Source: Spartobacteria bacterium (GTDB lineage Bacteria > Verrucomicrobiota > Verrucomicrobiia > Chthoniobacterales > UBA10450). Taken from it: a stretch of 64,000 nt of DNA. The DNA lies in assembly GCA_003134785.1 (NCBI GenBank), contig PLCN01000017.1, positions 62,001 to 126,000 of the forward strand. Reading direction: 5' to 3'. The notes beneath the pieces were generated by a model. That model had not been told where the DNA came from. It was given only the letters and a program-made list of their open reading frames with translations, and did no database searches. Position 1 is the stretch's first letter, and each line of letters begins with the position of its first letter. A program made the position numbers and the translations under genes. Below are positions 1 through 64,000 of the stretch, piece after piece.

Positions 1-1
1 C

Positions 2-511
2 GTCATGAAGCTTTCGGACGCCCTGCGCAAAGCTCAAAGCCTCGGCCTGGATTTGGTCGAAGTCGCGCCCACGGCCAACCCGCCGGTGTGCAAGATCGTC
101 GATTTCGGAAAGTTCCGTTATGACATTTCCAAGCAGGAGAAGGAGAAGAAAACCTCCGGGACGAAGCTGAAGGAAATCAAGTTCCGGGTAAATATCGACG
201 ATCACGATTACCTGACGAAAATCCGGCACGGCGAAGCGTTTCTCGACAAGGGGAATAAGGTGCGCGTGCAGTTACAATTCCGCGGCCGCGAAATGGCCCA
301 TCAGGAATTCGGCATGCAATTGATGGAGAAGGTGCGTGACGATCTCGCCGGGATGTCGCAAGTGGAGATGGAACCGAAGATCGCCGGCCGCAATGTCACG
401 ATGACGCTTTCACCGTTGCCCGCCGCGCGGAGAAAACGGCGGTTCTCGGTGCAGGCGGATGATGTGGAAGAGAACGCGGCGGAAAAGGCCGCGGCCGCGA
501 CTCCGGAATAA
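2..511 (+). CDS. infC: Translation initiation factor IF-3 (5' end cut by window)
   Basis: IF-3 binds the 30S subunit and checks start-codon and initiator-tRNA pairing. The readable part begins inside the N-terminal domain (LGLDLVEVAP, then PPVCKIVDFGKF), passes through a lysine-rich linker and covers the whole C-terminal domain (KEIKFRVNIDDHDY, VQLQFRGREMAHQEFG, GRNVTMTLSP). The methionine at position 5 is unlikely to be the true start, because IF-3 proteins have about 30 more residues before this point, and the frame is open to the window edge. The C-terminus carries an acidic, alanine-rich tail of about 25 residues beyond the conserved core. It is convergent with the next gene. Confidence 0.95.
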   Translation, partial: VMKLSDALRKAQSLGLDLVEVAPTANPPVCKIVDFGKFRYDISKQEKEKKTSGTKLKEIKFRVNIDDHDYLTKIRHGEAFLDKGNKVRVQLQFRGREMAHQEFGMQLMEKVRDDLAGMSQVEMEPKIAGRNVTMTLSPLPAARRKRRFSVQADDVEENAAEKAAAATPE

Positions 512-520
512 TCTAATTTC

Positions 521-600
521 TGTAGCCGCTTCGCTATGCGAACCGCGAGCCGAAGACTGATATTGCGCGGACACTCACGCCGCCCCTAGGGTGGCGGCTA
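521..600. repeat. Family F intergenic palindromic repeat
   Basis: It opens with TGTAGCCGCTTCGCTATGCG and closes with GGTGGCGGCTA, which is roughly the reverse complement of the opening. Related copies lie at 37553-37680, 39249-39335 and 41469-41592. It fills the gap between the convergent infC and ymdB genes, and its last bases supply the TAG stop of ymdB. Confidence 0.6.
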
Positions 601-1419
601 GAGAGGTGCCACTGGCGCCGGCGCCGCCGACTGCTCGGAGATCAGTTCGTTAATGCGCGCGATCTGAACGGCGCGGCCTGTCATTTCATCGATCGAAATC
701 ACCACGCCGCAAATCCGCACGTCGCCACGCGCGACCGGAAAAAGCGCGGGCAGATTCGAGATGAAGCGGTTCACGATCGGATCGATCGCGCGACCGAGGA
801 TTGAATTCGCCGGACCGCACATTCCAGCATCACAGAGAAAAGCAGTGCCTCCTGGGAAAATCTGTTCGTCGGCCGTTTGGACATGCGTGTGGGTGCCGAT
901 GACCGCTGAAACTTTTCCATCGAGAAAACGTCCGATGGCGATTTTCTCGCTCGTCGTCTCCGCGTGGGCATCCACGAAAATGGTCGACGTTTGCTGCCGC
1001 ATTTGTTCGACCGCGATCTGCACCGCATGAAACGGATTTTCGAGGATCGGCTGCATGAAAGTTCTGCCCTGCACATTGATCACACCCACCGGGCCCTTCG
1101 CGGTTTCGAGCACAATCGAACCGGAGCCGGGCGCACCATCCGGGTAATTCACCGGGCGCAACAAACGCGGCTCCGTATCGATAAAAGAGAAAATTTCTTT
1201 TTGGTCCCAAATATGATCGCCGGTCGTTATCACAGAGACACCGGCGCGCAGAAGATCGATGGTGATCTTCGGCGTGATTCCCCGGCCGCCCGCGGCGTTC
1301 TCGCCGTTGACGATGATGAAATCGAGCGCGTACAATTCCTTCAAGCGCGGCAGTTGCGCGATCACGGCGCTACGGCCTGGCTCGCCGACAACGTCGCCGA
1401 GAAAAAGAATCGTCAGCAT
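598..1419 (-). CDS. ymdB: YmdB/TIGR00282-family metallophosphoesterase
   Basis: Likely a cytoplasmic 2',3'-cyclic nucleotide phosphodiesterase of the YmdB family, which binds two metals and has been linked to RNA turnover and multicellular behaviour in other bacteria. Family motifs are present in order: FLGDVVGEPGR at the N-terminus (metal Asp), VNGENAAGGRGIT, TTGDHIWDQKE (metal His), FVDAHAETTSEK and VIGTHTHVQTAD near residue 175. The length of 273 residues is typical apart from a short alanine/proline-rich tail (AAPAPVAPL). The TAG stop lies in the neighbouring palindromic repeat, so the tail may have been set by repeat insertion. It is divergent from the amidase gene at 1458. Confidence 0.9.
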   Translation of the reverse strand: MLTILFLGDVVGEPGRSAVIAQLPRLKELYALDFIIVNGENAAGGRGITPKITIDLLRAGVSVITTGDHIWDQKEIFSFIDTEPRLLRPVNYPDGAPGSGSIVLETAKGPVGVINVQGRTFMQPILENPFHAVQIAVEQMRQQTSTIFVDAHAETTSEKIAIGRFLDGKVSAVIGTHTHVQTADEQIFPGGTAFLCDAGMCGPANSILGRAIDPIVNRFISNLPALFPVARGDVRICGVVISIDEMTGRAVQIARINELISEQSAAPAPVAPL

Positions 1420-1457
1420 CCGGCGAGCATCGTATTGAACAGACCGAAATCCAAACC

Positions 1458-2756
1458 GTGATCTCTCCTCATTTTCGTCCGCGAATCTTCCAATTTCTCT
1501 TCCTCTCCCTCTTCCTTTTCCTCTTCCTCCGGCCCCTTTCCGCGACCGCAGCGGATCACCTCAGCAATCCTTTGGCCGATCCACCGAAGTGGAAAGCCCT
1601 TGAGAAATATCAAAGGACCATCACGCATGACGAGTTCGAGCGGCTGCTGCGCGGTGTGTATGCCCCACACGGAATCAGCGACGACTTCATTCGCATCGAT
1701 CAAGATTTCGCCCGCGTCCTCATGAATCGCGACGCGCAAACATGGTTCACACTGCAGTTCGCCAAAGACGACACGAGCCGCGAATCGCCGAAACACAACT
1801 GGCGCACAGCGAAATCTTTGCCACGTCGAAAGCGAACCGGCATCCTCGCGGGATTGAAAATCGCACTCGATCCTGGCCACATCGGTGGCGAGTGGGCGAA
1901 GATGGAGGAACGCTGGTTCAAACTGGGTGACGCACCGCCCGTGGAAGAAGGCGAGATGACTTTGCGCGTGGCGAAACTGCTCGCGGTAAAACTTCGCACT
2001 CTCGGCGCGCGCGTTTCTTTCGTGCGCAAGAAGAACACTCCTGTCACACCGTTTCGTCCGGATGATTTCAAGGGCGCGGCGCGCGAAGTTCTAAAGGCGG
2101 CCGGCACGGAAAATCCACGCGAAAATTTCGATGCACGAGACGATCCTCTGCGGGAGCAAACCATTCGATGGCAGAGCGAAATTCTTTTTTACCGCGGCAG
2201 CGAGATCCGTCAGCGAGCGCGTCTTGTTAATTCCCGGCTGCATCCCGACCTCGTTCTGTGTCTCCATTTCAATGCGGAAGCCTGGGGCGATGAGCGCAAT
2301 CCTACCTTTATCGACAAGAATCATCTGCATCTCCTCGTGAACGGTTCCTACCTCGAATCGGAACTCGCGTTTGATGACGAACGTTTCGAGATGATGCGAC
2401 GGCTCTTGAGCCGCGCCTACGATGAAGAGATCAAGATCGCCGACACGGTGGCGGCGGTCATGGCGAAGAAAACGCAACTGCCGCCGTATGAATATACGAC
2501 CGACAACGTCAAGAAAGTCGGCACGAGCGGTTACGTTTACGCGCGTAATCTCGTGGCGACACGGCTTTATCAATGTCCGGTGGTTTACTTCGAGCCCTAC
2601 GTCATGAACAACAGCGACGTCTTCGCGCGGGTTCAAGCGGGAGATTACGAGGGAACACGTCCCATCAACGGAATCGAACGCCCGAGCATTTATCGCGAGT
2701 ACGCGGACAGCGTGGCGGATGGCTTGGTCGAATATTATCGCGAGGCGCGGAAGTGA
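1458..2756 (+). CDS. Secreted N-acetylmuramoyl-L-alanine amidase (Amidase_3-like)
   Basis: Predicted zinc amidase that cuts the amide bond between muramic acid and the stem peptide of peptidoglycan. A signal peptide is visible (basic start, then a long Leu/Phe stretch, then SATAA). The catalytic fold follows: IALDPGHIGG near residue 136 (zinc His), an acidic GEMTLRVAKLL segment, LCLHFNAEAW near 269 (second zinc His) and VVYFEPYVMNNSD near 380 (catalytic Glu). At 432 residues it is longer than CwlD-type amidases because of a roughly 100-residue N-terminal region and a central insertion. The start is GTG; no upstream alternative or clear Shine-Dalgarno is seen. A family A repeat follows the stop. 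Confidence 0.75.
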   Translation: MISPHFRPRIFQFLFLSLFLFLFLRPLSATAADHLSNPLADPPKWKALEKYQRTITHDEFERLLRGVYAPHGISDDFIRIDQDFARVLMNRDAQTWFTLQFAKDDTSRESPKHNWRTAKSLPRRKRTGILAGLKIALDPGHIGGEWAKMEERWFKLGDAPPVEEGEMTLRVAKLLAVKLRTLGARVSFVRKKNTPVTPFRPDDFKGAAREVLKAAGTENPRENFDARDDPLREQTIRWQSEILFYRGSEIRQRARLVNSRLHPDLVLCLHFNAEAWGDERNPTFIDKNHLHLLVNGSYLESELAFDDERFEMMRRLLSRAYDEEIKIADTVAAVMAKKTQLPPYEYTTDNVKKVGTSGYVYARNLVATRLYQCPVVYFEPYVMNNSDVFARVQAGDYEGTRPINGIERPSIYREYADSVADGLVEYYREARK

Positions 2757-2763
2757 TTTTCTG

Positions 2764-2827
2764 TTGGTAAGGCGACGCTCTGCGGAGCCGTCAACGCAGG
2801 CGGCTCGACGGAGTCTCGCCCTACCAA
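2764..2827. repeat. Family A palindromic repeat
   Basis: Two arms, TTGGTAAGGCGACGCTCTGC and GACGGAGTCTCGCCCTACCAA, form an imperfect inverted repeat around CGGAGCCGTCAACGCAGGCGGCTC. It sits between convergent genes and touches the stop codon of aroB. Copies are at 4471-4533 and 5720-5832. Confidence 0.75.
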
Positions 2828-3898
2828 TTAAAGTTCCGCGATTGCTATGCGAATGTCATTGATCGTCACATCGGTGGCGACACGCGCCGAGCCGATCGCG
2901 GGCGTAACGACGAAGCGCACTTCCTGGCGCTCGAATTTCTTGTCGAATCGAATTGCTTCGAGAATCTTTTCGCGAGGGAAATCTGCCGGCAATCGCGTCG
3001 GCAAATCAAAATCCACAAGCGTGCTGAGAATTCGATCTCGCTCCATTTCGGCCAGGCCTGCCTTTCGCACGGAGATCTCACATGCGGCAACGATCCCGAG
3101 ACTGACCGCTTCACCATGCATTAAATCGAGGAGATCCCCCGCCCGCTCGATCGCGTGACCGATGGTGTGCCCAAAATTGAGCAGCGCCCGTTCGCCTTTC
3201 GTCTCGCGTTCGTCGGCCGCGACGATCGCAGCCTTGATCGCAACATTTCGGCGGACAAGCGCCGCGAGATCCTGTCCATCGAAATGCTGAAGCATTTCGA
3301 ACATCTTCGCATCCCGGATGATGGCGTGTTTGACGATCTCGGCGAATCCCTGCTTCCGCTCGCGCGGCGGCAAGGTCGCAAGCGTGTCCACATCGGAAAT
3401 GACGAGCGCGGGCTGATGCCAGGCGCCGATCAAATTCTTGCCTGCGGCAATATTCACCGCGGTCTTCCCACCGATCGAGCTATCTACTTGTGCGAGCAGC
3501 GTCGTCGGCACCTGCACGCATGGAATCCCGCGATGATAAATTGCCGCGGCAAATCCACCGAGATCGCCCACCATCCCGCCGCCCAGCGCGATGAGAAAGG
3601 ACGACCGGTCCAATCCCGCCTCGCTCATCTGCTGGCAAATCTCCTCAGCCCGGCCTAACGACTTGGATCTTTCGCCGGCGGGAACCGTAATCAATGCGGG
3701 CTGGAAACCAGCACTCGTTAGGCTTCGCAAGACCGTCTGGGCGAAGAGCGGGGCGACATTCTCATCCGAAACGACGGCACATCGCGGCCTCCGGAGTTTT
3801 TGCGCGACCAACGATCCTATTTCTTCGAGCAACTGCGAACCGACCAGCGCCTCGTACTCCTGGTTGCCTGCTTGAATCAAGATTGGTGTCACGTGCAA
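2828..3898 (-). CDS. aroB: 3-dehydroquinate synthase
   Basis: Second step of the shikimate pathway: NAD- and zinc-dependent conversion of DAHP to 3-dehydroquinate in the cytoplasm. Diagnostic segments are VPAGERSKS (residues 73-81), the nucleotide-binding IALGGGMVGDLGGF near 103-116, PTTLLAQVDSSIGGKTAVN at 131-149, KNLIGAWHQP, the metal-ligand region GFAEIVKHAII near 184-194, and FGHTIGHAIE. The length of 356 residues is normal. The start ATG is followed by a normal N-terminus. No other shikimate genes are nearby. Confidence 0.96.
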   Translation of the reverse strand: MHVTPILIQAGNQEYEALVGSQLLEEIGSLVAQKLRRPRCAVVSDENVAPLFAQTVLRSLTSAGFQPALITVPAGERSKSLGRAEEICQQMSEAGLDRSSFLIALGGGMVGDLGGFAAAIYHRGIPCVQVPTTLLAQVDSSIGGKTAVNIAAGKNLIGAWHQPALVISDVDTLATLPPRERKQGFAEIVKHAIIRDAKMFEMLQHFDGQDLAALVRRNVAIKAAIVAADERETKGERALLNFGHTIGHAIERAGDLLDLMHGEAVSLGIVAACEISVRKAGLAEMERDRILSTLVDFDLPTRLPADFPREKILEAIRFDKKFERQEVRFVVTPAIGSARVATDVTINDIRIAIAEL

Positions 3899-3984
3899 AT
3901 GGAGTCGGAATTCACCGAGCGACCAATCGTATGGACTCCGACTTACCTTGACAAGCGACCCCCGAGGTCTCCTAAACTAGTCGT

Positions 3985-4419
3985 ATGCCCGATCCCGTCG
4001 ATCCCACGCCGTCGCCCGCTCCCACGCCACCTGCCGAACCGATCGGAAAACCGACCTCAACCGGTTTGCCTTCGAATGTTGCGGCGGCCCTCGCCTGTAT
4101 TCCACTCCTGGGAGGTTTGGTTTTTTACATTTGGGAAAAGCACGATCAATTCGTTCGATTTTACGCGATGCAATCGATCATCTTTGGCGGCATCTGGTTT
4201 CTCTTCTCCATCGTCACCAATATTCTTTGGCATATTTTTTGGTCGCTGCCCGTGATCGGGCATTTTTTCGCCGGACTTTGGATCTTCGCTACGGACCTGA
4301 TCTATTTGGGTTTCCTCGTCATCACGGTCATCGCGATGGTGAAAGCGTTCAGCGGCGTGCGCTGGGACATTCCCTGGGTGGGCCCGCTCGCGCGCAAGCA
4401 GATGGGCGAAACGGTTTAA
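3985..4419 (+). CDS. DUF4870-like small membrane protein
   Basis: 144 residues. The first 25 or so are rich in proline, serine and threonine and probably cytoplasmic. They are followed by SNVAAALACIPLLGGLVFYI and two further hydrophobic segments (IIFGGIWFLFSIVTNILWHI and the stretch around ATDLIYLGFLVITVIAMV), giving about three membrane helices. The pattern of a first helix, then a polar KHDQFVRFYAMQS loop and two closely packed helices fits the DUF4870/Tic20-like family, whose function is unknown. It is divergent from aroB and convergent with holA. Confidence 0.7.
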   Translation: MPDPVDPTPSPAPTPPAEPIGKPTSTGLPSNVAAALACIPLLGGLVFYIWEKHDQFVRFYAMQSIIFGGIWFLFSIVTNILWHIFWSLPVIGHFFAGLWIFATDLIYLGFLVITVIAMVKAFSGVRWDIPWVGPLARKQMGETV

Positions 4420-4470
4420 CCCCACCATGCCCCGAGCTTCCGCTCGCTTGGACTTGCTACTGAGAATCTT

Positions 4471-4533
4471 TTGGTAGGGCGACGCTCCGCGGAGCCGTTA
4501 ACACGCGCGGCTCGACGGAGTCTCGCCCTATCA
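4471..4533. repeat. Family A palindromic repeat
   Basis: Closely matches the copy at 2764: TTGGTAGGGCGACGCTCCGC at the left and GACGGAGTCTCGCCCTATCAA at the right. It lies between convergent genes, 4 bp from the holA stop codon. Confidence 0.75.
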
Positions 4534-4537
4534 ACAA

Positions 4538-5656
4538 TTAGCAAGCGAGCAGCTTGACCACGATCTCCGTTAGCACCAATTCGTGATCGAGCTGACTGGT
4601 GACCAACCGCAGATTCGCCTCGAGGCAGGCTTCCAGACCGGCAATGAGCTTCGCTGTCTCAAATCGATGCGCCTGCTGCGCCGCCAGGCCGAGCGCGTAA
4701 CCATTGATCGAACCATCTTTTTTTCGCGGCAAATGCTCCGTCGCTTCCGCAGGCAAACGGTTCAGCGCGGAGATGAAAGTGAAGGGAGCGGGCGGGCGCG
4801 GAATCCGGTTCCGCTCCATCAGATCTTTCGCGAGCAGCAAATTTCGAATGGTCGGCAGGATGGCGACGAGCAGGATGCCGATTGCGGTTTCCCCCTGGTC
4901 GAGCAACCGCTTGACCAGCGTGAGCGCGCGTTCGAGGTCGCAGGCGGCCAGCGCATTTCCCAGTTCGAAAATGACTCCGGCTCGTGAGAGTGGCACCAGC
5001 TCCCGCACCTGCTCGACCCCCACCCCACGCTCGCCAGCCAAATAAAGATCGATCTTTTCCAACTCGTTCTCGATCTGGCGCGTGTCGCCGCCGGTCAACA
5101 GCACGAAAAGATCGAGCGCTTCCTCTTCGAACCGCAAGCCGCGCGCTTTCGCCCGCCGCCGCACAATCTCGGTGGCTTCTTCTTCCCAACCAACGCGCGA
5201 TGAGTCGAGACGATCGAACACTTGCAGTTCCGCGCGCTTGCCGAGCGTCTTGTAAAACGAGCGCCGCTTATCGACTTCGGTTGCGCTAATCAACAACGTC
5301 ACTTCCGAACCCAACCCGGCGTCGAGCAACTCCGCGAGATCTTCCAGCGCGGATTGCACCGAGGCGGAACGCCCAATGACACTGTCACCCAAACAGTTCG
5401 CGTTCTTCAGCCAGACTAATTTACCGCCGCCTAAAAATGGCAGCGTTTGCAAAGCCTCGATCGTCGATCTGATTCTGGAAACGGACTGATCGACGTTATC
5501 GGCGCAGGCGTCGATCACTTCGACGCCGAATTCGCCCGCGTCAGGCGGCGCGAGTCTCGCCGCCAACTCCGACGCCGCTCGCTTCACTTCGCTCTCATCC
5601 GAGCCGACGACGGCGTGGATGTTCGCGGTCGTCTCTTTGATCTTGGTCTTAGGCAC
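4538..5656 (-). CDS. holA: DNA polymerase III delta subunit
   Basis: Delta is the clamp-loader subunit that opens the beta sliding clamp. The 372-residue protein has the order expected of HolA: an N-terminal AAA-like domain (IHAVVGSDESEVKRAASELA, TLPFLGGGKLVWLKNANCLG, then LLISATEVDKRRSFYKTL), a middle lid (FVLLTGGDTRQIENELEKIDLY) and a C-terminal helical collar (LVKRLLDQGETAIGILLVAILPTIRNLL). Sequence conservation in this family is low, so the call rests on several weak motifs together. Family A repeats lie on both sides of the gene. Confidence 0.88.
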   Translation of the reverse strand: MPKTKIKETTANIHAVVGSDESEVKRAASELAARLAPPDAGEFGVEVIDACADNVDQSVSRIRSTIEALQTLPFLGGGKLVWLKNANCLGDSVIGRSASVQSALEDLAELLDAGLGSEVTLLISATEVDKRRSFYKTLGKRAELQVFDRLDSSRVGWEEEATEIVRRRAKARGLRFEEEALDLFVLLTGGDTRQIENELEKIDLYLAGERGVGVEQVRELVPLSRAGVIFELGNALAACDLERALTLVKRLLDQGETAIGILLVAILPTIRNLLLAKDLMERNRIPRPPAPFTFISALNRLPAEATEHLPRKKDGSINGYALGLAAQQAHRFETAKLIAGLEACLEANLRLVTSQLDHELVLTEIVVKLLAC

Positions 5657-5719
5657 TGTGACGTTTTTCGCACGCGCCCAGAATGTTCACAAGGCCAGGG
5701 TGAATAACGAAGGACTTGG

Positions 5720-5832
5720 TTTGGTAGGGCGGGACTCCGTCGAGCCGGGATCGCTTGTTTTGGTAGGGCGAGATTTCGTCGAGCCGGGATCGCGGCAATC
5801 CGTTCTGGCTCGACAGAGTCTCGCCCTACCAA
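5720..5832. repeat. Family A repeat, compound copy
   Basis: Two direct copies of the left arm (TTGGTAGGGCGGGACTCCGTC at 5720 and TGGTAGGGCGAGATTTCGTC at 5761), each followed by GAGCCGGGATCG, then one inverted arm, TGGCTCGACAGAGTCTCGCC, ending CTACCAAA. The three-arm structure differs from the simple copies at 2764 and 4471. Confidence 0.75.
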
Positions 5833-5895
5833 AGCCGAAAATTCGCGATTTCGCCGATCTGATCGATCCGTCCCTCGAAGCCTAACGAATGAGTT

Positions 5896-6816
5896 TCACT
5901 CACCCGCTAGCTGTGAGCTGGTTTCGGAATCTTTCGCGGCGTAATCGCGAAACTTTTCCTCGAGCACGGCAGCGCTCGCAAATTCGCCGGCATAAATGCG
6001 AAGCACGGTCGAGTCGAAAGGTTGATGGCGGGCGAGCGCATCGAGGAGCGCGAGAAACCTTGGCTTGTCCGTCGAAGCCAGAAAGCGAACAAAGCGTTCC
6101 GATTCGTTGTAAAAAATTTCAACACGTTCGGAAGGCGGCTGCGTCATCGCGACGAGCACGGTCAGCGGAATCAAATCCTGGGTCGCGATCGCTTGCGAGT
6201 GGGGTTTCGAAATGTAACCACGCGCCCGCTGATAGCTGGCGTGTGCGCCTTTCGAGACATACTGCGCGAATCCTTCATCCAACCAGCACGGAATCGCATC
6301 TGAGTAGAACCGGTGGAGGATTAGGTGAGCGATCTCATGTCCCAGCGTGTTGTTGCTGAACTTAAAGGCTGGATTGCGCACGATGAAGAGGCTGCCCTGT
6401 GAATGAATCCCGCCCGTCCACGGTTCCAGCCGGCCGAGCTTTTGAAATTGCTGCCAATCGGCCGGGCGCTCGAAAACATAAATGTGCGACTTCGTATCAC
6501 CGGCTGGCTGCTCGCGCTCGAGTTCCTTCGCCACCACGCGGTAATGAAACTCCGCTTCCACCGAGATCGGCGTGACGACGAAGCTATCGACGAAGTGGTA
6601 GATGAAATGCTCGGTCTCGCCGTGCTTCCACTGCTCGGGATGGATCGCGAGGGCCTTCTCACCCAGCGGATTCGGATCGCGCTGACTCAGCCGGGAAAAT
6701 TCCACTTCGGGCAATGCGTTGAGGCCCGCGGTAGTAGGCGTTGATTGGGCCCAAGTCAGAGGCACTATCGAGATGGTAAGGAACAAAGAGGAAGGAAGGA
6801 ACTTCGAGAGTCGCAT
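5896..6816 (-). CDS. Secreted gluzincin-type metallopeptidase (peptidase MA-like)
   Basis: 306 residues with a cleavable signal peptide (MRLSKFLPSSLFLTISIVPL, then TWAQS). The catalytic zinc site is visible: GHEIAHLILHRF at residues 159-170 gives HExxH, and WLDEGFAQYVSKG at 178-190 supplies the third ligand, the spacing seen in MA-clan peptidases. The N-terminal half (TEHFIYHFVDS, VEAEFHYRVVAKELE, HIYVFERPADWQQF) resembles the DUF1570-like region found before such sites. The substrate is unknown; the protein is predicted to act in the periplasm. The first 9 or so residues after the stop are unremarkable, and family B repeat DNA lies upstream. Confidence 0.75.
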   Translation of the reverse strand: MRLSKFLPSSLFLTISIVPLTWAQSTPTTAGLNALPEVEFSRLSQRDPNPLGEKALAIHPEQWKHGETEHFIYHFVDSFVVTPISVEAEFHYRVVAKELEREQPAGDTKSHIYVFERPADWQQFQKLGRLEPWTGGIHSQGSLFIVRNPAFKFSNNTLGHEIAHLILHRFYSDAIPCWLDEGFAQYVSKGAHASYQRARGYISKPHSQAIATQDLIPLTVLVAMTQPPSERVEIFYNESERFVRFLASTDKPRFLALLDALARHQPFDSTVLRIYAGEFASAAVLEEKFRDYAAKDSETSSQLAGE

Positions 6817-6883
6817 AACCGCGAATGAAGCTAATAGCGTGCGAGAGCAGGCGCCGTTTTTTCAACGGAAGGCGAGAAACACG

Positions 6884-7036
6884 CATCATCCCGAGCCGCG
6901 CAGACGGGGAGGGACCTCGCACCTGCAAATTGCGGCACCGAAAACAAGCGAGCTGGGCTGACGGAAACGCGCAATGTAACGCGAAAGCGGACGACCGTTT
7001 GCGAGGTCCCTCGCCGTCTGCGCGGCTCGGGATGAC
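6884..7036. repeat. Family B long inverted repeat
   Basis: Arms CATCATCCCGAGCCGCGCAG and CTGCGCGGCTCGGGATGAC enclose about 100 bp. The interior holds GAGGGACCTCGC, its complement GCGAGGTCCCTCGCC, and a shared motif TGCAAATTGCGGCACCG. It ends 2 bp before the uvrB stop codon. Copies are at 20173 and 34302, with a half copy at 32591. Confidence 0.8.
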
Positions 7037-7038
7037 AG

Positions 7039-9315
7039 CTACACCCGCGAGCCCCGCCGACGCTGGGCGCCGCCGCGCGAGTATTTCACCGGCCTGCGTT
7101 TCGGCTCGATTTTCGTCAGGCCGGTGCCGCTCTTCACTTCCATGATCTGATCGCGCAAAAGCGCGGCGCGTTCGAACTCCAAGTTGGCGGAGGCGCTTTG
7201 CATCTCGTCTTCCAGTTCGCGCAGCAACTCGGTGAGATTGAAATCGCCGCCTGCTTCCTGGATCACCGACGCGGCGATTTCGCGGCCGCGCAAAATGGTG
7301 TGCAGACTCTCCTGGATCGCGCGCTTCACCGTCGTCGGCGTGATCCCGTGCTTCTCGTTGTACTCCATCTGCTTGGTGCGCCGGTAATCGGAGATCGAGA
7401 TGAGCGCTTGCATGCTTTGCGTGATGGTGTCGGCGAAGAGAACCACCTCGCCGTTGATGTGGCGCGCGGCCCGCCCAGCGGTTTGGATGAGGGAAGTCTG
7501 GCTGCGCAGGAATCCTTCTTTGTCGGCATCGAGAATGCAAACGAGTGAGACTTCGGGAAGGTCGAGTCCTTCGCGGAGTAGATTAATGCCGACGAGAATG
7601 TCGAAGTCGGCCGCGCGCAATCCGCGCAGGATTTCCACGCGCTCGATGGTGTCGATATCGCTGTGCAGATAACGCACCTTCAGCCCGACATCGCGCAGAT
7701 AATCCGATAAATCTTCCGCCGTGCGTTTGGTTAGCGTTGTGACCAGAACGCGCTCCTGTTTTTCAACTCGCTGTCGGCAAAGGTCGATCGTCTCATCGAT
7801 CTGATTCTTCAGCGGCTTCAAGGTGATTTTCGGATCGAGCAGTCCGGTCGGTCGAATAATCTGTTCGACGACGAGCGGCGCTCCCGGCGTGTGCACATCG
7901 AACTCTTCCGGCGGCTGGTCCGTCCGGCTTACGATCGCCTTCCCGTTAGCCGTTGGGCGTTGCGGTAGCGGCGCTCTATGAGCGCCGTCCTGAAGCGTTC
8001 GGGGGTCATAGACCGCCGCTACAGATTCGCCCGCCACCACAAACGGCACCAGTTCCTCCTCGCCGATCCGTTCCCGCTTATGCGGAAAGTATCCTTTGTT
8101 CCCCACGACGCTGTTCTTGATCTCGAACTCGGCCGGCGTCGCGCTCACATAAGTGAGCTGGTTTGTCATCCCCATGAATTCCTTGAAATTCAGCGGCCGA
8201 TTATCGAGCGCGCTCGGCAACCGGAACCCATATTCCACCAGCACCGTTTTCCGCGAACGATCGCCCTCATACATCCCGCCGATCTGCGGAATCGTGGCGT
8301 GCGATTCATCCACGACCAGCAGGTAATCTTTCGGGAAAAAATCGAGGAGCGTGAACGGCTTCGATCCCGGCATCCGGCCGGAAAGATGCCGGGAATAATT
8401 CTCGATCCCGTTACAGAATCCCATCTCCTGCAACATCTCCAGGTCGTACTCCGTCCGCATTTTCAGGCGTTGCGCTTCGAGCAGCTTGCTCTGCGATTCG
8501 AGTTCGACAATGCGATGGTCCAGCTCGTTCCGGATCGACGAGAGCGCCCGATTCAACTTATCCGCGGGCGTGACGAATTGCTTCGCGGGATAAAAGGTAA
8601 TGAGGCTCAGCGTCTCGTGCGCATGACCGGTGAGTGGATCGAACCGCGTGATCGCGTCGATCTCGTCGCCGAAAAATTCGAGCCGGATCGCTTCTTCATC
8701 CGCGGTGGCGGGGTAAACTTCCACAACATCGCCGCGCACGCGGAATTTGCCGCGCGAGAAATTCATGTCGTTGCGCTCGTAAAGCATGTCCACGAGCCGG
8801 CCCAGCACGGCTTCACGGCTGATCTGCTGTCCGCGTTTCACGGTGAGAAGCATGCGCAGGTAATCCTCGGGCGACGTGACGCCGTAGATGCAGGAGACGC
8901 TCGCAACCACGATCGTGTCACGCCGGGAAAGCAGCGCACTCGTCGCGGAAAGCCGAAGCCGCTCGATCTCTTCGTTGATGGACGAATCCTTCTCGATGTA
9001 GGTGTCGGAACGCGGGATGTAGGCTTCCGGCTGATAATAATCGAAGTAGCTGACGAAGTATTCGACCGCGTTGCGCGGGAAGAATTGTTTGAACTCGGAG
9101 TAGAGCTGCGCCGCGAGCGTCTTGTTGTGGGAAATGACGAGCGTGGGCCGATCCAGCTCGCGAATGACATTGGCCATCGTGAAGGTCTTCCCCGAGCCGG
9201 TCACGCCGAGGAGCGTTTGATGGTGATTGCCAGCCTCAATCGACTTCAACAGCTTCGCGATCGCCTGGCTTTGATCGCCCCGCGGCTTGTAGTTGGATTC
9301 GAGCTCAAACGCCAT
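7039..9315 (-). CDS. uvrB: Excinuclease ABC subunit B with an ~80-residue insertion
   Basis: UvrB is the helicase-like damage-verification subunit of nucleotide excision repair. From the chosen start ([19 protein letters not shown]) the protein has 758 residues against about 670-700 usually. Seen in order: P-loop GVTGSGKT at 37-44, the beta-hairpin [16 protein letters not shown] box [21 protein letters not shown], then [13 protein letters not shown], helicase motifs [10 protein letters not shown] and [17 protein letters not shown] and a C-terminal UVR coiled coil. Between EFEIKNS and LVVEQII about 80 extra residues occur, partly encoded by a family D repeat. The frame stays open upstream to 9531, but that part translates a family C repeat and was rejected. 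Confidence 0.95.
7961..8023. repeat. Family D palindromic repeat inside uvrB
   Basis: TGCGGTAGCGGCGCTCTATG at one end and GGGTCATAGACCGCCGCTACA at the other form an imperfect palindrome. A related intergenic copy is at 20464-20510. Here the element is read in frame within uvrB, at about residues 431-452, and adds no stop codon. Confidence 0.7.
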
Positions 9316-9375
9316 CGCACAAGTTAGCATTCCGCGCGCGCGTGTCATAATGGATCGAGCGCGGTTTCTCTCTTC

Positions 9376-9519
9376 CGGGGAGCGCAGGCTGCCAGCCTGC
9401 CCGTCTCGGCAGCTTGCCGAGACGCTGTCCGGTTCGACCATGCGCAAGAACATATTTCGTCGCCAGATGTTGCCGGCACGCTGCCGGCAACTGCAGGCTG
9501 GCAGCCTGCGCTCCCCGGA
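9376..9519. repeat. Family C inverted repeat
   Basis: Outer arms CCGGGGAGCGCAGGCTGCCA and GGCAGCCTGCGCTCCCCGG are near-perfect complements. Inside are CTCGGCAGCTTGCCGAGACG and TTGCCGGCACGCTGCCGGCAA, each itself palindromic. It lies between the divergent uvrB and TPR genes. A second copy is at 15733-15879. Confidence 0.8.
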
Positions 9520-9596
9520 GTTCGCCTCCAACGCCTAGCAATTCGCTTTTGACTCGCAACGCGTCGGAAGCGCGATACTAATTCAGGAAGAAGCGC

Positions 9597-11648
9597 ATGA
9601 ACCTTGGAAATTTTTTCGCCGAAATGCGGCGACGCAGCGTTTACAAGGTGGCGGTCGCGTACGCCATCGTGGGATGGATCGTGATCCAAATCGCAACCCA
9701 AACATTTCCGTTTCTCCAGATCCCGAACTGGTGCGTGCGGCTGATCATCGTCGCCATATTGCTCGGGTTCCCGATCGCGCTAATTCTCGCCTGGGCCTAT
9801 GAGATGACGCCGGAAGGAATTAAGCGCGCGGAAGACGTGCCAGTGGAAAAATCAGGCGAACGCCAGAGCGGCGGAAAGCTCAACGCGTTGATGATCGTGC
9901 TTCTTCTCGGCATCATTGGGTTTCTCATTTTCCAACGATTCCATCGAAGCGGCGCCTCTTCCGAGCGGATGGAAAAAAGCATCGCGGTGCTTCCGTTCGA
10001 CAATTTTAGCGACGACAAAGAAAACGCGTTTTTTGCCGACGGAATTCAGGACGACATCCTGACCAGCCTCGCCAAGATCCATGATTTGAAGGTGATCAGC
10101 CGCACGTCGGTGATGCCTTACCGCGGCGCGGGTAAAAATAATCTGCGGCAAATTGCCGAGGCCCTCGGCGTGGTCAACGTGCTGGAAGGAAGCGTGCGCC
10201 GCGGACAAAATCGCGTGGTCGTGAGCGTGCAGTTGATCGACGCGCGCAACGATCACCACATCTGGGCCAATCGTTACGATCGCCCGCTGGCGGATTCGCT
10301 CGGCCTGCAGGGCGAACTTGCCGCGGAGATTGCGGCGGAGCTGCGCGCTACCCTGAGCCCGGAGGAAAAAGTCGGCGTTGAAACCAAGCCGACCGAGAAC
10401 CCGGACGCCTACGTCCTCTATCTCAAGGCGCGTTCGTACGAATCGAATCCCGATCGTTTGTTCGAAGACTACAGCGTGGCCGAGCAGCTTTACGGTGAAG
10501 CGATTCAGCACGACCCCTCGTTCGCGCTCGCGCACGCACGGCTGTCCGCCACGATCGGGAGGATTTATCACTGGTTCGATTCGGTCGATGAGCGCAAATC
10601 CCGGATCAAATCGGAAGCGGAGAAGGCTTTGCAGTTGCGGCCGGACCTGGGAGAGGGCCATCTCGCGCTCGGTCTCTACTATTACTGGGTGGACACGAAT
10701 TACGATAAGGCGCTGGAGGAATTTGCCATCGCGGGCAAGGCTCTGCCTAACGACAGCGACGTCGGTTATTTCGCGGCCGCGATCCGGCGCCGTCAGGGGC
10801 GGTGGAATGATAATCTCGATCTCCTGAAGAAGACGCTGACGATTGATCCGGGAAACGCGAACGTCGCCGAAGAGATCGCCTATACCTACGGCTTTCTGCA
10901 CGAATGGTCCGACGCGGCGCGCATGCAGGAGCGGGTCTCCGCGCTCGCACCAGATTCGGTCAACGCGAAAATCACCCGCGCCTATTACGATTTCTGGTCT
11001 CAGGGAAGCACCGCGACGTTGAAAGAAGTGCTGGGGAAAATTCTACCAGGCGTCGATCCGGCCGGCCTTGTGACCAGAGCCCGCTGGGATCTGGCCATGA
11101 TTCAACGCGATTACAACGCGGCGGATCAGGCCATGACCGCGTGTCCACTCGATCAATTTCAATCGAACGGACAGCCGACCCCGAAGAGCTTCTATCGCGG
11201 ATGCGCCGCCCTTGCGCGTGGCGATCAAGCGGAGGCGCGCAAAAAATTTGAAGCGGCGCTGCCCTTCTTCGAAGAAGCGGTGCGCCAGGCGCCGGACACC
11301 GCGATCCGACATGGCAACCTCGGTTTGCTCTACTCATTTATGGATCGCAAAGAGGACGCTATTCGCGAAGGCCACCGCGCCGTAGAATTGGAGCCGGATT
11401 CGAAGGACGCCGTGAACGCACCGTGGATGGCCGGCTTTCTCGCGATGATCTACGCGCGCGTCGGCGAGCTAGATTCGGCCCTGCCGCTCCTCGATCACCT
11501 GCTCACGTCTCCGGGGCCGATCGACAACACGAATTGCTGCATCACCTACAATGATCTGCGCAATCGCTGGCAATGGGACCCGGTCCGGAACGATCCGCGA
11601 TTTCAAAAACTCCTGGCGCAACCTGCGCCAAAAACGTCCTCTGAATAA
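9597..11648 (+). CDS. Membrane-anchored TolB/FlgO-like and TPR repeat protein
   Basis: 683 residues. The N-terminus has two closely spaced membrane helices (VAVAYAIVGWIVIQIATQ at about 18-35; LIIVAILLGFPIALILAWAY at about 47-66) and a third near 97-115 (ALMIVLLLGIIGFLIF). A periplasmic domain begins KSIAVLPFDNFSDDKENAFF and continues through LEGSVRRGQNRVVVSVQLIDA, the fold seen next to TPRs in signalling proteins such as CadC- and cyclase-related families. From about residue 260 to 660 there are TPR-like units (LYGEAIQHDPSFALAHARLS, KALQLRPDLGEGHLALGLYY, TLTIDPGNANVAEEIAYTYG). There is no DNA-binding or cyclase domain. The partner is unknown. An AGGAAGAAG Shine-Dalgarno precedes the ATG. Confidence 0.75.
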   Translation: MNLGNFFAEMRRRSVYKVAVAYAIVGWIVIQIATQTFPFLQIPNWCVRLIIVAILLGFPIALILAWAYEMTPEGIKRAEDVPVEKSGERQSGGKLNALMIVLLLGIIGFLIFQRFHRSGASSERMEKSIAVLPFDNFSDDKENAFFADGIQDDILTSLAKIHDLKVISRTSVMPYRGAGKNNLRQIAEALGVVNVLEGSVRRGQNRVVVSVQLIDARNDHHIWANRYDRPLADSLGLQGELAAEIAAELRATLSPEEKVGVETKPTENPDAYVLYLKARSYESNPDRLFEDYSVAEQLYGEAIQHDPSFALAHARLSATIGRIYHWFDSVDERKSRIKSEAEKALQLRPDLGEGHLALGLYYYWVDTNYDKALEEFAIAGKALPNDSDVGYFAAAIRRRQGRWNDNLDLLKKTLTIDPGNANVAEEIAYTYGFLHEWSDAARMQERVSALAPDSVNAKITRAYYDFWSQGSTATLKEVLGKILPGVDPAGLVTRARWDLAMIQRDYNAADQAMTACPLDQFQSNGQPTPKSFYRGCAALARGDQAEARKKFEAALPFFEEAVRQAPDTAIRHGNLGLLYSFMDRKEDAIREGHRAVELEPDSKDAVNAPWMAGFLAMIYARVGELDSALPLLDHLLTSPGPIDNTNCCITYNDLRNRWQWDPVRNDPRFQKLLAQPAPKTSSE

Positions 11649-11886
11649 CTTCCTTCAAATGCACGCGCGGATTGTTCCTGGCACTCCTTGCTATTGCGCA
11701 AGGAGGCCGGTGCAACTAGAAGACTAGCGTGAAATCGAATCGGCCCACCCGGGTTCTGGGAGGAAAAAATCCTCGTCCTTACTGGGAACGGTTCAATCGG
11801 CTGTAAGCGCGCGCCGAGCTTCTCTTGGGCGGTGCCCGCCCGCCTAAAGGTGTTTTCCGATTCAAAAGCTGGACCGAGTTCAACGA

Positions 11887-12386
11887 ATGGAAAATGAATT
11901 GCCGGATCCGGGGCGCATCCCGAGAGAAGACGATCTCGTAGCGCTCTGCCGGGCGCTCAACACGTGCGGCGCGCGTTATCTCGTCGTCGGCGGATTCGCC
12001 GTTATCCATCACGGCTATCTGCGCGCGACCGAAGACATCGACCTTCTTCTAGATGGCGAGCTGGACAATCAAGCTCGGGTAAAGAAAGCGCTCGAAACAT
12101 TGCCGGACAAAGAGCGATCCTCGAACTCGGCGAGGACGATCTTCGCGATTACACCGTAGTGCGCGTTTCGGACGAAATTCTCGTCGATCTCATGATCTCG
12201 GCGTGCGGAATCGACTATGCCGAAGCAAGCAAATCAATTGAAGTAGCCGAGGTCGCCGGCGTGCCAATTCCATTTGCCGATGTGCATTTACTTCTGCGCA
12301 TGAAGCAAACGCATCGCGAAAAAGATGCGGAAGACCGTGTCTTTCTTCATCGAAAAATCGCGGCGCGCGCGAAGCTGCAACAATAG
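11887..12386 (+). pseudogene. Frameshifted nucleotidyltransferase-fold gene (DUF6036-like)
   Basis: The first frame reads as the start of a small nucleotidyltransferase: YLVVGGFAVIHHGYLRATED then IDLLLDG, with the GG and DxD-type residues, followed by VKKALETLPDK. The reading then shifts. AILELGEDDLRDYTVVRVSD and EILVDLM continue the same protein in the +2 frame and run to the stop at 12384. The expected join GACAAA-GCGATC appears as GACAAA-GA-GCGATC near 12108-12115, so an extra two bases would explain it. The rejoined protein would be about 165 residues. Either the gene is recently inactivated or this is an assembly error. Relatives often act as antitoxin or toxin partners, but no partner is visible here. 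Confidence 0.7.
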
Positions 12387-12411
12387 CCACGGCAGCCCTG
12401 TGGGCCGTGTG

Positions 12412-12477
12412 CTCAAGGAGCGGCGGTCTCTAGATCGCCGGAAGACGGCGGCGGTTTGGAAAGCGCCGCTCCTTGAG
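12412..12477. repeat. Palindromic repeat forming the 3' end of nnr
   Basis: CTCAAGGAGCGGCGGTCTC at the left pairs with GCGCCGCTCCTTGAG at the right. The internal stretch GGCGGTTTGGAAAGCGCC recurs, inverted, at 54690-54719 upstream of bioD. It encodes the last 20 or so residues of nnr, including its stop codon. Confidence 0.6.
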
Positions 12478-13978
12478 GCGCCAGATGGACCGGAAGGTCA
12501 CCAAACGCCCGACCGAGATTTGCGAGCACGTCGCTAGGCAATAATGATTGTTCGCTCGCGTTCCCATCGAAAATCGCAAGCTCGGCGGCGCGGCCGCAAA
12601 GCCACGTACCCAACCGCGCGGAATCGTAAAGCGACAAACCTTGGCCGATCAGACCGGCGCAAACGCCGGTCAGCACGTCGCCCATTCCTCCCGTGGCCAT
12701 GCCGGGATTTCCAGTGGTGTTGAAGCTGAGTGGTGCACCGCGCTCCGCCACGATTGTGCGCGAGCCTTTGAGCAAGAGCGTCACCGGAAATTGTTCGCAG
12801 AAATTTCTCGCCGTTCCCGCGCGAGACATCTTGCCCGGATCAAACAGCCGCTGCATCTCGCCGGGATGCGGCGTGAGCAGGCGCGGACCGCTGCATTTTT
12901 TCAGCACCTCAATTTCTTCGGCCATGATGTTCAGACCATCCGCATCGACCACCATCGGTTGTTCGACGCGCGCGATTAGATCGCGGATCCGCGCGGCATG
13001 AGCTTTTCCCAGACCGGGTCCGACCGCCCAGACATCGATCTTCTCGTCCGCGAGATCGCGATACGAACGCGTCGACTTCACCATCACTTCCGGCGGGGCC
13101 GCTGCCGCTGTTATTTCGTAAATATCTTCGGGAACGAAAAGCTCGACCAGCCCTGCGCCAGAACGCAACGCACCGGTCGCCGTCATGATCGCGGCGCCGG
13201 CAAACCCTTTCGAGCCTGCCACGAGACCGATCCGGCCAAATTGATTTTTATAGGCGCCGAATTTTCGTCGTGGGAGTAGCGCGGCCAGAGAATGCGCCGT
13301 GGCGGCGATTTCGTTTCGAACGCCTTCCACCGTGAGTTCAGTCAGCGGCACGACTTCAATCCGCCCGACGAAATCGACCGCGGCATCGGCAATCAGGCCG
13401 TGCTTGGCGAAACCGATCGTGGCCGTGAAATCCGCGATCGCGCAATCGGGATCTATCTCGCCGCTGTCGCCGTTGAGGCCCGTCGGAAGATCGACCGCAA
13501 AGACAAAAGCATTTTGCTCGCGGCGCAGACAGTTGACTTCGATTGCCGCCGCGCGGATTGGCTCTCGCAAAAGTTCTTTGGCGCCAACACCGAGCAAGCC
13601 GTCGAGAATGATGGTGTGGCATGGGCTTCCAGCCCATGTCCCATCGGCAAGATGCCGATGCCACGACTCGCGGCCATCGCGCAACGCTACGAGTTTCTTG
13701 CGCGTCAACTCACTGCAATCGGTTTCAGCAAATGGGAGGCGAATGTCGATCTCCCATCCGGCGCGCTGCAGGCATTCGGCCGCCACGAGCGCGTCGCCAC
13801 CGTTGTGACCTTTCCCGGCGTAAACGATGCACCTGCCGGCGCGCGGAAAAAATTGCCGGACCGTTCGCGCAATACCCGCGCCGGCCTGATCCATCAGGGC
13901 CTCAACCTCAACACCACGCCCGAAGGCAGCCTCTTCCGCCGCGCGCATCTCCGCCGCGCTCACGATCGGCGAATTCAA
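12413..13978 (-). CDS. nnr: Bifunctional NAD(P)H-hydrate epimerase/dehydratase
   Basis: Repairs NADHX and NADPHX, hydrated forms of the coenzymes. The N-terminal YjeF_N epimerase domain covers about residues 1-215 (YAGKGHNGGDALVAAECLQ; VFAVDLPTGLNGDSGEI). The C-terminal kinase-like dehydratase covers about 225-505 (FGRIGLVAGSKGFAGAAIM, WAVGPGLGKAH, LTPHPGEMQRLF, TGNPGMATGGMGDVLTGVCA). The TTG start at 13978 is supported by GGAGG a few bases upstream, overlapping the end of the amidase gene; the stop of that gene is immediately adjacent, so the two are probably co-transcribed. Repeat DNA encodes residues about 105-120 and the C-terminal tail. Confidence 0.93.
   Translation of the reverse strand: MNSPIVSAAEMRAAEEAAFGRGVEVEALMDQAGAGIARTVRQFFPRAGRCIVYAGKGHNGGDALVAAECLQRAGWEIDIRLPFAETDCSELTRKKLVALRDGRESWHRHLADGTWAGSPCHTIILDGLLGVGAKELLREPIRAAAIEVNCLRREQNAFVFAVDLPTGLNGDSGEIDPDCAIADFTATIGFAKHGLIADAAVDFVGRIEVVPLTELTVEGVRNEIAATAHSLAALLPRRKFGAYKNQFGRIGLVAGSKGFAGAAIMTATGALRSGAGLVELFVPEDIYEITAAAAPPEVMVKSTRSYRDLADEKIDVWAVGPGLGKAHAARIRDLIARVEQPMVVDADGLNIMAEEIEVLKKCSGPRLLTPHPGEMQRLFDPGKMSRAGTARNFCEQFPVTLLLKGSRTIVAERGAPLSFNTTGNPGMATGGMGDVLTGVCAGLIGQGLSLYDSARLGTWLCGRAAELAIFDGNASEQSLLPSDVLANLGRAFGDLPVHLAPQGAALSKPPPSSGDLETAAP
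13619..13664. repeat. Family E repeat inside nnr
   Basis: CATGGGCTTCCAGCCCATG followed by GGCAAGATGCCGATGCCAC, two tandem small palindromes. It is read in frame in nnr near residues 105-120, in a loop of the epimerase domain. A degraded relative is at 21452-21503. Confidence 0.65.
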
Positions 13979-14779
13979 TCAATCCTCCGATTTCTTTTTT
14001 TTCCTGCTTTTCTTCTTCGGCGCGTCGTCGCTGCTCTTTTTGTGCTTCTTGCTGCTCGCGTGATGGCGCGTGGATCTCGAAGATCTGCTTCGGCGCGAGA
14101 ACGATTCCGCCGGCACTCGCACGAAATCGTTGCCAAGGGAAACACTTCTCAGACTTGCCGTCAGGGGCCGAGATGGAGCGGGCTCACGCCGGATTCCGCG
14201 GGCAATCTGTTGCGCGAGCCTTTCCCGGTAGTCGCCGGTTTGCGCCAATCGGCCCTCTGTCGGGTTGGTCAAAAAACCACATTCGACCAGCACCGATGGG
14301 ATCGCGGTCCTGCGCAAAACGTAAAAGCCGCGCTGGCGAATCCCGCGATTTTCGGAGGGCGCGCTGGAGACGACGTTGCGATGAATGCTCTGAGCCAGAG
14401 ACGCGCTGTCCCCGCGGTAATAATAGGTTTCGATTCCGTTTGCTCCGACGCGCGACGCGCAATTGAAATGGATGGAGACGAAGACCGCGCCGCGATACGA
14501 ATTCGCGATGGCCACGCGCGTGGGAAGTGGAACGAAAACATCGCTGTCACGCGTCATGATTACGCGATAGCCGCTTGCCACCAGGATGCGACGAAGGCGT
14601 TGGGCTACGTCGAGCGTTTTGTCTTTTTCGCTGATGCGCTGGCCGGGAACACCGCCGCGATCATAACCACCGTGGCCGGCGTCGATCACGACCGTCGAAC
14701 GCGACTGGCCGAATGCCACCGACGCGAGCGCGATAAAACTGAAGCTGGCCGCGAGGAAAATATGACGGAGACGAGTCAT
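13979..14779 (-). CDS. Secreted N-acetylmuramoyl-L-alanine amidase (CwlD/AmiC type)
   Basis: 266 residues. A signal peptide (IFLAASFSFIALASVAFGQS) leads straight into the Amidase_3 domain: VVIDAGHGGYDRGG at about 30-43 with the first zinc His, SEKDKTLDVAQRLRRIL, VIMTRDSDVFVPLPTRVAIA, VFVSIHFNCA with the second zinc His, and AIPSVLVECGFLTNP with the catalytic Glu. The last 60 residues are unusual: a Ser/Arg-rich stretch, then KKHKKSSDDAPKKKSRKKKK, so the tail is strongly positive and could bind peptidoglycan-linked or other anionic polymers (inference). It is the first gene of a likely two-gene unit with nnr. Confidence 0.9.
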   Translation of the reverse strand: MTRLRHIFLAASFSFIALASVAFGQSRSTVVIDAGHGGYDRGGVPGQRISEKDKTLDVAQRLRRILVASGYRVIMTRDSDVFVPLPTRVAIANSYRGAVFVSIHFNCASRVGANGIETYYYRGDSASLAQSIHRNVVSSAPSENRGIRQRGFYVLRRTAIPSVLVECGFLTNPTEGRLAQTGDYRERLAQQIARGIRREPAPSRPLTASLRSVSLGNDFVRVPAESFSRRSRSSRSTRHHASSKKHKKSSDDAPKKKSRKKKKSED

Positions 14780-14800
14780 TAAGATTAGGTCGAGATTTTT

Positions 14801-15676
14801 TTAATCGTCGGCCGGCACAGTGGTTGGCCGCGTCGATAGCTTCTGCGCCGCACCGCGCACCGACTGCGCGACCGGGACATCGAGCATTCCGCCGCGCACC
14901 GCGATAGCGCCATCTGGCGCGTGCCGCAAATGCGGACGCGTTTTTGTTTCCATGAAAATAGAGCGCGCCAGAAGTTCTCCGTTCAAGCCAATGTGGGAAT
15001 AAGCCCAACTTCGCGGCGCGGCGCAATGAAGAACATGCAATTGATTTGCGCGGTCGAGCTCGGCCTGGGGCTCGTCGAAGGCGATGACGCGGCCTAACGA
15101 GTAGGTCGTGTAGACCACGCCGTTGTTTTTATTTTCCACCCGCACATAGAGCGACGTGTGATCGGGGAAGCGATTCGAGAGCAGCGAGTAGGTGCGCGCT
15201 TGGCCCGCGCCCGGCATTCCGTCCGGAACGCCGACCGTCCGTTGCCAGATCGCCCGCGCGTCCGTGACCTGGAAAACTTTCGTCTGCGAATAGAAGAACT
15301 TGTTCAGGTCGGCGAAGTAAACATTCGCGCGGACATGATAGGCGCCGAAATCGTGCACGGGAAAATCCGGGGTGAGGTTGATTTTTCGCGTGACGGTTTT
15401 GCCCGCTTGTACGTGGAGAGCCGGATCAGGTTCGTGCGATCGGAGCGGCGCGAGGAGGCGGCCCTCGCCTGCATTGATTTCGAAACCGAACCAGTGCTGG
15501 CCGTTTTCATCGTGGAGGTCGACGTCGCGTCCGGCGAGATTTGTGATTTTCACCGTGGCCATCACAGGTTCGTGCGCGATGTACTGGAGCCGCTGGAATT
15601 TTAGTTCCACCTGGATCTGCGCTCGCGCCGCCGCGGCCAAGGAAATGAACGCGACCAGGTGAACGACAAATTTCAT
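14801..15676 (-). CDS. Secreted protein of unknown function
   Basis: 291 residues with a signal peptide (MKFVVHLVAFISLAAAARAQ). The mature part begins like an immunoglobulin-type beta-sandwich (IQVELKFQRLQYIAHEPVMA, TVKITNLAGRDVDL; later AGKTVTRKINLTPDFPVHDF), followed by a region with HTSLYVRVENKNNGVVYTTY. No catalytic motif is seen. It shares strand and short spacing (21 bp) with the amidase downstream, so it may be the first gene of a cell-envelope unit. I do not recognise the family. Confidence 0.7.
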   Translation of the reverse strand: MKFVVHLVAFISLAAAARAQIQVELKFQRLQYIAHEPVMATVKITNLAGRDVDLHDENGQHWFGFEINAGEGRLLAPLRSHEPDPALHVQAGKTVTRKINLTPDFPVHDFGAYHVRANVYFADLNKFFYSQTKVFQVTDARAIWQRTVGVPDGMPGAGQARTYSLLSNRFPDHTSLYVRVENKNNGVVYTTYSLGRVIAFDEPQAELDRANQLHVLHCAAPRSWAYSHIGLNGELLARSIFMETKTRPHLRHAPDGAIAVRGGMLDVPVAQSVRGAAQKLSTRPTTVPADD

Positions 15677-15732
15677 CGGCGGCTAGAGTAACGCATCTCG
15701 CGTGGAGAAGAAAGAATCGCGTGATCCAGATC

Positions 15733-15879
15733 TGGGGAGCGCAGGCTGCCAGCCTGCCCGTCTCGGCAGCTTGCCGAGACGCGTCGTTCGGCTTTGTCAC
15801 GCCGTGAACCGTGTCGCGTTCTCAGATGTTGCCGGCAAGCTGCCGGCAACTGCAGGCTGCCAGCCTGCGGTCCCCGGAG
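15733..15879. repeat. Family C inverted repeat
   Basis: Same architecture as the copy at 9376: GGGGAGCGCAGGCTGCCAGC at one end, GCTGCCAGCCTGCGGTCCCC at the other, with TCTCGGCAGCTTGCCGAGAC and TTGCCGGCAAGCTGCCGGCAA inside. It ends 5 bp from the stop of the pseudo-receiver gene. Confidence 0.8.
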
Positions 15880-15884
15880 AAAGA

Positions 15885-16634
15885 TCAGCTGCGCCGCAGA
15901 GCGCCGAAGAACCCACGCTTCTTCGGGGGCGGGACAGCGTCGGTGGCGCGCGGCTCCTCGAACTTTTGCTCTCCGTCTTCCCGCGATTCCTCGTTATGAC
16001 GCACGACGGCCTGGATCAATGCCTCGTCCCATGGCTTTGAAATAGTCTCAGGCCCGCGGACAGACGAATCGTAAGCAAACTCCACCAACCCCCATCCGGA
16101 AATATCGAGCAACGCCTCAGTCCCTCGCACCGCCGCGCTGTCCGCGTGGACGATTCTTCCGTCGCGCAAATAGATGATGCCGCTCTGAATTTGCTTCACG
16201 ATCTGCACCGCGCCGCTTCGCCCGCTCAAGCAACACATTTGGAGCACGTCCATGACATGGAAGAAATCCGGAGCGCCCGGCCTGGCCGCGGCCGCCTCTT
16301 CGATCGCTTCCAGCAAACGCTCGCCGTCGATCGGCTCGGGAAAAACTTTCGTCTTCGTGATCTCGAGTCGCCGTTCCACCGCGGGATAAGCCGGAAGGAA
16401 CAAAGTTTGCAGACCTGGGAAAATTTCGCCGAGCGATCCACCCAGCGTGAGCCCATCCACCGCCGGACCTTCCAGTTGCGCGAGCAAGATTCCGCAGCGC
16501 GCATGCTGCCGCCCCCAGCGAAGCCCCGCCTCGTCGCTCTCGACCAGATCGCAATCGTGCTCGGTGTAGTCCTGCACCATTCCCATCAACTGTCCTCCAA
16601 CCTCAGCGTCGTCGTGGACGATGAGAAGTTGCAT
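15885..16634 (-). CDS. Pseudo-receiver plus DUF4388/PATAN domain protein
   Basis: 249 residues from ATG 16634. Residues 1-115 look like a response-regulator receiver (MQLLIVHDDAEVGGQLMGMV), but where the phosphorylated Asp is expected the sequence is GILLAQLEGPAVDGLTL, so phosphorylation looks lost. Residues about 135-215 match a PATAN/DUF4388 module (FFHVMDVLQMCCLSGRSGAV, GIIYLRDGRIVHADSAAVRG, EALLDISGWGLVEF), usually a protein-interaction or output domain in gliding, pilus and heterocyst signalling systems. The tail is charged. The frame is open for 107 codons upstream of this start, overlapping the next gene; the ATG forms TGATG with that gene's stop, indicating translational coupling. Confidence 0.75.
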   Translation of the reverse strand: MQLLIVHDDAEVGGQLMGMVQDYTEHDCDLVESDEAGLRWGRQHARCGILLAQLEGPAVDGLTLGGSLGEIFPGLQTLFLPAYPAVERRLEITKTKVFPEPIDGERLLEAIEEAAAARPGAPDFFHVMDVLQMCCLSGRSGAVQIVKQIQSGIIYLRDGRIVHADSAAVRGTEALLDISGWGLVEFAYDSSVRGPETISKPWDEALIQAVVRHNEESREDGEQKFEEPRATDAVPPPKKRGFFGALRRS

Positions 16635-17761
16635 CACTGAGGCGCGGTAAAAGGCGGCGGGAAGAGATTGAGAAGTTTCGAAGGATCGGCACGCACGGCC
16701 TGCAATTGGTCGTTGTAATAAATGCGCACGATGTAACCAAGATATTTCCGGTGGCCCGCGTCGCCCGGCAGTTCTGTCACAGGCTCGGTCTTCTTGGTCG
16801 AAGCCTTCTTCTTCGTGCTGGCGGACGGCGTGACTGCGGCTGCCGCCGCGGAAAGCGCTGCGTCCGATGAAATCGGTTTGTTCTTGGGCCGCATATAAGT
16901 CACGGCCAGAACCTCGGGGTTGGTGTCCTTCCAATCGTGGTGCGGAGTGAGCCATTCGTAACTGACATCGGCGTCGGTCAACACCACTTCCTTGTTATCC
17001 ACGGTGTCGTAAAAGAAAACCTGGATCTTCACTTTCGTGTGATCGATCGGAGTGTTCGGCCGCGCCTTCACCGCGATCTTCAGTTTCATGTTCGTCTCCG
17101 AGTCCGCATCGGGAGAGTCGGTCGCAGTCACTTCCGTAATGCCAAAGGTCGAGCCGTCGGGAATCCCATCGGAATCGTTGCGAGTGGTGCCGGCATCGAG
17201 CGGCGAAGCGCCCACCAAGCCCGGACCGGTCGTGGGCGCGAGCGCGACACCTTTCAGTTTCATGTCCGCCAGCTCGTAAAGCGCCCCGGCCGATGGACCG
17301 ATTTCCTGGATCTTGCGCCACGTTTCGTTCGAACGTTCGAAGAGCTGGATGGACTCGTAAATCATCGCCATCTCGGCCAGCACGTTCGCGTTTTTCGGAT
17401 CGCGTTGCGCGGCATCCTGGAGACGGGCCAGCGCGCTGGTTGTATCGCCGCGATCGCGCAGTTCGGTCGCTTCCTTCAAAAGCTTCTCCGCGGTGGAAAG
17501 AACGGCGGCGCTTGGTGACTGGGCCGCGACCGCGGCAGGCGTCGTAGCCTGGGCCGGTGCAGTCGTCGCGGCTTTCGGGCTCGCGGCCGGTACCGCGGGC
17601 ACGTGCGGATGCGCCGCGACGTATTGCTCCCGCGCGCGGGCGATGTAATGCACGGCGACGAAAGAAAGCTGCGCCGCGCCGAACGCGACAACCACCCAGA
17701 GCGCGATCCGAAAGATTTTATCCGGCGTCGGCGTCGGTGACGAGATAACCTCTGCTTCCAT
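16634..17761 (-). CDS. Single-helix membrane protein with TPR segment
   Basis: 375 residues. After 18 residues a membrane helix (IALWVVVAFGAAQLSFVAVH) is followed by an Ala/Pro-rich linker of about 50 residues, then a TPR-like segment (AEKLLKEATELRDRGDTTSA, LARLQDAAQRDPKNANVLAE) and a beta-rich region (MKLKIAVKARPNTPIDHTKV). A Lys/Thr linker and a C-terminal segment (YLGYIVRIYYNDQLQAVRAD) follow. No enzyme motif is seen. It ends in a TGATG overlap with the pseudo-receiver gene, so the two probably work together, with this one as the membrane anchor (inference). Confidence 0.7.
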   Translation of the reverse strand: MEAEVISSPTPTPDKIFRIALWVVVAFGAAQLSFVAVHYIARAREQYVAAHPHVPAVPAASPKAATTAPAQATTPAAVAAQSPSAAVLSTAEKLLKEATELRDRGDTTSALARLQDAAQRDPKNANVLAEMAMIYESIQLFERSNETWRKIQEIGPSAGALYELADMKLKGVALAPTTGPGLVGASPLDAGTTRNDSDGIPDGSTFGITEVTATDSPDADSETNMKLKIAVKARPNTPIDHTKVKIQVFFYDTVDNKEVVLTDADVSYEWLTPHHDWKDTNPEVLAVTYMRPKNKPISSDAALSAAAAAVTPSASTKKKASTKKTEPVTELPGDAGHRKYLGYIVRIYYNDQLQAVRADPSKLLNLFPPPFTAPQ

Positions 17762-17819
17762 ATCTTATGCCGGGAATTATGCCCCGTAATCGCCGGCGCG
17801 CAAAGTCGTCCTTCCTTCC

Positions 17820-17880
17820 ACTCGTGCTCGTGATCGTGATCGACGCGGAGAAGAACCGATCACGAGCAGGAGCACGAGCA
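17820..17880. repeat. Intergenic inverted repeat
   Basis: CTCGTGCTCGTGATCGTGATCG and CGATCACGAGCAGGAGCACGAG form a hairpin around a 15 bp loop, just downstream of the ACT-domain gene on the minus strand. It could act as a terminator, but no clean T-run follows. Confidence 0.5.
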
Positions 17881-17899
17881 CGATTACGAAAAGAGAGCG

Positions 17900-18370
17900 C
17901 TAGCGCGAGATATCGGCCTGACTGAGAAGTTTGAAACCTTCGCCGAGCAGGACGGACGACGCGCAATCGGTGTCATCCACGTGCAAGGCGAGCGCCGCGA
18001 ACCCGCGCGGATGCGTCAGTAGTGGGTAAGTGAAATGCACGTTCACCTCCGCCATGAGGAGCGCAGCCAGCAGTTTGGCCAGCTCAGTCGCCACCTCACG
18101 CAGCTCCACCACCACCATCGAGCAGACTCCGAACGGAACATCGTGCCGGCGAAAAAGCTCTTCGACCTGCTCGGGATCGCTCACCACGATCCGCGCGATG
18201 GCGGAATCCGTGGATTCCGAGATGCTGAGCGCGACGACGTGCGTGTTATTCGTGTGCAACAGCTTCACCACGTCGAGCATCGCGCCGACTTTGTTCGGCA
18301 GGAAAATCGAGAATTGTTTGACGAGAGGTCCGTCAGTCTTGGAGGCAGTTTGCGGTAGGTCGACAGGCAT
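17900..18370 (-). CDS. ACT-domain protein
   Basis: 156 residues with two ACT-like units. The first reads VKQFSIFLPNKVGAMLDVVK, LLHTNNTHVVALSI, SESTDSAIARIVVSDPEQVE; the second is less regular (GVCSMVVVELREVATELAKLLAALLMAEVNVHFTY, split by me for clarity into a strand, a helix and a strand). ACT domains bind amino acids and regulate enzymes; this stand-alone pair resembles the acetolactate-synthase-associated or unassigned ACT proteins seen in many bacteria. No neighbouring amino-acid pathway gene shows its ligand. An ATG start is followed by a short unstructured lead. Confidence 0.8.
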   Translation of the reverse strand: MPVDLPQTASKTDGPLVKQFSIFLPNKVGAMLDVVKLLHTNNTHVVALSISESTDSAIARIVVSDPEQVEELFRRHDVPFGVCSMVVVELREVATELAKLLAALLMAEVNVHFTYPLLTHPRGFAALALHVDDTDCASSVLLGEGFKLLSQADISR

Positions 18371-18648
18371 GAGGAAAGGGCGCGTCCCGAGTCCGATCCA
18401 TGGGCCGGCACGCGCGAAAGTATCTCATCGGCTTCGTTTTTTTTGCAAACGAATATTGGAACTGAAGATTTCACACAACGGACACAAAGAAGGGTCCAGA
18501 AAGAATCGATCCCTGGTTCGAAATCATTCACCCGTTGTGATCCTTTGCGCCTTTGTGTGAGAATAATCCGCTTCTGGCGGAGGAGAATATGGTGCGGCGG
18601 ATTCTGGCTGTTCATTTCAGCCCATCGCTTTAGATTCGCAGGCCGAAG

Positions 18649-20154
18649 ATGGACGACGAAAATAGTCTCATCGCGCAACGGCGCGAAAAATTGGAAGCGC
18701 TCCAAAAGCTGGGCGCGAATCCCTTCGGCCGCGCTTACGAAACTTCCGGCACGATCGCGGAGGTCCGCGAAAAATTCGCTGACGGCGCCTCGCTCCGGGC
18801 CGCCGGCCGCATTACCGCGCACCGCGACATGGGGAAAAGTCATTTCGTCGACCTGCGCGATTCGACCGGGCGAATCCAGGTTTACATCCACGCGAAAGAA
18901 GTGGGTGCGGAAGCGGTCGAAATGTTCAAGCTGGTCGATCTCGGAGATTTCATCGGCGTGGAAGGAACCTGTTTCCTGACCAAGACCGGCGAACCAACGC
19001 TGAAAGTGCACCAGCTCGCACTGCTGGGAAAATCGCTGCGCCCTTTGCCCGAAAAATGGCATGGGCTTCAGGACGTGGAGGCGCGCTATCGTCAGCGTTA
19101 TCTCGATCTGATCACGAACGAACAGTCGCGCGGCGTTTTCGAAAAACGGATCGTGATTCTGCGCGAAATCCGGCACTTCATGGAGGCGCGCGGTTTCCTT
19201 GAAGTTGAAACGCCGATGCTGCAAGCCGTGGCCGGCGGAGCGGCAGCGGAACCGTTTCGCACTCATCACAAGGCGCTTGGCCTCGACCTGTATCTGCGCA
19301 TCGCGCCGGAGCTCTATCTCAAGCGGCTGCTCGTTGGCGGCTTCAACAAGGTCTTCGAACTAAATCGAAATTTTCGGAACGAAGGAATTTCGAGGAAACA
19401 CAATCCGGAGTTCACCATGCTCGAAGCGTATTGGGCCTACGCCGACTTCGAGAAGATTGCGGACCTGGTCGAGGAGATGATTTGCCATCTGGCGGAGAAG
19501 ATTTCGGAGACCGGTCGTAACGCAGCCACAGGCGAGGCCGGGCTTTCCAACCGGAAAGCGGAAGGAGAGATTCGAGTCGAGCATTGGGACGCGGAGGGGA
19601 ACGTGACGCGCACCATCAATCTGACGCGGCCCTGGCGACGGGCACGTTACCGCGATTTGATCCGCGAAGTCGATCCCGAGTGGTTCAATTATTCGAGCGA
19701 GAAACGGCGCGAACGGTGCGTAGAGCTTGGCGTCGAGATCAATCCGCGCATGGCGGACTACGAAGTCACGCAGCAGGTTTTTGAAAAGTTGGTGGAAGAA
19801 AAAACTTTCGATCCGCTTTTCGTGACGCATTGCCCGAAGGAGCTGGTCCCGCTCGCAAAACAAAACGCCGAGGATGATTCGCTCGTGGACGTTTACGAAT
19901 TGATCATCAACGGGCAGGAGATTTCTCCCGGTTACTCCGAGCTGAACGATCCAGTCACACAACGGCAGCGCTTGCTGGAGCAGGCCGGCGAGGAAACGCA
20001 AAAGATCGACGAAGAATTTCTGCTCGCCCTCGAACACGGCATGCCGTCCGCCGGTGGCTTCGGAGTCGGAATCGACCGGCTGACGATGCTGCTCACCGGC
20101 GCCGAATCGATTCGCGACGTGATTCTGTTTCCGCTGCTGAAGCCGAAAAGATAG
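18649..20154 (+). CDS. lysS: Lysyl-tRNA synthetase, class II
   Basis: Charges tRNA-Lys. 501 residues, typical length. An N-terminal OB-fold anticodon domain (GRITAHRDMGKSHFVDLRDS, GRIQVYIHAKEVG) is followed by class II motifs: motif 1 around FLEVETPMLQAVAGGAAAEP, motif 2 FELNRNFRNEGISRKHNPEF, and motif 3 GMPSAGGFGVGIDRLTMLLT near the C-terminus. The ATG at 18649 gives the expected short lead (MDDENSLIAQRREKLEALQ). The 278 bp upstream hold a degenerate inverted repeat with CACACAACGG and CCCGTTGTG units. Confidence 0.96.
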   Translation: MDDENSLIAQRREKLEALQKLGANPFGRAYETSGTIAEVREKFADGASLRAAGRITAHRDMGKSHFVDLRDSTGRIQVYIHAKEVGAEAVEMFKLVDLGDFIGVEGTCFLTKTGEPTLKVHQLALLGKSLRPLPEKWHGLQDVEARYRQRYLDLITNEQSRGVFEKRIVILREIRHFMEARGFLEVETPMLQAVAGGAAAEPFRTHHKALGLDLYLRIAPELYLKRLLVGGFNKVFELNRNFRNEGISRKHNPEFTMLEAYWAYADFEKIADLVEEMICHLAEKISETGRNAATGEAGLSNRKAEGEIRVEHWDAEGNVTRTINLTRPWRRARYRDLIREVDPEWFNYSSEKRRERCVELGVEINPRMADYEVTQQVFEKLVEEKTFDPLFVTHCPKELVPLAKQNAEDDSLVDVYELIINGQEISPGYSELNDPVTQRQRLLEQAGEETQKIDEEFLLALEHGMPSAGGFGVGIDRLTMLLTGAESIRDVILFPLLKPKR

Positions 20155-20172
20155 GCGTTGACGAAACGCGTC

Positions 20173-20326
20173 GTCATCCCGAGCCGCGCAGACGGCGAGG
20201 GACCTCATAGTTGCAATTTGCGCCACGCAGAGAACCGCGGCGCGCTCTAACGGACACGCGCGATGGATCGCGGAAGCGGTGAAGCGCTTGCGAGGTCCCT
20301 CGCCGTCTACGCGGCTCGGGATGACA
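20173..20326. repeat. Family B long inverted repeat
   Basis: CATCCCGAGCCGCGCAGACG at the left and GTCTACGCGGCTCGGGATGA at the right, with GGCGAGGGACCTC and GAGGTCCCTCGCC inside and TTGCAATTTGCGCCACG in the middle. It follows the lysS stop by about 20 bp and, with the family D copy next to it, occupies the 361 bp gap between convergent lysS and the regulator gene. Confidence 0.8.
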
Positions 20327-20463
20327 ACAACGCGTGGTCGTTTGTTCGGAGCTTCCTAATCTTCCCGAAGGTTTTCGCCTTCGCCGGATGAAGCGTGGCG
20401 GCGTGCGAATCCTGCGCTCCAACCATCTTATCAACACTCGCGCGGCCGGCTGAAAATGTTTCT

Positions 20464-20510
20464 CGGCGCGGTGCGCCGATCCCACGGCGGTCATAGACCG
20501 CCGCTACAGG
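20464..20510. repeat. Family D palindromic repeat
   Basis: CGGCGCGGTGCGCCG followed by GGCGGTCATAGACCGCC and GCTACAG. It stops 5 bp before the stop codon of the response regulator. The core is the same as that embedded in uvrB at 7961-8023. Confidence 0.7.
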
Positions 20511-20515
20511 AAGAA

Positions 20516-21340
20516 TCAAATGGCGCGTTCGGCCACCCATTGCACGGCGAAGCGTGCGACCTGCCGCGCGTTCTCCAAATTCAACTTTTCCTTAATGTGG
20601 CTCCGATGCGTCTCGACCGTTTTCGGGCTGAGGTGCAGCGCCTTCGCGATCGTTTTGATTTCCTTTCCCGCCCCGATCATTTCGAGCACTTCCAACTCGC
20701 GGTCGCTTAGCCGGTCGGTGATTTCTTCGTCGGGTGAAATGCGGTTTACCACCACTTTCGAAATTACCTGGCTCGCCATTTTCGGGCTCAAGTAAGTGTG
20801 ACCATCCATGACTGCGCGCACCGCTTCCAGCACACTCCCGAGTGCTTCCTGTTTGGTGACATAACCGCGCGCACCCGCGCGCAACGAGCGCACCGCGTAA
20901 AGCGATTCGTCGTGCATGGAAAGAATGAGGACGGCCACACGCGGAAATTCCGCCACGATCATTTTCGTTAACTCGATTCCGTTCGTCCCCTTCAATCCCA
21001 GATCGGCAATAACCAGATGCGGTTTCGTTTTTCGGATAACATCCATGGCCTCGCCCGCGCTGGTGGCTTCGCCGCAAACCGAAAAGCCGTCGTCAGAATT
21101 GAGCAGCTGGATCAACCCGTGCCGGAAAAGCGGATGATCGTCCACCACCACGATGCGAATCGATTCGGGCAACGCGCATTTCGGATTGGCCACGACTCCG
21201 CTGCCGAGGCCGCTGGTCGATTTCACATCCGGCTCGACCGCCTTCCTTCTCGCTTCTTTGCCATCAGGCGCGGAGGTAGCCGTTAACTTGGTGGAGTCGC
21301 GTTGTTTCGGTTGTCTTAATTTTGTTGGGACAGCAGCCAT
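20516..21340 (-). CDS. NarL/LuxR-family response regulator
   Basis: 274 residues from the ATG at 21340; the frame extends 13 codons further only to a TTG. After a 65-residue unstructured lead rich in Ala, Lys and Thr there is a receiver domain (IRIVVVDDHPLFRHGLIQLL, phosphorylated Asp in HLVIADLGLKGTNGIEL, switch Ser in VLILSMHDES, Lys in GYVTKQEALG). A C-terminal LuxR-type helix-turn-helix follows (LSDRELEVLEMIGAGKEIKT, then ALHLSPKTVETHRSHIKEKL). The long N-terminal lead is unusual for NarL-type regulators. It follows the histidine kinase on the same strand and is presumably its partner. Confidence 0.9.
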   Translation of the reverse strand: MAAVPTKLRQPKQRDSTKLTATSAPDGKEARRKAVEPDVKSTSGLGSGVVANPKCALPESIRIVVVDDHPLFRHGLIQLLNSDDGFSVCGEATSAGEAMDVIRKTKPHLVIADLGLKGTNGIELTKMIVAEFPRVAVLILSMHDESLYAVRSLRAGARGYVTKQEALGSVLEAVRAVMDGHTYLSPKMASQVISKVVVNRISPDEEITDRLSDRELEVLEMIGAGKEIKTIAKALHLSPKTVETHRSHIKEKLNLENARQVARFAVQWVAERAI

Positions 21341-21451
21341 TGTGACTTCGTTTCCCCACGGCGGCGAACGGCTATTCAACCAGTCGACGCGGTATTTCGA
21401 TTGTGCTCACAACGTATCGTGTGGGCGCGCTGCTTTGCTCGCATTAATATG

Positions 21452-21503
21452 GTGACATCGGCATCTTGCCGGAGAGGAGACGCGCTGGAAGCCGGCGCCA
21501 CTC
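21452..21503. repeat. Degenerate family E repeat
   Basis: GACATCGGCATCTTGCCGGAG and CGCTGGAAGCCGGCGCCAC are the diverged inverse of the family E unit at 13619. It lies between the kinase and regulator genes. Confidence 0.45.
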
Positions 21504-21505
21504 CT

Positions 21506-23083
21506 TCAATGTTTAGACGGGATCACGCAGGTAATTTCCATGCCCCCGCTACGCCGCCGCTCGATTTTCAGCTCGCCGCCCAGCGCGTTCGCTCGATACC
21601 CCATCATGTGGAGCCCAAGACCCTTTCGGCGGCGCCGAATTGCGAATCCCTTGCCATCGTCCTGCACGCTCACACAGGTGTGCGTAGGATTGCGGTCCAG
21701 CGTGACCAAAATATTTTTCGCGCCGGAATGTCTGACCGCATTGGTGAGGGCCTCCTGAGCAATGCGGTAAAGATGCAGAGCGACCGTGTCATCGGGCACA
21801 CGCACTCCTCGCGCCGCTTTAAAGTGGCAACTTATTCCGCTATTGTCACAGGCTTGAGCAGCGAGTCCGCGTAGCGCGTTTTTTAAGCCGGTAGCCGTCA
21901 GCTCCACCGCCTGCAAACCGCGTGCGAGTTCCCGCGCCAGGCCGACGTTCCGATTCACCGTGAGCGCGGATTCCTCGAGGGTCTCAGCTGCCGCCGGGCT
22001 TTTTCGCGCCAATTTCTTCGCGGTCGATTTCAAAAACAGCGCCGTGGCCGTCAATTCCTGGCAAACCATGTCGTGCAAATCTTCGCCAATGCGGCGTTTC
22101 TCCCGCTCGCTGATTTCGAGCAATTCGCGTTCGAGCTGTCGCCGCTGCGCCATCGCTCGTTCGAGCTCGGCATTCGTGGCCATTAGATCCCGGGTGCGCT
22201 CCAGGACACGTTGCTCCTGCTCGTCCCGCGCATGCCGCAGTTCATCTTCGGCCTTGCGTTGATCGGTGGCATCGCGCGCCACCTTGGCGAAACCACGCAC
22301 CGTACCCTGATCGTCGAGCCGCACGAGCACCCCATCGGCCCAGAAGCGAGAGCCATCCTTGCGCAGATGGAAGCGGCGATCGGGCGCGCGCCCGGCTGTC
22401 AGGGCCGTCTGGATTTCCTTTTCCACTGCCCCCTTCTTGCGATCCTCGGGCGTGAAGATTATTTCACCGCTTTGCCCCGCTGCTTCTTCCTGCGTCCAGC
22501 CGAAAACGCGTTCGGCGCCGGCGCTCCAGAAGGTGATGACGTTATCCCGGTTGAGAAGAAACATCGCGTAATCTCGCGCGCCTTCGACGAGCAGACGAAA
22601 ACGTTCTTCACTTTCGCGCAAGGCTTGTTCGGATTTTTTTCGCTCCGTTATGTCACGCGTCGAGCCGGCCACGACTTCCACTGACCCGTCGGCGCCAAAG
22701 ACCGGCCGGAAGATGTACTCGTAATAACCGTCCACTCCCGCCGGGCTGGTAAACGGCGTTTCGTCCTGCACGATCTCCTTCGTCTGGACGACGTGTTCGA
22801 TCTGCCGCTGCAATCGATCCGCCAGCTCCGCCGGGTAATTCAAGCCATGGAAATTTTTCCCGACGATTTCGTCCGGCTTTCTCCCCAGTAATTTTGCCAG
22901 TGCCTGGTTGGCATAAATGAAACGGCCTTCCCGATCAAAGGTGTAAGCGAAGTCCGCGATCGAAGAGAGCGTGATGTCTAACATCTGCGCATGACGTTCA
23001 AGCGCTGTTTGTCCGCGCGCGCGCACTCCACGCGCCTTCTTTTGTTTCCCCGACCGTCTCGTTGTTCCCTTCTCCGTCGGCAC
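21506..23083 (-). CDS. Cytoplasmic PAS-domain histidine kinase (HisKA_3 type)
   Basis: 525 residues without membrane helices, so a soluble sensor. A PAS domain at about 34-150 (FAYTFDREGRFIYANQALAK, PDEIVGKNFHGLNY, VVAGSTRDITERK) is followed by a second at about 158-280 (FRLLVEGARDYAMFLLNRDN, FWADGVLVRLDDQGTVRGFA) and a coiled coil. The phosphoacceptor region ISEREKRRIGEDLHDMVCQE has the His of the NarX/DegS type. A HATPase domain closes the protein (HLYRIAQEALTNAVRHSGAK, VSVQDDGKGFAIRRRRKGLG). The signal is unknown; the PAS domains could bind a redox cofactor or small ligand. It is transcribed ahead of the NarL-type regulator. Confidence 0.92.
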   Translation of the reverse strand: MPTEKGTTRRSGKQKKARGVRARGQTALERHAQMLDITLSSIADFAYTFDREGRFIYANQALAKLLGRKPDEIVGKNFHGLNYPAELADRLQRQIEHVVQTKEIVQDETPFTSPAGVDGYYEYIFRPVFGADGSVEVVAGSTRDITERKKSEQALRESEERFRLLVEGARDYAMFLLNRDNVITFWSAGAERVFGWTQEEAAGQSGEIIFTPEDRKKGAVEKEIQTALTAGRAPDRRFHLRKDGSRFWADGVLVRLDDQGTVRGFAKVARDATDQRKAEDELRHARDEQEQRVLERTRDLMATNAELERAMAQRRQLERELLEISEREKRRIGEDLHDMVCQELTATALFLKSTAKKLARKSPAAAETLEESALTVNRNVGLARELARGLQAVELTATGLKNALRGLAAQACDNSGISCHFKAARGVRVPDDTVALHLYRIAQEALTNAVRHSGAKNILVTLDRNPTHTCVSVQDDGKGFAIRRRRKGLGLHMMGYRANALGGELKIERRRSGGMEITCVIPSKH

Positions 23084-23172
23084 AATGCAATGTGCTCGGA
23101 ATCGGTTCCTGCGTCCAGAGAGCGCGGTGTCCGTTTCTTTTTTTTCCGCGCTAAAGTGCCGTTCGAGAAATC

Positions 23173-23433
23173 GTGCCGGATTTGTCGGGCGATGGACTAC
23201 AGTGCCTTCTGGACGTACTGATTAATCGCATTCGTGGCCGGCTCAAGTCGAAGAAATTCTGCGTGGCATTCGAGAACGATTTGGAGCCCGTTTGGCCGCG
23301 CCAAGAATTGTCGCGAGAGGATCGCTACCAACTCATCCTGGCCTTTGCGGCGGCGAACGATTGGGAAGCCACGATCAACGATCCTGGGATTCGCGTGACC
23401 TTCAGAGAAAAGAAAATGATCAACGGCGGGTAA
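23173..23433 (+). CDS. Small hypothetical protein
   Basis: 86 residues with a GTG start; divergent from the kinase. The second half (FCVAFENDLEPVWPRQELSR and LILAFAAANDWEATI) has a normal amino-acid composition and predicted helix/strand mix, and codon use is like that of the neighbours. The N-terminus is uncertain: later starts would leave about 60 residues. No family is recognised. It lies just before the accessory region. Confidence 0.5.
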   Translation: MPDLSGDGLQCLLDVLINRIRGRLKSKKFCVAFENDLEPVWPRQELSREDRYQLILAFAAANDWEATINDPGIRVTFREKKMINGG

Positions 23434-23668
23434 GCGTAAATGAGCAGCCCGGCGACGTCAACGAATGAGGTCGTTCTCTCACGAGCTCGCACAACAAAAA
23501 CTCAGCTAAGTCGCGTAATTAGTTAGTTACGCTGCTTCCGCCGAGCCCCCCTATTTTCCATTGCACGTATCGACGCGATTCAATACACTCTCAATCGTGC
23601 CGCCTTCCCCCGGTCAAAACCCCGCAATGGCAGAAATAGACGAAACTTTTTCGTCTACTTCTCGTTAG

Positions 23669-24031
23669 ATGGTGAGCGCGTTTACCCATACTGATACGCT
23701 AAGGATGCTCATCGAGTGTTCGCAGCCGCTGGATCAGATCAAAGCCGAGCTCGGGAAGCACCCGTTCGACACCAACGAGTGCTTGTTTGTTATTACTCCC
23801 GCTCATATGCGCGATATTCTTGAGCGATTCCTTTCCGGCGCGCTGTCAGCAGAGCAGGTGGAAGACTGGGCGAACCTCATTGAGATGCGCGATGGCCTTG
23901 AATTCGCCGATGGAGAAGACGGACCATCATGTAAGTGTCTACACGAGCTCGCGAACCCGTTATTGACGGAACCGCTGACGAAGAAGTCGGCAGAAAGGAT
24001 GCGTAATGTGCTTGCCGCACAAACCATCTAA
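23669..24031 (+). CDS. Cassette 1: small hypothetical protein
   Basis: 120 residues. The ATG at 23669 is the last two bases of the integron core GTTAGAT plus the next G, and the TAA stop is part of the ATCTAAC left core of the following attC. The gene therefore fills the cassette exactly. A start at 23708 region would also be possible but is less economical. The protein looks helical and soluble (MRDILERFLSGALSAEQVED then WANLIEMRDGL, later ELANPLLTEPLTKKSAERMR). I recall similar acidic proteins among cassette-borne and immunity-like families, but no function can be assigned. Confidence 0.7.
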   Translation: MVSAFTHTDTLRMLIECSQPLDQIKAELGKHPFDTNECLFVITPAHMRDILERFLSGALSAEQVEDWANLIEMRDGLEFADGEDGPSCKCLHELANPLLTEPLTKKSAERMRNVLAAQTI

Positions 24032-24148
24032 CCGCTCAGTGGAGCTAACCGCCACCCGCCGTGCGTCCACATTTCAGATGACCAAGCCATTTTCACCTCG
24101 AACCGCGCTCGCTTCCGGTGGCGGTAGCTCACTTCTGTCTCGTTAGAT
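24026..24148 (+). other. attC recombination site 1
   Basis: ATCTAAC at 24026-24032 and GTTAGAT at 24142-24148 are exact complements. Inside, GTGGAGCTAACCGCCACC pairs with GGTGGCGGTAGCTCAC on the other side, leaving single unpaired bases on one arm only, as in the extrahelical bases that direct strand choice in known attC sites. The central loop is about 60 bp. Total 123 bp. Confidence 0.85.
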
Positions 24149-24149
24149 C

Positions 24150-24686
24150 GTGAAGGCGTGTGGTATGTTCTTCGTCGGACTAGCATTGATGCTCCACATC
24201 CCCTGCGTGCTCGCGCAATACATGATTCCCTCTCCTCTGCCCGAAGGCCCGCTGACCTATCACGGCCCAAACGGCGAGGTGCCGATTCCCCCACTGTTTG
24301 AAGCCGTCGTCAGAAAGGACGCACAGCGCGTCGACGCCCTGCTTACGCAAGGCGCCGACGCCAATGAGATATGCCCATGCGGCACATCTCCGATCCAAGC
24401 GGCTGTCTCTCAGGCCAAGGATGCTCACATCACCGAGCTTCTGCTCGCGCACGGCGCAGACCCGAATCGACGCACTCCGAAAAATCTAAAGGGCCACACC
24501 AATGACTGGACACCACTCTTCTACGCGATCTACGACAAGCGCGCTGATCTAGTTTCGCTTCTGCTTCGTTACCACGCGAAGACAGACTTGGTGGATGTTT
24601 AGCGGAAGACGCCGCTCCAGTGGGCGCGCGAGCAGAAAGCTTCCGACATTGTTGCCTTACTTCAAAGCGCTGGGGCGAAGCGATGA
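24150..24686 (+). pseudogene. Cassette 2: secreted ankyrin-repeat protein with in-frame TAG
   Basis: GTG start 2 bp after the attC core. A signal peptide (MFFVGLALMLHIPCVLAQ) precedes ankyrin repeats: LFEAVVRKDAQRVDALLTQG, SPIQAAVSQAKDAHITELLL and TPLFYAIYDKRADLVSLLLR. A TAG at 24600-24602 stops translation after residue 150, but the same frame continues RKTPLQWAREQKASDIVALL and ends at TGA 24684-24686, 3 bp before the next attC. This matches the last ankyrin unit expected, so the TAG is a premature stop. The truncated 150-residue protein could still fold, or the TAG could be read through at low level. Confidence 0.75.
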
Positions 24687-24689
24687 ACG

Positions 24690-24811
24690 ATCTAACCAAG
24701 TCGATGGAGCCAACCCCACCCGACTTGTTTATGAGCTTGCTCTTGGTTCAACTTTCCTTCTGTAGCCCACCGCGGGCCTCGGCGGCGTGGCTCCTCTTGT
24801 TCTCGTTAGAT
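24690..24811 (+). other. attC recombination site 2
   Basis: ATCTAAC at 24690-24696 and GTTAGAT at 24805-24811. Inner arms GATGGAGCCAACCCCACCC and GGCGGCGTGGCTCC pair with one-sided bulges. 122 bp. The left arm (TGGAGCCAACNCCNCCCGACTTG type) is shared with the site at 29943. Confidence 0.88.
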
Positions 24812-24866
24812 GGTTAAAGCTTGCCACCTCACCCTCGAAGCCCCCAAGCTCAAACGAAGAAAATGA
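24810..24866 (+). other. Micro-ORF overlapping the cassette 3 gene (ATGA)
   Basis: An ATG created by the GTTAGAT core plus the next G opens an 18-codon frame (MVKACHLTLEAPKLKRRK) that ends with TGA overlapping the ATG of the LprI-like gene as AATGA. This is an arrangement typical of translational coupling. Whether it is translated is inferred only from layout, and the same layout recurs at 29667-29684. Confidence 0.4.
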
Positions 24867-25240
24867 AGATACCAACACTACTCGCCGCTTGGACTGCTCT
24901 TGTGATTATGGCCGTGCCTTTTGAATCCAAAGGCAAAGATCCTGACTTCAAGCCACCGGGGACAGAGGAAACTGCCTCGGTGGACCAAGCCAATGCTCAA
25001 CTCGACGCAGTCTATAAACGCCTGATGAGCAAACTGGATGCGGACGGGCAGAAGGCTTTGAAAGAAGCCGAACGCTCATGGATCAAGTGGCGTGATGATG
25101 AAGCCGTTCTGATGGCGCGCGCGGGCGGCGCGATCGGTGGCAGCGGCTTGCGGGAGGATTTTTTGAAAGCGCAAGCCAGGTTAATCAGCCAGCGAACGGA
25201 GGTCCTGAGCGAATACGCCAAGCAGTCTACTGGCAACTAG
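24863..25240 (+). CDS. Cassette 3: secreted LprI/DUF1311-like protein
   Basis: 125 residues with a signal peptide (MKIPTLLAAWTALVIMAVPF then ESKG). The mature part carries the LprI N-terminal-domain pattern: DQANAQLDAVYKRLMSKL, LKEAERSWIKWRDDEAVLMA, RLISQRTEVLSEYAKQ. This family includes periplasmic lysozyme inhibitors, but lacks the usual pair of cysteines here, so inhibition is not assured. The start at 24863 gives the signal peptide; the longer TTG frame from 24821 was rejected. It follows attC 24690-24811 and has no complete attC behind it. Confidence 0.75.
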   Translation: MKIPTLLAAWTALVIMAVPFESKGKDPDFKPPGTEETASVDQANAQLDAVYKRLMSKLDADGQKALKEAERSWIKWRDDEAVLMARAGGAIGGSGLREDFLKAQARLISQRTEVLSEYAKQSTGN

Positions 25241-25423
25241 TGCAGGAACACCGCACCGCCTGACCAGGCAAGCAGCGTTGGAGAGAAGCTTTATCATCTG
25301 ATTTTCGTCAGGTGGTTCGCATCTCCCCCTTGTGACATCGATAACCCTTTTTCAACCTGGTTTTCCACGTATCGTTTCTGCGGCCGGTTAGGTCTGATTG
25401 CCCAGTTTTATCCGCGAGAAATT

Positions 25424-26626
25424 ATGCTTCGCAACACATTGAAAACGTCTCCGCTACTGTTCTTGTTCCTTCTTGCCCTCGCAGTCGACAACGCCGCCGC
25501 CGATCGCCTTGGTGAGCCGGTAGTCAGGGAGACGGTCGACAAAATCATTCGGCCGCTCATGCAGGCACACAACCTCCCCGGAATGGCTGTTGCAGTCGCC
25601 ATCGATGGGAAAAGCACCTTCTGCAACTACGGCGTGGCTTCCCGGGAAACTGGGCAGCCCATTACGAACGAAACACTCTTCGAGCTCGGCTCGATCAGCA
25701 AGACCTTCACGGCCACGCTGGCTGCGTATGCCCAGCTCAACGGAGATCTTTCCTTGTCCGAGAGCGTCAGTAAATATCTACCATCCTTGCGCGGCAGCAG
25801 TTTCGACAAAATCAGTCTCCTCCATCTGGGGACCCATACCTCCGGCGGTTTGCCGCTGCAGGTTCCGGAAAACATCAAGAACACCGATCAACTGATGGAA
25901 TACCTCAAGCATTGGCACCCCCCTTATGCCGCCGGCACCTATCGGATGTACTCCAACGTGGGTATTGGATTGCTAGGCATGGCGACGGCCGAGAGAATGC
26001 ACCGGTCCTTCGAGGATGCGATGGAAAGAACGCTTCTTCCCGCGCTCGGCCTGACTCAAAGCTATATCAACGTGCCTACCGATCAGATGCCGCGCTACGC
26101 GCAGGGTTATACCGCCGACGATAAGCCGATTAGAGTGAGTCCAGGGGTCCTGGCGTCCGAGGCGTATGGTATCAAGTCGTGTTCGTCTGATATGATCCGA
26201 TTCCTGATCGCCAACATGCAACCGACCCCTCTCGGTTCCGTGGAGAAGGATGATAAATTACATCACGCAATTACAGATACCCACACTGGTTACTTTAGGG
26301 CGGGTGAAATGACGCAAGATCTGATCTGGGAGCAATATCCCTTTCCGGTCGAGTTGAAGCGTTTGTTGGCCGGCAATTCGTCGACAATGATCAACGAGGC
26401 CACGGCCGTTACGCAGCTGAGTAAACCGTTGCCGCCCCAGGCGAATGTGCTGATCAACAAGACTGGATCTACCAATGGCTTTGCCGCGTATGTGGCTTTC
26501 ATTCCCGCAAAACAAATGGGCATCGTGATACTCGCCAACAAAAGGTACGATATCGATCAAAGAGTTACCGCTGCATACGAGATCTTGACTCAACTTGATC
26601 TGCGATCTTCCTCGACAAACAATTAA
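25424..26626 (+). CDS. Class C (AmpC-type) serine beta-lactamase
   Basis: 400 residues, typical length. A signal peptide (LLFLFLLALAVDNAAA) precedes the full set of class C active-site motifs: S90-I-S-K93 in LFELGSISKTFTATL, Y176-S-N178 in GTYRMYSNVGIGLLG, and K346-T-G348 in VLINKTGSTNGFAAYVAF. EAYGIKSCSSDMIRFL and GIVILANKRY are also AmpC-like rather than generic esterase/PBP4b. It would hydrolyse beta-lactams in the periplasm; the substrate range cannot be read. No divergent ampR regulator is present. It lies between two cassette runs; a GTTAGGT core-like heptamer occurs at 25387-25393, but no matching ACCTAAC is found downstream. Confidence 0.88.
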   Translation: MLRNTLKTSPLLFLFLLALAVDNAAADRLGEPVVRETVDKIIRPLMQAHNLPGMAVAVAIDGKSTFCNYGVASRETGQPITNETLFELGSISKTFTATLAAYAQLNGDLSLSESVSKYLPSLRGSSFDKISLLHLGTHTSGGLPLQVPENIKNTDQLMEYLKHWHPPYAAGTYRMYSNVGIGLLGMATAERMHRSFEDAMERTLLPALGLTQSYINVPTDQMPRYAQGYTADDKPIRVSPGVLASEAYGIKSCSSDMIRFLIANMQPTPLGSVEKDDKLHHAITDTHTGYFRAGEMTQDLIWEQYPFPVELKRLLAGNSSTMINEATAVTQLSKPLPPQANVLINKTGSTNGFAAYVAFIPAKQMGIVILANKRYDIDQRVTAAYEILTQLDLRSSSTNN

Positions 26627-26824
26627 TGACAAAGTCCGGCGATGCACCGAGTGAACTCGTCCCTAGCTCGACACTTCATAGCTGAACGCCAGTATCGTTA
26701 GCTATCCGACGTTTTGGGTATCACGCTGTAGCCACGGCGCTCTGTCGCCGTGTAGTCGCCAGGCCAGGTCGCCCCAATAGCGCGCGACAGCTACAGCGCC
26801 GGGGGCTTACGAGATCGCTTCTAC

Positions 26825-27265
26825 TTAAATGCCACTCCCGCGCGGGGTCCGACCTTCATCGACATGGTGATAGTCCACCCAGGTTTGCACGTCGGCGCGA
26901 TCGCCGAAACCGTGCGCTCGTTTTATTTCCTCGAGTTCCTGGCTGCTTTCATCGCGCCAGCCGCGTTTGGCGACGAATGAATTCCAGAATTGAATCTTCT
27001 CCTCGTCAGCCCGGCCGAATTTCTCGAAACACCACTCCAGAATTTCTTCATCGCTTCCGCCGCGCGAGACCCGCTCCACCAGGAGCTGCGCATCGACGCC
27101 GAAGAAGCGGCAAAAACGCGCGTCGAAACAATCCCACACCGCGCAACCGGCATAGTTGTAATCCGCGGGAAGCAGGCCCTGGTTCTTCAGCCGAATCTTG
27201 TCCAGCATCCGGGCAAAGAAGATTACGCCCTTGGTCGGAGCATAATCGCTGCATGGCGTCTTCAT
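26825..27265 (-). CDS. DUF5069-family protein
   Basis: 146 residues, cytoplasmic. It contains FFARMLDKIRLKNQGLLPAD near the N-terminus and EILEWCFEKFGRADEEKIQF further on, the order seen in DUF5069 proteins, which are common in Verrucomicrobiota. The function is unknown. The stop is followed within 20 bp by a palindromic stretch (TGTAGCCACGGCGCTCTGTCGCCGTG type at 26727-26810). Confidence 0.75.
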   Translation of the reverse strand: MKTPCSDYAPTKGVIFFARMLDKIRLKNQGLLPADYNYAGCAVWDCFDARFCRFFGVDAQLLVERVSRGGSDEEILEWCFEKFGRADEEKIQFWNSFVAKRGWRDESSQELEEIKRAHGFGDRADVQTWVDYHHVDEGRTPRGSGI

Positions 27266-27306
27266 CGCGCCGGCAGACTACACCAAAGAGAATGTCGCAG
27301 CCACTG

Positions 27307-28956
27307 CTACAAGGTGTAAGCCTCAACCAGGGCCACGCCGACTCCGCCATTCTTCCCGGCAACAATGGCGGTGTAAGGCCCGGCCGGTAATGTGACGACG
27401 ATCGCGCTTTCCAGATCGTTCGATGGCGGGAGAGTTGTGGCGCGCACTTCGGCTTCCTGCGATTGCTGCGTCTGGTCGTTAGTCTTCCAGTTGTCATTAG
27501 ACCCCACCAGTGTGCCCTGACCATCGCGCAATTCCAGCGTGGGATCGGCTAGCGCATTCGTAATCCCCGGAGCGAGCGAAGGGCCAATGGCGCGCACGAT
27601 CAGCCGGCTAAAGCCACCGCTACCGCCGAGAATAAAGCCGCCGATCATGACATTCTCACCGGTCTCGACCAGGCCGCGCGTGCTGATGTTGGCCAGCTTC
27701 GAATCGGCGTCCGCTTCGAGATCGTAAGCTTCCACTACCGCGACACCGCTCGTGTCACCCACGCCGCGCACGATGGCGGTGTAACCTTGATTCGGTTCCA
27801 AGGTCGCGATCAGGGCCGACTCGAGATCGTTCGTCGGTGGGACATGAGTGGCAATAATATCCGCTTCCTGCGACTGCTGGCTTTGATCGTTTATCTTCCA
27901 GTTGTCGTTAGACGCGATAAGCGCGCCGTTATGATCGTGTAGCTCGAGACGCGGGTCAGCCAGGAAGCCGGAAATGCCCAGGTTAGCTAACGAGGGGCCT
28001 ATCGCGCGCAGAACCAATTTTTTCGTAACCGAACCCGCGGCAATGAAACCACCGATGAGGACATTGTCGCCGGTTTGGACACGGAGGCGGGTCGAGATGT
28101 TCAGCGGCCGGCCTCCGCCTGGTTCGAAGGCGAGATAACGTGGCGATTGCACGTCGCCCTGGACGAACGTACGCGATCCGTCCGTTTTCACGATGGCGAC
28201 GTAGCCGCCCTCCGTGTCGGACACGTAAAGGTCGCCATTGGGGGCGAAGGCGAGACCCAGAGCGCGGGTGAAGCCGGAAACGAAAACGGTTCGCGTTCCA
28301 TCCGGCGTGAACTTAAGGACATTCGGTCCGAACTCGGCCACGTAGATGTTGTTTGCGGAATCGACCGCGACACCTTGCGGGTCGTCCACGCCACTGGCAA
28401 AGAGGCTCTTCGTCCCACCCGAGGTAAATTTGTTGACCGTGCCGCTACCGGAATCGGATTCGAACAGGTTGCCCATATGGTCGAAGGCAAGACCGGTGGG
28501 GAGATTCAAACCGGCGGCGAAGGTCGTTCTCGTTCCGTCCGGGGCAAACTTGTAGATTGCATTGTCGTGGAGATCGCCAACGAAGATGTTACCTGCGCTA
28601 TCAATGACGACGCCGAGCGGCGTTACTAATGCACTGGTGAAAGTGTTCTTGGTGCCGTTAGGCGCGACCTTGATGATGGAATGCAGAACGACGTCGGACA
28701 TGACGAGATTACCCGAACTATCGAAGGCCAGCGCATAGGGGCGTGAGCTCATGACAAAAGTCGAACCGGTCGTGCCCGGCGCGAATTTAATCACGCGCTC
28801 CTTATCGCCGGTCGTGCGGAAACCTGCGACAACATACAAGTCTCCGCCGGCTGCCAGTACCGTGCTCCACGACAAACAAAGCGCGACACCAACCAAAAGC
28901 GCCCTCTGAAGGAAACAAAGCGAAAAGCCAAGGCGACCATCGCGAGGTTGCTTCAT
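27307..28956 (-). CDS. Secreted NHL/SMP-30-type beta-propeller with duplicated C-terminal domain
   Basis: 549 residues from the ATG at 28956, preceded by GGAG at 6 bp spacing; the longer frame to 29067 lacks a ribosome site. A signal peptide (LVGVALCLSWSTVLAAG) leads to about six NHL-like blades (ALAFDSSGNLVMSDVVLHSI, GVVIDSAGNIFVGDLHDNAI, GLAFDHMGNLFESDSGSGTV, GVAVDSANNIYVAEFG). Two copies of a roughly 120-residue domain follow: each has LNISTR or ANISTR, IGGFI, RAIGPSL, LELxDxxGxL, SNDNWK, QQSQEA, NDLESA, YTAIV and VEAYxL. That domain is frequent at the ends of Verrucomicrobiota exported proteins. The ligand is unknown. Confidence 0.8.
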   Translation of the reverse strand: MKQPRDGRLGFSLCFLQRALLVGVALCLSWSTVLAAGGDLYVVAGFRTTGDKERVIKFAPGTTGSTFVMSSRPYALAFDSSGNLVMSDVVLHSIIKVAPNGTKNTFTSALVTPLGVVIDSAGNIFVGDLHDNAIYKFAPDGTRTTFAAGLNLPTGLAFDHMGNLFESDSGSGTVNKFTSGGTKSLFASGVDDPQGVAVDSANNIYVAEFGPNVLKFTPDGTRTVFVSGFTRALGLAFAPNGDLYVSDTEGGYVAIVKTDGSRTFVQGDVQSPRYLAFEPGGGRPLNISTRLRVQTGDNVLIGGFIAAGSVTKKLVLRAIGPSLANLGISGFLADPRLELHDHNGALIASNDNWKINDQSQQSQEADIIATHVPPTNDLESALIATLEPNQGYTAIVRGVGDTSGVAVVEAYDLEADADSKLANISTRGLVETGENVMIGGFILGGSGGFSRLIVRAIGPSLAPGITNALADPTLELRDGQGTLVGSNDNWKTNDQTQQSQEAEVRATTLPPSNDLESAIVVTLPAGPYTAIVAGKNGGVGVALVEAYTL

Positions 28957-29263
28957 AGCAAGCTCCATCACCTGCCCCACCATCTGCTTTACTCGCCGAG
29001 CTGTCTCGTGGCCGAGCTTAGTGGTGAAAAGATTGCCAGGGTTTTGCGGATCGCATTTGAATTCCATAGTCTATTAGAAAGAGATCGTGTTCCGCGCTGA
29101 GTTCAGAGAGTGAGGACAATAAACCGGCCATTTAGGACTTTTCTTGTCCGACAGGTTAATTCCGCGAGCGATAGATTGCTACCTATTCGTTCAAAGACCC
29201 AGAGTGGCGCCCGTGTAACGCGAGCAGGATAGAGACAACCGATACTGCCATAAGTAAGCCCGG

Positions 29264-29404
29264 ATGCCTCGAACAGACGATAGCATTACGCTGCGCGCCG
29301 AAATGGATTTGATCGCCGGCCTCACCGCCTGCTCCGCCGAATTGTCGAACAATCACAGCTTCAAATCAATCGGTTATGAGGTAATCGAGTCAGCAGGCCA
29401 ATAG
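29264..29404 (+). pseudogene. 3' fragment of a DUF1989/urea-carboxylase-associated gene
   Basis: A 46-codon frame reads DDSITLRAEMDLIAGLTACS then AELSNNHSFKSIGYEVIES and stops. This matches the C-terminus of DUF1989 (UAAP-type) proteins, where xITLRAEMDLxxGLTACSAExSNN is a hallmark. The rest of the gene is absent: stops interrupt the sequence upstream. It is a decayed remnant rather than a short gene. Confidence 0.6.
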
Positions 29405-29479
29405 CTCTACCATCTCTACCGTTTATCGTGATAGAGGATGAAACGCCGAATCCAATCGGAGTAAGCCTGCTCGGTCCGA

Positions 29480-29575
29480 ATGCTAAAAACGCTTGAGCCG
29501 AATAGCGTTACGGACCTGATCAAGGAGTTTCGGCTTGCGCGATTCTCGGAAGGAGGTTATCACTGGTGGCAATGA
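29480..29575 (+). pseudogene. Possible 5' fragment of a DUF985 cupin gene
   Basis: A 31-codon frame contains VTDLIKEFRLARFSEGGYHW, which resembles the N-terminal signature of DUF985 cupins (a helix, then hEPHPEGGYY). The frame ends at TGA at once. The match is short and several residues differ, so it could be chance. Confidence 0.3.
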
Positions 29576-29680
29576 CGCCTTTTAAGGCATTCCCCCTGGC
29601 AAGACAAGAAATAGGCGGCCGACTGACGCCTTTTTTCCCGTCAATATGACGTCCAATTCTCGTTAGATGCAGTTCCCCGC

Positions 29681-29923
29681 ATGAGAAACAGTATTACTCC
29701 ATCAGCCGTCGGTCGACTGATTCTATTCAGTTTGTTGATCACCCAAGCGATCGTTTGGGCGCTAGAGATCCGATCGACCGGGTTCAAGCCGTGGATCGAT
29801 GCAAGCCTCCGGCGCTCGTACGCGCGCTATATTGGCTCCTTTGGTCGCATCGAGTGGCTCAGATTCGCATGTATTTTCTTTCTCCTACTAGTTACGCTTT
29901 CGGCAGTCTGGTTCGCACGCTGA
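29681..29923 (+). CDS. Cassette 4: two-helix membrane protein
   Basis: 80 residues with two hydrophobic helices (LILFSLLITQAIVWALEI at about 12-30 and FACIFFLLLVTLSAVWF at about 62-78) separated by a basic loop (RRSYARYIGSFGRIEW). The start overlaps the stop of a 5-codon micro-ORF that begins in the GTTAGATG core (ATG CAG TTC CCC GCA TGA). The stop is 20 bp before the attC. The function is unknown. Confidence 0.65.
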   Translation: MRNSITPSAVGRLILFSLLITQAIVWALEIRSTGFKPWIDASLRRSYARYIGSFGRIEWLRFACIFFLLLVTLSAVWFAR

Positions 29924-29942
29924 TGAGATTGCCACGCTCCGC

Positions 29943-30063
29943 ATCTAACCAATCACTGGAGCCAACGCCGCCCGACTTGTTAATTGAGCTTGTTCGCAGT
30001 GCAACGCGTTACGTGCGGCTTGCCGCGTTCTCGACGGCGTGGCTCATCTTGTTCTCCTTAGGC
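29943..30063 (+). other. attC recombination site 3
   Basis: Left core ATCTAAC at 29943-29949. Inner arms ACTGGAGCCAACGCCGCCC and GACGGCGTGGCTCA pair as in the other two sites. The right core reads CTTAGGC at 30057-30063, with C in place of the G that is normally fixed in GTTRRRY. The six following bases belong to the next cassette, so only the C is odd; it may prevent recombination. 121 bp. Confidence 0.8.
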
Positions 30064-30069
30064 CTCCTC

Positions 30070-31011
30070 ATGCGCATCGCCATTTTTCTGCTTTATGGTC
30101 TTTCTGTTGTGTTTGCGTCTGCCAATTTGGACGCGCAGCAGACGGATGCGTGGCAGCCATCTCCGGGACATACTCAAGTGCCGATATGGCCAAATGGGCC
30201 GCCTGATGCGCAACCAGTCAAGGGACCGGAGACGGTGCAAACCAACACTAAAGACCCGGTCGCCGGCAGGCCGTGGGTTTTTGCCGACAACGTGTCGCAG
30301 CCGACCATCACGGTCTACCCGCCGAAGGGAAAAAATACCGGTGTCGGCGTAGTCGTATTTCCAGGCGGAGGCTATCACATCGTGGCAATCGACCTTGAAG
30401 GGACCGAGATCTGTGACTGGCTAACCTCCCGGGGTATTACCGCTATCCTTTTGAAATATCGCGCGCCGACTCCACGAGTTGGCCCAAACCGAGAATCACC
30501 GCTAGCATTGCAGGATGCGCAAAGATCGGTCGGGCTGGTGCGCTTTCACGCTGCCGAGTGGAATATCGATCCGCACAAAATTGGAGTCATCGGCTTTTCG
30601 GCCGGCGGGGATATGGTCGCAGAGATGAGCACACACTATGGCAAACGTTTGTATCCGACTGTCGACGCGGCCGACAAAGAGAGCTGCCGTCCGGACTTTG
30701 CTATAGCTCTTTATCCGGGGCATCTGCTGGGCAACAAGGACGACAACAATTTTGAAATAAATCCGAATATTGCCGTTACCAGTAATACTCCGCCCACGTT
30801 TTTGCTCCAGGCCGAAGATGACCCGGTGGATCCTGTGAGGAACTCGCTCGTCTACTACATCGCGCTAAAGAAGGCTGGAGTTCCAGTGGAGATGCATTTG
30901 TATGCGCAGGGCGGCCATGCGTTTGGGCTGCGGCCAACGAAGTTTCCCATAACGCGATGGCCTCAGTTGGTGGAGACTTGGCTAAAGACAATCGGAATGA
31001 TTTCCGAATGA
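30070..31011 (+). CDS. Cassette 5: secreted alpha/beta-hydrolase (esterase, BD-FAE/axe-like)
   Basis: 313 residues; the ATG lies 6 bp after the cassette boundary. A signal peptide (IAIFLLYGLSVVFASANLDA) is present. The fold is a carboxylesterase: oxyanion segment VVVFPGGGYHIVA (GGGY as in HSL/BD-FAE-type acetyl esterases), nucleophile elbow VIGFSAGGDMVAE (Ser near 177), acid in LLQAEDDPVDPVRN, and His in YAQGGHAFGLRPT near 283. Such enzymes remove acetyl or feruloyl groups from plant polysaccharides or act as general esterases. At nearly 950 bp it is a large cassette gene, and signal peptides occur in three of the five cassettes. Confidence 0.85.
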   Translation: MRIAIFLLYGLSVVFASANLDAQQTDAWQPSPGHTQVPIWPNGPPDAQPVKGPETVQTNTKDPVAGRPWVFADNVSQPTITVYPPKGKNTGVGVVVFPGGGYHIVAIDLEGTEICDWLTSRGITAILLKYRAPTPRVGPNRESPLALQDAQRSVGLVRFHAAEWNIDPHKIGVIGFSAGGDMVAEMSTHYGKRLYPTVDAADKESCRPDFAIALYPGHLLGNKDDNNFEINPNIAVTSNTPPTFLLQAEDDPVDPVRNSLVYYIALKKAGVPVEMHLYAQGGHAFGLRPTKFPITRWPQLVETWLKTIGMISE

Positions 31012-31463
31012 CCCAAAGCCTAACCCCTATGTAGGGAGTCAAGCGCGGATGTAAGGTTTGGGTTGATTTTAGTTCATGTGTTTTTGAGTGGATTAGTGGT
31101 TGGGGTCAATCTTGGGAGCGCTTCCTCTTCCTCTTGCTCCGTTGCGTTTGTGTTCCAGCCCCGAAAGCCTTCGCGGTGCGTGCGGCCGAGCCGCAGCAGC
31201 AATTTGACTCCGAAAGCCGGTCTACGCGAAATCAAAGCCAACCATTGCTGGGCGCGCGAAGTTCCTGGCACTCGGATCGAGCCTTACAAGCTATGGAAGG
31301 TTACCGGCATCGACAAGACGCGTTGATTGTCGAGTTGAGAAAACCCAGGATGCCGCCGTGCTCGTGCTGAGGCATCGCGGGCAGATGCACAAAAAAGCGC
31401 GAAGAAAAAAAGGCCGCGCGGGGTGTCGGATGCGATTTTGCGGTGTATGGAAGTGGAATCGTC
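31012..31463. other. Intergenic stretch with orphan left attC core
   Basis: After GCCTAAC (31018-31024) and CCCCTATGTAGGG no right core GTTRRRY with matching inner arms is seen within 150 bp, so the last attC is truncated or diverged. The plus-strand frame to about 31326 (ending EPYKLWKVTGIDKTR) has coding-like composition but no recognisable start or family, and may be a remnant. Confidence 0.45.
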
Positions 31464-31742
31464 ATGAGTGATCCGAAACCAGACCAGTCACCGGAGGAGA
31501 TTCCAGGAGAGCAGCCGGCCTTCGCGGGCGCGGATCACGTGCACGCGGCTTTGATCGATCGGCTTTCGCAAATCCAGGCCGTTGCGCCTCGAGTAAAACC
31601 CGCGCAGTCGCTCCAGCCGACGCCGGAGGCAGCGAAGAGCAGCCTGGCCCGGCTCCGCCGAAAGCAACGCATGCTGTTCCAAGAATCGCAGCGGGCTCAA
31701 CAAGCTAAGATCCCTCCTGCGCCCGACCCGTTATCGCCCTGA
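31464..31742 (+). CDS. Small hypothetical protein
   Basis: 92 residues from the ATG at 31464. The sequence is rich in Pro, Gln, Ala and Arg (DPKPDQSPEEIPGEQPAF; HAALIDRLSQIQAV; LARLRRKQRMLFQESQRAQQ), with one predicted helix and disordered ends. There is no recognisable family and no signal peptide. Codon use is ordinary for this genome. It could be a real minor protein or a chance frame. Confidence 0.4.
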   Translation: MSDPKPDQSPEEIPGEQPAFAGADHVHAALIDRLSQIQAVAPRVKPAQSLQPTPEAAKSSLARLRRKQRMLFQESQRAQQAKIPPAPDPLSP

Positions 31743-31872
31743 TATTCGTGGCACCGCGCTTTGGATTTCGGCACCACACCGACTGCCAGATCGGACCTTA
31801 CTTTGTGTCCCGCCATGAGCCACCGCTTATCCTTTGTCCAGACGGACTACCTAACGAGTCGTTGCAACTAAA

Positions 31873-32438
31873 GTGAAACCAGCGGACCCGCTCTTCTTCG
31901 CCAAGCCGGCTGACTTTCGGAAGTGGCTCGAAACCCATCACGAAAGCAGTCGAGAGCAATGGGTGGGTTTCCATAAGAAAGCGTCCGGACGACCCAGTAT
32001 CACTTGGCCGGAATCGGTGGACGAAGCTCTCTGCGTCGGATGGATCGATGGTTTGCGGAAAACGATCGATGCCGAGAGCTACAAGATTCGCTTCACGCCG
32101 CGTAAGGCCACCAGTAACTGGAGCGCGGTGAATATGGGACGCGTCAAGGAGCTAGCCAGGCTGGGTCGAATGCGCCCCGCCGGACAAAAGGCCTTTGAGT
32201 TGCGCAAGGAAGCGAGGTCCGGCATTTACGCCTATGAGAACCGGCATGCCGCCAGGTTGAGCAAGTAGGCGGAGAAGCAGTTTCGTTCCCGCAACAAAGC
32301 GTGGAAGTTCTTCCAGAGTCAACCTTCGTCGTATCGCCAGACAGTTACCTGGGGCTGGCAAGTGCGAAGAAGGATGAGACGCGACAGAAACGTTTGGAGA
32401 AGTTGATCGCAGCATCCGAAACAGGAAAGAGAATCTGA
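31873..32438 (+). pseudogene. YdeI/OmpD-associated family gene, broken
   Basis: The 131-residue first part is a clear family member: LFFAKPADFRKWLETHHESS, EQWVGFHKKASGRPSITWPE, SVDEALCVGWIDGLRKTIDA, SYKIRFTPRKATSNWSAVNM. A TAG at 32266 stops it just where the family continues. The frame goes on FRSRNKAWKFFQSQPSSYRQ, then a shift near 32350-32358 moves the rest (LASAKKDETRQKRLEKLIAA) to another frame, ending at TGA 32436-32438. Two lesions make this a pseudogene, though the first part alone has most of the conserved core. No attC borders are seen. The start is GTG. Confidence 0.8.
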
Positions 32439-32590
32439 AGCGTCGACAATTTCACGCCGTTCCGGTTATCCCGAGGCTGGCGCGGTGCTGAGAGAAGCTC
32501 ACAAGCCCTCAACCGCGTCAAGGATACCTTAGATGTCCCCGCCAGCGTAGGTCTCGACCTTCTTGTGTGGCGGGAAGTGCGAGTGTGAGG

Positions 32591-32656
32591 TCCCTCGCCG
32601 TCGCTCCGCCGCCGAAGCGCTCCGGCGCGCAGGAGGCTGCGCGGCTCGGGATGACC
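32591..32656. repeat. Family B repeat, half copy
   Basis: GTGAGGTCCCTCGCCGTC, then a GC-rich spacer, then GGCTGCGCGGCTCGGGATGA. Only one arm of the long inverted repeat remains. It lies in the 353 bp gap (32439-32791), which otherwise shows only a degenerate AGGACATGCCTCCGTCATGC palindrome and no gene. Confidence 0.6.
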
Positions 32657-32791
32657 TGCTCTTCCATGCGTACGGAAAGCCGCCCTGCCGAGAGGACATG
32701 CCTCCGTCATGCTTGTTATGTCTTGGGTAGCCAGCCGCTGCCGTGGGTAACTCTCGGTCAACCCCAAACTTGACCGAGAGCGCGCTTCGCC

Positions 32792-32932
32792 TTAGCGCGC
32801 GTACATCGAACTTTTTGTTCGATCTTGCTTCGCGGCCTCGAGGGTGGGGTTCTCATCAGTGGAAGATGCGCAGCCGGAAATAAGAACAGCGGCGAGTGCG
32901 ATTACGGCGTAAGCCATTAATTTGTTTTTCAT
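32792..32932 (-). CDS. Tiny lipoprotein
   Basis: 46 residues: MKNKLMAYAVIALAAVLISG, then the lipobox cysteine (LISGCAS) and a charged mature part of about 25 residues. The ATG at 32932 is preceded by GAAGG, a good ribosome site. The longer frame to 33148 is not supported. Function unknown; such short lipoproteins are common in the outer envelope. Confidence 0.7.
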   Translation of the reverse strand: MKNKLMAYAVIALAAVLISGCASSTDENPTLEAAKQDRTKSSMYAR

Positions 32933-33011
32933 TACCTTCAATACGCGCGGCGAGAGAAACCTGGATGTGCAAATTATTTCGGCATCCATGTAGGCCTTCA
33001 GCGGCGCGGAG

Positions 33012-33299
33012 TCACGTTGCCCACAGATCGGCCTCAACCCGGCGGTAACCGGGCGCTTTGGAAGCGGCCGCCGCGCTGCCGCGATAAAACCAATCGCTCG
33101 GCACCGAGAGGCAATCTTCTGTCGGGCAATGCAAAGAATAACCACCATGAGAGTCCGGCGTGATATCGATCTGACGGCCCGTGATCGCTCTGTCGCATAA
33201 AACGCAGACGCGTTGATCGTCGAGGGAAAACCATTTTCGATGCGGATCAGCCGCTTGCAAAATCGCCAGTTTTTCTTCGGGGTGGAGATGTGATCTCAT
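33012..33299 (-). CDS. Small zinc-ribbon-like protein
   Basis: 95 residues from the ATG at 33299. RVCVLCDRAITGRQIDI and YSLHCPTEDCLSVPSDWF give two Cys pairs, CxxC and CxxxxC, in a zinc-ribbon-like layout. The frame continues upstream to 33455 (147 residues) without further motifs, so the start is uncertain. The function is unknown; similar short proteins occur in related genomes as far as I can recall. Confidence 0.6.
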   Translation of the reverse strand: MRSHLHPEEKLAILQAADPHRKWFSLDDQRVCVLCDRAITGRQIDITPDSHGGYSLHCPTEDCLSVPSDWFYRGSAAAASKAPGYRRVEADLWAT

Positions 33300-33564
33300 G
33301 GGGCTGAAACCCGAAGTAGATACGAAGGAACGAAGTTTGCCATACGCATGGTAGATGAGGCTGGTATAGGTGAAACCCCGAATCGGCGCCGGAGTTTCCC
33401 GATTGCTCCCCGCATTGAAATCACGCTCCTGTTCTCGCAACGCCTCGAACGGCATCTCCCAGGCAAATAGTACTAATTGGCGGCTTGATCAGGATTTTTC
33501 CTAGTCGCCGGTAATCCGCCGGGCCGATGGCGAATAGACAAGACAGAGCCGAAATGAATGCATC

Positions 33565-34182
33565 ATGGCACTATTCCCCGAAATTCAATTTCCTCAGTTT
33601 GATGGTCCGAACGGTTCCTTCATCTGCGATGAAACGTTGATGGAAAAAATCACGCAACGGCAACAGCCCGCGCTCAAGGAATTGTATTCGCGCTATGCGA
33701 ATTCACTGCGCGGAATGATCGGGAGCGTGGTGAGAGAGGAGTCGGAAGCGGACGACGTCCTGCAGGAGTCGTTTCTCCAGATCTGGCGCGAGGCGCACAA
33801 TTATTCGCCGAAGGCGGGCAAGCCTCTCGGTTGGGTCATTACGATCGCGCGCCGGCGCGCCATCGATCGAGTGCGGCGGCGCGAATGTTACCGGCGCGCG
33901 AAACAACGCTTCGAGGATGAGACAAAGCCCGAGCCCCACGTGAATGGCCACGGCACCGCCTCGGACTTATCAGGACAGGACCTCCGGCGATTCCTCGGGC
34001 AGCAATTGCAGGCCCTGCCTCGAGTGCAACGCGAGGCGGTCGAGCTGGCGTATTTCAGCGGGTTGAGCCAGCGCGAAATCGCAGCCACAACGCGGACACC
34101 GCTGGGCACAGTGAAAACGCGGCTGCAACTGGGATTGCGGAAACTGACGCAGTGCGTGCGGCCGTTGCGCCACAAAATTTGA
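33565..34182 (+). CDS. ECF-type RNA polymerase sigma factor
   Basis: 205 residues. Sigma region 2 is clear (LKELYSRYANSLRGMIGSVV, EADDVLQESFLQIWREAHNY, PLGWVITIARRRAIDRVRRR) and region 4 follows a 35-residue polar linker (LQALPRVQREAVELAYFSGL, SQREIAATTRTPLGTVKTRL). It fits the SigK-like ECF group. Such genes usually lie beside an anti-sigma gene; none is found here, since the next gene is a glutaredoxin after a 378 bp gap filled by repeats. Regulation must come from elsewhere or from transcription. Confidence 0.9.
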   Translation: MALFPEIQFPQFDGPNGSFICDETLMEKITQRQQPALKELYSRYANSLRGMIGSVVREESEADDVLQESFLQIWREAHNYSPKAGKPLGWVITIARRRAIDRVRRRECYRRAKQRFEDETKPEPHVNGHGTASDLSGQDLRRFLGQQLQALPRVQREAVELAYFSGLSQREIAATTRTPLGTVKTRLQLGLRKLTQCVRPLRHKI

Positions 34183-34228
34183 ATCAACTTTCTTCATAGC
34201 GCCAGAAGCGCCCATGTGGAAATGGGTG

Positions 34229-34267
34229 GCCGGAGTTCCCGAAGGGGTTTTGGGCGGGGACTCCGGC
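34229..34267. repeat. Hairpin downstream of the sigma gene
   Basis: GCCGGAGTTCCCG pairs with CGGGGACTCCGGC across a 13 bp loop. It is placed about 45 bp after the stop codon, without a T-run, so either a factor-dependent terminator structure or another small repeat. Confidence 0.45.
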
Positions 34268-34301
34268 AGGCGCCTTTACGGTGCGGCGTGTGGGAGAGGT
34301 G

Positions 34302-34461
34302 GGTCATCCCGAGCCGCGTACACGGCGAGGGACCTCACAGTCGCACTTTGCGGCACACAGGGAGGTTGAGGCCTGCGCCGGCGGCGGACGCCTAATCTAC
34401 CGCGGAAGCGATTGAGCGATTGCGAGGTCCCTCGGCGCGCTACGCCAGCCTCGGGATGACC
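34302..34461. repeat. Family B long inverted repeat
   Basis: GTCATCCCGAGCCGCGTACA at the left and CCAGCCTCGGGATGAC at the right, with GGCGAGGGACCTCAC and TGCGAGGTCCCTCGGC inside and TCGCACTTTGCGGCACAC in the middle. More diverged than the copies at 6884 and 20173. Confidence 0.75.
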
Positions 34462-34560
34462 GGCGCGCCCTGGGCGATCGCCAAAGAGAAGCTCATGCCT
34501 TTGTTTCCAACGCCGTGAAGAGCGAATGCAAATCGCGGCGCGCATGCTACTTTAAGCGAC

Positions 34561-34896
34561 ATGGAAACGCCAAAGATCACTGCCTATTTGAAAACCACCT
34601 GCGGCTGGAGCGCCGGCGTGCGCGCCGTGCTCGCCAAATATAATCTCCCTTACACCGAGAAAGACATCATCCAGAACCCGGCTTTTCGCTGGGAAATGGA
34701 AACGAAAAGCGGCCAGCCGCTCTCGCCTTGTCTCGAAATCGACGAAAAAATGCTCGCGGACGTGAGCGGCGAGGAAGTGGAAGAATACCTGATCGAGAAC
34801 AAGCTGGTGCAGCCGAGCGGCGCCGATGCTGGCGTGCCGATCAACGCCCCCTGCCCCACCGAGCAGCATGATAGCGCAGTGCGGATGCGGTTTTGA
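34561..34896 (+). CDS. Glutaredoxin-like protein
   Basis: 111 residues, cytoplasmic. A glutaredoxin fold is indicated by ITAYLKTTCGWSAGVRAVLA with CGWS in the active-site position (a single cysteine, hence monothiol type), followed by YTEKDIIQNPAFRWEME, and SPCLEIDEKMLADVSGEEVE, which has the cis-Pro replaced by a SPC turn. The C-terminal 25 residues extend past the fold. Substrate unknown. It stands alone between repeat-filled gaps. Confidence 0.75.
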   Translation: METPKITAYLKTTCGWSAGVRAVLAKYNLPYTEKDIIQNPAFRWEMETKSGQPLSPCLEIDEKMLADVSGEEVEEYLIENKLVQPSGADAGVPINAPCPTEQHDSAVRMRF

Positions 34897-34898
34897 GG

Positions 34899-34997
34899 AA
34901 CGTTGAAGGTCGGAGCGTTGAAGAGTTGCAGCGGAACGCGTTGAACGGCTAAAGCGCCAGGGCGCTCTAAAGCTGCAACGCTTTGACCTTTCAACGC
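34899..34997. repeat. Imperfect inverted repeat
   Basis: ACGTTGAAGGTCGGAGCGTTGAAGAGTTGCAGC mirrors GCTGCAACGCTTTGACCTTTCAACG, written here as arms of about 25-30 bp with a 6 bp insertion, around GCGCCAGGGCGC. It fills the gap before the PBP1A gene. Confidence 0.55.
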
Positions 34998-35008
34998 ATC
35001 ACCTTTCC

Positions 35009-37168
35009 ATGAAGCTCCTCGCTCGCGCTTCGTCAAAAAAACGCGGACGCAAGTTTCGCCTCAGTTGGAAACTTGCGCTGCTTACGCTGCCGCTGGCCGC
35101 CGTCTTCAGCGTCATAGCGTTCTACGCTCTCTGGGCCCAGACGTTCGACCTGAAAACGGTCGGGGAGATGCCCGAGCGCAACACGGTCTTCGACGTGGAT
35201 GGAAAAATCTACAGCCGGCTCGCGGGCGCGAATCGGCTGAAGGTGGCGCTCAATGAAGTCTCGCCGTTTTTTGTCGATGCGTTGCTCGCGCGTGAAGACA
35301 CGCGCTTTTTCGATCACGGCGGGATTGATTGGCGCGGCATCGCCCGGGCGCTTGTGCGCGATGTGCTCAGCGGCTCGGCCAAGGAAGGGGCGAGCAGCAT
35401 CACCCAGCAGCTCGCGCGCAACAGCCTTCCGCTCGGCGGGCGAAACCTCAGCCGCAAATTGCTGGAAGCGATGGTGGCGCTGCGCATCGAACACGATTTC
35501 ACCAAGCAACAAATCCTCGAGCTCTACATTAACCGGATCTACTTCGGCTCCGGCTGCTACGGAGTGGAGACCGCATCGCTGGCTTACTTCGGAAAAAATG
35601 CGGCGAAGTTGAATCTTTCGGAAGCTGCGATTCTGGCTGGATTGATTCGCAGCCCGAATCGTTTTTCTCCGTTGAAGAATCCGGAAGGCGCGGCGTTGCA
35701 ACGCGACGCCGTGCTCAATCGATTGCTCGAGCTGAAGAAAATCAGCGCAGCCCAGGCAGATCAAGCCAGGCTGGCCAAAGTCGCTTCCCATCCGAAGCGG
35801 CTCGCGCAAATCCAGGAAAACTATGCGATGGACGCGGTCCAGCGGGATCTGAATCTCCTGCTTACGCCGGATCAGATCGATACTGGCGGACTCTATATTT
35901 ACACCACGCTCGATCCGACGGTGCAGGTGACGGCAACCCAAGCGCTCGAGACGCAACTGAGCAAGATCGAACACCAATCCAATTTCCATCATCCGGTGAA
36001 GGCAAATTATCGGCCGCCGGAAGATGGGGAGGATTCTTCGATGCCGTATCTGCAAGGGGCGCTCGTCGCGATCGATAATTCGAGCGGGGGAATTCGCGCG
36101 CTGGTCGGCGGCCGCGATTACGCGCAGAGCAAATTCAATCGCGCGCTGCCGCCGGCCAACCGGCAGATCGGCTCTTCGTTCAAGCCGTTCGTTTACGCGG
36201 TCGCGTTCACGCATGGGCTCCTGCCCGGCGCTGCGATCAGCGACGGCCCAATCGAGCCGGGAGAAATCCAGGGCGCGGGAAATTGGACACCGGGAAATTC
36301 CGACGGCACTTATGGCGGCGTTCAACCGGTTTCATACGGACTGATCCATTCGCGCAATACGATGAGCGTCCGCGTCGGCGAGATCGCCGGACTCGATGAT
36401 GTGCAGAAAGTCGCGACAACCGTTGGGCTCGGCGAAAACATTCCGCACGGGCCTGCGATTTTCATCGGCTCGTTTGAAACCAACCTGAAAGATCTGACTG
36501 CGGCCTACACCGTTTTCCCAAACGCCGGCGTTCGGAAACAAGCGTACATCATCGAGCGAATCGACGATCAGGATCACCATCCAATCTACCGAGCGGCGCA
36601 CGTCACGGTTCCCGCGCTCGATCCCGGCTCGGCCTGGATGACCTCGGAGCTGATGGAGCAAGTGTTGACCACAGGCACGGCGGCGAGCGCGAAGTCGTTA
36701 GGCTTCAAGCTTCCGGCCGCGGGGAAAACCGGAACAACCAACGATTACAAAGACGCGTGGTTTGTCGGCTACACGAACGCGCTGACCTGCGGAGTTTGGG
36801 TGGGCTTCGATCAGCCGACGACGATTATCCCGAAGGGATATGGCGCCGCGTTGGCCTTGCCGGTTTGGACGCAAGTGATGACGAAAGCGGCGCAGCGGTA
36901 TCCCGCGGAGCAGTTGCAGTCGACGCTTCCGATGACCCGCGTGACGGTTTGCACGATCTCGAATCACCTCGCCACGACCGGATGCAATGCTGCCGGGACT
37001 GCCTACGAAATCACTTTGCCCGAAGGTCATGTCCCGGAGGCTGTTTGTGAAATTCATGGCGGCACCCAGACGCAGTTCGCGCAGAAATTGCAGGATACGA
37101 CGCAAAAGGTGATCACCGCTCCAAACCGCCTTTTTCAATCGTTCCGGAAATTTTTCGGCGGTAAGTGA
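35009..37168 (+). CDS. Class A penicillin-binding protein (PBP1A type)
   Basis: Bifunctional peptidoglycan glycosyltransferase and transpeptidase, 719 residues. A basic N-terminus and one membrane helix (LALLTLPLAAVFSVIAFYAL) anchor it. The GT51 domain has LLAREDTRFFDHGGIDWRGI, EGASSITQQLARNSL, LLEAMVALRIEHDFTKQQIL and IYFGSGCYGVETASLAYFGK. The transpeptidase has S-x-x-K in IGSSFKPFVYAVA near 390, S-R-N in LIHSRNTMSVRVG near 447 and K-T-G-T in AGKTGTTNDYKDAWFVGY near 573. It works in the periplasm on cell-wall synthesis. The symbol mrcA or pbpC could not be fixed from sequence. Confidence 0.95.
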   Translation: MKLLARASSKKRGRKFRLSWKLALLTLPLAAVFSVIAFYALWAQTFDLKTVGEMPERNTVFDVDGKIYSRLAGANRLKVALNEVSPFFVDALLAREDTRFFDHGGIDWRGIARALVRDVLSGSAKEGASSITQQLARNSLPLGGRNLSRKLLEAMVALRIEHDFTKQQILELYINRIYFGSGCYGVETASLAYFGKNAAKLNLSEAAILAGLIRSPNRFSPLKNPEGAALQRDAVLNRLLELKKISAAQADQARLAKVASHPKRLAQIQENYAMDAVQRDLNLLLTPDQIDTGGLYIYTTLDPTVQVTATQALETQLSKIEHQSNFHHPVKANYRPPEDGEDSSMPYLQGALVAIDNSSGGIRALVGGRDYAQSKFNRALPPANRQIGSSFKPFVYAVAFTHGLLPGAAISDGPIEPGEIQGAGNWTPGNSDGTYGGVQPVSYGLIHSRNTMSVRVGEIAGLDDVQKVATTVGLGENIPHGPAIFIGSFETNLKDLTAAYTVFPNAGVRKQAYIIERIDDQDHHPIYRAAHVTVPALDPGSAWMTSELMEQVLTTGTAASAKSLGFKLPAAGKTGTTNDYKDAWFVGYTNALTCGVWVGFDQPTTIIPKGYGAALALPVWTQVMTKAAQRYPAEQLQSTLPMTRVTVCTISNHLATTGCNAAGTAYEITLPEGHVPEAVCEIHGGTQTQFAQKLQDTTQKVITAPNRLFQSFRKFFGGK

Positions 37169-37177
37169 GGTAACATC

Positions 37178-37531
37178 ATGGCCACCACTTTATTTCGGAT
37201 CGCCGCCGCACTTTGCTTGCTCGCGGTCGGTCTGGGCGCATTTGGCGCGCATGCCTTGAAAGCGACCTTGCAGGATCACGGGATGCTCGAGGTTTGGAAC
37301 AAAGCCGTGCTGTATCACTTTCTCCACGCGATCGCGCTTTTCGTTCTCGCGTTCCAGGGCGCCGGAAATCGAGCCGCGTATTTCTTGATCCTGGCCGGAA
37401 TTTTTTTCTTCAGCGGCAGTCTCTATGCATTGGCCCTGACGAACGTTCGCTGGCTTGGCGCCGTTACGCCGATCGGCGGACTCTGTTTCCTGGCTGGCTG
37501 GGCCTGGCTGATGATTTCACCGCCGCGCTAG
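37178..37531 (+). CDS. DUF423 membrane protein (YgdD/YwdK family)
   Basis: 117 residues with four membrane helices. Family signature GLGAFGAHALKATL follows the first helix, and KAVLYHFLHAIALFVLAF and FSGSLYALALTNVRWLGAVT match the rest of DUF423. Function unknown. It begins 9 bp after the PBP1A stop, so the two are probably co-transcribed. Confidence 0.9.
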   Translation: MATTLFRIAAALCLLAVGLGAFGAHALKATLQDHGMLEVWNKAVLYHFLHAIALFVLAFQGAGNRAAYFLILAGIFFFSGSLYALALTNVRWLGAVTPIGGLCFLAGWAWLMISPPR

Positions 37532-37552
37532 TCGCGTCGTGCCGCGAAATTG

Positions 37553-37680
37553 CGGCCTGTAGCCGCCTCGCTGTGCGGGGCGTTTGTTTTCGCGCCATCA
37601 TCTCACGCCGCCCACCCTCCTTCGCTTGCTTCGACGTGGCAGGCAGGGCGACGGCTACAAGGGGGCGGGTTACAGGGGCG
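37553..37680. repeat. Family F repeat
   Basis: CTGTAGCCGCCTCGCTGTGC at the left and GGGCGACGGCTACAAG at the right, 95 bp apart. It lies in the 204 bp gap before the MscS-type gene; the reading frame there is open, but this is repeat sequence. Confidence 0.55.
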
Positions 37681-37735
37681 TTGCTGCAACGACGCTTGTC
37701 GCCATCGTCTCCGCGCTGATAATCTAGCTCAGTTG

Positions 37736-39241
37736 ATGTTTACCCATTTGCTCGAAACCCAGAAGACTGCCGTCACCGCCATCGTTTTTGTCGGCACGTT
37801 TTTCCTGATGCTCACCCTCGGCCGATTGCTCAAGCGCCGCGCGGGCGTGCGCCTCGGAGTTCTCTTCCAGCTTTTTTGCATCACGCTCGCGTTCTATGCC
37901 GCGATCGCCGTCTACGGCGTGAATGTCGGATGGCGCAACCACGTTGACGCCGCCGCGATCCTCTTGAGCACGGCGTTCGTCCTCGCGCTGCTCGATCGCT
38001 ATCTTTGGGAAGTCTACTTCGAAAAGAAACGCCAGACCACGATCCCGCAATTCCTGCGTCAGGTGTGCGCGCTTTTCGTTTATCTGATCGCGCTGCTGGT
38101 CGTTTTGAGCGTGGTCTATCACGCCGAAGGGCAACTCAAGGCCCTGCTCGCCGGCTCGGGGATTGCCGCGATCGTCCTCGGATTCGCGACCCAGGATCTT
38201 TTCGGCGGAATCATCGCGGGGATCGCATTGCAAATCAGCCGGCCCTACAAAGTCGGCGACTGGCTCAACATCCAGGATCGATTTGCCGAAGTGATGGAGA
38301 TCAACTGGCGCTCGACCCGGCTGCGAACCAACGATGGCATTTACCTCGACATCCCGAACTACTCGATCGCCCGGAGCACGATCATCAATCTGCATTACCC
38401 GACGCAGATCCACGCGATGCGTTTGCGCGTCGGGATCGACTACAACGTGCCGCCAAATCGCGTGAAAGATTCGCTGCTTCGCGCCGCCTCGAGCGCCGAG
38501 GGCGTTATGCCGGAGCCCCACCCGAAAATCTTCCTGATGGATTTCGCCGAGTCCTCCGTCACTTACGAAATCAAATTCTGGATGGGAAACCATGCCGGCT
38601 ACAACGACGTCTGCGACGCGATCCGCACCAATATCTGGTACGAACTCAAACGGCAGCGCATCCCGATTCCGTTTCCGATTCGGACGCTCCACCTCGAGCG
38701 CAAGCGCGCACGCACCGCTCCGGAAGGACATGCCGAAGCCCAGGCGATCCTGCGCGGCGAACCGCTGTTCGATTGCCTGGACGAGGCGCAACTGGACAAT
38801 GTTTTGCACAGCGCGCGCATCAATCATTACGGCCGCGGCGAACGGGTGATCGAGGAGGGCGCGGAGGGTGACTCGATGTTCATCGTGTTGCGCGGCAGCG
38901 TACATGTTTCCGTTTTGCGGAATGGGTCGCACATCCGCCTCGGGAGCATGCGCTCGGGCGATTGTTTTGGCGAAATGTCGCTGCTCACGGGCGAACGGCG
39001 TTCGGCTACGATTCGCGCCGACAACGATTGCGAAGTCCTGGAGATCAGCAAAGAGGTCATGGGCGAGGTCATGCGCGATTCGCCCGGATGCCTGACTCAG
39101 CTCAGTGAGATTCTGGCGAAACGAAAGCTCGAAGGTGAAGGCATTTTGAGAGATGCGGTCCAGCCGGGTGATAATGGGGAGAAGGAACTCGAATATCGCG
39201 CCTCGTTTCTGCGCCGTTTGCGCACGGTTTTCGAATTGTGA
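37736..39241 (+). CDS. MscS-type channel with C-terminal cyclic-nucleotide-binding domain
   Basis: 501 residues from ATG 37736; the frame is open to 37550 but that part is repeat DNA. Five N-terminal membrane helices include the pore helix with ALLAGSGIAAIVLGFATQDL then FGGIIAGIALQISRPYKVGD (MscS signature). The cytoplasmic beta domain follows (GIYLDIPNYSIARSTIINLH). From about residue 375 a cNMP-binding fold appears: GERVIEEGAEGDSMFIVLRG, GDCFGEMSLLTGERRSATIR. Such fusions form the bacterial cyclic-nucleotide-gated (bCNG) group; gating by tension, by cNMP or by both is not settled for this one. The stop is followed by a family F repeat. Confidence 0.9.
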   Translation: MFTHLLETQKTAVTAIVFVGTFFLMLTLGRLLKRRAGVRLGVLFQLFCITLAFYAAIAVYGVNVGWRNHVDAAAILLSTAFVLALLDRYLWEVYFEKKRQTTIPQFLRQVCALFVYLIALLVVLSVVYHAEGQLKALLAGSGIAAIVLGFATQDLFGGIIAGIALQISRPYKVGDWLNIQDRFAEVMEINWRSTRLRTNDGIYLDIPNYSIARSTIINLHYPTQIHAMRLRVGIDYNVPPNRVKDSLLRAASSAEGVMPEPHPKIFLMDFAESSVTYEIKFWMGNHAGYNDVCDAIRTNIWYELKRQRIPIPFPIRTLHLERKRARTAPEGHAEAQAILRGEPLFDCLDEAQLDNVLHSARINHYGRGERVIEEGAEGDSMFIVLRGSVHVSVLRNGSHIRLGSMRSGDCFGEMSLLTGERRSATIRADNDCEVLEISKEVMGEVMRDSPGCLTQLSEILAKRKLEGEGILRDAVQPGDNGEKELEYRASFLRRLRTVFEL

Positions 39242-39248
39242 AAGAGCG

Positions 39249-39335
39249 CCTGTAGCCGCTTCGCTGTGCGAAGCGCCGTGATTGCCAGCACGCTAGTTCC
39301 ATATCCCCCGCAGGGCGCCGGCCACAGGGCCGATT
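39249..39335. repeat. Family F repeat
   Basis: GCCTGTAGCCGCTTCGCTGTGC near the left edge and GCCGGCCACAGGGC at the right, with a pair of GCGAAGCG-type inner arms. Located 8 bp after the MscS-type gene. Confidence 0.5.
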
Positions 39336-39390
39336 AAGATTGCCAGCGAGGTAAAACTTACTAAAGTCCCCCACTTTCAACGGAGCCATT

Positions 39391-41466
39391 ATGACCTTCC
39401 TCGCCTTCAATATTCTGCACTCCGGTGTGACGCTTTCCATGGTCTGCGCCCTCGTTGGATTAGCGTTCGCATTTTTGTTGATCAAGGCCGTCATCCGCTT
39501 GTCTCCAGGGAATGATCGGATGCGCCAGATCGCCGGCGCGATTGAAGAAGGAGCGAAGGCTTACCTGAAACGGCAGGTCATGACGATCAGCGTGATTGCC
39601 ATCGTGATCTGCATCCTTCTCTACATTTTTCGAGACCAGGCTACCGCGATCGGATTTCTGATAGGCGCTTTTTGCTCTCTCGCGGCCGGCTACATCGGGA
39701 TGCGGATCGCGGTGCTGGCCAACACCCGCACTACCCAGGCGGCCACTCAGTCACGCTCCGCGGCGATGCGGGTCGCATTTAACGGTGGCGCGGTGACCGG
39801 CCTTCTCGTGGTCGGCCTCGCGCTTCTCGCCGTCGGCACGTTTTACACGCTGGCCAAGCAATGGATGGCGCCCGATCTCGCGGTAAAAAGCCTGGTGGGC
39901 CTAGCGCTCGGTTCGAGTTTGATCAGCGTTTTCGCGCGACTCGGCGGCGGCATTTACACCAAGGCGGCGGACGTGGGCGCGGATCTCGTCGGAAAAATCG
40001 AGAGCAACCTCGAGGAAGACGATCCGAGAAACCCCGCCACCATCGCGGACAATGTGGGCGACAACGTGGGTGATTGCGCCGGCATGGCCGCGGACGTGTT
40101 CGAGACCTATGCCGTCAGTTTGATCGGCGCGATCCTGGTCGGCGCCTTGACGCTCGCGGCGTATCCGGCAGCGATCATTTACCCCTTCGTTCTCGGCGGC
40201 ATCTCTGTCCTCGGAGCGATCATCGGAATTCTTTTCGTTAATCTCAGCGGTGGAAAACCCGCCACCGTCTTGATGGGCGCGGTTGGCGCGAGCGCGCTCG
40301 TCTCAGCCATTCTCTTTTGGCCCGCGACGCATTTGCTTTTTCCTGATCCGATCATGATCGCCGGCCTGGCGCGTTCCGCGAACGACCTCTATTTCGCCTC
40401 CCTGGTCGGCCTGCTCATGACCGGCGTGGTCGTCGTCATCACGAACTATTATACTTCGATGAGTTATTCTCCGGTCCGGAAAATTGCGAAAGCTTCCGAG
40501 ACCGGCCACGCCACCAACATCATCGCGGGACTTGCGATCGGCCAGCACGCCACTGCGTTGCCCGTCGGTTTCATCGGCATCGCGATCCTGCTCAGTTATC
40601 ACTTCGCCGGTCTGTACGGAATCGCGATCGCGGTGACGAGCATGCTCTCAATGGCGGGGATCATTATCTCGCTCGATGCCTTCGGTCCTATTACCGATAA
40701 CGCGGGCGGTATTGCCGTCATGAGCAATCTGCCGAAAGAAATTCGCGGGATCACCGATGAGCTGGACGCCGTAGGCAACACCATGAAGGCGGTCACGAAA
40801 GGCTATGCTATCGCTTCCGCCGGGTTGGCGGCGCTGGTGCTTTTCGGCTCCTATGTCGAGGAATTGAAAGCCCATTTCGGGGCGAACCATCGCACCTACT
40901 CATTCGATTTTTCGTTGAACGACCCAAAAGTAATCATCGGTCTTTTCATTGGCGGATTACTGCCTTTCGTCTTCACCGCTTTTAGCATGGACGCCGTCGG
41001 CAAAGCGGCTGGCGCCGTAGTGAGGGAAGTGCGGCGGCAACTCACGGCGAAGCCGGGGATCTTGCGCGGAGAAGACGTTCCGGAATATGGCACCTGCGTC
41101 GACATTGTGACGAAAGCCGCGTTACGCGAAATGATTGTCCCGGCGCTGCTGCCAGTTGTGTTCGTTATCGCAGTGGCAATGATCAAACCGCTCGGTCCCG
41201 TCGTCCTCGGCGGAATGCTCGTCGGCACGATCGTGACCGGATTATTCGTCGCGATCGCGATGACCTCGAGTGGTGGCGCATGGGACAATGCGAAAAAATT
41301 CATCGAGGAAGGAAATCTCGGCGGTAAAGGTTCATTCGCTCACGCCGCGTCGGTGACGGGCGACACCGTCGGTGATCCTTACAAAGATACTGCCGGCCCG
41401 GCGATCAATCCGATGATCAAGGTCGTGAACATCGTCGCGATTCTGATTATCCCGATTTTCTTCTAG
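39391..41466 (+). CDS. hppA: K+-independent H+-translocating inorganic pyrophosphatase
   Basis: Membrane pump that uses pyrophosphate to move protons. 691 residues with about 16 membrane helices. Catalytic motifs are visible: [39 protein letters not shown], and near the C-terminus [20 protein letters not shown]. In the K+-sensing region the sequence is [20 protein letters not shown]; the Lys in GNTxKA and the Thr three residues later are those of the K+-independent class (A/G in K+-dependent enzymes). It would recycle PPi energy under low-energy conditions. Confidence 0.96.
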
Positions 41467-41468
41467 CA

Positions 41469-41592
41469 GTAGCCGCCGCCTCTTTCGAAGGGACATGCTT
41501 CCGCATGTCCCGAATGAGTAGAAGCTCGTCACTCGGGTTTGATGCGACGCATGTTCTCGCGCTTCGCATAGCGAAGCGGCCACAGGAGCTTG
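41469..41592. repeat. Family F repeat with inner ATG-type palindrome
   Basis: AGTAGCCGCCGCCTC at the left and CGCTTCGCATAGCGAAGCGG then CCACAGG at the right; inside is GGGACATGCTTCCGCATGTCCC (41490-41511), a perfect 10 bp palindromic pair. The element follows the hppA stop by 2 bp. Confidence 0.55.
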
Positions 41593-41712
41593 TCGACCTT
41601 CGGCAGGATCACTCGCCACTCGCGCGTTCTGGTTTGACAGAATAGGCCAGTCAATCGACAACTGAGCCCCAACCTCTTCGCTTTCCGAACCAAAGGAACG
41701 AGGGTAAACCCG

Positions 41713-42105
41713 ATGGAAGAACAGCGCGATTATCAATTGGTCTCGGCCGACCAGACAGCCTTGAAAAAGGAACTGGCCAAGCCCGATGCCGGAGCAACTC
41801 CGTTCAAGGTGGTGGTCGATCCGGAGATGCGGATCAAACTGCGGCGCGCTTTAATCGAGCTGATCGATTACCACGACGAAGCCCTGGCCGAACATTTCGC
41901 CGAAGGGAAACTCGCGCTCGAATCGTACAAGGAATACATCGAGCTTTTCGCGCGCAGTCTCAAAGAAACCATGGAGAGCCGCGAGGGCGTCTCGTATCTG
42001 CTGCGCGCGGTTGGGTTCGAGGTGCCGGCGGAGGAAATCAATCTTCATCCCGACCTGCGCTGGAAGCGCGGGAAACCGGGAGCGTTCGGTTCCAGTCTTC
42101 TCTAG
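41713..42105 (+). CDS. Hypothetical protein, helical
   Basis: 130 residues, soluble, mostly helical (MRIKLRRALIELIDYHDEAL, FAEGKLALESYKEYIELFAR, KETMESREGVSYLLRAVGFE). No motif recognised. Ends 75 bp before the receiver/MBL gene on the same strand, so it could belong with it. Its start ATG is supported by AAACCCG upstream only weakly. Confidence 0.65.
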   Translation: MEEQRDYQLVSADQTALKKELAKPDAGATPFKVVVDPEMRIKLRRALIELIDYHDEALAEHFAEGKLALESYKEYIELFARSLKETMESREGVSYLLRAVGFEVPAEEINLHPDLRWKRGKPGAFGSSLL

Positions 42106-42180
42106 ATCATTCAAGAGTCTGGCCCGGCGAAAACTCTTGGTTTCACAAGTGTCGGCTGACAGAATCCCGCGCTAAAGCCC

Positions 42181-43509
42181 ATGCCGACGGTCTTACTCAT
42201 TGAAGACGACGTGGAGAGCCGCAAGCGGATCGCGCGTCTCTTTGCGCGGCACGAATGGGATGTGCTCGAGACGGAAGATGGCAAACCCGGAATCGAACTG
42301 GCTTTCGCCAAGCGGCCTGAATTGATCGTTTGCGATTTGTTGCTGCCGAAGATGAGCGGCCTTCAGGTGTGCCGCGCCATTCGAGAGAAACTCGACGCGC
42401 CCAAGATCATCATCATTGCCGGCCGCAATTACGACATCGATCGCGACGCGGTTTTGGAAGCGGGCGGAGACGGTTACTTCGTCAAGCCTTTGAAGTGGGA
42501 AAAGCTTGCGGCGGTGCTCAAGCGTCCTCGGCGCCGGCCGGGAAAATTGACCGGACGCGAATCCCCCGCGCTGAAGTTTCATCCGCCGTCGACGCGCATC
42601 AAATTCTGGGGCGTCCGCGGATCGATCCCGGTGCCAGGTCCCTCAACGATCGGTTACGGAGGAAACACCACGTGCGTAGAGATTCGCACCGATGGGGAAA
42701 TCATCATCATGGACGCCGGCTCTGGAATTCGGGAACTGGGGCTCTCGCTCGAAAAGGAATTTGGCAACGCTCCGATTAATTTAACTTTGCTGCTGACTCA
42801 CACTCACTGGGACCACATCCAGGGCCTTCCGTTTTTTCTGCCGGCTTACAAGGCCAAGAACACCATTCGCGTTTTGGGATACGAGGGGGCGCGCGCCGGC
42901 CTCGCCACCATTCTCGCAGCCCAAATGGAAGTTCCATTTTTTCCGGTAAGCTGGAAGGATTTGCCGGGAACGATCAAGATCCAGGAACTCAAGAAGATGG
43001 AATTCTCCATCGGCAAAACGCGGGTGCGCTCGAGATTCCTGAATCATCCGGGCGTCTGCGCCGGCTACCGGCTCTTTACCAGAGAAGGTTCCATCGCTTT
43101 CCTGCCGGACAACGAACCGTTCGAACCTTTGAAGCTAAAACTGGCGGCGCGCGACGGAATTCACCTGCATCGGGCCCGCGCGCAAGCCGTGGTCCAGCGC
43201 TCGAAGCTGGTCGAGTTCTTGAAGGACGCGGACGTGCTGATTCTCGACGCCCAATACACCGACGAGAAATATCAGGATCACATCGGCTGGGGACATGGCG
43301 CGTTGAGCCGAGTGGTTTCGCTCGCGCTCGAAGCCCGGGCCAAGAAATTATTTTTGTTTCATCACGATCCCGCCCACGACGATCACCAGCTCGACGAAAT
43401 GCTGGAACGCGCGCGCCTCCTGGTGCTGGAAAGCGGCCGCCCCTTGGAAGTGGAAGCAGCGAGAGAGGGCGCCGAAATCTGGTTGAGCGGGCCGGCGCCT
43501 GCCCGATAG
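42181..43509 (+). CDS. Receiver domain fused to a metallo-beta-lactamase-fold hydrolase
   Basis: 442 residues. Residues 3-117 are a receiver (VLLIEDDVESRKRIARLF, Asp52 in ELIVCDLLLPKMSGLQV, Lys in GGDGYFVKPLKWEKL). Residues about 140-425 are an MBL-fold phosphodiesterase/hydrolase (TRIKFWGVRGSIPVPGPSTI, IIMDAGSGIRELGL, LLTHTHWDHIQGLPFFLPAY with HxHxDH, then LILDAQYTDEKY and HIGWGHGAL, which carry the late metal ligands). The MBL part belongs to the cyclic-nucleotide phosphodiesterase-like branch (CxxH start GSIP). A phosphorelay that controls hydrolysis of a nucleotide or RNA-like substrate is plausible (inference). No kinase is adjacent. Confidence 0.88.
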   Translation: MPTVLLIEDDVESRKRIARLFARHEWDVLETEDGKPGIELAFAKRPELIVCDLLLPKMSGLQVCRAIREKLDAPKIIIIAGRNYDIDRDAVLEAGGDGYFVKPLKWEKLAAVLKRPRRRPGKLTGRESPALKFHPPSTRIKFWGVRGSIPVPGPSTIGYGGNTTCVEIRTDGEIIIMDAGSGIRELGLSLEKEFGNAPINLTLLLTHTHWDHIQGLPFFLPAYKAKNTIRVLGYEGARAGLATILAAQMEVPFFPVSWKDLPGTIKIQELKKMEFSIGKTRVRSRFLNHPGVCAGYRLFTREGSIAFLPDNEPFEPLKLKLAARDGIHLHRARAQAVVQRSKLVEFLKDADVLILDAQYTDEKYQDHIGWGHGALSRVVSLALEARAKKLFLFHHDPAHDDHQLDEMLERARLLVLESGRPLEVEAAREGAEIWLSGPAPAR

Positions 43510-43572
43510 TTGATCGGTCATTCACTTGCGGCGCGGCCCAAGAGCGTCTTAGGTCTTTCGCTCAGCCGTCGA

Positions 43573-43643
43573 TGCCTCGTAGTGTAACGGTAGCACCAGA
43601 GATTCTGGATCTCTTTGTCAAGGTTCGAATCCTTGCGAGGCAG
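43573..43643 (+). tRNA. tRNA-Gln (anticodon CTG)
   Basis: 71 nt fold as a cloverleaf: acceptor TGCCTCG with CGAGGCA and discriminator G; D arm with GGTA; anticodon arm AGAGA-TTCTGGA-TCTCT, anticodon CTG reading CAG (Gln); T arm AAGG-TTCGAAT-CCTT. U1-A72 and G73 are typical of tRNA-Gln. CCA is not encoded. It stands alone between the MBL gene and the DUF4178 operon. Confidence 0.95.
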
Positions 43644-43702
43644 TTGAACCGCTGACGGATCTCGCTTGCTCGCTCGCGCGCAAAAGCTATTCTCGGCCAC
43701 CG

Positions 43703-45730
43703 ATGGCCGCGCGCGTTCTCGATTGCCCGCAATGCGGAGCGCCCGTCACTTTTCGATCCTCGATCGCCGTCTTCGCGGTGTGCGAGAGCTGCCGTTCGAT
43801 GGTCGTTCTCCGCGGCGCTGGCGCGGAGACGATCGGTGTGATGGCGGTGCTGCCGTCTGACCTGAGTCCGTTTCAAATCGGGACCCGCGGCGAGTGGAAG
43901 GGGCGCGGCTTCGAGATCGTCGGCCGTCTTCGCGTGGAATGGGAACAGGGAAGCTGGAACGAGTGGTGCATTCTGTACGACGCGAAGATGACCGGATGGC
44001 TCGCGGAAGCGCAAGGCCTCCTCATGATCAGCTTCGCCGCGACTTTGACCGAGAAGCTTCCAGCCGAGGCAAGCTTCTACGCTCCGAACCTCAAACTGCA
44101 GTTCAATGGGGCATCATGGACCGTGACCGACGTCAAGACAGTGAAATACCGCGCGGCCGAGGGCGAGTTGCCTTTCGCCGCGCCGCCGCAGGAGAGCCGG
44201 GTGAGCGTGGATCTCATCGGCGCCGGGAGCGGCTTTGCTTCTATCGAACTCGACGGTGACGACATGGAATTGTTCACCGGCGAATACGTGGAGTTCACCG
44301 AACTGAACCTAGCGAATCTGCGTCCAGTTCCGGGATGGGATGGCGAGATCGCACAGGAAAAGAACAAGACGACTGCGCTCTCGTGTCCGTCCTGCGGGGC
44401 GGCGGTGAGCCTGCGCGCCGCCGGACAATCAATGTCGGCTGTCTGCGGTTCGTGCGGCGCCGTGATCGACACGGCGACGCCGGAACTCAAGGTGATCCAG
44501 GAAGCAGACGCCGCGGTGCGTGATCTCGCGCCACTTCTTCCGATCGGCCAGCGCGGAAAACTTCTCGACGTCGATTATGAGGTGATCGGCTTCGTTTCCC
44601 GCGCCGATCAGTGGTCCACCTGGTCCGAGTATTTGCTCTTCAATCCATGGCTGGGATTTCACTGGCTCGTTTCGTTCCAAGGTCATTGGACTCTGGTCGA
44701 TCGCCTTTCCTCGATGCCGTCCGAAACCGCGAACACCGTTTATTTCGCGGGACGCCTTTATAAAATTTTCGCCAAAGGCTCGGCGACCGTGAAAGGCGTG
44801 CTGGGCGAGTTCTATTGGAAGGTCCAGCGCGGCGAAGCGGCGGAAGTAACCGACTATATCGCTCCGCCGGAGATCGTGTCGCGCGAAGCGTATCCCGGCC
44901 TGGCCGAAGTGACGTGGTCGCACGGGAAGTATGTGATGCCGAAAGTGGTGGGCGATGCTTTTGCCGTGCAAAATCTTCCAACGCCGGAAGGCATCTATCT
45001 CAACGAACCAAATCCATTCACTAAAAAATGGCGAGAGATCCGCTGGGTGTTCTTCCTATCTCTGCCCATCTTGTTTTTGATTTGGGCTTTTACGATGCCG
45101 ACGGAGGTGAAAGTCGTCGATGCCTCATTTGTATTTCAGCGCCCGCTCCTACCCACACCCGCACCCGCGCCGACACCCCCTCCACGCAGCGGATCATTAT
45201 GGGACACGATGGACAAACTTAGGCAGCAGTCGGGTCCGACCGCGACGCCGGCCAGCGCGCCATCACCGGCCGCCACCCCGGACACGCAGCAAACATTCTT
45301 CACGCCGCGCTTTCAACTGACGGGTGGCGATCAGCGCGTGAACATCGAAGCCTCCGCCGCGGTCGATAACAGCTGGCTCGATCTCGATATCGATCTAGTT
45401 AACGCGCAAACCAACCAATCGATTCCAGCGCCGCTCGAAATCGCCTATTACCACGGTTACGATAGCGACGGCTCGTGGACCGAAGGCAGCACAAACGCGC
45501 ACATCGAGCTTCCTGCCGTCCCGGCCGGAGAATATTTTCTCACGATCGAGCCGAGTGCGGACGAAAAAATCAAACAGCTTCCGTTCACGGCGCGCGTGCA
45601 GAGTGGCGGCGCATTCTTTGGGAATTGCATTGTCGTGCTCGTTCTCGTGATGTTTTATCCCATCATGCTTGTGTGGCGCGGTCTTCGTCGTGAAACGGAG
45701 CGCTGGAGCCAAAGCGACTACAGCCGGTGA
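43703..45730 (+). CDS. Double DUF4178 protein with zinc ribbons and C-terminal membrane helices
   Basis: 675 residues. A zinc ribbon (LDCPQCGAPVTFRSS, VCESCRS) leads to a first DUF4178 domain (GTRGEWKGRGFEIVGRLRVE, WNEWCILYD), then a second zinc ribbon (LSCPSCGAAVSLRA, VCGSCGA) and a second DUF4178 (GQRGKLLDVDYEVIGFVSRA, WSEYLLFNPWLGFHWLVSFQ). Two membrane helices follow (FFLSLPILFLIWAFTM and IVVLVLVMFYPIMLVWRGL) flanking a Pro-rich linker and a beta-domain. DUF4178 genes are repeatedly found with DUF350 and polyamine-enzyme genes, as here. It probably scaffolds or modulates the membrane system (inference). Confidence 0.85.
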   Translation: MAARVLDCPQCGAPVTFRSSIAVFAVCESCRSMVVLRGAGAETIGVMAVLPSDLSPFQIGTRGEWKGRGFEIVGRLRVEWEQGSWNEWCILYDAKMTGWLAEAQGLLMISFAATLTEKLPAEASFYAPNLKLQFNGASWTVTDVKTVKYRAAEGELPFAAPPQESRVSVDLIGAGSGFASIELDGDDMELFTGEYVEFTELNLANLRPVPGWDGEIAQEKNKTTALSCPSCGAAVSLRAAGQSMSAVCGSCGAVIDTATPELKVIQEADAAVRDLAPLLPIGQRGKLLDVDYEVIGFVSRADQWSTWSEYLLFNPWLGFHWLVSFQGHWTLVDRLSSMPSETANTVYFAGRLYKIFAKGSATVKGVLGEFYWKVQRGEAAEVTDYIAPPEIVSREAYPGLAEVTWSHGKYVMPKVVGDAFAVQNLPTPEGIYLNEPNPFTKKWREIRWVFFLSLPILFLIWAFTMPTEVKVVDASFVFQRPLLPTPAPAPTPPPRSGSLWDTMDKLRQQSGPTATPASAPSPAATPDTQQTFFTPRFQLTGGDQRVNIEASAAVDNSWLDLDIDLVNAQTNQSIPAPLEIAYYHGYDSDGSWTEGSTNAHIELPAVPAGEYFLTIEPSADEKIKQLPFTARVQSGGAFFGNCIVVLVLVMFYPIMLVWRGLRRETERWSQSDYSR

Positions 45731-45735
45731 ACAAT

Positions 45736-45885
45736 ATGATGCGGCATCCCATTTACCTCGGCCTCTGCCTCTTCTCGGCGGCTTATCTTGCGCTGGCGAA
45801 TTCGCGAGGATGGAGCGTCGGGCACGTCATCGGCGCGCCCTTCGGACGATCGCTCAGCTCAACCCGAACCATGAATCACAAATAA
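45736..45885 (+). CDS. Tiny membrane protein of the DUF4178/DUF350 operon
   Basis: 49 residues (MMRHPIYLGLCLFSAAYLAL, then ANSRGWSVGHVIGAPFG and a NHK end). One membrane helix, followed by a short polar tail. The frame could also begin at the GTG at 45727, overlapping the TGA of the DUF4178 gene. Small proteins with the same helix-Arg-Gly-Trp layout and an HK-type end are, as I recall, present at this position in related operons. Its DUF350 neighbour starts 7 bp after its stop. Confidence 0.55.
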   Translation: MMRHPIYLGLCLFSAAYLALANSRGWSVGHVIGAPFGRSLSSTRTMNHK

Positions 45886-45892
45886 CAAACCT

Positions 45893-46096
45893 ATGAACTG
45901 GCAAATTATCACCAACTCGATTCTTTTCGCGCTGCTAGGGGTAGTCGTCTTCGCCGTCAGCTTCGTGATAATCGACAAAGTTACTCCCTACCATCTCTGG
46001 AAGGAACTGGTCGAGAAACAGAACACCGCCCTGGCGATCGTCGTCGGCTTCACCGCGCTCGGAATCTGCGTCATCGTCGCGGCCGCGATTCATTGA
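45893..46096 (+). CDS. DUF350 (YjfL-like) membrane protein
   Basis: 67 residues with two membrane helices: ITNSILFALLGVVVFAVSFV and NTALAIVVGFTALGICVIVA, with DKVTPYHLWKELVEKQ in the loop. The pattern LGxxVFxxSFxxxDKxTPxxLWxELxEKxNxAxAxxxG is that of DUF350. The function is unknown. It is the third gene of the operon. Confidence 0.88.
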   Translation: MNWQIITNSILFALLGVVVFAVSFVIIDKVTPYHLWKELVEKQNTALAIVVGFTALGICVIVAAAIH

Positions 46097-46186
46097 GTCG
46101 CGAGCCAAACGCCGCCGCCGTCTTTCGCGAGAGGCGCCGATGAGGAACCGCTTTCGCTGGGCCCGCGGACAACATAGTTCCTCGCC

Positions 46187-47701
46187 ATGAACGATCGCGG
46201 CATTCGCGTTTTGCTGCTCGCCTCCGTCTTCACGATCGCGACGTGCGGACTGATCTACGAGCTGATCGCCAGCACGATCGCCAGCTATCTCCTGGGCGAC
46301 TCCGTCACGCAGTTCTCCACCATCATCGGCGTTTATCTTTTCGCGATGGGCATCGGGTCGTGGCTCTCACGCTATGTCGAGAAGGACCTGCTGCGCGTGT
46401 TCATTCAAGTGGAGTTCCTGATTGCACTCTTCGGCGGTTCGGCCTCGGCCACGCTGTTCGTGCTGTTTGCGCACGTCAGTTCGTTTCGGGTGCTGCTTTA
46501 CGCCATCGTGCTGGTGATTGGGACGCTGGTGGGTCTCGAGATTCCGTTGCTGCTCCGGATTCTCGAAGGCCGGCTCCAGTTCAAAGATCTCATCTCGAAA
46601 GTTTTCACCTTTGATTACATCGGTGCCTTGCTCGCGTCGCTGTTGTTCCCGTTGGTGCTGGTGCCGTACTGCGGTCTCGCGCGCTCTGGATTTCTCTTTG
46701 GAATTCTGAATGGCGCGGTTGGGCTCGTCGCTTTGTGGGCGTTGCGCGGTCAGGTGCGGGGCGCGCGCGCCTTGCGCTTTCAAGGCGTCGCGGTGCTCGT
46801 TTTGCTTGGGGCCGGTTTCGCCTACTCGGAGCGGATTATTACGTGGTCGGAATCCTACGCCTATGGCGAAGATGTGATTTTTGCGAAGTCGACGCCGTAT
46901 CAACGGATCACGATCACCCGGGGCGCGGACGATCTGCGGCTTTATCTCAACGGCAATCTGCAATTCAGTTCGCGCGACGAATATCGTTACCACGAAGCGC
47001 TGGTGCATCCCGGTCTCGCTCGTTTGCCCAACGCTCGCCGCGTGCTGGTGCTTGGGGGCGGAGACGGGCTGGCGGTCCGGGAGATTTTGCGCTATCCGCA
47101 AATCGAAAGCATCACATTGGTCGATCTGGACCCGTCGATGACGCGGCTTTTTTCCACGCAGGAAGTCCTCACTCGCCTGAATGGCAATTCGCTCACAGCA
47201 TCGCGCGTCCACGTGCTCAATAGCGACGCCTTTACGTGGCTGAGAGAAAATCGTGACGTGTTCGATTTCATCGTCGCCGATTTTCCCGACCCGTCGAACT
47301 TCAGCATCGGAAAATTGTATACGACCGCGTTCTATCAGCGCGCCCGGCACGCGCTGGCGGCGGATGGCGCGATGGTGATTCAATGCACGTCGCCCTTCGT
47401 CGCGCGCAAATCATTCTGGTGCATCGACGAGACGTTGCGCGCCTGCGGATTTCTGACGGAACCATACCACGCCCTCGTCCCTTCGTTCGGCGAGTGGGGA
47501 TTCATTCTCGCATCGCCTCGGCCGATGGCCGACGAGTGGAAATTTCCCAGCGGCCTGCGATTCATTGACGCGAAAAGTATCCCAGCCCTGTCGGAGTTTC
47601 CCCCGGATATGTCGCGCCTCTCCGTCCAAGTCAATCGTCTCAACAATCAGGCGCTCGTTCGCTACTTCGATGCGGAGTGGGCTCGCTACAGCCAGCAATG
47701 A
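46187..47701 (+). CDS. Membrane-anchored polyamine aminopropyltransferase-like protein
   Basis: 504 residues. About seven membrane helices occupy residues 1-220 (VLLLASVFTIATCGLIYELI, IIGVYLFAMGIGSWLSRYV, VFTFDYIGALLASLLFPLVL). A spermidine-synthase fold follows: LYLNGNLQFSSRDEYRYHEA, VLVLGGGDGLAVREILR for decarboxylated AdoMet binding, DFIVADFPDPSNFSIGKLYT. It would transfer aminopropyl groups, with speD three genes later making the donor. The amine acceptor may be a lipid or membrane component, given the helices (inference). It ends in an ATGA overlap with the FAD gene. Confidence 0.85.
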   Translation: MNDRGIRVLLLASVFTIATCGLIYELIASTIASYLLGDSVTQFSTIIGVYLFAMGIGSWLSRYVEKDLLRVFIQVEFLIALFGGSASATLFVLFAHVSSFRVLLYAIVLVIGTLVGLEIPLLLRILEGRLQFKDLISKVFTFDYIGALLASLLFPLVLVPYCGLARSGFLFGILNGAVGLVALWALRGQVRGARALRFQGVAVLVLLGAGFAYSERIITWSESYAYGEDVIFAKSTPYQRITITRGADDLRLYLNGNLQFSSRDEYRYHEALVHPGLARLPNARRVLVLGGGDGLAVREILRYPQIESITLVDLDPSMTRLFSTQEVLTRLNGNSLTASRVHVLNSDAFTWLRENRDVFDFIVADFPDPSNFSIGKLYTTAFYQRARHALAADGAMVIQCTSPFVARKSFWCIDETLRACGFLTEPYHALVPSFGEWGFILASPRPMADEWKFPSGLRFIDAKSIPALSEFPPDMSRLSVQVNRLNNQALVRYFDAEWARYSQQ

Positions 47702-49284
47702 GAACGACTCGCCGCAAGTTCATCGGGACTGTTGGCGCGGGCGCGGCAGCGATGCTGGTGGGCTGCAAAAACGCACGGCGATTTCCCGGCGCGATTATCG
47801 GTGCCTCGGTGTCCGCTGGTCACCGGTTGCGCACAGGAAATTTTCCTGCGCCGAGCGAGACGATCGAAAAGAAAGTTGTGATCGTTGGTGGTGGGATCGC
47901 AGGTCTCGCGGCGGCTCGCCGATTGGACCAGCGAGATCAGCGCGATTTTTTGCTCATCGAGCTTGAGCGTCAACCGGGGGGAAATGCGGCGTCGGGACGA
48001 AATGCTGTCTCGGCATATCCGTGGGGCGCGCACTACGTTCCGCTGCCGAATGACGAATCGGCTGAGGTGCTCGCGTTGTTCGAAGAGCTGGGCATCATCC
48101 GCGGACACGATGCAAACGGCGCGCCTCTTTACGACGAGGAATCCCTTTGCGCCGATCCAATGGAGCGGCTGTTCGACGCCGGCCGCTGGCAGGAAGGACT
48201 GCTCCCGCAAATCGGAATCACCGAGAACGACCGGCAGCAGTATGAAAATTTTTTCGCGCACATGGACAGCTTTCGCTCTCTGCGCGGCAGCGATGACCGG
48301 CCAGCTTTTGCGATCCCGCTCGATCTCAGTTCTCGGGACGCCCCGCTTCTGGCGCTCGATCGAAAAACAATGGCCGAATGGATGACGGACAATGGCTGGG
48401 ATTCCGTGCCGCTTCGATGGCACGTTGACTACAGTTGTCGCGATGATTACGGCGCTGGTATCGAGCAGGTCTCCGCTTGGGCTGGCGTGCATTATTTTGC
48501 TTCGCGCCGCGGACGCGCGGCGAATGCCGATCGCGATGCGGTCGTCACCTGGCCCGAAGGCAACGGGTGGATTGCGAAGAAACTGGCGGCGCCGTGCGCC
48601 ACGCGGACGCGAAGCGGCGCGGTGGTGTACAATGTCGAGCAAAGCGACGGCGCCGTGATTGTCGATTACCTCGAGGTCGAGCGGGAGCGAAGTGTTCGCG
48701 TGAAGGCGCATGGAGTTGTCTGCGCCGCGCCTCGCTTTGTCGCGCATCGGATGATTCACGATTTACCCGGAGGAAACGATGCCGTCTACTCGCCTTGGAT
48801 GGTGGCAAACATTACGCTCGATCAGCTTCCAGCCGGATTCGGAACGCCGCTCGCCTGGGATAATGTCGCGCGGTCAAGCGACTCGTTAGGCTACGTCGTG
48901 GCCACGCATCAAAACGTCCATCCAGTTCCGCATGAGACCGTGATCACTCATTATTGGCCGCTCGATGCTGCCGCACCGGCCGATGAAAGACAGCGCGCGT
49001 TGGCCCGCACCCACGCCGATTGGTGCGAGCGAATCGTCGCTGACCTCGATCGAGTTCACCCTGGCATTCATTCACATGTTCGAAATATCGATGTCTGGGT
49101 TTGGGGGCATGGGATGGTTCGCCCAGTCCCCGGTTTTATCTGGGGCGACGCGCGGCAAGAGATGCAGCCAGCGCAAGGCCGAATAGTGTTCGCTCACTCC
49201 GACATGAGCGGGATTTCCATTTTCGAAGAAGCGTTCACTCGTGGCACACAGGCAGTCGATGACCTCCTTCAACTGATCGCATGA
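47698..49284 (+). CDS. Tat-exported FAD-dependent amine oxidase-like protein
   Basis: 528 residues from ATG 47698, which overlaps the previous stop (ATGA). The N-terminus is a twin-arginine signal (MRTTRRKFIGTVGAGAAAM) ending with LVGC, so it may be a lipoprotein. The FAD-binding fold VVIVGGGIAGLAAARRL is at about 62-79, and the sequence returns to GRIVFAHSDMSGISIFEEAF, the C-terminal FAD motif. Overall it fits the flavin amine oxidase/phytoene-desaturase fold. Within this operon it may oxidise an aminopropylated product (inference). It ends in an ATGA overlap with speD. Confidence 0.82.
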   Translation: MRTTRRKFIGTVGAGAAAMLVGCKNARRFPGAIIGASVSAGHRLRTGNFPAPSETIEKKVVIVGGGIAGLAAARRLDQRDQRDFLLIELERQPGGNAASGRNAVSAYPWGAHYVPLPNDESAEVLALFEELGIIRGHDANGAPLYDEESLCADPMERLFDAGRWQEGLLPQIGITENDRQQYENFFAHMDSFRSLRGSDDRPAFAIPLDLSSRDAPLLALDRKTMAEWMTDNGWDSVPLRWHVDYSCRDDYGAGIEQVSAWAGVHYFASRRGRAANADRDAVVTWPEGNGWIAKKLAAPCATRTRSGAVVYNVEQSDGAVIVDYLEVERERSVRVKAHGVVCAAPRFVAHRMIHDLPGGNDAVYSPWMVANITLDQLPAGFGTPLAWDNVARSSDSLGYVVATHQNVHPVPHETVITHYWPLDAAAPADERQRALARTHADWCERIVADLDRVHPGIHSHVRNIDVWVWGHGMVRPVPGFIWGDARQEMQPAQGRIVFAHSDMSGISIFEEAFTRGTQAVDDLLQLIA

Positions 49285-49631
49285 AAACCGATGGGCCATT
49301 CGCCAGCCACATGCTCGTCGAGCTCCACGGGTGCGATGCCAATCTGCTGAACGATCCAACGGCTTTGAAGGAATTGCTTCTGGAAGCAGTCCGCCGCGGA
49401 CACGGCACGATCGTCACCGATGTTTTTCACACCTTCAGTCCGCATGGCGTCAGCGGAATAATCGTCATCGCGGAATCGCACGTCGCCATTCACACCTGGC
49501 CTGAGCATGGCTACGCCGCCGTGGATATTTTTTCGTGCGGGACAAAGCTGGACCACGCCATGATCCGCGACTGGATCGCCGCCGGAATGAGCGCATCGGG
49601 TGTCGAATGCCGCGAATTTACGCGTGGCTGA
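49281..49631 (+). CDS. speD: S-adenosylmethionine decarboxylase
   Basis: 116 residues, the bacterial pyruvoyl class 1B size. The self-cleavage site is IAESHVAIHTWPEHGYAAVD with Ser66 as the pyruvoyl precursor; His71 and Cys86 (DIFSCG) match the catalytic His and Cys of characterised enzymes. It produces decarboxylated AdoMet, the aminopropyl donor for the SpeE-like protein. Start overlaps the FAD gene stop; it is the last gene of the operon. Confidence 0.95.
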   Translation: MKTDGPFASHMLVELHGCDANLLNDPTALKELLLEAVRRGHGTIVTDVFHTFSPHGVSGIIVIAESHVAIHTWPEHGYAAVDIFSCGTKLDHAMIRDWIAAGMSASGVECREFTRG

Positions 49632-49661
49632 TCAGAGTACGCGAGTCCGGATCTGAAACCT

Positions 49662-49820
49662 TCAGGGCGGCGGCAAACTGCGAGCGAACTCTGCTTGGTT
49701 CTTCGCCGCCTGCCTTTCTTCGCTTCGGTCGCGCATCGCCGCCTCCTGCTTCGGCCCCGAGGCACAACCGAATTGAAAAAGCGCGCCGAGCATTACCGCG
49801 AAAAGGAAAACGGCCTTCAT
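49662..49820 (-). CDS. Small lipoprotein-like protein
   Basis: 52 residues. MKAVFLFAVMLGALFQFGCA gives a signal peptide with a cysteine in a lipobox-like place (FQFGC, not ideal because of the Phe). The rest is Glu/Arg/Ala-rich and charged. The ATG at 49820 is preferred to the longer frame ending at 49853. Convergent with the speD operon. Confidence 0.5.
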   Translation of the reverse strand: MKAVFLFAVMLGALFQFGCASGPKQEAAMRDRSEERQAAKNQAEFARSLPPP

Positions 49821-49852
49821 CTGGAACGCTAATTCTTGCCGACCCTGCGGCA

Positions 49853-50263
49853 CTACGGCAAATGCAATGCCCTCCGAACTGGAATGGTGAGCCTGCCCGT
49901 CACCCGTTGCGCGTGATTTTTCTGCAAGCGCGCGATCGCGTCGGTAACTTCATCCGAATTGATTCCATCGATTGGACCGCAGTAGTAGCCCCGGTTACGC
50001 AAACAAACCTGGAGCGCCCCCACGTAAGCGGGATCCCTGAGCAACTCATGCCGGGATCGAAAGTAGTAGAATAAACGAACGCCACTATGCGGCTCATAGT
50101 CCGTCGGGTAGAGCGTTGATGTCTGATGAAGCACTCCCCACTCGTCTCGCGGAGCGAGCGGATCGGTCGAGTGGAAAAGCGGATCGTCCGAGGCGCGGAT
50201 GGATGCCACAGTCAAGCTGAGAAATAGAACAACAGCGAAGCGGCGAACGACGGTTGCGAACAT
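49853..50263 (-). CDS. Secreted peptidoglycan-binding-domain protein
   Basis: 136 residues from ATG 50263, with GGGAG 7 bp upstream; the frame extends 4 codons to a TTG. A signal peptide (FAVVLFLSLTVASIRA) precedes a 60-residue linker and a PG_binding_1-like domain (YVGALQVCLRNRGYYCGPID, EVTDAIARLQKNHAQRVTG). No catalytic domain, so it may only bind the wall. The lipoprotein gene follows on the same strand with a short gap. Confidence 0.75.
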   Translation of the reverse strand: MFATVVRRFAVVLFLSLTVASIRASDDPLFHSTDPLAPRDEWGVLHQTSTLYPTDYEPHSGVRLFYYFRSRHELLRDPAYVGALQVCLRNRGYYCGPIDGINSDEVTDAIARLQKNHAQRVTGRLTIPVRRALHLP

Positions 50264-50356
50264 AATTGCTCCCAAACTAAATCACGAACCGTGACTCGGA
50301 GCGAGCGGAAACTCTACGGCGGACGATTCCAAAACACGAGCGGCCGCCAAATCGAC

Positions 50357-50845
50357 TCACGCATCGGGAACGTTATCCCGTCGCCTGGCTTTGAAGAATG
50401 ATTGCAGAAGACTGGCGCATTCTTCCTGGAGAACGCCCGACGTTATTTCACAACGGTGATTCAGACCGGCCATTTGCAATAGATTGATTGTGCCGCCGGC
50501 CGCGCCGCTCCGTTCATCGGCGCAACCGAAAATCACCCGGCGCATCCGCACGTGGACCAACGCCCCCGCGCACATGGCGCACGGTTCCTTCGTCACGTAA
50601 AGATCGCAGTCGTTTAACCGCCAGTCACCGACAGATGCTTCCGCTTGCGTGATCGCCAGCATCTCCGCATGCGCGGTGGCGTCCTTCAACATTTCCACCT
50701 GATTCGAGGCGCGAGCGATGATCTTTCCCTCTCGCACAACGACGGCGCCGACCGGCACCTCCTCTTTCTCGAAAGCTTTCGCCGCCAGACGCAGCGCCTC
50801 TTTCATAAAGTAAGCGTCACTCGACAGATCAATCAGATTCTCCAT
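50357..50845 (-). CDS. tadA: tRNA-specific adenosine deaminase
   Basis: 162 residues. Converts A34 to inosine in tRNA-Arg(ACG). Zinc-deaminase motifs: ATAHAEMLAI near residue 58 (H-A-E) and KEPCAMCAGALVHVRMRRVI near residue 89 (P-C-A-M-C). KALRLAAKAFEKEEVPVGAV-type start and QMAGLNHRCEITSG-type end match TadA. The start is ATG 50845, with a GTG one codon earlier as an alternative; GGTGA is upstream. Monocistronic, divergent from the SYLF gene. Confidence 0.95.
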   Translation of the reverse strand: MENLIDLSSDAYFMKEALRLAAKAFEKEEVPVGAVVVREGKIIARASNQVEMLKDATAHAEMLAITQAEASVGDWRLNDCDLYVTKEPCAMCAGALVHVRMRRVIFGCADERSGAAGGTINLLQMAGLNHRCEITSGVLQEECASLLQSFFKARRRDNVPDA

Positions 50846-50924
50846 CACAAATTCACCAGGCGATTGTTCTCAATCGGGACTGAATACGTCCATCCGCGAG
50901 AACCGGGTCGAACTAATTATAGCC

Positions 50925-51572
50925 ATGAAAAAATACTGCGCGCTTCTCATTACCTGCATCCTCTCGCTCGCGACCGCGGGCGCTGCGACGGAACAAGAAA
51001 TAGTCGATCAATCCGCGACGATCTTGCGGCAGTTCCGGCGGATGCCCGAGAAAGCTATTCCTACGCGCGTGCTCCGCAACGCCAAAGGTCTCGCCATCGT
51101 GACGGTAGTGAAGGTCGGTTTTGGGATCAGCGGCAAAGGCGGGCAGGGCGTCGTTGTGGCTCGGACCAGCGGTGGCTGGTCGGGCCCGTCATTTGTCGGA
51201 ACTGGCGGAGCTGGCTGGGGTCCGCAAATTGGAGTGGAGGTCACCGACTTCGTTTTTGTGCTCAACACCAACGAAGCGGTGCGCGCGTTCTCGCGTGATG
51301 GGAATGTCACGATCGGCGCCGACGCGAGTGCGGCCGCGGGACCAGTGGGCCGCGACGTGCATGCGGCTGTGACTCCGACCGCCGCGATCTACACTTACAG
51401 CCGCAGCAAGGGACTCTTCGCCGGTGCGTCGCTCGAAGGAGCGGTCATCGCCACGCAAAAAACGGCTAACGCCCGCTACTACGGACACCCGGTTCGCGCG
51501 CACGATATCCTGACTGGACGCGTGGCGGCTCCGGCCAAAGCGAGCGTTCTTCGCGCGGCACTCGGCCGCTGA
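50925..51572 (+). CDS. SYLF-domain (Ysc84-type) secreted protein
   Basis: 215 residues with a signal peptide (LLITCILSLATAGAA). The SYLF (DUF500) domain occupies most of the rest: IPTRVLRNAKGLAIVTVVKV, GFGISGKGGQGVVVARTSGG, WGPQIGVEVTDFVFVLNTNE, LFAGASLEGAVIATQKTAN. Eukaryotic members bind phosphoinositides; bacterial ones are poorly understood, probably lipid-binding in the periplasm. The ATG start is followed by a normal signal peptide. Confidence 0.9.
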   Translation: MKKYCALLITCILSLATAGAATEQEIVDQSATILRQFRRMPEKAIPTRVLRNAKGLAIVTVVKVGFGISGKGGQGVVVARTSGGWSGPSFVGTGGAGWGPQIGVEVTDFVFVLNTNEAVRAFSRDGNVTIGADASAAAGPVGRDVHAAVTPTAAIYTYSRSKGLFAGASLEGAVIATQKTANARYYGHPVRAHDILTGRVAAPAKASVLRAALGR

Positions 51573-51639
51573 GGAGCGACGCCACCGACAATTTGCTTTA
51601 CAACGCGGCGCTTGCTTCGGCACGTTCAGCAACGTGCGG

Positions 51640-52146
51640 ATGTTCCTGGCCTTTACCACGCTGATCGCTGTGGCGGCAACGACCTCGGCCCAGGAACAGG
51701 AAGGCAAACTGGTTGATCGGCTTTTGCGACCGAATATGGCGCTGGCGAATTCCGCGCAGAATAAACCCTTCGTTGCCACCGGACTCAACGTCGACAAGCG
51801 CGCGCAGTCGAAAAGCTTTTACACGCCGGAAAAATCGCTCGCGAAATCGTTCGCCGGCGAGCGAACTTTTTCCCCACAACAATTCGCGGTGCGCCATTTT
51901 CGGACTGGAGATTCCGCTGCGAATATTTCGGCCAGATCGCAACTGACGAAAACCGACACCGTTTATCCCGCGCCCACGGCTCAGGGCCCGCGTGCCGCCG
52001 CGGAAGCGGACAGAAATGTGGCCGTGGCCTCGTTCGCCGGCAGTCGGCCATTTCTCGATCGTGGCAAGAGTCAGAAAGCGTTGAGCGCCCACGACACGCC
52101 GCTGACCATCGAGCAGGTGCGAGAATTGTTGAACAAAAACAAATAG
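51640..52146 (+). CDS. Secreted hypothetical protein
   Basis: 168 residues with a signal peptide (MFLAFTTLIAVAATTSAQ), then a Lys/Ser/Ala-rich sequence (LVDRLLRPNMALANSAQN; AKSFAGERTFSPQQFAVRHF) with a C-terminal LTIEQVRELLNKNK. It lacks cysteine and has no catalytic motif. The frame could start two codons earlier at GTG. It ends 28 bp before tyrS, so it may share a transcript. Confidence 0.65.
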   Translation: MFLAFTTLIAVAATTSAQEQEGKLVDRLLRPNMALANSAQNKPFVATGLNVDKRAQSKSFYTPEKSLAKSFAGERTFSPQQFAVRHFRTGDSAANISARSQLTKTDTVYPAPTAQGPRAAAEADRNVAVASFAGSRPFLDRGKSQKALSAHDTPLTIEQVRELLNKNK

Positions 52147-52174
52147 CACTTCGGTCCCTCCTGCATATCGCCAC

Positions 52175-53341
52175 ATGCAACCGGACGAAGCCCTTTCCCT
52201 CCTCAAGCAAGGCGCCGCGCAGATCATCAGCGAGGCGGAGCTTCGCGCAAAACTCGTGCTTGGCCGTCCGCTCCGCGTCAAACTGGGCGTCGATCCCACG
52301 AGTCCGGATCTTCACCTCGGCCACGCCCTGATCCTCCGTAAGCTGCGCCAATTTCAGGATCTCGGTCACGAAGCTGTTTTGATCATCGGCGATTTCACCT
52401 CGATGATCGGCGATCCAAGCGGGCGCTCCGCGACCCGACCCCAGCTCAGCCGCGATCAAGTGCTGGCCAACGCCGAAACGTATCGCGCGCAAGCATTCAA
52501 GGTGCTTGATCCCGAGCGCACGCGGCTTGTTTCAAATGGCGAGTGGTTCGGGAAAATGCGCTTCGACGAAGTCATTCGCCTCAACAGTTTGGTTACGCTC
52601 CAGCAAATGCTCCAGCGCGAGGATTTCCGAAACCGGATCGAGCGGCAACAGCCCATTCACGCGCACGAAATTCAATATCCGATCATGCAGGGTTGGGACT
52701 CGGTCATGGTGCAGGCCGATGTCGAACTCGGCGGGACGGATCAACTCTTCAACAATCTGGTCGGACGCGATCTGCAAAAAATGGAAGGCCAGGCCCAGCA
52801 GGTTGTGTTGGTTCTGCCCATTCTCGAAGGGCTGGATGGCTCAATGAAAATGAGCAAGAGCCTGGGCAACTATGTCGGGCTGAGCGAATCCGCTTCCGAG
52901 ATTTTTGGCAAATTGATGAGCATCTCCGATGAGTTAATGGCGCGTTATTATCCGCTTCTGCTCGGCAAGTCATTGGATCCAGCCGCGCATCCTTTGGAAG
53001 CCAAGAAGCATCTCGCCGGGGTGATCGTAGAAACTTATCACTCGCGCGATGCCGCCCAGAAAACTCTCGAAGAATGGAACGCGCGCTTCAGCGAAAAGAG
53101 ATTGGGGGACGCCGATCTGCCGACATTTCATCCCGAAAAAACCGACATCGTTTCCATTGTCGTCTCGGCCTACGCGAACGCTTTTGCGGTGACCAAATCG
53201 CGCGCGGACGCCCGTCGGCTCATTGAACAAGGCAGCGTCCAGTTGGACGGAGAAAAGCTTCGCGACCCAAAGGCCGTTCTCGAGTTAAAATCCGGTCAGG
53301 TCCTCCGGCTCGATAAAACCCGAGCCGTTCGAATCGGATAA
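52175..53341 (+). CDS. tyrS: Tyrosyl-tRNA synthetase
   Basis: 388 residues, class I synthetase. LKLGVDPTSPDLHLGH-type segment carries the HIGH-like HLGHAL, KMSKS appears in MKMSKSLGNYVG, and a C-terminal S4 domain (ARRLIEQGSVQLDGEKLRDP) is present. Tyr recognition segments (QADVELGGTDQLFNNLVGRD) fit TyrRS rather than TrpRS. Length is typical of the TyrZ-like group. Confidence 0.95.
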   Translation: MQPDEALSLLKQGAAQIISEAELRAKLVLGRPLRVKLGVDPTSPDLHLGHALILRKLRQFQDLGHEAVLIIGDFTSMIGDPSGRSATRPQLSRDQVLANAETYRAQAFKVLDPERTRLVSNGEWFGKMRFDEVIRLNSLVTLQQMLQREDFRNRIERQQPIHAHEIQYPIMQGWDSVMVQADVELGGTDQLFNNLVGRDLQKMEGQAQQVVLVLPILEGLDGSMKMSKSLGNYVGLSESASEIFGKLMSISDELMARYYPLLLGKSLDPAAHPLEAKKHLAGVIVETYHSRDAAQKTLEEWNARFSEKRLGDADLPTFHPEKTDIVSIVVSAYANAFAVTKSRADARRLIEQGSVQLDGEKLRDPKAVLELKSGQVLRLDKTRAVRIG

Positions 53342-53408
53342 CACCGCCCGTACAAGCGAAAGAGCACAGGGCCCCCGCCAACCGTGCTCTTCGCAAATGT
53401 TTTCTGCG

Positions 53409-53885
53409 TTACGCCGTCGCCGTCTCGTACATCGGAATCATGGGCGCGCGCTCGATCACCGGCGCGGCGATGCCTTCGAAATGAGCGCGAATGCTTCTCA
53501 GCTCCGAAGTGACAAACGCATCGACAAAATGGAAGCGGCGATCCAGCCAGGCGAAGACCTTATTCTGGATCTCGTAGTGCAAGGCTAGCGTGACTTCGGT
53601 GCAGTTCGGCCGGATTTCGGTGAACTCCGCCAGACCCATCACGTCCAGGTTTCCGCCCGTGGATTCAAACGCCATTTGATCGGGCGAATCGCTCTCAACC
53701 GACAGCAAGACCGTGCGTGCTTCAAAGCCGAGCGGTCCGCGAAAACTAAAATCAACCGTCTTCGACGAAGTGACCGTGGCTTTAGTCACCATAACGAATT
53801 GCCGCCGATAAGATTGGATGCTCGCGAGGCGCGTTTTGCACTCTTCGAGCGATTGATTCATGTGCAGAGTTTTTTGTAGCAACAT
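53409..53885 (-). CDS. SRPBCC/START-like protein
   Basis: 158 residues. Mostly beta-strand with a long C-terminal helix, as in the SRPBCC ligand-binding fold (VDFSFRGPLGFEARTVLLSV, CTEVTLALHYEIQNKVFAWL, VDAFVTSELRSIRAHFEGIA). No catalytic residues; the ligand is unknown. Start at 53885 or at the second Met, eight codons later. Confidence 0.55.
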   Translation of the reverse strand: MLLQKTLHMNQSLEECKTRLASIQSYRRQFVMVTKATVTSSKTVDFSFRGPLGFEARTVLLSVESDSPDQMAFESTGGNLDVMGLAEFTEIRPNCTEVTLALHYEIQNKVFAWLDRRFHFVDAFVTSELRSIRAHFEGIAAPVIERAPMIPMYETATA

Positions 53886-54013
53886 AGGATTAGGATTGAG
53901 CCGCTAATCCGAGCAACGCACATGCCACCAAATCCTTCCTAGGGAACGGCTTCCGCGCTGCGAAAAAGGTGTAACGATCCGCTACACTTGTGTCTATTTG
54001 GCGACAAATTCTA

Positions 54014-54670
54014 CTAAACACTCGCCGTCCCGAAAAAGGCCGTCGCGGCCTTCCACTCGGCTGTTAACCCGTCCGCTCTCGAAGGCAACGCAGGCAGGAT
54101 TGGAACGTCGAGCGTTTGCCGCAAAATGTCGGCATTCGTCGCCGTCGCAATGTCGGTCAACCCAGCAGTCTCATTCAAAACGACTCCCGCGCAGACCAGT
54201 CCATGTTCGACGACGCTCCGAACAGTCAGGATGGTGTGATTCAGACAACCGAGCCGATTTTGCGCAACGACCAGCACCGGCAATTTCATTTGCGCGGCGA
54301 GATCGCTCACAAAAAAATCGCGGCGAATCGGAACGAGCCAACCGCCGACTCCCTCGACTACCACGAAATCAAAACGTTGCTCGAGCTTGCGCAGGGCTTC
54401 GACCAGCAGTCCTTCGTCGATCGCGACCTGTTCGATAAGAGAAGCGGAGAATGGAGCCGCGAGAGTTTTCAACGAAATCGGGTTCAACTCGTCGATCGTG
54501 AGCCCTTCGCTGCTGGCCGCGAGCAAACGCTCGGCGTCGTTCCGATCGCCGCAGCAGATCGGCTTCATTCCCGCGCAACGCAGGCCGATGGCGCGAGCGG
54601 CGCGCAAGAGTTCAACCGCCGTATGGGTCTTCCCGACTCCGGTATCCGTCCCCGTAAGAAACAAATTCAT
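54014..54670 (-). CDS. bioD: Dethiobiotin synthetase
   Basis: 218 residues from ATG 54670. P-loop FLTGTDTGVGKTHTAVELLR at the N-terminus, MKPICCGDRNDAERLL for substrate binding, VVEGVGGWLVPIRRDFFVSD and VAQNRLGCLNHTILT for nucleotide binding. It closes the ureido ring in biotin synthesis using ATP and CO2. The other bio genes are not in the window. The frame runs upstream through repeat DNA, so the inner start is used. Confidence 0.93.
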   Translation of the reverse strand: MNLFLTGTDTGVGKTHTAVELLRAARAIGLRCAGMKPICCGDRNDAERLLAASSEGLTIDELNPISLKTLAAPFSASLIEQVAIDEGLLVEALRKLEQRFDFVVVEGVGGWLVPIRRDFFVSDLAAQMKLPVLVVAQNRLGCLNHTILTVRSVVEHGLVCAGVVLNETAGLTDIATATNADILRQTLDVPILPALPSRADGLTAEWKAATAFFGTASV

Positions 54671-54689
54671 AATCGCGCACTCCGCGCCA

Positions 54690-54719
54690 CAAGGAGGGGC
54701 GCTTTCCAAACCGCCCGCC
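54690..54719. repeat. Repeat sharing the nnr-tail core
   Basis: AAGGAGGGGCGCTTTCCAAA followed by CCGCCCGCC is the inverse of the core GGCGGTTTGGAAAGCGCC at 12450-12477. It lies 20 bp upstream of the bioD start. Confidence 0.5.
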
Positions 54720-54760
54720 TTTCCTTTCGGCGCGAAGCGCCGCACTATTCCGCCTTCTCC

Positions 54761-55471
54761 CTAAGCCGCGCGAGCGCGCTCCGCTTCGATCGTCTCCATC
54801 ATCGACCGAAAAATATTCGCGCCGTCCGCGCTGCCCAGCCGTGCCTCACACGCCCGATCCGGATGCGGCATCAATCCGAAAACATTCCCTTCCCGGTTGC
54901 AGATGCCCGCGATGTTTTCGATGGAACCATTCGGGTTCGCGGACGGATCGATGCGCCCGTCCGCCGTCGCATACCGCAGAATAATCTGTCGGCGCTCGTT
55001 CAGTTCCCGCAGCGTCGCTTCGTCCGCGAAAAAGCAACCTTCACCATGCGCAATCGGCAGACGCAGGAGAGTTCCCTGCGCGCAACCATTAGTGAAAAGA
55101 GAATCGCTGACTTCAACTCGCGTGGTCACCATCTCACACACGAAGTGCAACGAACGGTTCCGAACCAGAGCCCCTGGCAGCAACCCGATCTCACATAGAA
55201 TCTGGAAGCCGTTGCAAATGCCAATGACCAGTTTTCCATTTCGCGCCTCCTTCACCACACCCGGCATGATCGGCGAGAAGCGCGCGATCGCCCCGCAGCG
55301 AAGGTAATCGCCATAGGAGAATCCGCCCGGCAAGACGATGGCGTCGAAACCATCCACCGACGTTTCCTTGTGCCAGACGTATTCAGCGCGCAATCCCGGG
55401 ATGCCGTTCAGGGCCGCGAGGCAATCCTGATCGCAGTTTGAGCCTGGAAATTGGATGACAGCGAATTTCAT
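54761..55471 (-). CDS. purQ: Phosphoribosylformylglycinamidine synthase, glutaminase subunit
   Basis: 236 residues. Class I glutamine amidotransferase that feeds ammonia to PurL. Motifs: VIQFPGSNCDQDCLAAL, LPGGFSYGDYLRCGAI, catalytic Cys in VIGICNGFQILCEIGLLPGA, and NVFGLMPHPDRACE with the catalytic His. The purS ATG/TGA overlap upstream shows co-translation. purL is not in the window. Confidence 0.96.
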   Translation of the reverse strand: MKFAVIQFPGSNCDQDCLAALNGIPGLRAEYVWHKETSVDGFDAIVLPGGFSYGDYLRCGAIARFSPIMPGVVKEARNGKLVIGICNGFQILCEIGLLPGALVRNRSLHFVCEMVTTRVEVSDSLFTNGCAQGTLLRLPIAHGEGCFFADEATLRELNERRQIILRYATADGRIDPSANPNGSIENIAGICNREGNVFGLMPHPDRACEARLGSADGANIFRSMMETIEAERARAA

Positions 55472-55716
55472 TTCGCAGCCCCGAAATCTTGCACCTCATA
55501 ATCTTCAATCACAGGATTCGAAAGCAAATCGCGACATAGACCATGCAGCCGCGATTCAACGTCCACGCCGTTTTCATCGATCTCGATTTCGAGATATTTG
55601 CCGATCCTCACGCCGCGCACTTCCGGCATTCCGAGATGTTGCATCGCATCGCGCACGGTCGCCCCTTGCGGATCGAGCACCGCGGCCTTGGGCGTTACCA
55701 CCACCTTCACTTTCAT
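55468..55716 (-). CDS. purS: Phosphoribosylformylglycinamidine synthase subunit PurS
   Basis: 82 residues. MKVKVVVTPKAAVLDPQGAT then VRDAMQHLGMPEVRGVRIGK match PurS exactly in layout. It bridges PurQ and PurL. The last four bases overlap the purQ start as ATGA. Confidence 0.94.
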   Translation of the reverse strand: MKVKVVVTPKAAVLDPQGATVRDAMQHLGMPEVRGVRIGKYLEIEIDENGVDVESRLHGLCRDLLSNPVIEDYEVQDFGAAK

Positions 55717-55760
55717 GCCGGAATATCAGGAGATCGATCGGGATGGACAAGTGCAATCGC

Positions 55761-57470
55761 TCATCCACCCGATGGAGATTCGCGCACCACTTCCGCCGGC
55801 TTCTTATCTTCACGCAACCCCAGGAAAACCGGTTGGCGCAGCTTCCCGTCGCGTGTCCACTCTGCGAATTTCACCTGGCAAACAAAAACGGGATTGATCC
55901 ATTCACACCGGCGCATCATCGCAGGCGTGATCCCGAGCACCCATTGTCCACCCTGTTTTGAGGGCAGGTCAGCGAATGGGCAATCATCACGCTTCTCCGC
56001 TTTGAATTTCTTGTGCAAAGAAGCGAGCAGCTTGCTGTTGAATCCCGTGCCGACCTTGCCGGCAAAGAGCAACCGCTTCTTCTCGTAGAAGCCAACCAGC
56101 AAAGCCCCGAAATATTTCCGCGCACCCTGCGGCGGGGTGAAACCGCCGATGACAAACTCCTGCTCGGTCACGCATTTGAGTTTGATCCAAGCCCCGCTGC
56201 GACGGTCGGGTTCGTAAACGGAACCGCGCTGTTTGCCGATGACCCCTTCCAAACCAAGGCGCTTGACTTCGCGGAGCAGCGCAACAGGATCGCCGCCAAT
56301 CTCCCCGGAAAATCGAATCGAATCCCCCGCATTCTCACAAAGCGATGCGAGCAGATCTTTTCTGTGCTCGAGCGGTAAACCGACCAGGCTCTTCCCCGCC
56401 GCCTGGAGCAGATCGAAGACGTAATAATAAATCGGCGCCCGCCGCCCTTCCATTTCGTGCGCCTGCAAAAGTTGAAAGGAGGATCCGCCTTTTTCGTTCA
56501 ACGCGACGACTTCTCCATCAATCACGCAATCCTCGATCGGCAACGCTCTTATCGAGTCGGCGGCTTCGCTAAACCTGGCGGCCAACTCGTTTCCGTTCCG
56601 TGAGATCAAGTTGACCTTCTCGCCATTTTTGACGGCGATCAGCCGAATCCCGTCGAACTTCAGTTCGTAAATCCAATCGCCGGCCGTGGGTGGAGTTTCG
56701 AGCAACTTCAGCTTCATCGGCGGAATGAAGCGCGGTTTGCCCGCGGGCAATTTCGCTAGTCCAAGTAGGGACGCCGCGCTGCGGCGTCCGCGTGTTTTCT
56801 CCGGCTCACTTTCTTCAGCCCGATCGTCTTTTTTTTTAAGCGCTGCCTTAACCCGCGATTTCAAAGTTGGTTTCGACCCATCCTCCCGATTCGATTGCCA
56901 CTCCGCATCACGTTGCGCTGCAATTTGCGCCATCGTCCGTCCGGTCTTGACCGATTGATCGTCGCGCTTCTTCGAAATCGGCCGAATGCTCGTTCCGCTC
57001 TTCAAAAGCAACCACTGCGTTTTACCCGCGTCCATTCGCGTCCGGATCAGGGCCCACTCCCCTTTCGCCTTCTCGCCGTCGAGAACGAGATGAAGCCGCC
57101 CTTCCTTCAGAGCTTTCAATGGCTCTTCGCCATAAACGTGGTAATTGCCGCGGTCCCACACCATGACCGTTCCACCGCCATATTGACCCTTCGGAATGAT
57201 TCCTTCGAAAGTCGCGTATTCGACTGGATGATCTTCGACTTCCACCGCCAAATGCTTTTCGCCTTTCTCCCAGGGCAGCCCTTTCGGCACGGCCCAGGAT
57301 TTCAGCACCCCGCCCATCTCGAGGCGGAAGTCATAATGCAATCGACTCGCGTCGTGTTTTTGAATGACGAAACGGGACGCGCCTTTGACCAGTTTCGGCA
57401 ATGGTTTCCCGCCTGCCGGCTCCGCGGTCACTCCAAAATTCCGCTTCTTTTTGTATTCGGCTAATCCCAT
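55761..57470 (-). CDS. ligD: ATP-dependent DNA ligase of the LigD type (PE + ligase, no polymerase domain)
   Basis: 569 residues from ATG 57470. The N-terminal 3'-phosphoesterase domain (FVIQKHDASRLHYDFRLEMG, LKSWAVPKGLPW, HPVEYATFEGIIPKGQYGGG) is joined by a roughly 60-residue charged linker to the ligase: adenylated Lys in YELKFDGIRLIAVKNG, then VIDGEVVALNEKGG, GVIGKQRGSVYEPDRRSGAW and a C-terminal OB domain. LigD acts in non-homologous end joining. The polymerase/primase module of full-length LigD is absent, and no ku gene is in the window. The linker is partly encoded by a palindrome at 56767-56787. Confidence 0.92.
   Translation of the reverse strand: MGLAEYKKKRNFGVTAEPAGGKPLPKLVKGASRFVIQKHDASRLHYDFRLEMGGVLKSWAVPKGLPWEKGEKHLAVEVEDHPVEYATFEGIIPKGQYGGGTVMVWDRGNYHVYGEEPLKALKEGRLHLVLDGEKAKGEWALIRTRMDAGKTQWLLLKSGTSIRPISKKRDDQSVKTGRTMAQIAAQRDAEWQSNREDGSKPTLKSRVKAALKKKDDRAEESEPEKTRGRRSAASLLGLAKLPAGKPRFIPPMKLKLLETPPTAGDWIYELKFDGIRLIAVKNGEKVNLISRNGNELAARFSEAADSIRALPIEDCVIDGEVVALNEKGGSSFQLLQAHEMEGRRAPIYYYVFDLLQAAGKSLVGLPLEHRKDLLASLCENAGDSIRFSGEIGGDPVALLREVKRLGLEGVIGKQRGSVYEPDRRSGAWIKLKCVTEQEFVIGGFTPPQGARKYFGALLVGFYEKKRLLFAGKVGTGFNSKLLASLHKKFKAEKRDDCPFADLPSKQGGQWVLGITPAMMRRCEWINPVFVCQVKFAEWTRDGKLRQPVFLGLREDKKPAEVVRESPSGG
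56767..56787. repeat. Palindrome inside the ligD linker
   Basis: GGACGCCGCGCTGCGGCGTCC pairs with itself over nine bases each side. It is read in frame as part of TRGRRSAASLLG, near residue 230, between the PE and ligase domains. Confidence 0.6.
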
Positions 57471-57577
57471 CGCGATTGACAAGAGACAGTGCCACTAAAA
57501 ACGAATCGCCACCACCGTCACGCGGACTGTAGTGGCGATTAACATAAATGTGGGAGGGGCCTTTGTGCCCCGACGGA

Positions 57578-58123
57578 TTACCGGCGCCGGCTGGGTTTCT
57601 TCTCGTTGCGTTTCGGCGCTCCGTTTTCCTCGGCCCCGCTCGCTTCAACGTTGATGATTGATTCCGCTAGTCCGGTTAGCTTCTTATCCGCTTCGGCCTC
57701 TTCATTGAGCGTGCGCTGGAGAGTCGCCACCGCGTTGTCCTCTCCGAGCAACGAAGCAAAGGTCCTCACCACGCCGTAGCCCGCGATTTCATAATGCTCG
57801 ACGCGCTGAGCGGCGCCGATGAGAGCGGCGTCGAGAACTGAATCGTCACCATCTTCGTCGATAACTTCTTTGCCTTCTTCCACCAGGCCTTTCATCGCCT
57901 TGCAGGTCTTGCCGGTCGGCTTTTCTCCAAGGCCTTTGAAAATTTTCTCCAAGCGGTCGACGTGCCCCTTGGTCTGTTCGAGGTGATCCTGAAACGCGCG
58001 CTTCAGCTCGGGCGCCGACGCTTTCTTCGCCATTTTCGGCAGCGCCTTCAGCAGTTGGTTCTCGGCGTTATAAAGGTCTTTCAACTCGTCGATATACAAA
58101 TCTTTTAGTGAATCCATGCTCAT
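57578..58123 (-). CDS. DUF892 (YciE-like) ferritin-fold protein
   Basis: 181 residues from ATG 58123, preceded by GAAGGAG at 8 bp. LKDLYIDELKDLYNAENQLL and ALPKMAKKASAPELKRAFQD begin a four-helix bundle; HYEIAGYGVVRTFASLLGED and LNEEAEADKKLTGLAESI carry the typical later Glu and His metal positions of DUF892. Such proteins are linked with stress responses. The tail is basic (KRNEKKPSRRR). The frame is open upstream to 58300 but overlaps tsf. Confidence 0.88.
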   Translation of the reverse strand: MSMDSLKDLYIDELKDLYNAENQLLKALPKMAKKASAPELKRAFQDHLEQTKGHVDRLEKIFKGLGEKPTGKTCKAMKGLVEEGKEVIDEDGDDSVLDAALIGAAQRVEHYEIAGYGVVRTFASLLGEDNAVATLQRTLNEEAEADKKLTGLAESIINVEASGAEENGAPKRNEKKPSRRR

Positions 58124-58271
58124 AATAATTACTCCTTCGTTAATGTTTGAAGGGCCGGGAAAATCCTCAGCACCCCGTGCGATTTCGACTGGAAACCGGC
58201 ACAAAAATGAAACGCAGGCGCACGCTCGATCGCGTGTGTTTTTTCTGCGAAAAACGGAGAGAAAAAGTGAG

Positions 58272-58907
58272 CTAAGCCGCTTCCGCTGCGCCAGACGCAA
58301 GAGCAGCCTCCGAAGAAAGCGGCTCGCCCACCAAATAGCGCGTAAAGCGCCGGATCACGATGTTCTCGCCCAGCGCCGCAATCTTCGTTGCCACCAGTTC
58401 CTTCACCGTTTGATCAGGATTCTTGATGAACCCCTGCTCCAGCATGCAAACGGTGCTGTAAAATTTGTCGAGTTTCCCCGCGACAATTTTCGAGATCACG
58501 TTTTCCGGCTTACCCTGCACCTGCGCTTCGTAAATGGCGCGCTCGGATTCAACGAGCTTTTCCGGTACTTCATCGCGGCTCACGTAGAGCGGATGCGCCG
58601 CCGCGATATGCAGGGTGATGTCCTTCACGAATTCGCGAAAACCCTCGTTTTTCGCTACGAAATCTGTTTCGCAATTCACTTCCACCAAAACACCGACCTT
58701 CCCCTGAAGATGAATGTAGGACGCGACAATTCCTTCCTTGGTGGCCCGTGCCGCTTTCTTCGATGCGCCGGCAATGCCTTTCGTGCGCAACGCAGTCTCA
58801 GCTTTCTCCAAATCGCCGCCCGTCTCTGCGAGCGCGCGTTTGCAATCCATCATGCCGGCGTTGGTTTTTTCGCGGAGCTGTTTAACAAGTTGAGGATCGA
58901 TTTCCAT
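58272..58907 (-). CDS. tsf: Elongation factor Ts
   Basis: 211 residues, the short form. GDP/GTP exchange factor for EF-Tu. N-terminal KQLREKTNAGMMDCKRALAE, then VNCETDFVAKNEGFREFVKD (the TDFVA motif that contacts EF-Tu). Follows rpsB on the same strand after a 126 bp gap containing a hairpin. Confidence 0.96.
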   Translation of the reverse strand: MEIDPQLVKQLREKTNAGMMDCKRALAETGGDLEKAETALRTKGIAGASKKAARATKEGIVASYIHLQGKVGVLVEVNCETDFVAKNEGFREFVKDITLHIAAAHPLYVSRDEVPEKLVESERAIYEAQVQGKPENVISKIVAGKLDKFYSTVCMLEQGFIKNPDQTVKELVATKIAALGENIVIRRFTRYLVGEPLSSEAALASGAAEAA

Positions 58908-58933
58908 AAAAAGTTGAGAATGAATAGTTGAGG

Positions 58934-58982
58934 GTTGAGAGAAAGAAACGGAGAACCGAGTTGTCAGCCAGAGTCTCTCAAC
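58934..58982 (-). promoter_or_regulatory. Hairpin between rpsB and tsf
   Basis: GTTGAGAGA at 58934-58942 pairs with TCTCTCAAC at 58974-58982. Placed in the rpsB-tsf gap, where other bacteria have an attenuator; no T-run follows, so partial termination is a guess. Confidence 0.35.
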
Positions 58983-59033
58983 TCGCGAAAGCTTTCGGAG
59001 TCAACTCTAGCCTGCGACTCTCAATTTCCGCGG

Positions 59034-59765
59034 CTAAGCGGAAACTCCCGCCATCTCCACTTCCTCGCGCACGCGGGCTTCGCCGGTAGCGGAGACAATG
59101 GAGTCGACGAGCTTTTGCAACATCACGCGAATCGCGCGGATGGCGTCGTCGTTGCCGGCGATTGGATAGTCGATGATTTCCGGGTCCGCGTTCGTATCCA
59201 CGATCGCCACCGTCGGAATTCCCAAGCGCCGCGCTTCCAGCACCGCATTCTGTTCGCGCGTCGTGTCAATGATCACCATCGCGTCGGGCAGCTTGTCCAT
59301 CTCCAGAATCCCGTCGAGATTGCGCCGCAGCTTCGCCGCCTCGCGATTGAGCGCCGCGAGTTCCTGTTTGCCCATCTTCTTGTAATCAGGCGACTCCTCG
59401 ATCTGCTCGATGTATTTGAGTCGTCCGATGCTCTTCCGGATCGTCGCCAAATTCGTCAGCGTGCCACCCAGCCAGCGCTGGTTGACGTAAAATTGTCCGC
59501 AGGCCGTGGCCGCTTCCTTGACCGCTTCCTGCGCCTGCTTTTTGCATCCGACGAAAAGAATCTTTCCACCGCGCCGGGTCACTTCCTGGAGAAAATCGGT
59601 CGCGCGCTGAAGCTGCAGCACCGTTTCATCGAGGTTGATGATGTAGATCTGATTGCGCTTCTCGAAGATGAACGGTTTCATCTTCGGGTTCCAACGTTTG
59701 GTCTGATGGCCAAAGTGGACGCCTGCTTCGAGAAGTTCGGGCACTAATTCTGTCGGTATCGCCAT
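59034..59765 (-). CDS. rpsB: 30S ribosomal protein S2
   Basis: 243 residues. LLEAGVHFGHQTKRWNPKMK, IINLDETVLQLQRATDFLQE, RWLGGTLTNLATIRKSI and PIAGNDDAIRAIRVMLQKLV are all S2 hallmarks. Typical length and normal start. First gene of the rpsB-tsf unit. Confidence 0.97.
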   Translation of the reverse strand: MAIPTELVPELLEAGVHFGHQTKRWNPKMKPFIFEKRNQIYIINLDETVLQLQRATDFLQEVTRRGGKILFVGCKKQAQEAVKEAATACGQFYVNQRWLGGTLTNLATIRKSIGRLKYIEQIEESPDYKKMGKQELAALNREAAKLRRNLDGILEMDKLPDAMVIIDTTREQNAVLEARRLGIPTVAIVDTNADPEIIDYPIAGNDDAIRAIRVMLQKLVDSIVSATGEARVREEVEMAGVSA

Positions 59766-59843
59766 AGGTAAATTGCGGGCCGCAGCGGGGGTCGCGGCGG
59801 ACGGGGAAGATGCGCTAGCGCCATGGCAAAGGCAAACGGAATA

Positions 59844-60407
59844 TTACCGCTTTTCCCCCGCGGATTGCGCCTCATCGTGCAAAAGCTCCGCGTAGCGCGC
59901 GAGCAGCCAGCAAAGGTCGGAAAGACGGTTGAGATAGCGCAGAATCTCGGCGTTGAATTTCGTGTCTGCTGCCATCAAGGCCGCAACCCGCCGTTCCGCG
60001 CGGCGGCAGACCGTACGAGCCAAGTCCAGCGTTGCAGAATCCATCGTCTTCCCGGGAACCGCCCAGCCCTTGAACTTCCCGAGCTTGTTCTTTTCCAAAT
60101 CATCGACCGTGGCTGTGAGCCGATCGGTCATCGCCGCGGACGTAAGTTGAAATCCGTCCTTCACGTATCGATCCAGATCTTGGGGAGCGGTTGCGAGTTC
60201 GCCCATCACGATGACCAACTCCTTTTGCGCCGCGAAGATCTGTTCGGTCAGAAAGGGATTCGAAGCCGACACGCGAGCGAGACCGAGTGAGGCGTTCAGT
60301 TCGTCCACGCATCCATATGCGTCGACCCGTGCGTCCGTCTTCGGAACGCGACGCCCGTACATCAACGAAGTCTCACCCGCGTCGCCTGTCTTGGTTGCGA
60401 TGGACAT
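59844..60407 (-). CDS. Cob(I)alamin adenosyltransferase, PduO type
   Basis: 187 residues. TKTGDAGETSLMYGRRVPKT begins the ATP-binding motif (TKxGDxGxT); VDAYGCVDELNASLGLAR and DLARTVCRRAERRVAAL, then LNRLSDLCWLLARYAE complete the PduO five-helix fold. It transfers the adenosyl group of ATP to cob(I)alamin. The cell therefore probably uses adenosylcobalamin, made or salvaged. Confidence 0.92.
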   Translation of the reverse strand: MSIATKTGDAGETSLMYGRRVPKTDARVDAYGCVDELNASLGLARVSASNPFLTEQIFAAQKELVIVMGELATAPQDLDRYVKDGFQLTSAAMTDRLTATVDDLEKNKLGKFKGWAVPGKTMDSATLDLARTVCRRAERRVAALMAADTKFNAEILRYLNRLSDLCWLLARYAELLHDEAQSAGEKR

Positions 60408-60423
60408 TCGCTAGGTTGCCCCC

Positions 60424-60465
60424 AAAAACGCGAATGACGAATCAGCTCTCGCCAATTCGTCATTC
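60424..60465 (-). terminator. Intrinsic terminator of rpoC
   Basis: On the minus strand GAATGACGAAT and ATTCGTCATTC form an 11 bp stem around a 12 nt loop, followed by GCG and TTTTT. It lies 26 bp after the rpoC stop and just before the adenosyltransferase start. Confidence 0.6.
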
Positions 60466-60490
60466 GATATTCGCACTTTTGTAATTCGCT

Positions 60491-63400
60491 CTAGCCCAGC
60501 GCCGGCTGCACTTCCGGTTCGTCCACCAGCGACGTTCCGACCTGCTCGCCCAGCTCCACGAGTTTGATCTCGCGCACCGCCGGGAAACCTGTGCCGGCCG
60601 GAATGAGGTGACCCATGATGACGTTCTCCTTGAAGCCACGCAGACGATCTACCTTGCCGAGCGTCGCCGCTTCCGTAAGCACCCGCGTTGTATCTTGGAA
60701 CGAGGCCGCTGAGATGAAGCTGTCGGTTTCGAGCGAAGCCTTCGTGATGCCGAGCAACACCGGAGTCGCTTCCGCAGGCTTCCCACCTTGCTCCACGACC
60801 TTCGCGTTCTCCGCTTCGAAATCGAGACGGTCGATCTGATCGCCCCAGAGAAGGGACGTGTCACCTGGGTCGGTGATCTTCACCTTTCGCAACATCTGGC
60901 GCACGATGATCTCGATGTGCTTGTCGTTAATTTCCACGCCTTGGAGGCGGTAAACTTCCTGCACTTCGTTGACCAGGTGTTCCTGCAAATCCTGGGGCCC
61001 GCAGACCTCGAGAATTTCGTGCGGGACAACCGGACCTTCCGTGAGCTGCTGTCCTTTTTTCACGAAATCGCCCTTGAAGACGATGATGTGTTTGGTCAGC
61101 GAGATCAGGTGCTCTTCCTCGGCGCCGGTCTCCGGATCCGTCAGGATGAGTTTGCGCTTGCCGCGAACCGTGCCGCCCATTTCGACCGTGCCATCGATCT
61201 TCGCGATCTCGGCTGCGTCTTTCGGACGGCGCGCTTCGAAAAGTTCGGCCACACGCGGCAGACCGCCCGTGATGTCCTTCGTCTTCGCGATCTTTCGAGG
61301 AGTCTTCGCGAGCAAAGCGCCTGCGCGAATCTTCCGGCCTTCTTCCACAACCACGTGCGCGCCGGCTGGAATGGAATAGCTCGCGAGCACTTCCTTCTTG
61401 TCGCCCACGACCACGATCTGCGGATGCAGATCTTCTTTGTGCTCGATGATGACCGTGCCCATCAGCCCAGTCGCTTCGTCGACGTCGCGCTTAATGGTGA
61501 CGCCGGCGATCATGTCGCGAAATTCGATCTTGCCGCTCTTGTCGGTCAGAATCGGCACGTTGTACGGATCCCACTGCACGAACGTTTCGCCCTTCTTCAC
61601 CTGGGCGCCGTCCGGTTTCGAAATAACCGAACCGATAACCACGTTGTAGCGATCCAATTCGCGGCCTTCGGAATTGTGCACGCTGATCGAGCCATTTTTG
61701 TTCAGCACGATCCAGCTTCCGTCGAGCGCTTGCACGGTGCGGATATCGTTGAATTGCAGAGCGCCATCGTTCTTCGCCTTGATGATCGGCTGCTTGAACG
61801 TCTGACTCGCCGTGCCACCGATGTGGAACGTCCGCATCGTCAACTGCGTCCCTGGTTCGCCGATTGACTGGGCGGCAATAATGCCGACCGCTTCGCCGAG
61901 CTTCACAAACTGCCCGGTCGCAAGGTTGCGTCCGTAGCATTGCGCGCAAACGCCGCGGCCACATTCGCAGGTTAACACCGAGCGAATCTTCAAACTCTCT
62001 ACGCCCACCTTTTCGATCGCCGCGGCAATGTTCTCGTCGATCAGTTGATTGGCCTTCACGACTTTCTTCTTCGTGACCGGATCGATTACCGACTCGCAGC
62101 TGACACGACCGATGATGCGGGTGGCAAGATCCACGACTTCTTCGTCGCCTTCATAAATCGATTTCACGGTGATGCCGTTGACCGTGCCGCAATCCATCTC
62201 GTTGATGATTACGTCCTGCGACGCGTCCACGAGCTTGCGGGTGAGATAACCGGAATCCGCTGTCTTTAGCGCGGTATCGGCCAGACCCTTGCGAGCGCCA
62301 TGCGTCGAGATGAAATACTCGAGCACACTCAAGCCTTCGCGGAAGTTCGACGTGATCGGCCGCTCGATGATTTCCCCGGACGGCTTCGCCATCAATCCGC
62401 GCATACCCGCAAGCTGCTTCACCTGCTGACGATTTCCGCGCGCGCCCGAATCCACCATCAGGAAGACGGGATTCAATTCCTTCCGACCCTCGTTATGTTC
62501 GAGAGTGCGGAACATGACGTTCGAGATTTCGTCGCCAGCGTGCGTCCAGATATCGATGATCTTGTTGTAACGCTCGCCGTCCGTGATGATGCCCTTGCGA
62601 TACTGCTGCTCGACGGTCTTGATCTGCTTGTAGGCATTTTGCAGCTCCGTCTCTTTTTCCTTCGGGATGATCATGTCGGAAATTCCGATGGAAATTCCCG
62701 CCTTGGTCGCTTCCGCGAATCCGAGTTCCTTCAGGCTGTCGAGCGTCTCGACCGTCCCCTGCTGCCCAGCCACCTGGTAACAACGCCAGATAATATCGCT
62801 AAGTTGTTTCTTGCCCGCGGGCTTATTGAAGAAGCCTAACTTCACCGGCCAAATGGCGTTGAAGATCACGCGGCCGGCGGTCGTTTCGATGACACGGTCC
62901 GTCGTGTTGCCGTAGATGGTCTGCAGCCCGACATCCGGATTCTTGTAGCGAATCCGGTCGTGCGTCTTCACCTTGCCGTCGGCCATTGCAAATTCGACTT
63001 CCGTCGCGTTCGCGAAAAGCGGCAATCGTGTTTCCGCGGCCACGCCCGTCGCGCGCCGAGGATTCTGCGTGAGATAATAACAGCCGAGTGTGATGTCCTG
63101 CGACGGCGTCGTGATTGGCTTCCCGCTCGAGGGCGAGAAAATATTATTCGGCGCGAGCATAAGCATGCGCGCTTCCATTTGCGCTTCCACGGATAGCGGC
63201 ACGTGCACCGCCATCTGGTCGCCGTCGAAGTCCGCATTGTAAGCGGTGCAAACGAGCGGATGAATCCGGATCGCTTCGCCCTCGATCAGCAATGGCTCGA
63301 AAGCCTGGATGGAGAGGCGGTGCAAAGTCGGCGCGCGGTTCAGCAGCACCGGATGACCCTTTGTGACCTCTTCGAGAATGTCCCAGACCTCCGGCGTCTG

Positions 63401-64000
63401 CCGCTCGATCATTTTTTTCGCGCTGCGCACCGTGTGCACGTAACCGAGATCCTTGAGTCGCCGGATGATGAACGGCTCGAACAAAACGAGCGCCATCTTC
63501 TTCGGCAGACCGCACTGATTCAATTTCAGCTCGGGACCGATAACGATGACGGAACGGCCGGAATAATCGACGCGCTTGCCCAGCAAGTTCTGGCGGAAAC
63601 GTCCGCCCTTGCCCTTGAGCATATCGCTGAGTGATTTCAGTGGGCGATTGCCGGCGCCGGTGACCGCGCGACCATGACGGCCGTTATCGAACAACGCATC
63701 GACCGCTTCCTGAAGCATGCGCTTCTCGTTGCGGATAATGACGTCGGGCGTCTTGAGCTGGAGCAAGTTCTTCAACCGATTATTGCGGTTGATGACCCGG
63801 CGATAAAGATCGTTCAGATCCGAAGTCGCAAAGCGGCCGCCTTCCAGCGGAACGAGCGGACGCAAATCCGGCGGTATCACCGGCAGAACATCGAGCACCA
63901 TCCAGTCAGGACGGGCATGCGACGAGGCAAAGCCCTGCACCAATTTCAAACGCTTCGCGAGTTTCTTGCGAATCTGTTTGCTCTTGGTGTTCCCCATCGC
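60491..64000 (-). CDS. rpoC: RNA polymerase beta' subunit (5' end beyond window)
   Basis: About 1170 residues are visible. Active-site metal motif [14 protein letters not shown], the zipper/lid area [20 protein letters not shown], the bridge-helix region [20 protein letters not shown] and the second zinc site [16 protein letters not shown] are all seen. The frame is open to the window edge: roughly the first 230 residues, including the first zinc finger, are outside. The Met at 63997 is not a true start. The C-terminus is [18 protein letters not shown] then a short acidic tail. Followed by a likely terminator. Confidence 0.96.

Follow-up and report, generated by a model that had tools for sequence, protein, structure and literature searches.

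A class C beta-lactamase gene beside chromosomal-integron cassettes in a Spartobacteria bacterium, probably a captured terminal cassette that lost its attC site

The window (the whole 64,000-nucleotide stretch of DNA analysed here) carries a predicted class C beta-lactamase gene, ampC, flanked by two runs of integron gene cassettes (Table 1). We consider it probable that ampC is the captured terminal AmpC cassette of a chromosomal-integron array that lost its attC. The gene would have been captured as the last cassette, behind the LprI cassette; its own downstream attC would later have been lost, leaving the gene fixed in place, and the attC preceding it would have decayed as well. Entry through IntI-mediated recombination is what we infer. 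By the strict definition, which asks for an attC at the gene's own 3' end, ampC is not a cassette.

Table 1. Features around ampC in the window (positions count from its first nucleotide; R1 and R2 are the attC covariance models described in the text, the three strong sites having served to train R1).
Feature	Position	Strand	Evidence or remark
Palindromic attI-like array head, start of run 1	23633..23663	+	GTTAG at 23664
Cassette gene 1, 120 aa	23669..24031	+	31% homologue between two attC in a congener array (L132 3787-4152)
attC site 1	24018..24156	+	R1 132.8 bits; R2 123 bits
Cassette gene 2, ankyrin repeats	24150..24602	+	Domain match
attC site 2	24682..24819	+	R1 110.5 bits
Cassette gene 3, LprI-like	24863..25240	+	Domain match
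Decayed, shortened attC closing the LprI cassette (GCCTGAC...GTCAGGT), weak match	25250..25321	+	R1, R2 and half-site scores
GTTAGGT heptamer	25387..25393	+	About 30 bp before the ampC ATG; not supported as an R' core
ampC, predicted class C beta-lactamase	25424..26626	+	400-aa ORF, ATG start; N-terminal signal-like stretch
Junction after ampC	26627..26829		No supported attC; congener similarity resumes at the DUF5069 gene
DUF5069 gene	26825..27265	-	72-76% orthologues in three congeners at other places, without ampC
NHL/beta-propeller protein gene	27307..29067	-	Domain match
N-terminal remnant of an integron integrase gene	29419..29578	-	tblastn with congener IntI, E down to 2e-11
attI-like array head of run 2	29608..29661	+	Palindrome like the run 1 head
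First cassette gene of run 2, 80 aa	29681..29923	+	Position between head and attC
attC site 3	29935..30071	+	R1 86.7 bits
Terminal cassette gene of run 2, esterase-like	30070..31011	+	Start codon adjoins R'; GCCTAAC remnant at 31018-31024 after the stop

Judged by its sequence, the product of ampC is a true class C (AmpC) beta-lactamase and not an EstB-type esterase, because it passes the bla_class_C cut-off, its catalytic residues align with those of a known enzyme and it matches beta-lactamase structures. The bla_class_C model (NCBIfam NF033085) gives 546.9 bits against a cut-off of 415, an excess of 132 bits. Alignment to CMY-2 recovers the full class C motif set listed in the first-pass annotation, as SISK (S90/K93), YSN (176-178), EAYGIKS (246-252) and KTG (346-348), and superimposes the catalytic residues of SxxK, YxN and KTG (S90/K93, Y176/N178, K346-T347-G348) on those of CMY-2. 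The top solved-structure match is the beta-lactamase chain 6k8x (E = 8e-138), and the best structure matches are beta-lactamases. The protein also matches the Pfam Beta-lactamase family (1.4e-79), which is broad and takes in EstB-like esterases and penicillin-binding proteins, so that this match would suit either of these as well; against the class C score, the presence of YSN and KTG and the structural matches, such an identity is exceedingly improbable. Grouping with EstB-type esterases, which the first-pass annotation had named as the outcome fatal to its reading, is refuted by the same score.

The protein lies below each of the NCBIfam named-family cut-offs shown. Its highest specific score is to blaACC, and it resembles ACC-1 in this, in 57% identity and in its broad tree group, but at 494.6 bits it remains under the blaACC cut-off of 850 and is not an ACC member; nor is it an IDC member, at 370.5 bits under the blaIDC cut-off of 850. 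The N-terminus resembles a Sec signal peptide, and the enzyme is predicted to be a periplasmic serine beta-lactamase in which, following established class C chemistry, S90 would attack the beta-lactam while K93, Y176 and K346 complete the active site. Family membership suggests a function in beta-lactam resistance, and the gene is presumably expressed and would confer it. The neighbouring genes examined include no ampR-like regulator, and a search of 25230-26840 gave no match to a sigma-70-type promoter.

The neighbouring cassette runs are real and hold three full attC sites of a covariation-supported family, in keeping with the earlier description of the gene as sitting between cassette runs. 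An alignment of seven sites, taken from the window and two further contigs, shows an extended hairpin with compensatory changes: of its 24 pairs, 8 are altered on both sides. A covariance model (R1) that had the three strong window sites in its training set finds, at E <= 0.01, 22 attC matches in the window's own genome (4.39 Mb, 25 contigs), 121 in the congener G002 and 11-38 in six other congeners; a broader model (R2) was built from 150 sites. All eight genomes of the genus that were searched contain attC, as do 14 of 14 searched in the wider family, where the sites number in the hundreds. The matches in G002 are spread over many contigs (L126-L133) and amount to a very large chromosomal cassette load in one congener.

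The same attC family stands beside the genome's own IntI integron, so one attC family and an IntI, the marks by which a chromosomal integron was judged, are both found for the arrays next to ampC. This IntI-type gene scores 464.9 bits against a cut-off of 265, and two attC sites of the window's family adjoin it. Its frame, the only near-full-length IntI frame in the genome (L042 4489-5496, G000:C10), is interrupted by an internal TGA, and a second copy is fragmentary (L044, G000:C22:2663-2978), for which reasons the integron may be inactive in its own genome. Congeners carry uninterrupted IntI copies.

Dispersed arrays in the host's family share a conserved palindrome at their start, the head, which ends in TTCTCG|TTAG and is like the sequence beside IntI; such heads open both window runs and occur at L042 4409, L123 137 and L171-L198. 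Exact CGNCTANTTCTCGTTAG matches number 28 in five genomes (reversed pattern, 0). Same-strand attC sites follow many of them, and an intI piece lies within 1.5 kb of only 4 of the 28. The heads may be attI sites that outlive their integrase, or else a dispersed insertion target. Separately, REP-like dispersed repeat units of the GAGGTCCCTCGCCG type occur in the window at 6885-7042, 20173-20331 and 34303-34437, some 13-14 kb apart.

Run 1 reads, in order, attI-like palindrome, gene 1, ankyrin gene, LprI-like gene, degenerate attC and ampC. Run 2 is separated from ampC by the two opposite-strand genes (DUF5069 and NHL). Directly upstream of its head, in the classic divergent orientation, lies an intI remnant that the first reading of the sequence had overlooked. 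The fate of run 2 is similar to that of ampC: an intI remnant, a head, one small cassette, an attC and, last, an esterase gene followed by no more than a GCCTAAC remnant.

The junction upstream of ampC holds a weak but supported match to a decayed attC, also overlooked at first reading. The site at 25250-25321 scores 19.2 bits with R2 (E = 0.00099 over 10 kb) and 15.1 bits with R1 (E = 0.09 over 64 kb), and its half-sites compare with random window segments at p ~0.01 (5') and p ~0.07 (3'). ampC is in cassette orientation in the next-cassette slot behind it. The spacing from this weak match to the ampC ATG is ~100 bp, against only a few bases at genes 1 and 2 of run 1. The GTTAGGT at 25387, which the first-pass annotation had taken for a core-like heptamer, is where that annotation put it; as an R' core it was rejected, as it lacks the TCTCG context preceding nearly all R' cores here and a half-site profile of 147 sequences gives no match. 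It is probably a chance occurrence.

Downstream, the earlier statement that no complement to the core follows the gene is borne out. Between the ampC stop and run 2 the full attC model with filters off returns only weak matches of <= 6 bits, none of them less than 700 bp from the stop, and the best half-sites after the stop reach p 0.16 and 0.27 against random window segments. An attC remnant composed of GGCGATGCA near 26638 and ATCGTTAGCT near 26695, attC-like by eye, was likewise not significant against such segments. Because ampC lacks its own attC and a TGA interrupts the one near-full-length IntI frame of the genome, the gene can probably not be mobilised as a cassette now, and the suggestion that its position would allow this is unlikely to hold for the present day.

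The gene does not appear to be an old inhabitant of this locus. Gene order in the congeners is largely kept (lysS, the gene at 20516, HK, a variable interval, orf31443, the gene at 33012, sigma factor), and the window content at ~23.1-31.4 kb is missing between HK and sigma/orf31443, in a comparison in which G003 is cut by a contig end and G002 and G007 are without some marker genes. No attC was found at the matching chromosomal interval in congeners. ampC is absent from six of seven congeners, and from the matching interval where this is assembled; DUF5069 orthologues (72-76%) lie at other loci in G003, G004 and G005, without ampC. DUF5069 paralogues are common in the host's order. AmpC is present in 5 of 83 family genomes (E <= 1e-60) and in 1 of 387 phylum genomes (E <= 1e-80). 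Congener G001 has its AmpC (L045 11982-13456) at a distance of ~340 bp from a gene for tRNA-Ala and not within an attC array.

Phylogeny gives the same answer. The AU test rejects a single clade for the five family AmpCs (p 0.0002), a grouping of the window AmpC with that of G001 (3e-6) and one with those of the sister-genus genomes G117 and G111 (0.003); a common origin with the family's other AmpCs is thus rejected. The nearest relatives of the window AmpC are AmpCs of Oxalobacteraceae/Burkholderiaceae (59-66% identity), the best identity to any relative found being 66%, to a Herbaspirillum MAG; no relative was found in viral contigs. The class C tree that had been proposed as a check places the protein nearest the ACC/betaproteobacterial group, in a modestly supported group (82/87) to which ACC-1 belongs as well and within which the exact sister is not settled. 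The G001 AmpC groups with Rhodomicrobium and cyanobacterial AmpCs.

Since there is no congener synteny and the AU tests reject a shared family gene, these comparisons indicate that the window ampC is not resident and was acquired horizontally by the lineage. The GC3 of ampC, 65.8% against 67-74% in local host genes, is close enough to suggest that the acquisition was not very recent, and would also suit an ancient resident gene beside which cassettes landed. That history is very improbable, with the gene missing from six of seven congeners, 386 of 387 sampled phylum genomes without AmpC at E <= 1e-80, and the one congener AmpC in a different context, beside tRNA-Ala, with common descent rejected; as a genus-level resident gene, ampC is already contradicted, and a resident gene with conserved synteny is rejected by the matching congener interval without it. 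The comparison of the locus in relatives that the first-pass annotation had proposed turned up absence at the matching place and no conserved synteny. Of the two origins which that annotation left standing, the resident soil beta-lactamase falls on this absence of synteny and on the AU tests, and the decayed cassette fares better (decayed attC, cassette orientation, absence from congeners, sister-genus AmpC with attC).

Two genomes of a sister genus have AmpC genes beside attC sites or half-sites. The two proteins, from G117 and G111, are 82% identical to each other and 56-59% identical to the window AmpC. The G117 locus (L123) has the order attI-like head, carbonic anhydrase gene, 5' part of an attC (770-894, 22.4 bits), AmpC, attC (2036-2180, 43 bits, E 5e-9) and MAPEG gene; near its 3' end the AmpC frame ends differently from that of G111, which may be decay or an assembly error. 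At the G111 locus (L124), an attC at 1024-1181 (57.5 bits) precedes an AmpC gene that contains a short run of N, and the 5' half-site of an attC downstream of the gene outscores each of 300 random segments. AmpC capture by chromosomal integrons in the sister genus is well supported, though both loci lie on short contigs of incomplete genomes (59-62% complete). Since these proteins belong to another AmpC lineage, they are evidence that such capture can happen here and not evidence of capture of the window gene.

Horizontal acquisition could also have taken another route, illegitimate recombination or an island insertion that joined ampC by chance to a broken array end. The missing attC of its own would fit this, as would the nearby DUF5069 and NHL genes, which are also rearranged relative to congeners and mark the interval as a general hotspot; blaCMY-2 has been reported to be a false neighbour of just this kind to a class 1 integron array (PMC7148499). 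Yet there is no long flanking direct repeat around ampC, no transposase was seen among the neighbouring genes examined, the gene occupies the next-cassette slot in cassette orientation, and AmpC capture does occur in the sister genus. We regard this other route as possible but doubtful. Against capture as a terminal cassette, the reading we favour, stand the absence of an attC after the stop, the ~100 bp gap before the ATG, the weakness of the decayed attC and the different lineage of the sister-genus AmpCs.

Gene cassettes that carry AmpC are almost unheard of. In 2020, a survey covering 20,836 ampC-like ORFs identified no true cassette among those already known, and went on to describe blaIDC (PMC7148499). 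blaIDC-1 and blaIDC-2, in class 1 integrons, are the known precedent and resemble the window ampC as class C genes associated with integron cassette arrays; they differ in being complete cassettes with attC, whereas the window gene lacks its own attC, is situated in a chromosomal array and falls on a different branch of class C. The window arrays are like sedentary chromosomal integrons and CALIN in their homogeneous attC runs, mostly unknown genes and partial lack of intI, but each opens with a conserved attI-like palindrome and one has an intI remnant alongside. In a 'Ca. Udaeobacter' MAG (Verrucomicrobia) with six beta-lactamases, resistance genes and mobile elements are reported not to be co-located (PMC7343977).

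The locus would illustrate how a captured gene can become fixed once its recombination site decays. AmpC next to attC in the chromosomal integrons of soil bacteria would indicate where AmpC cassettes can form. Quite possibly, and we put this forward tentatively, AmpC genes of several separate origins, that of the window included, have been captured as cassettes by the chromosomal integrons of the host's soil bacterial family, and these integrons may act in nature as a supply of AmpC cassettes separate from the class 1 integrons of the clinic.
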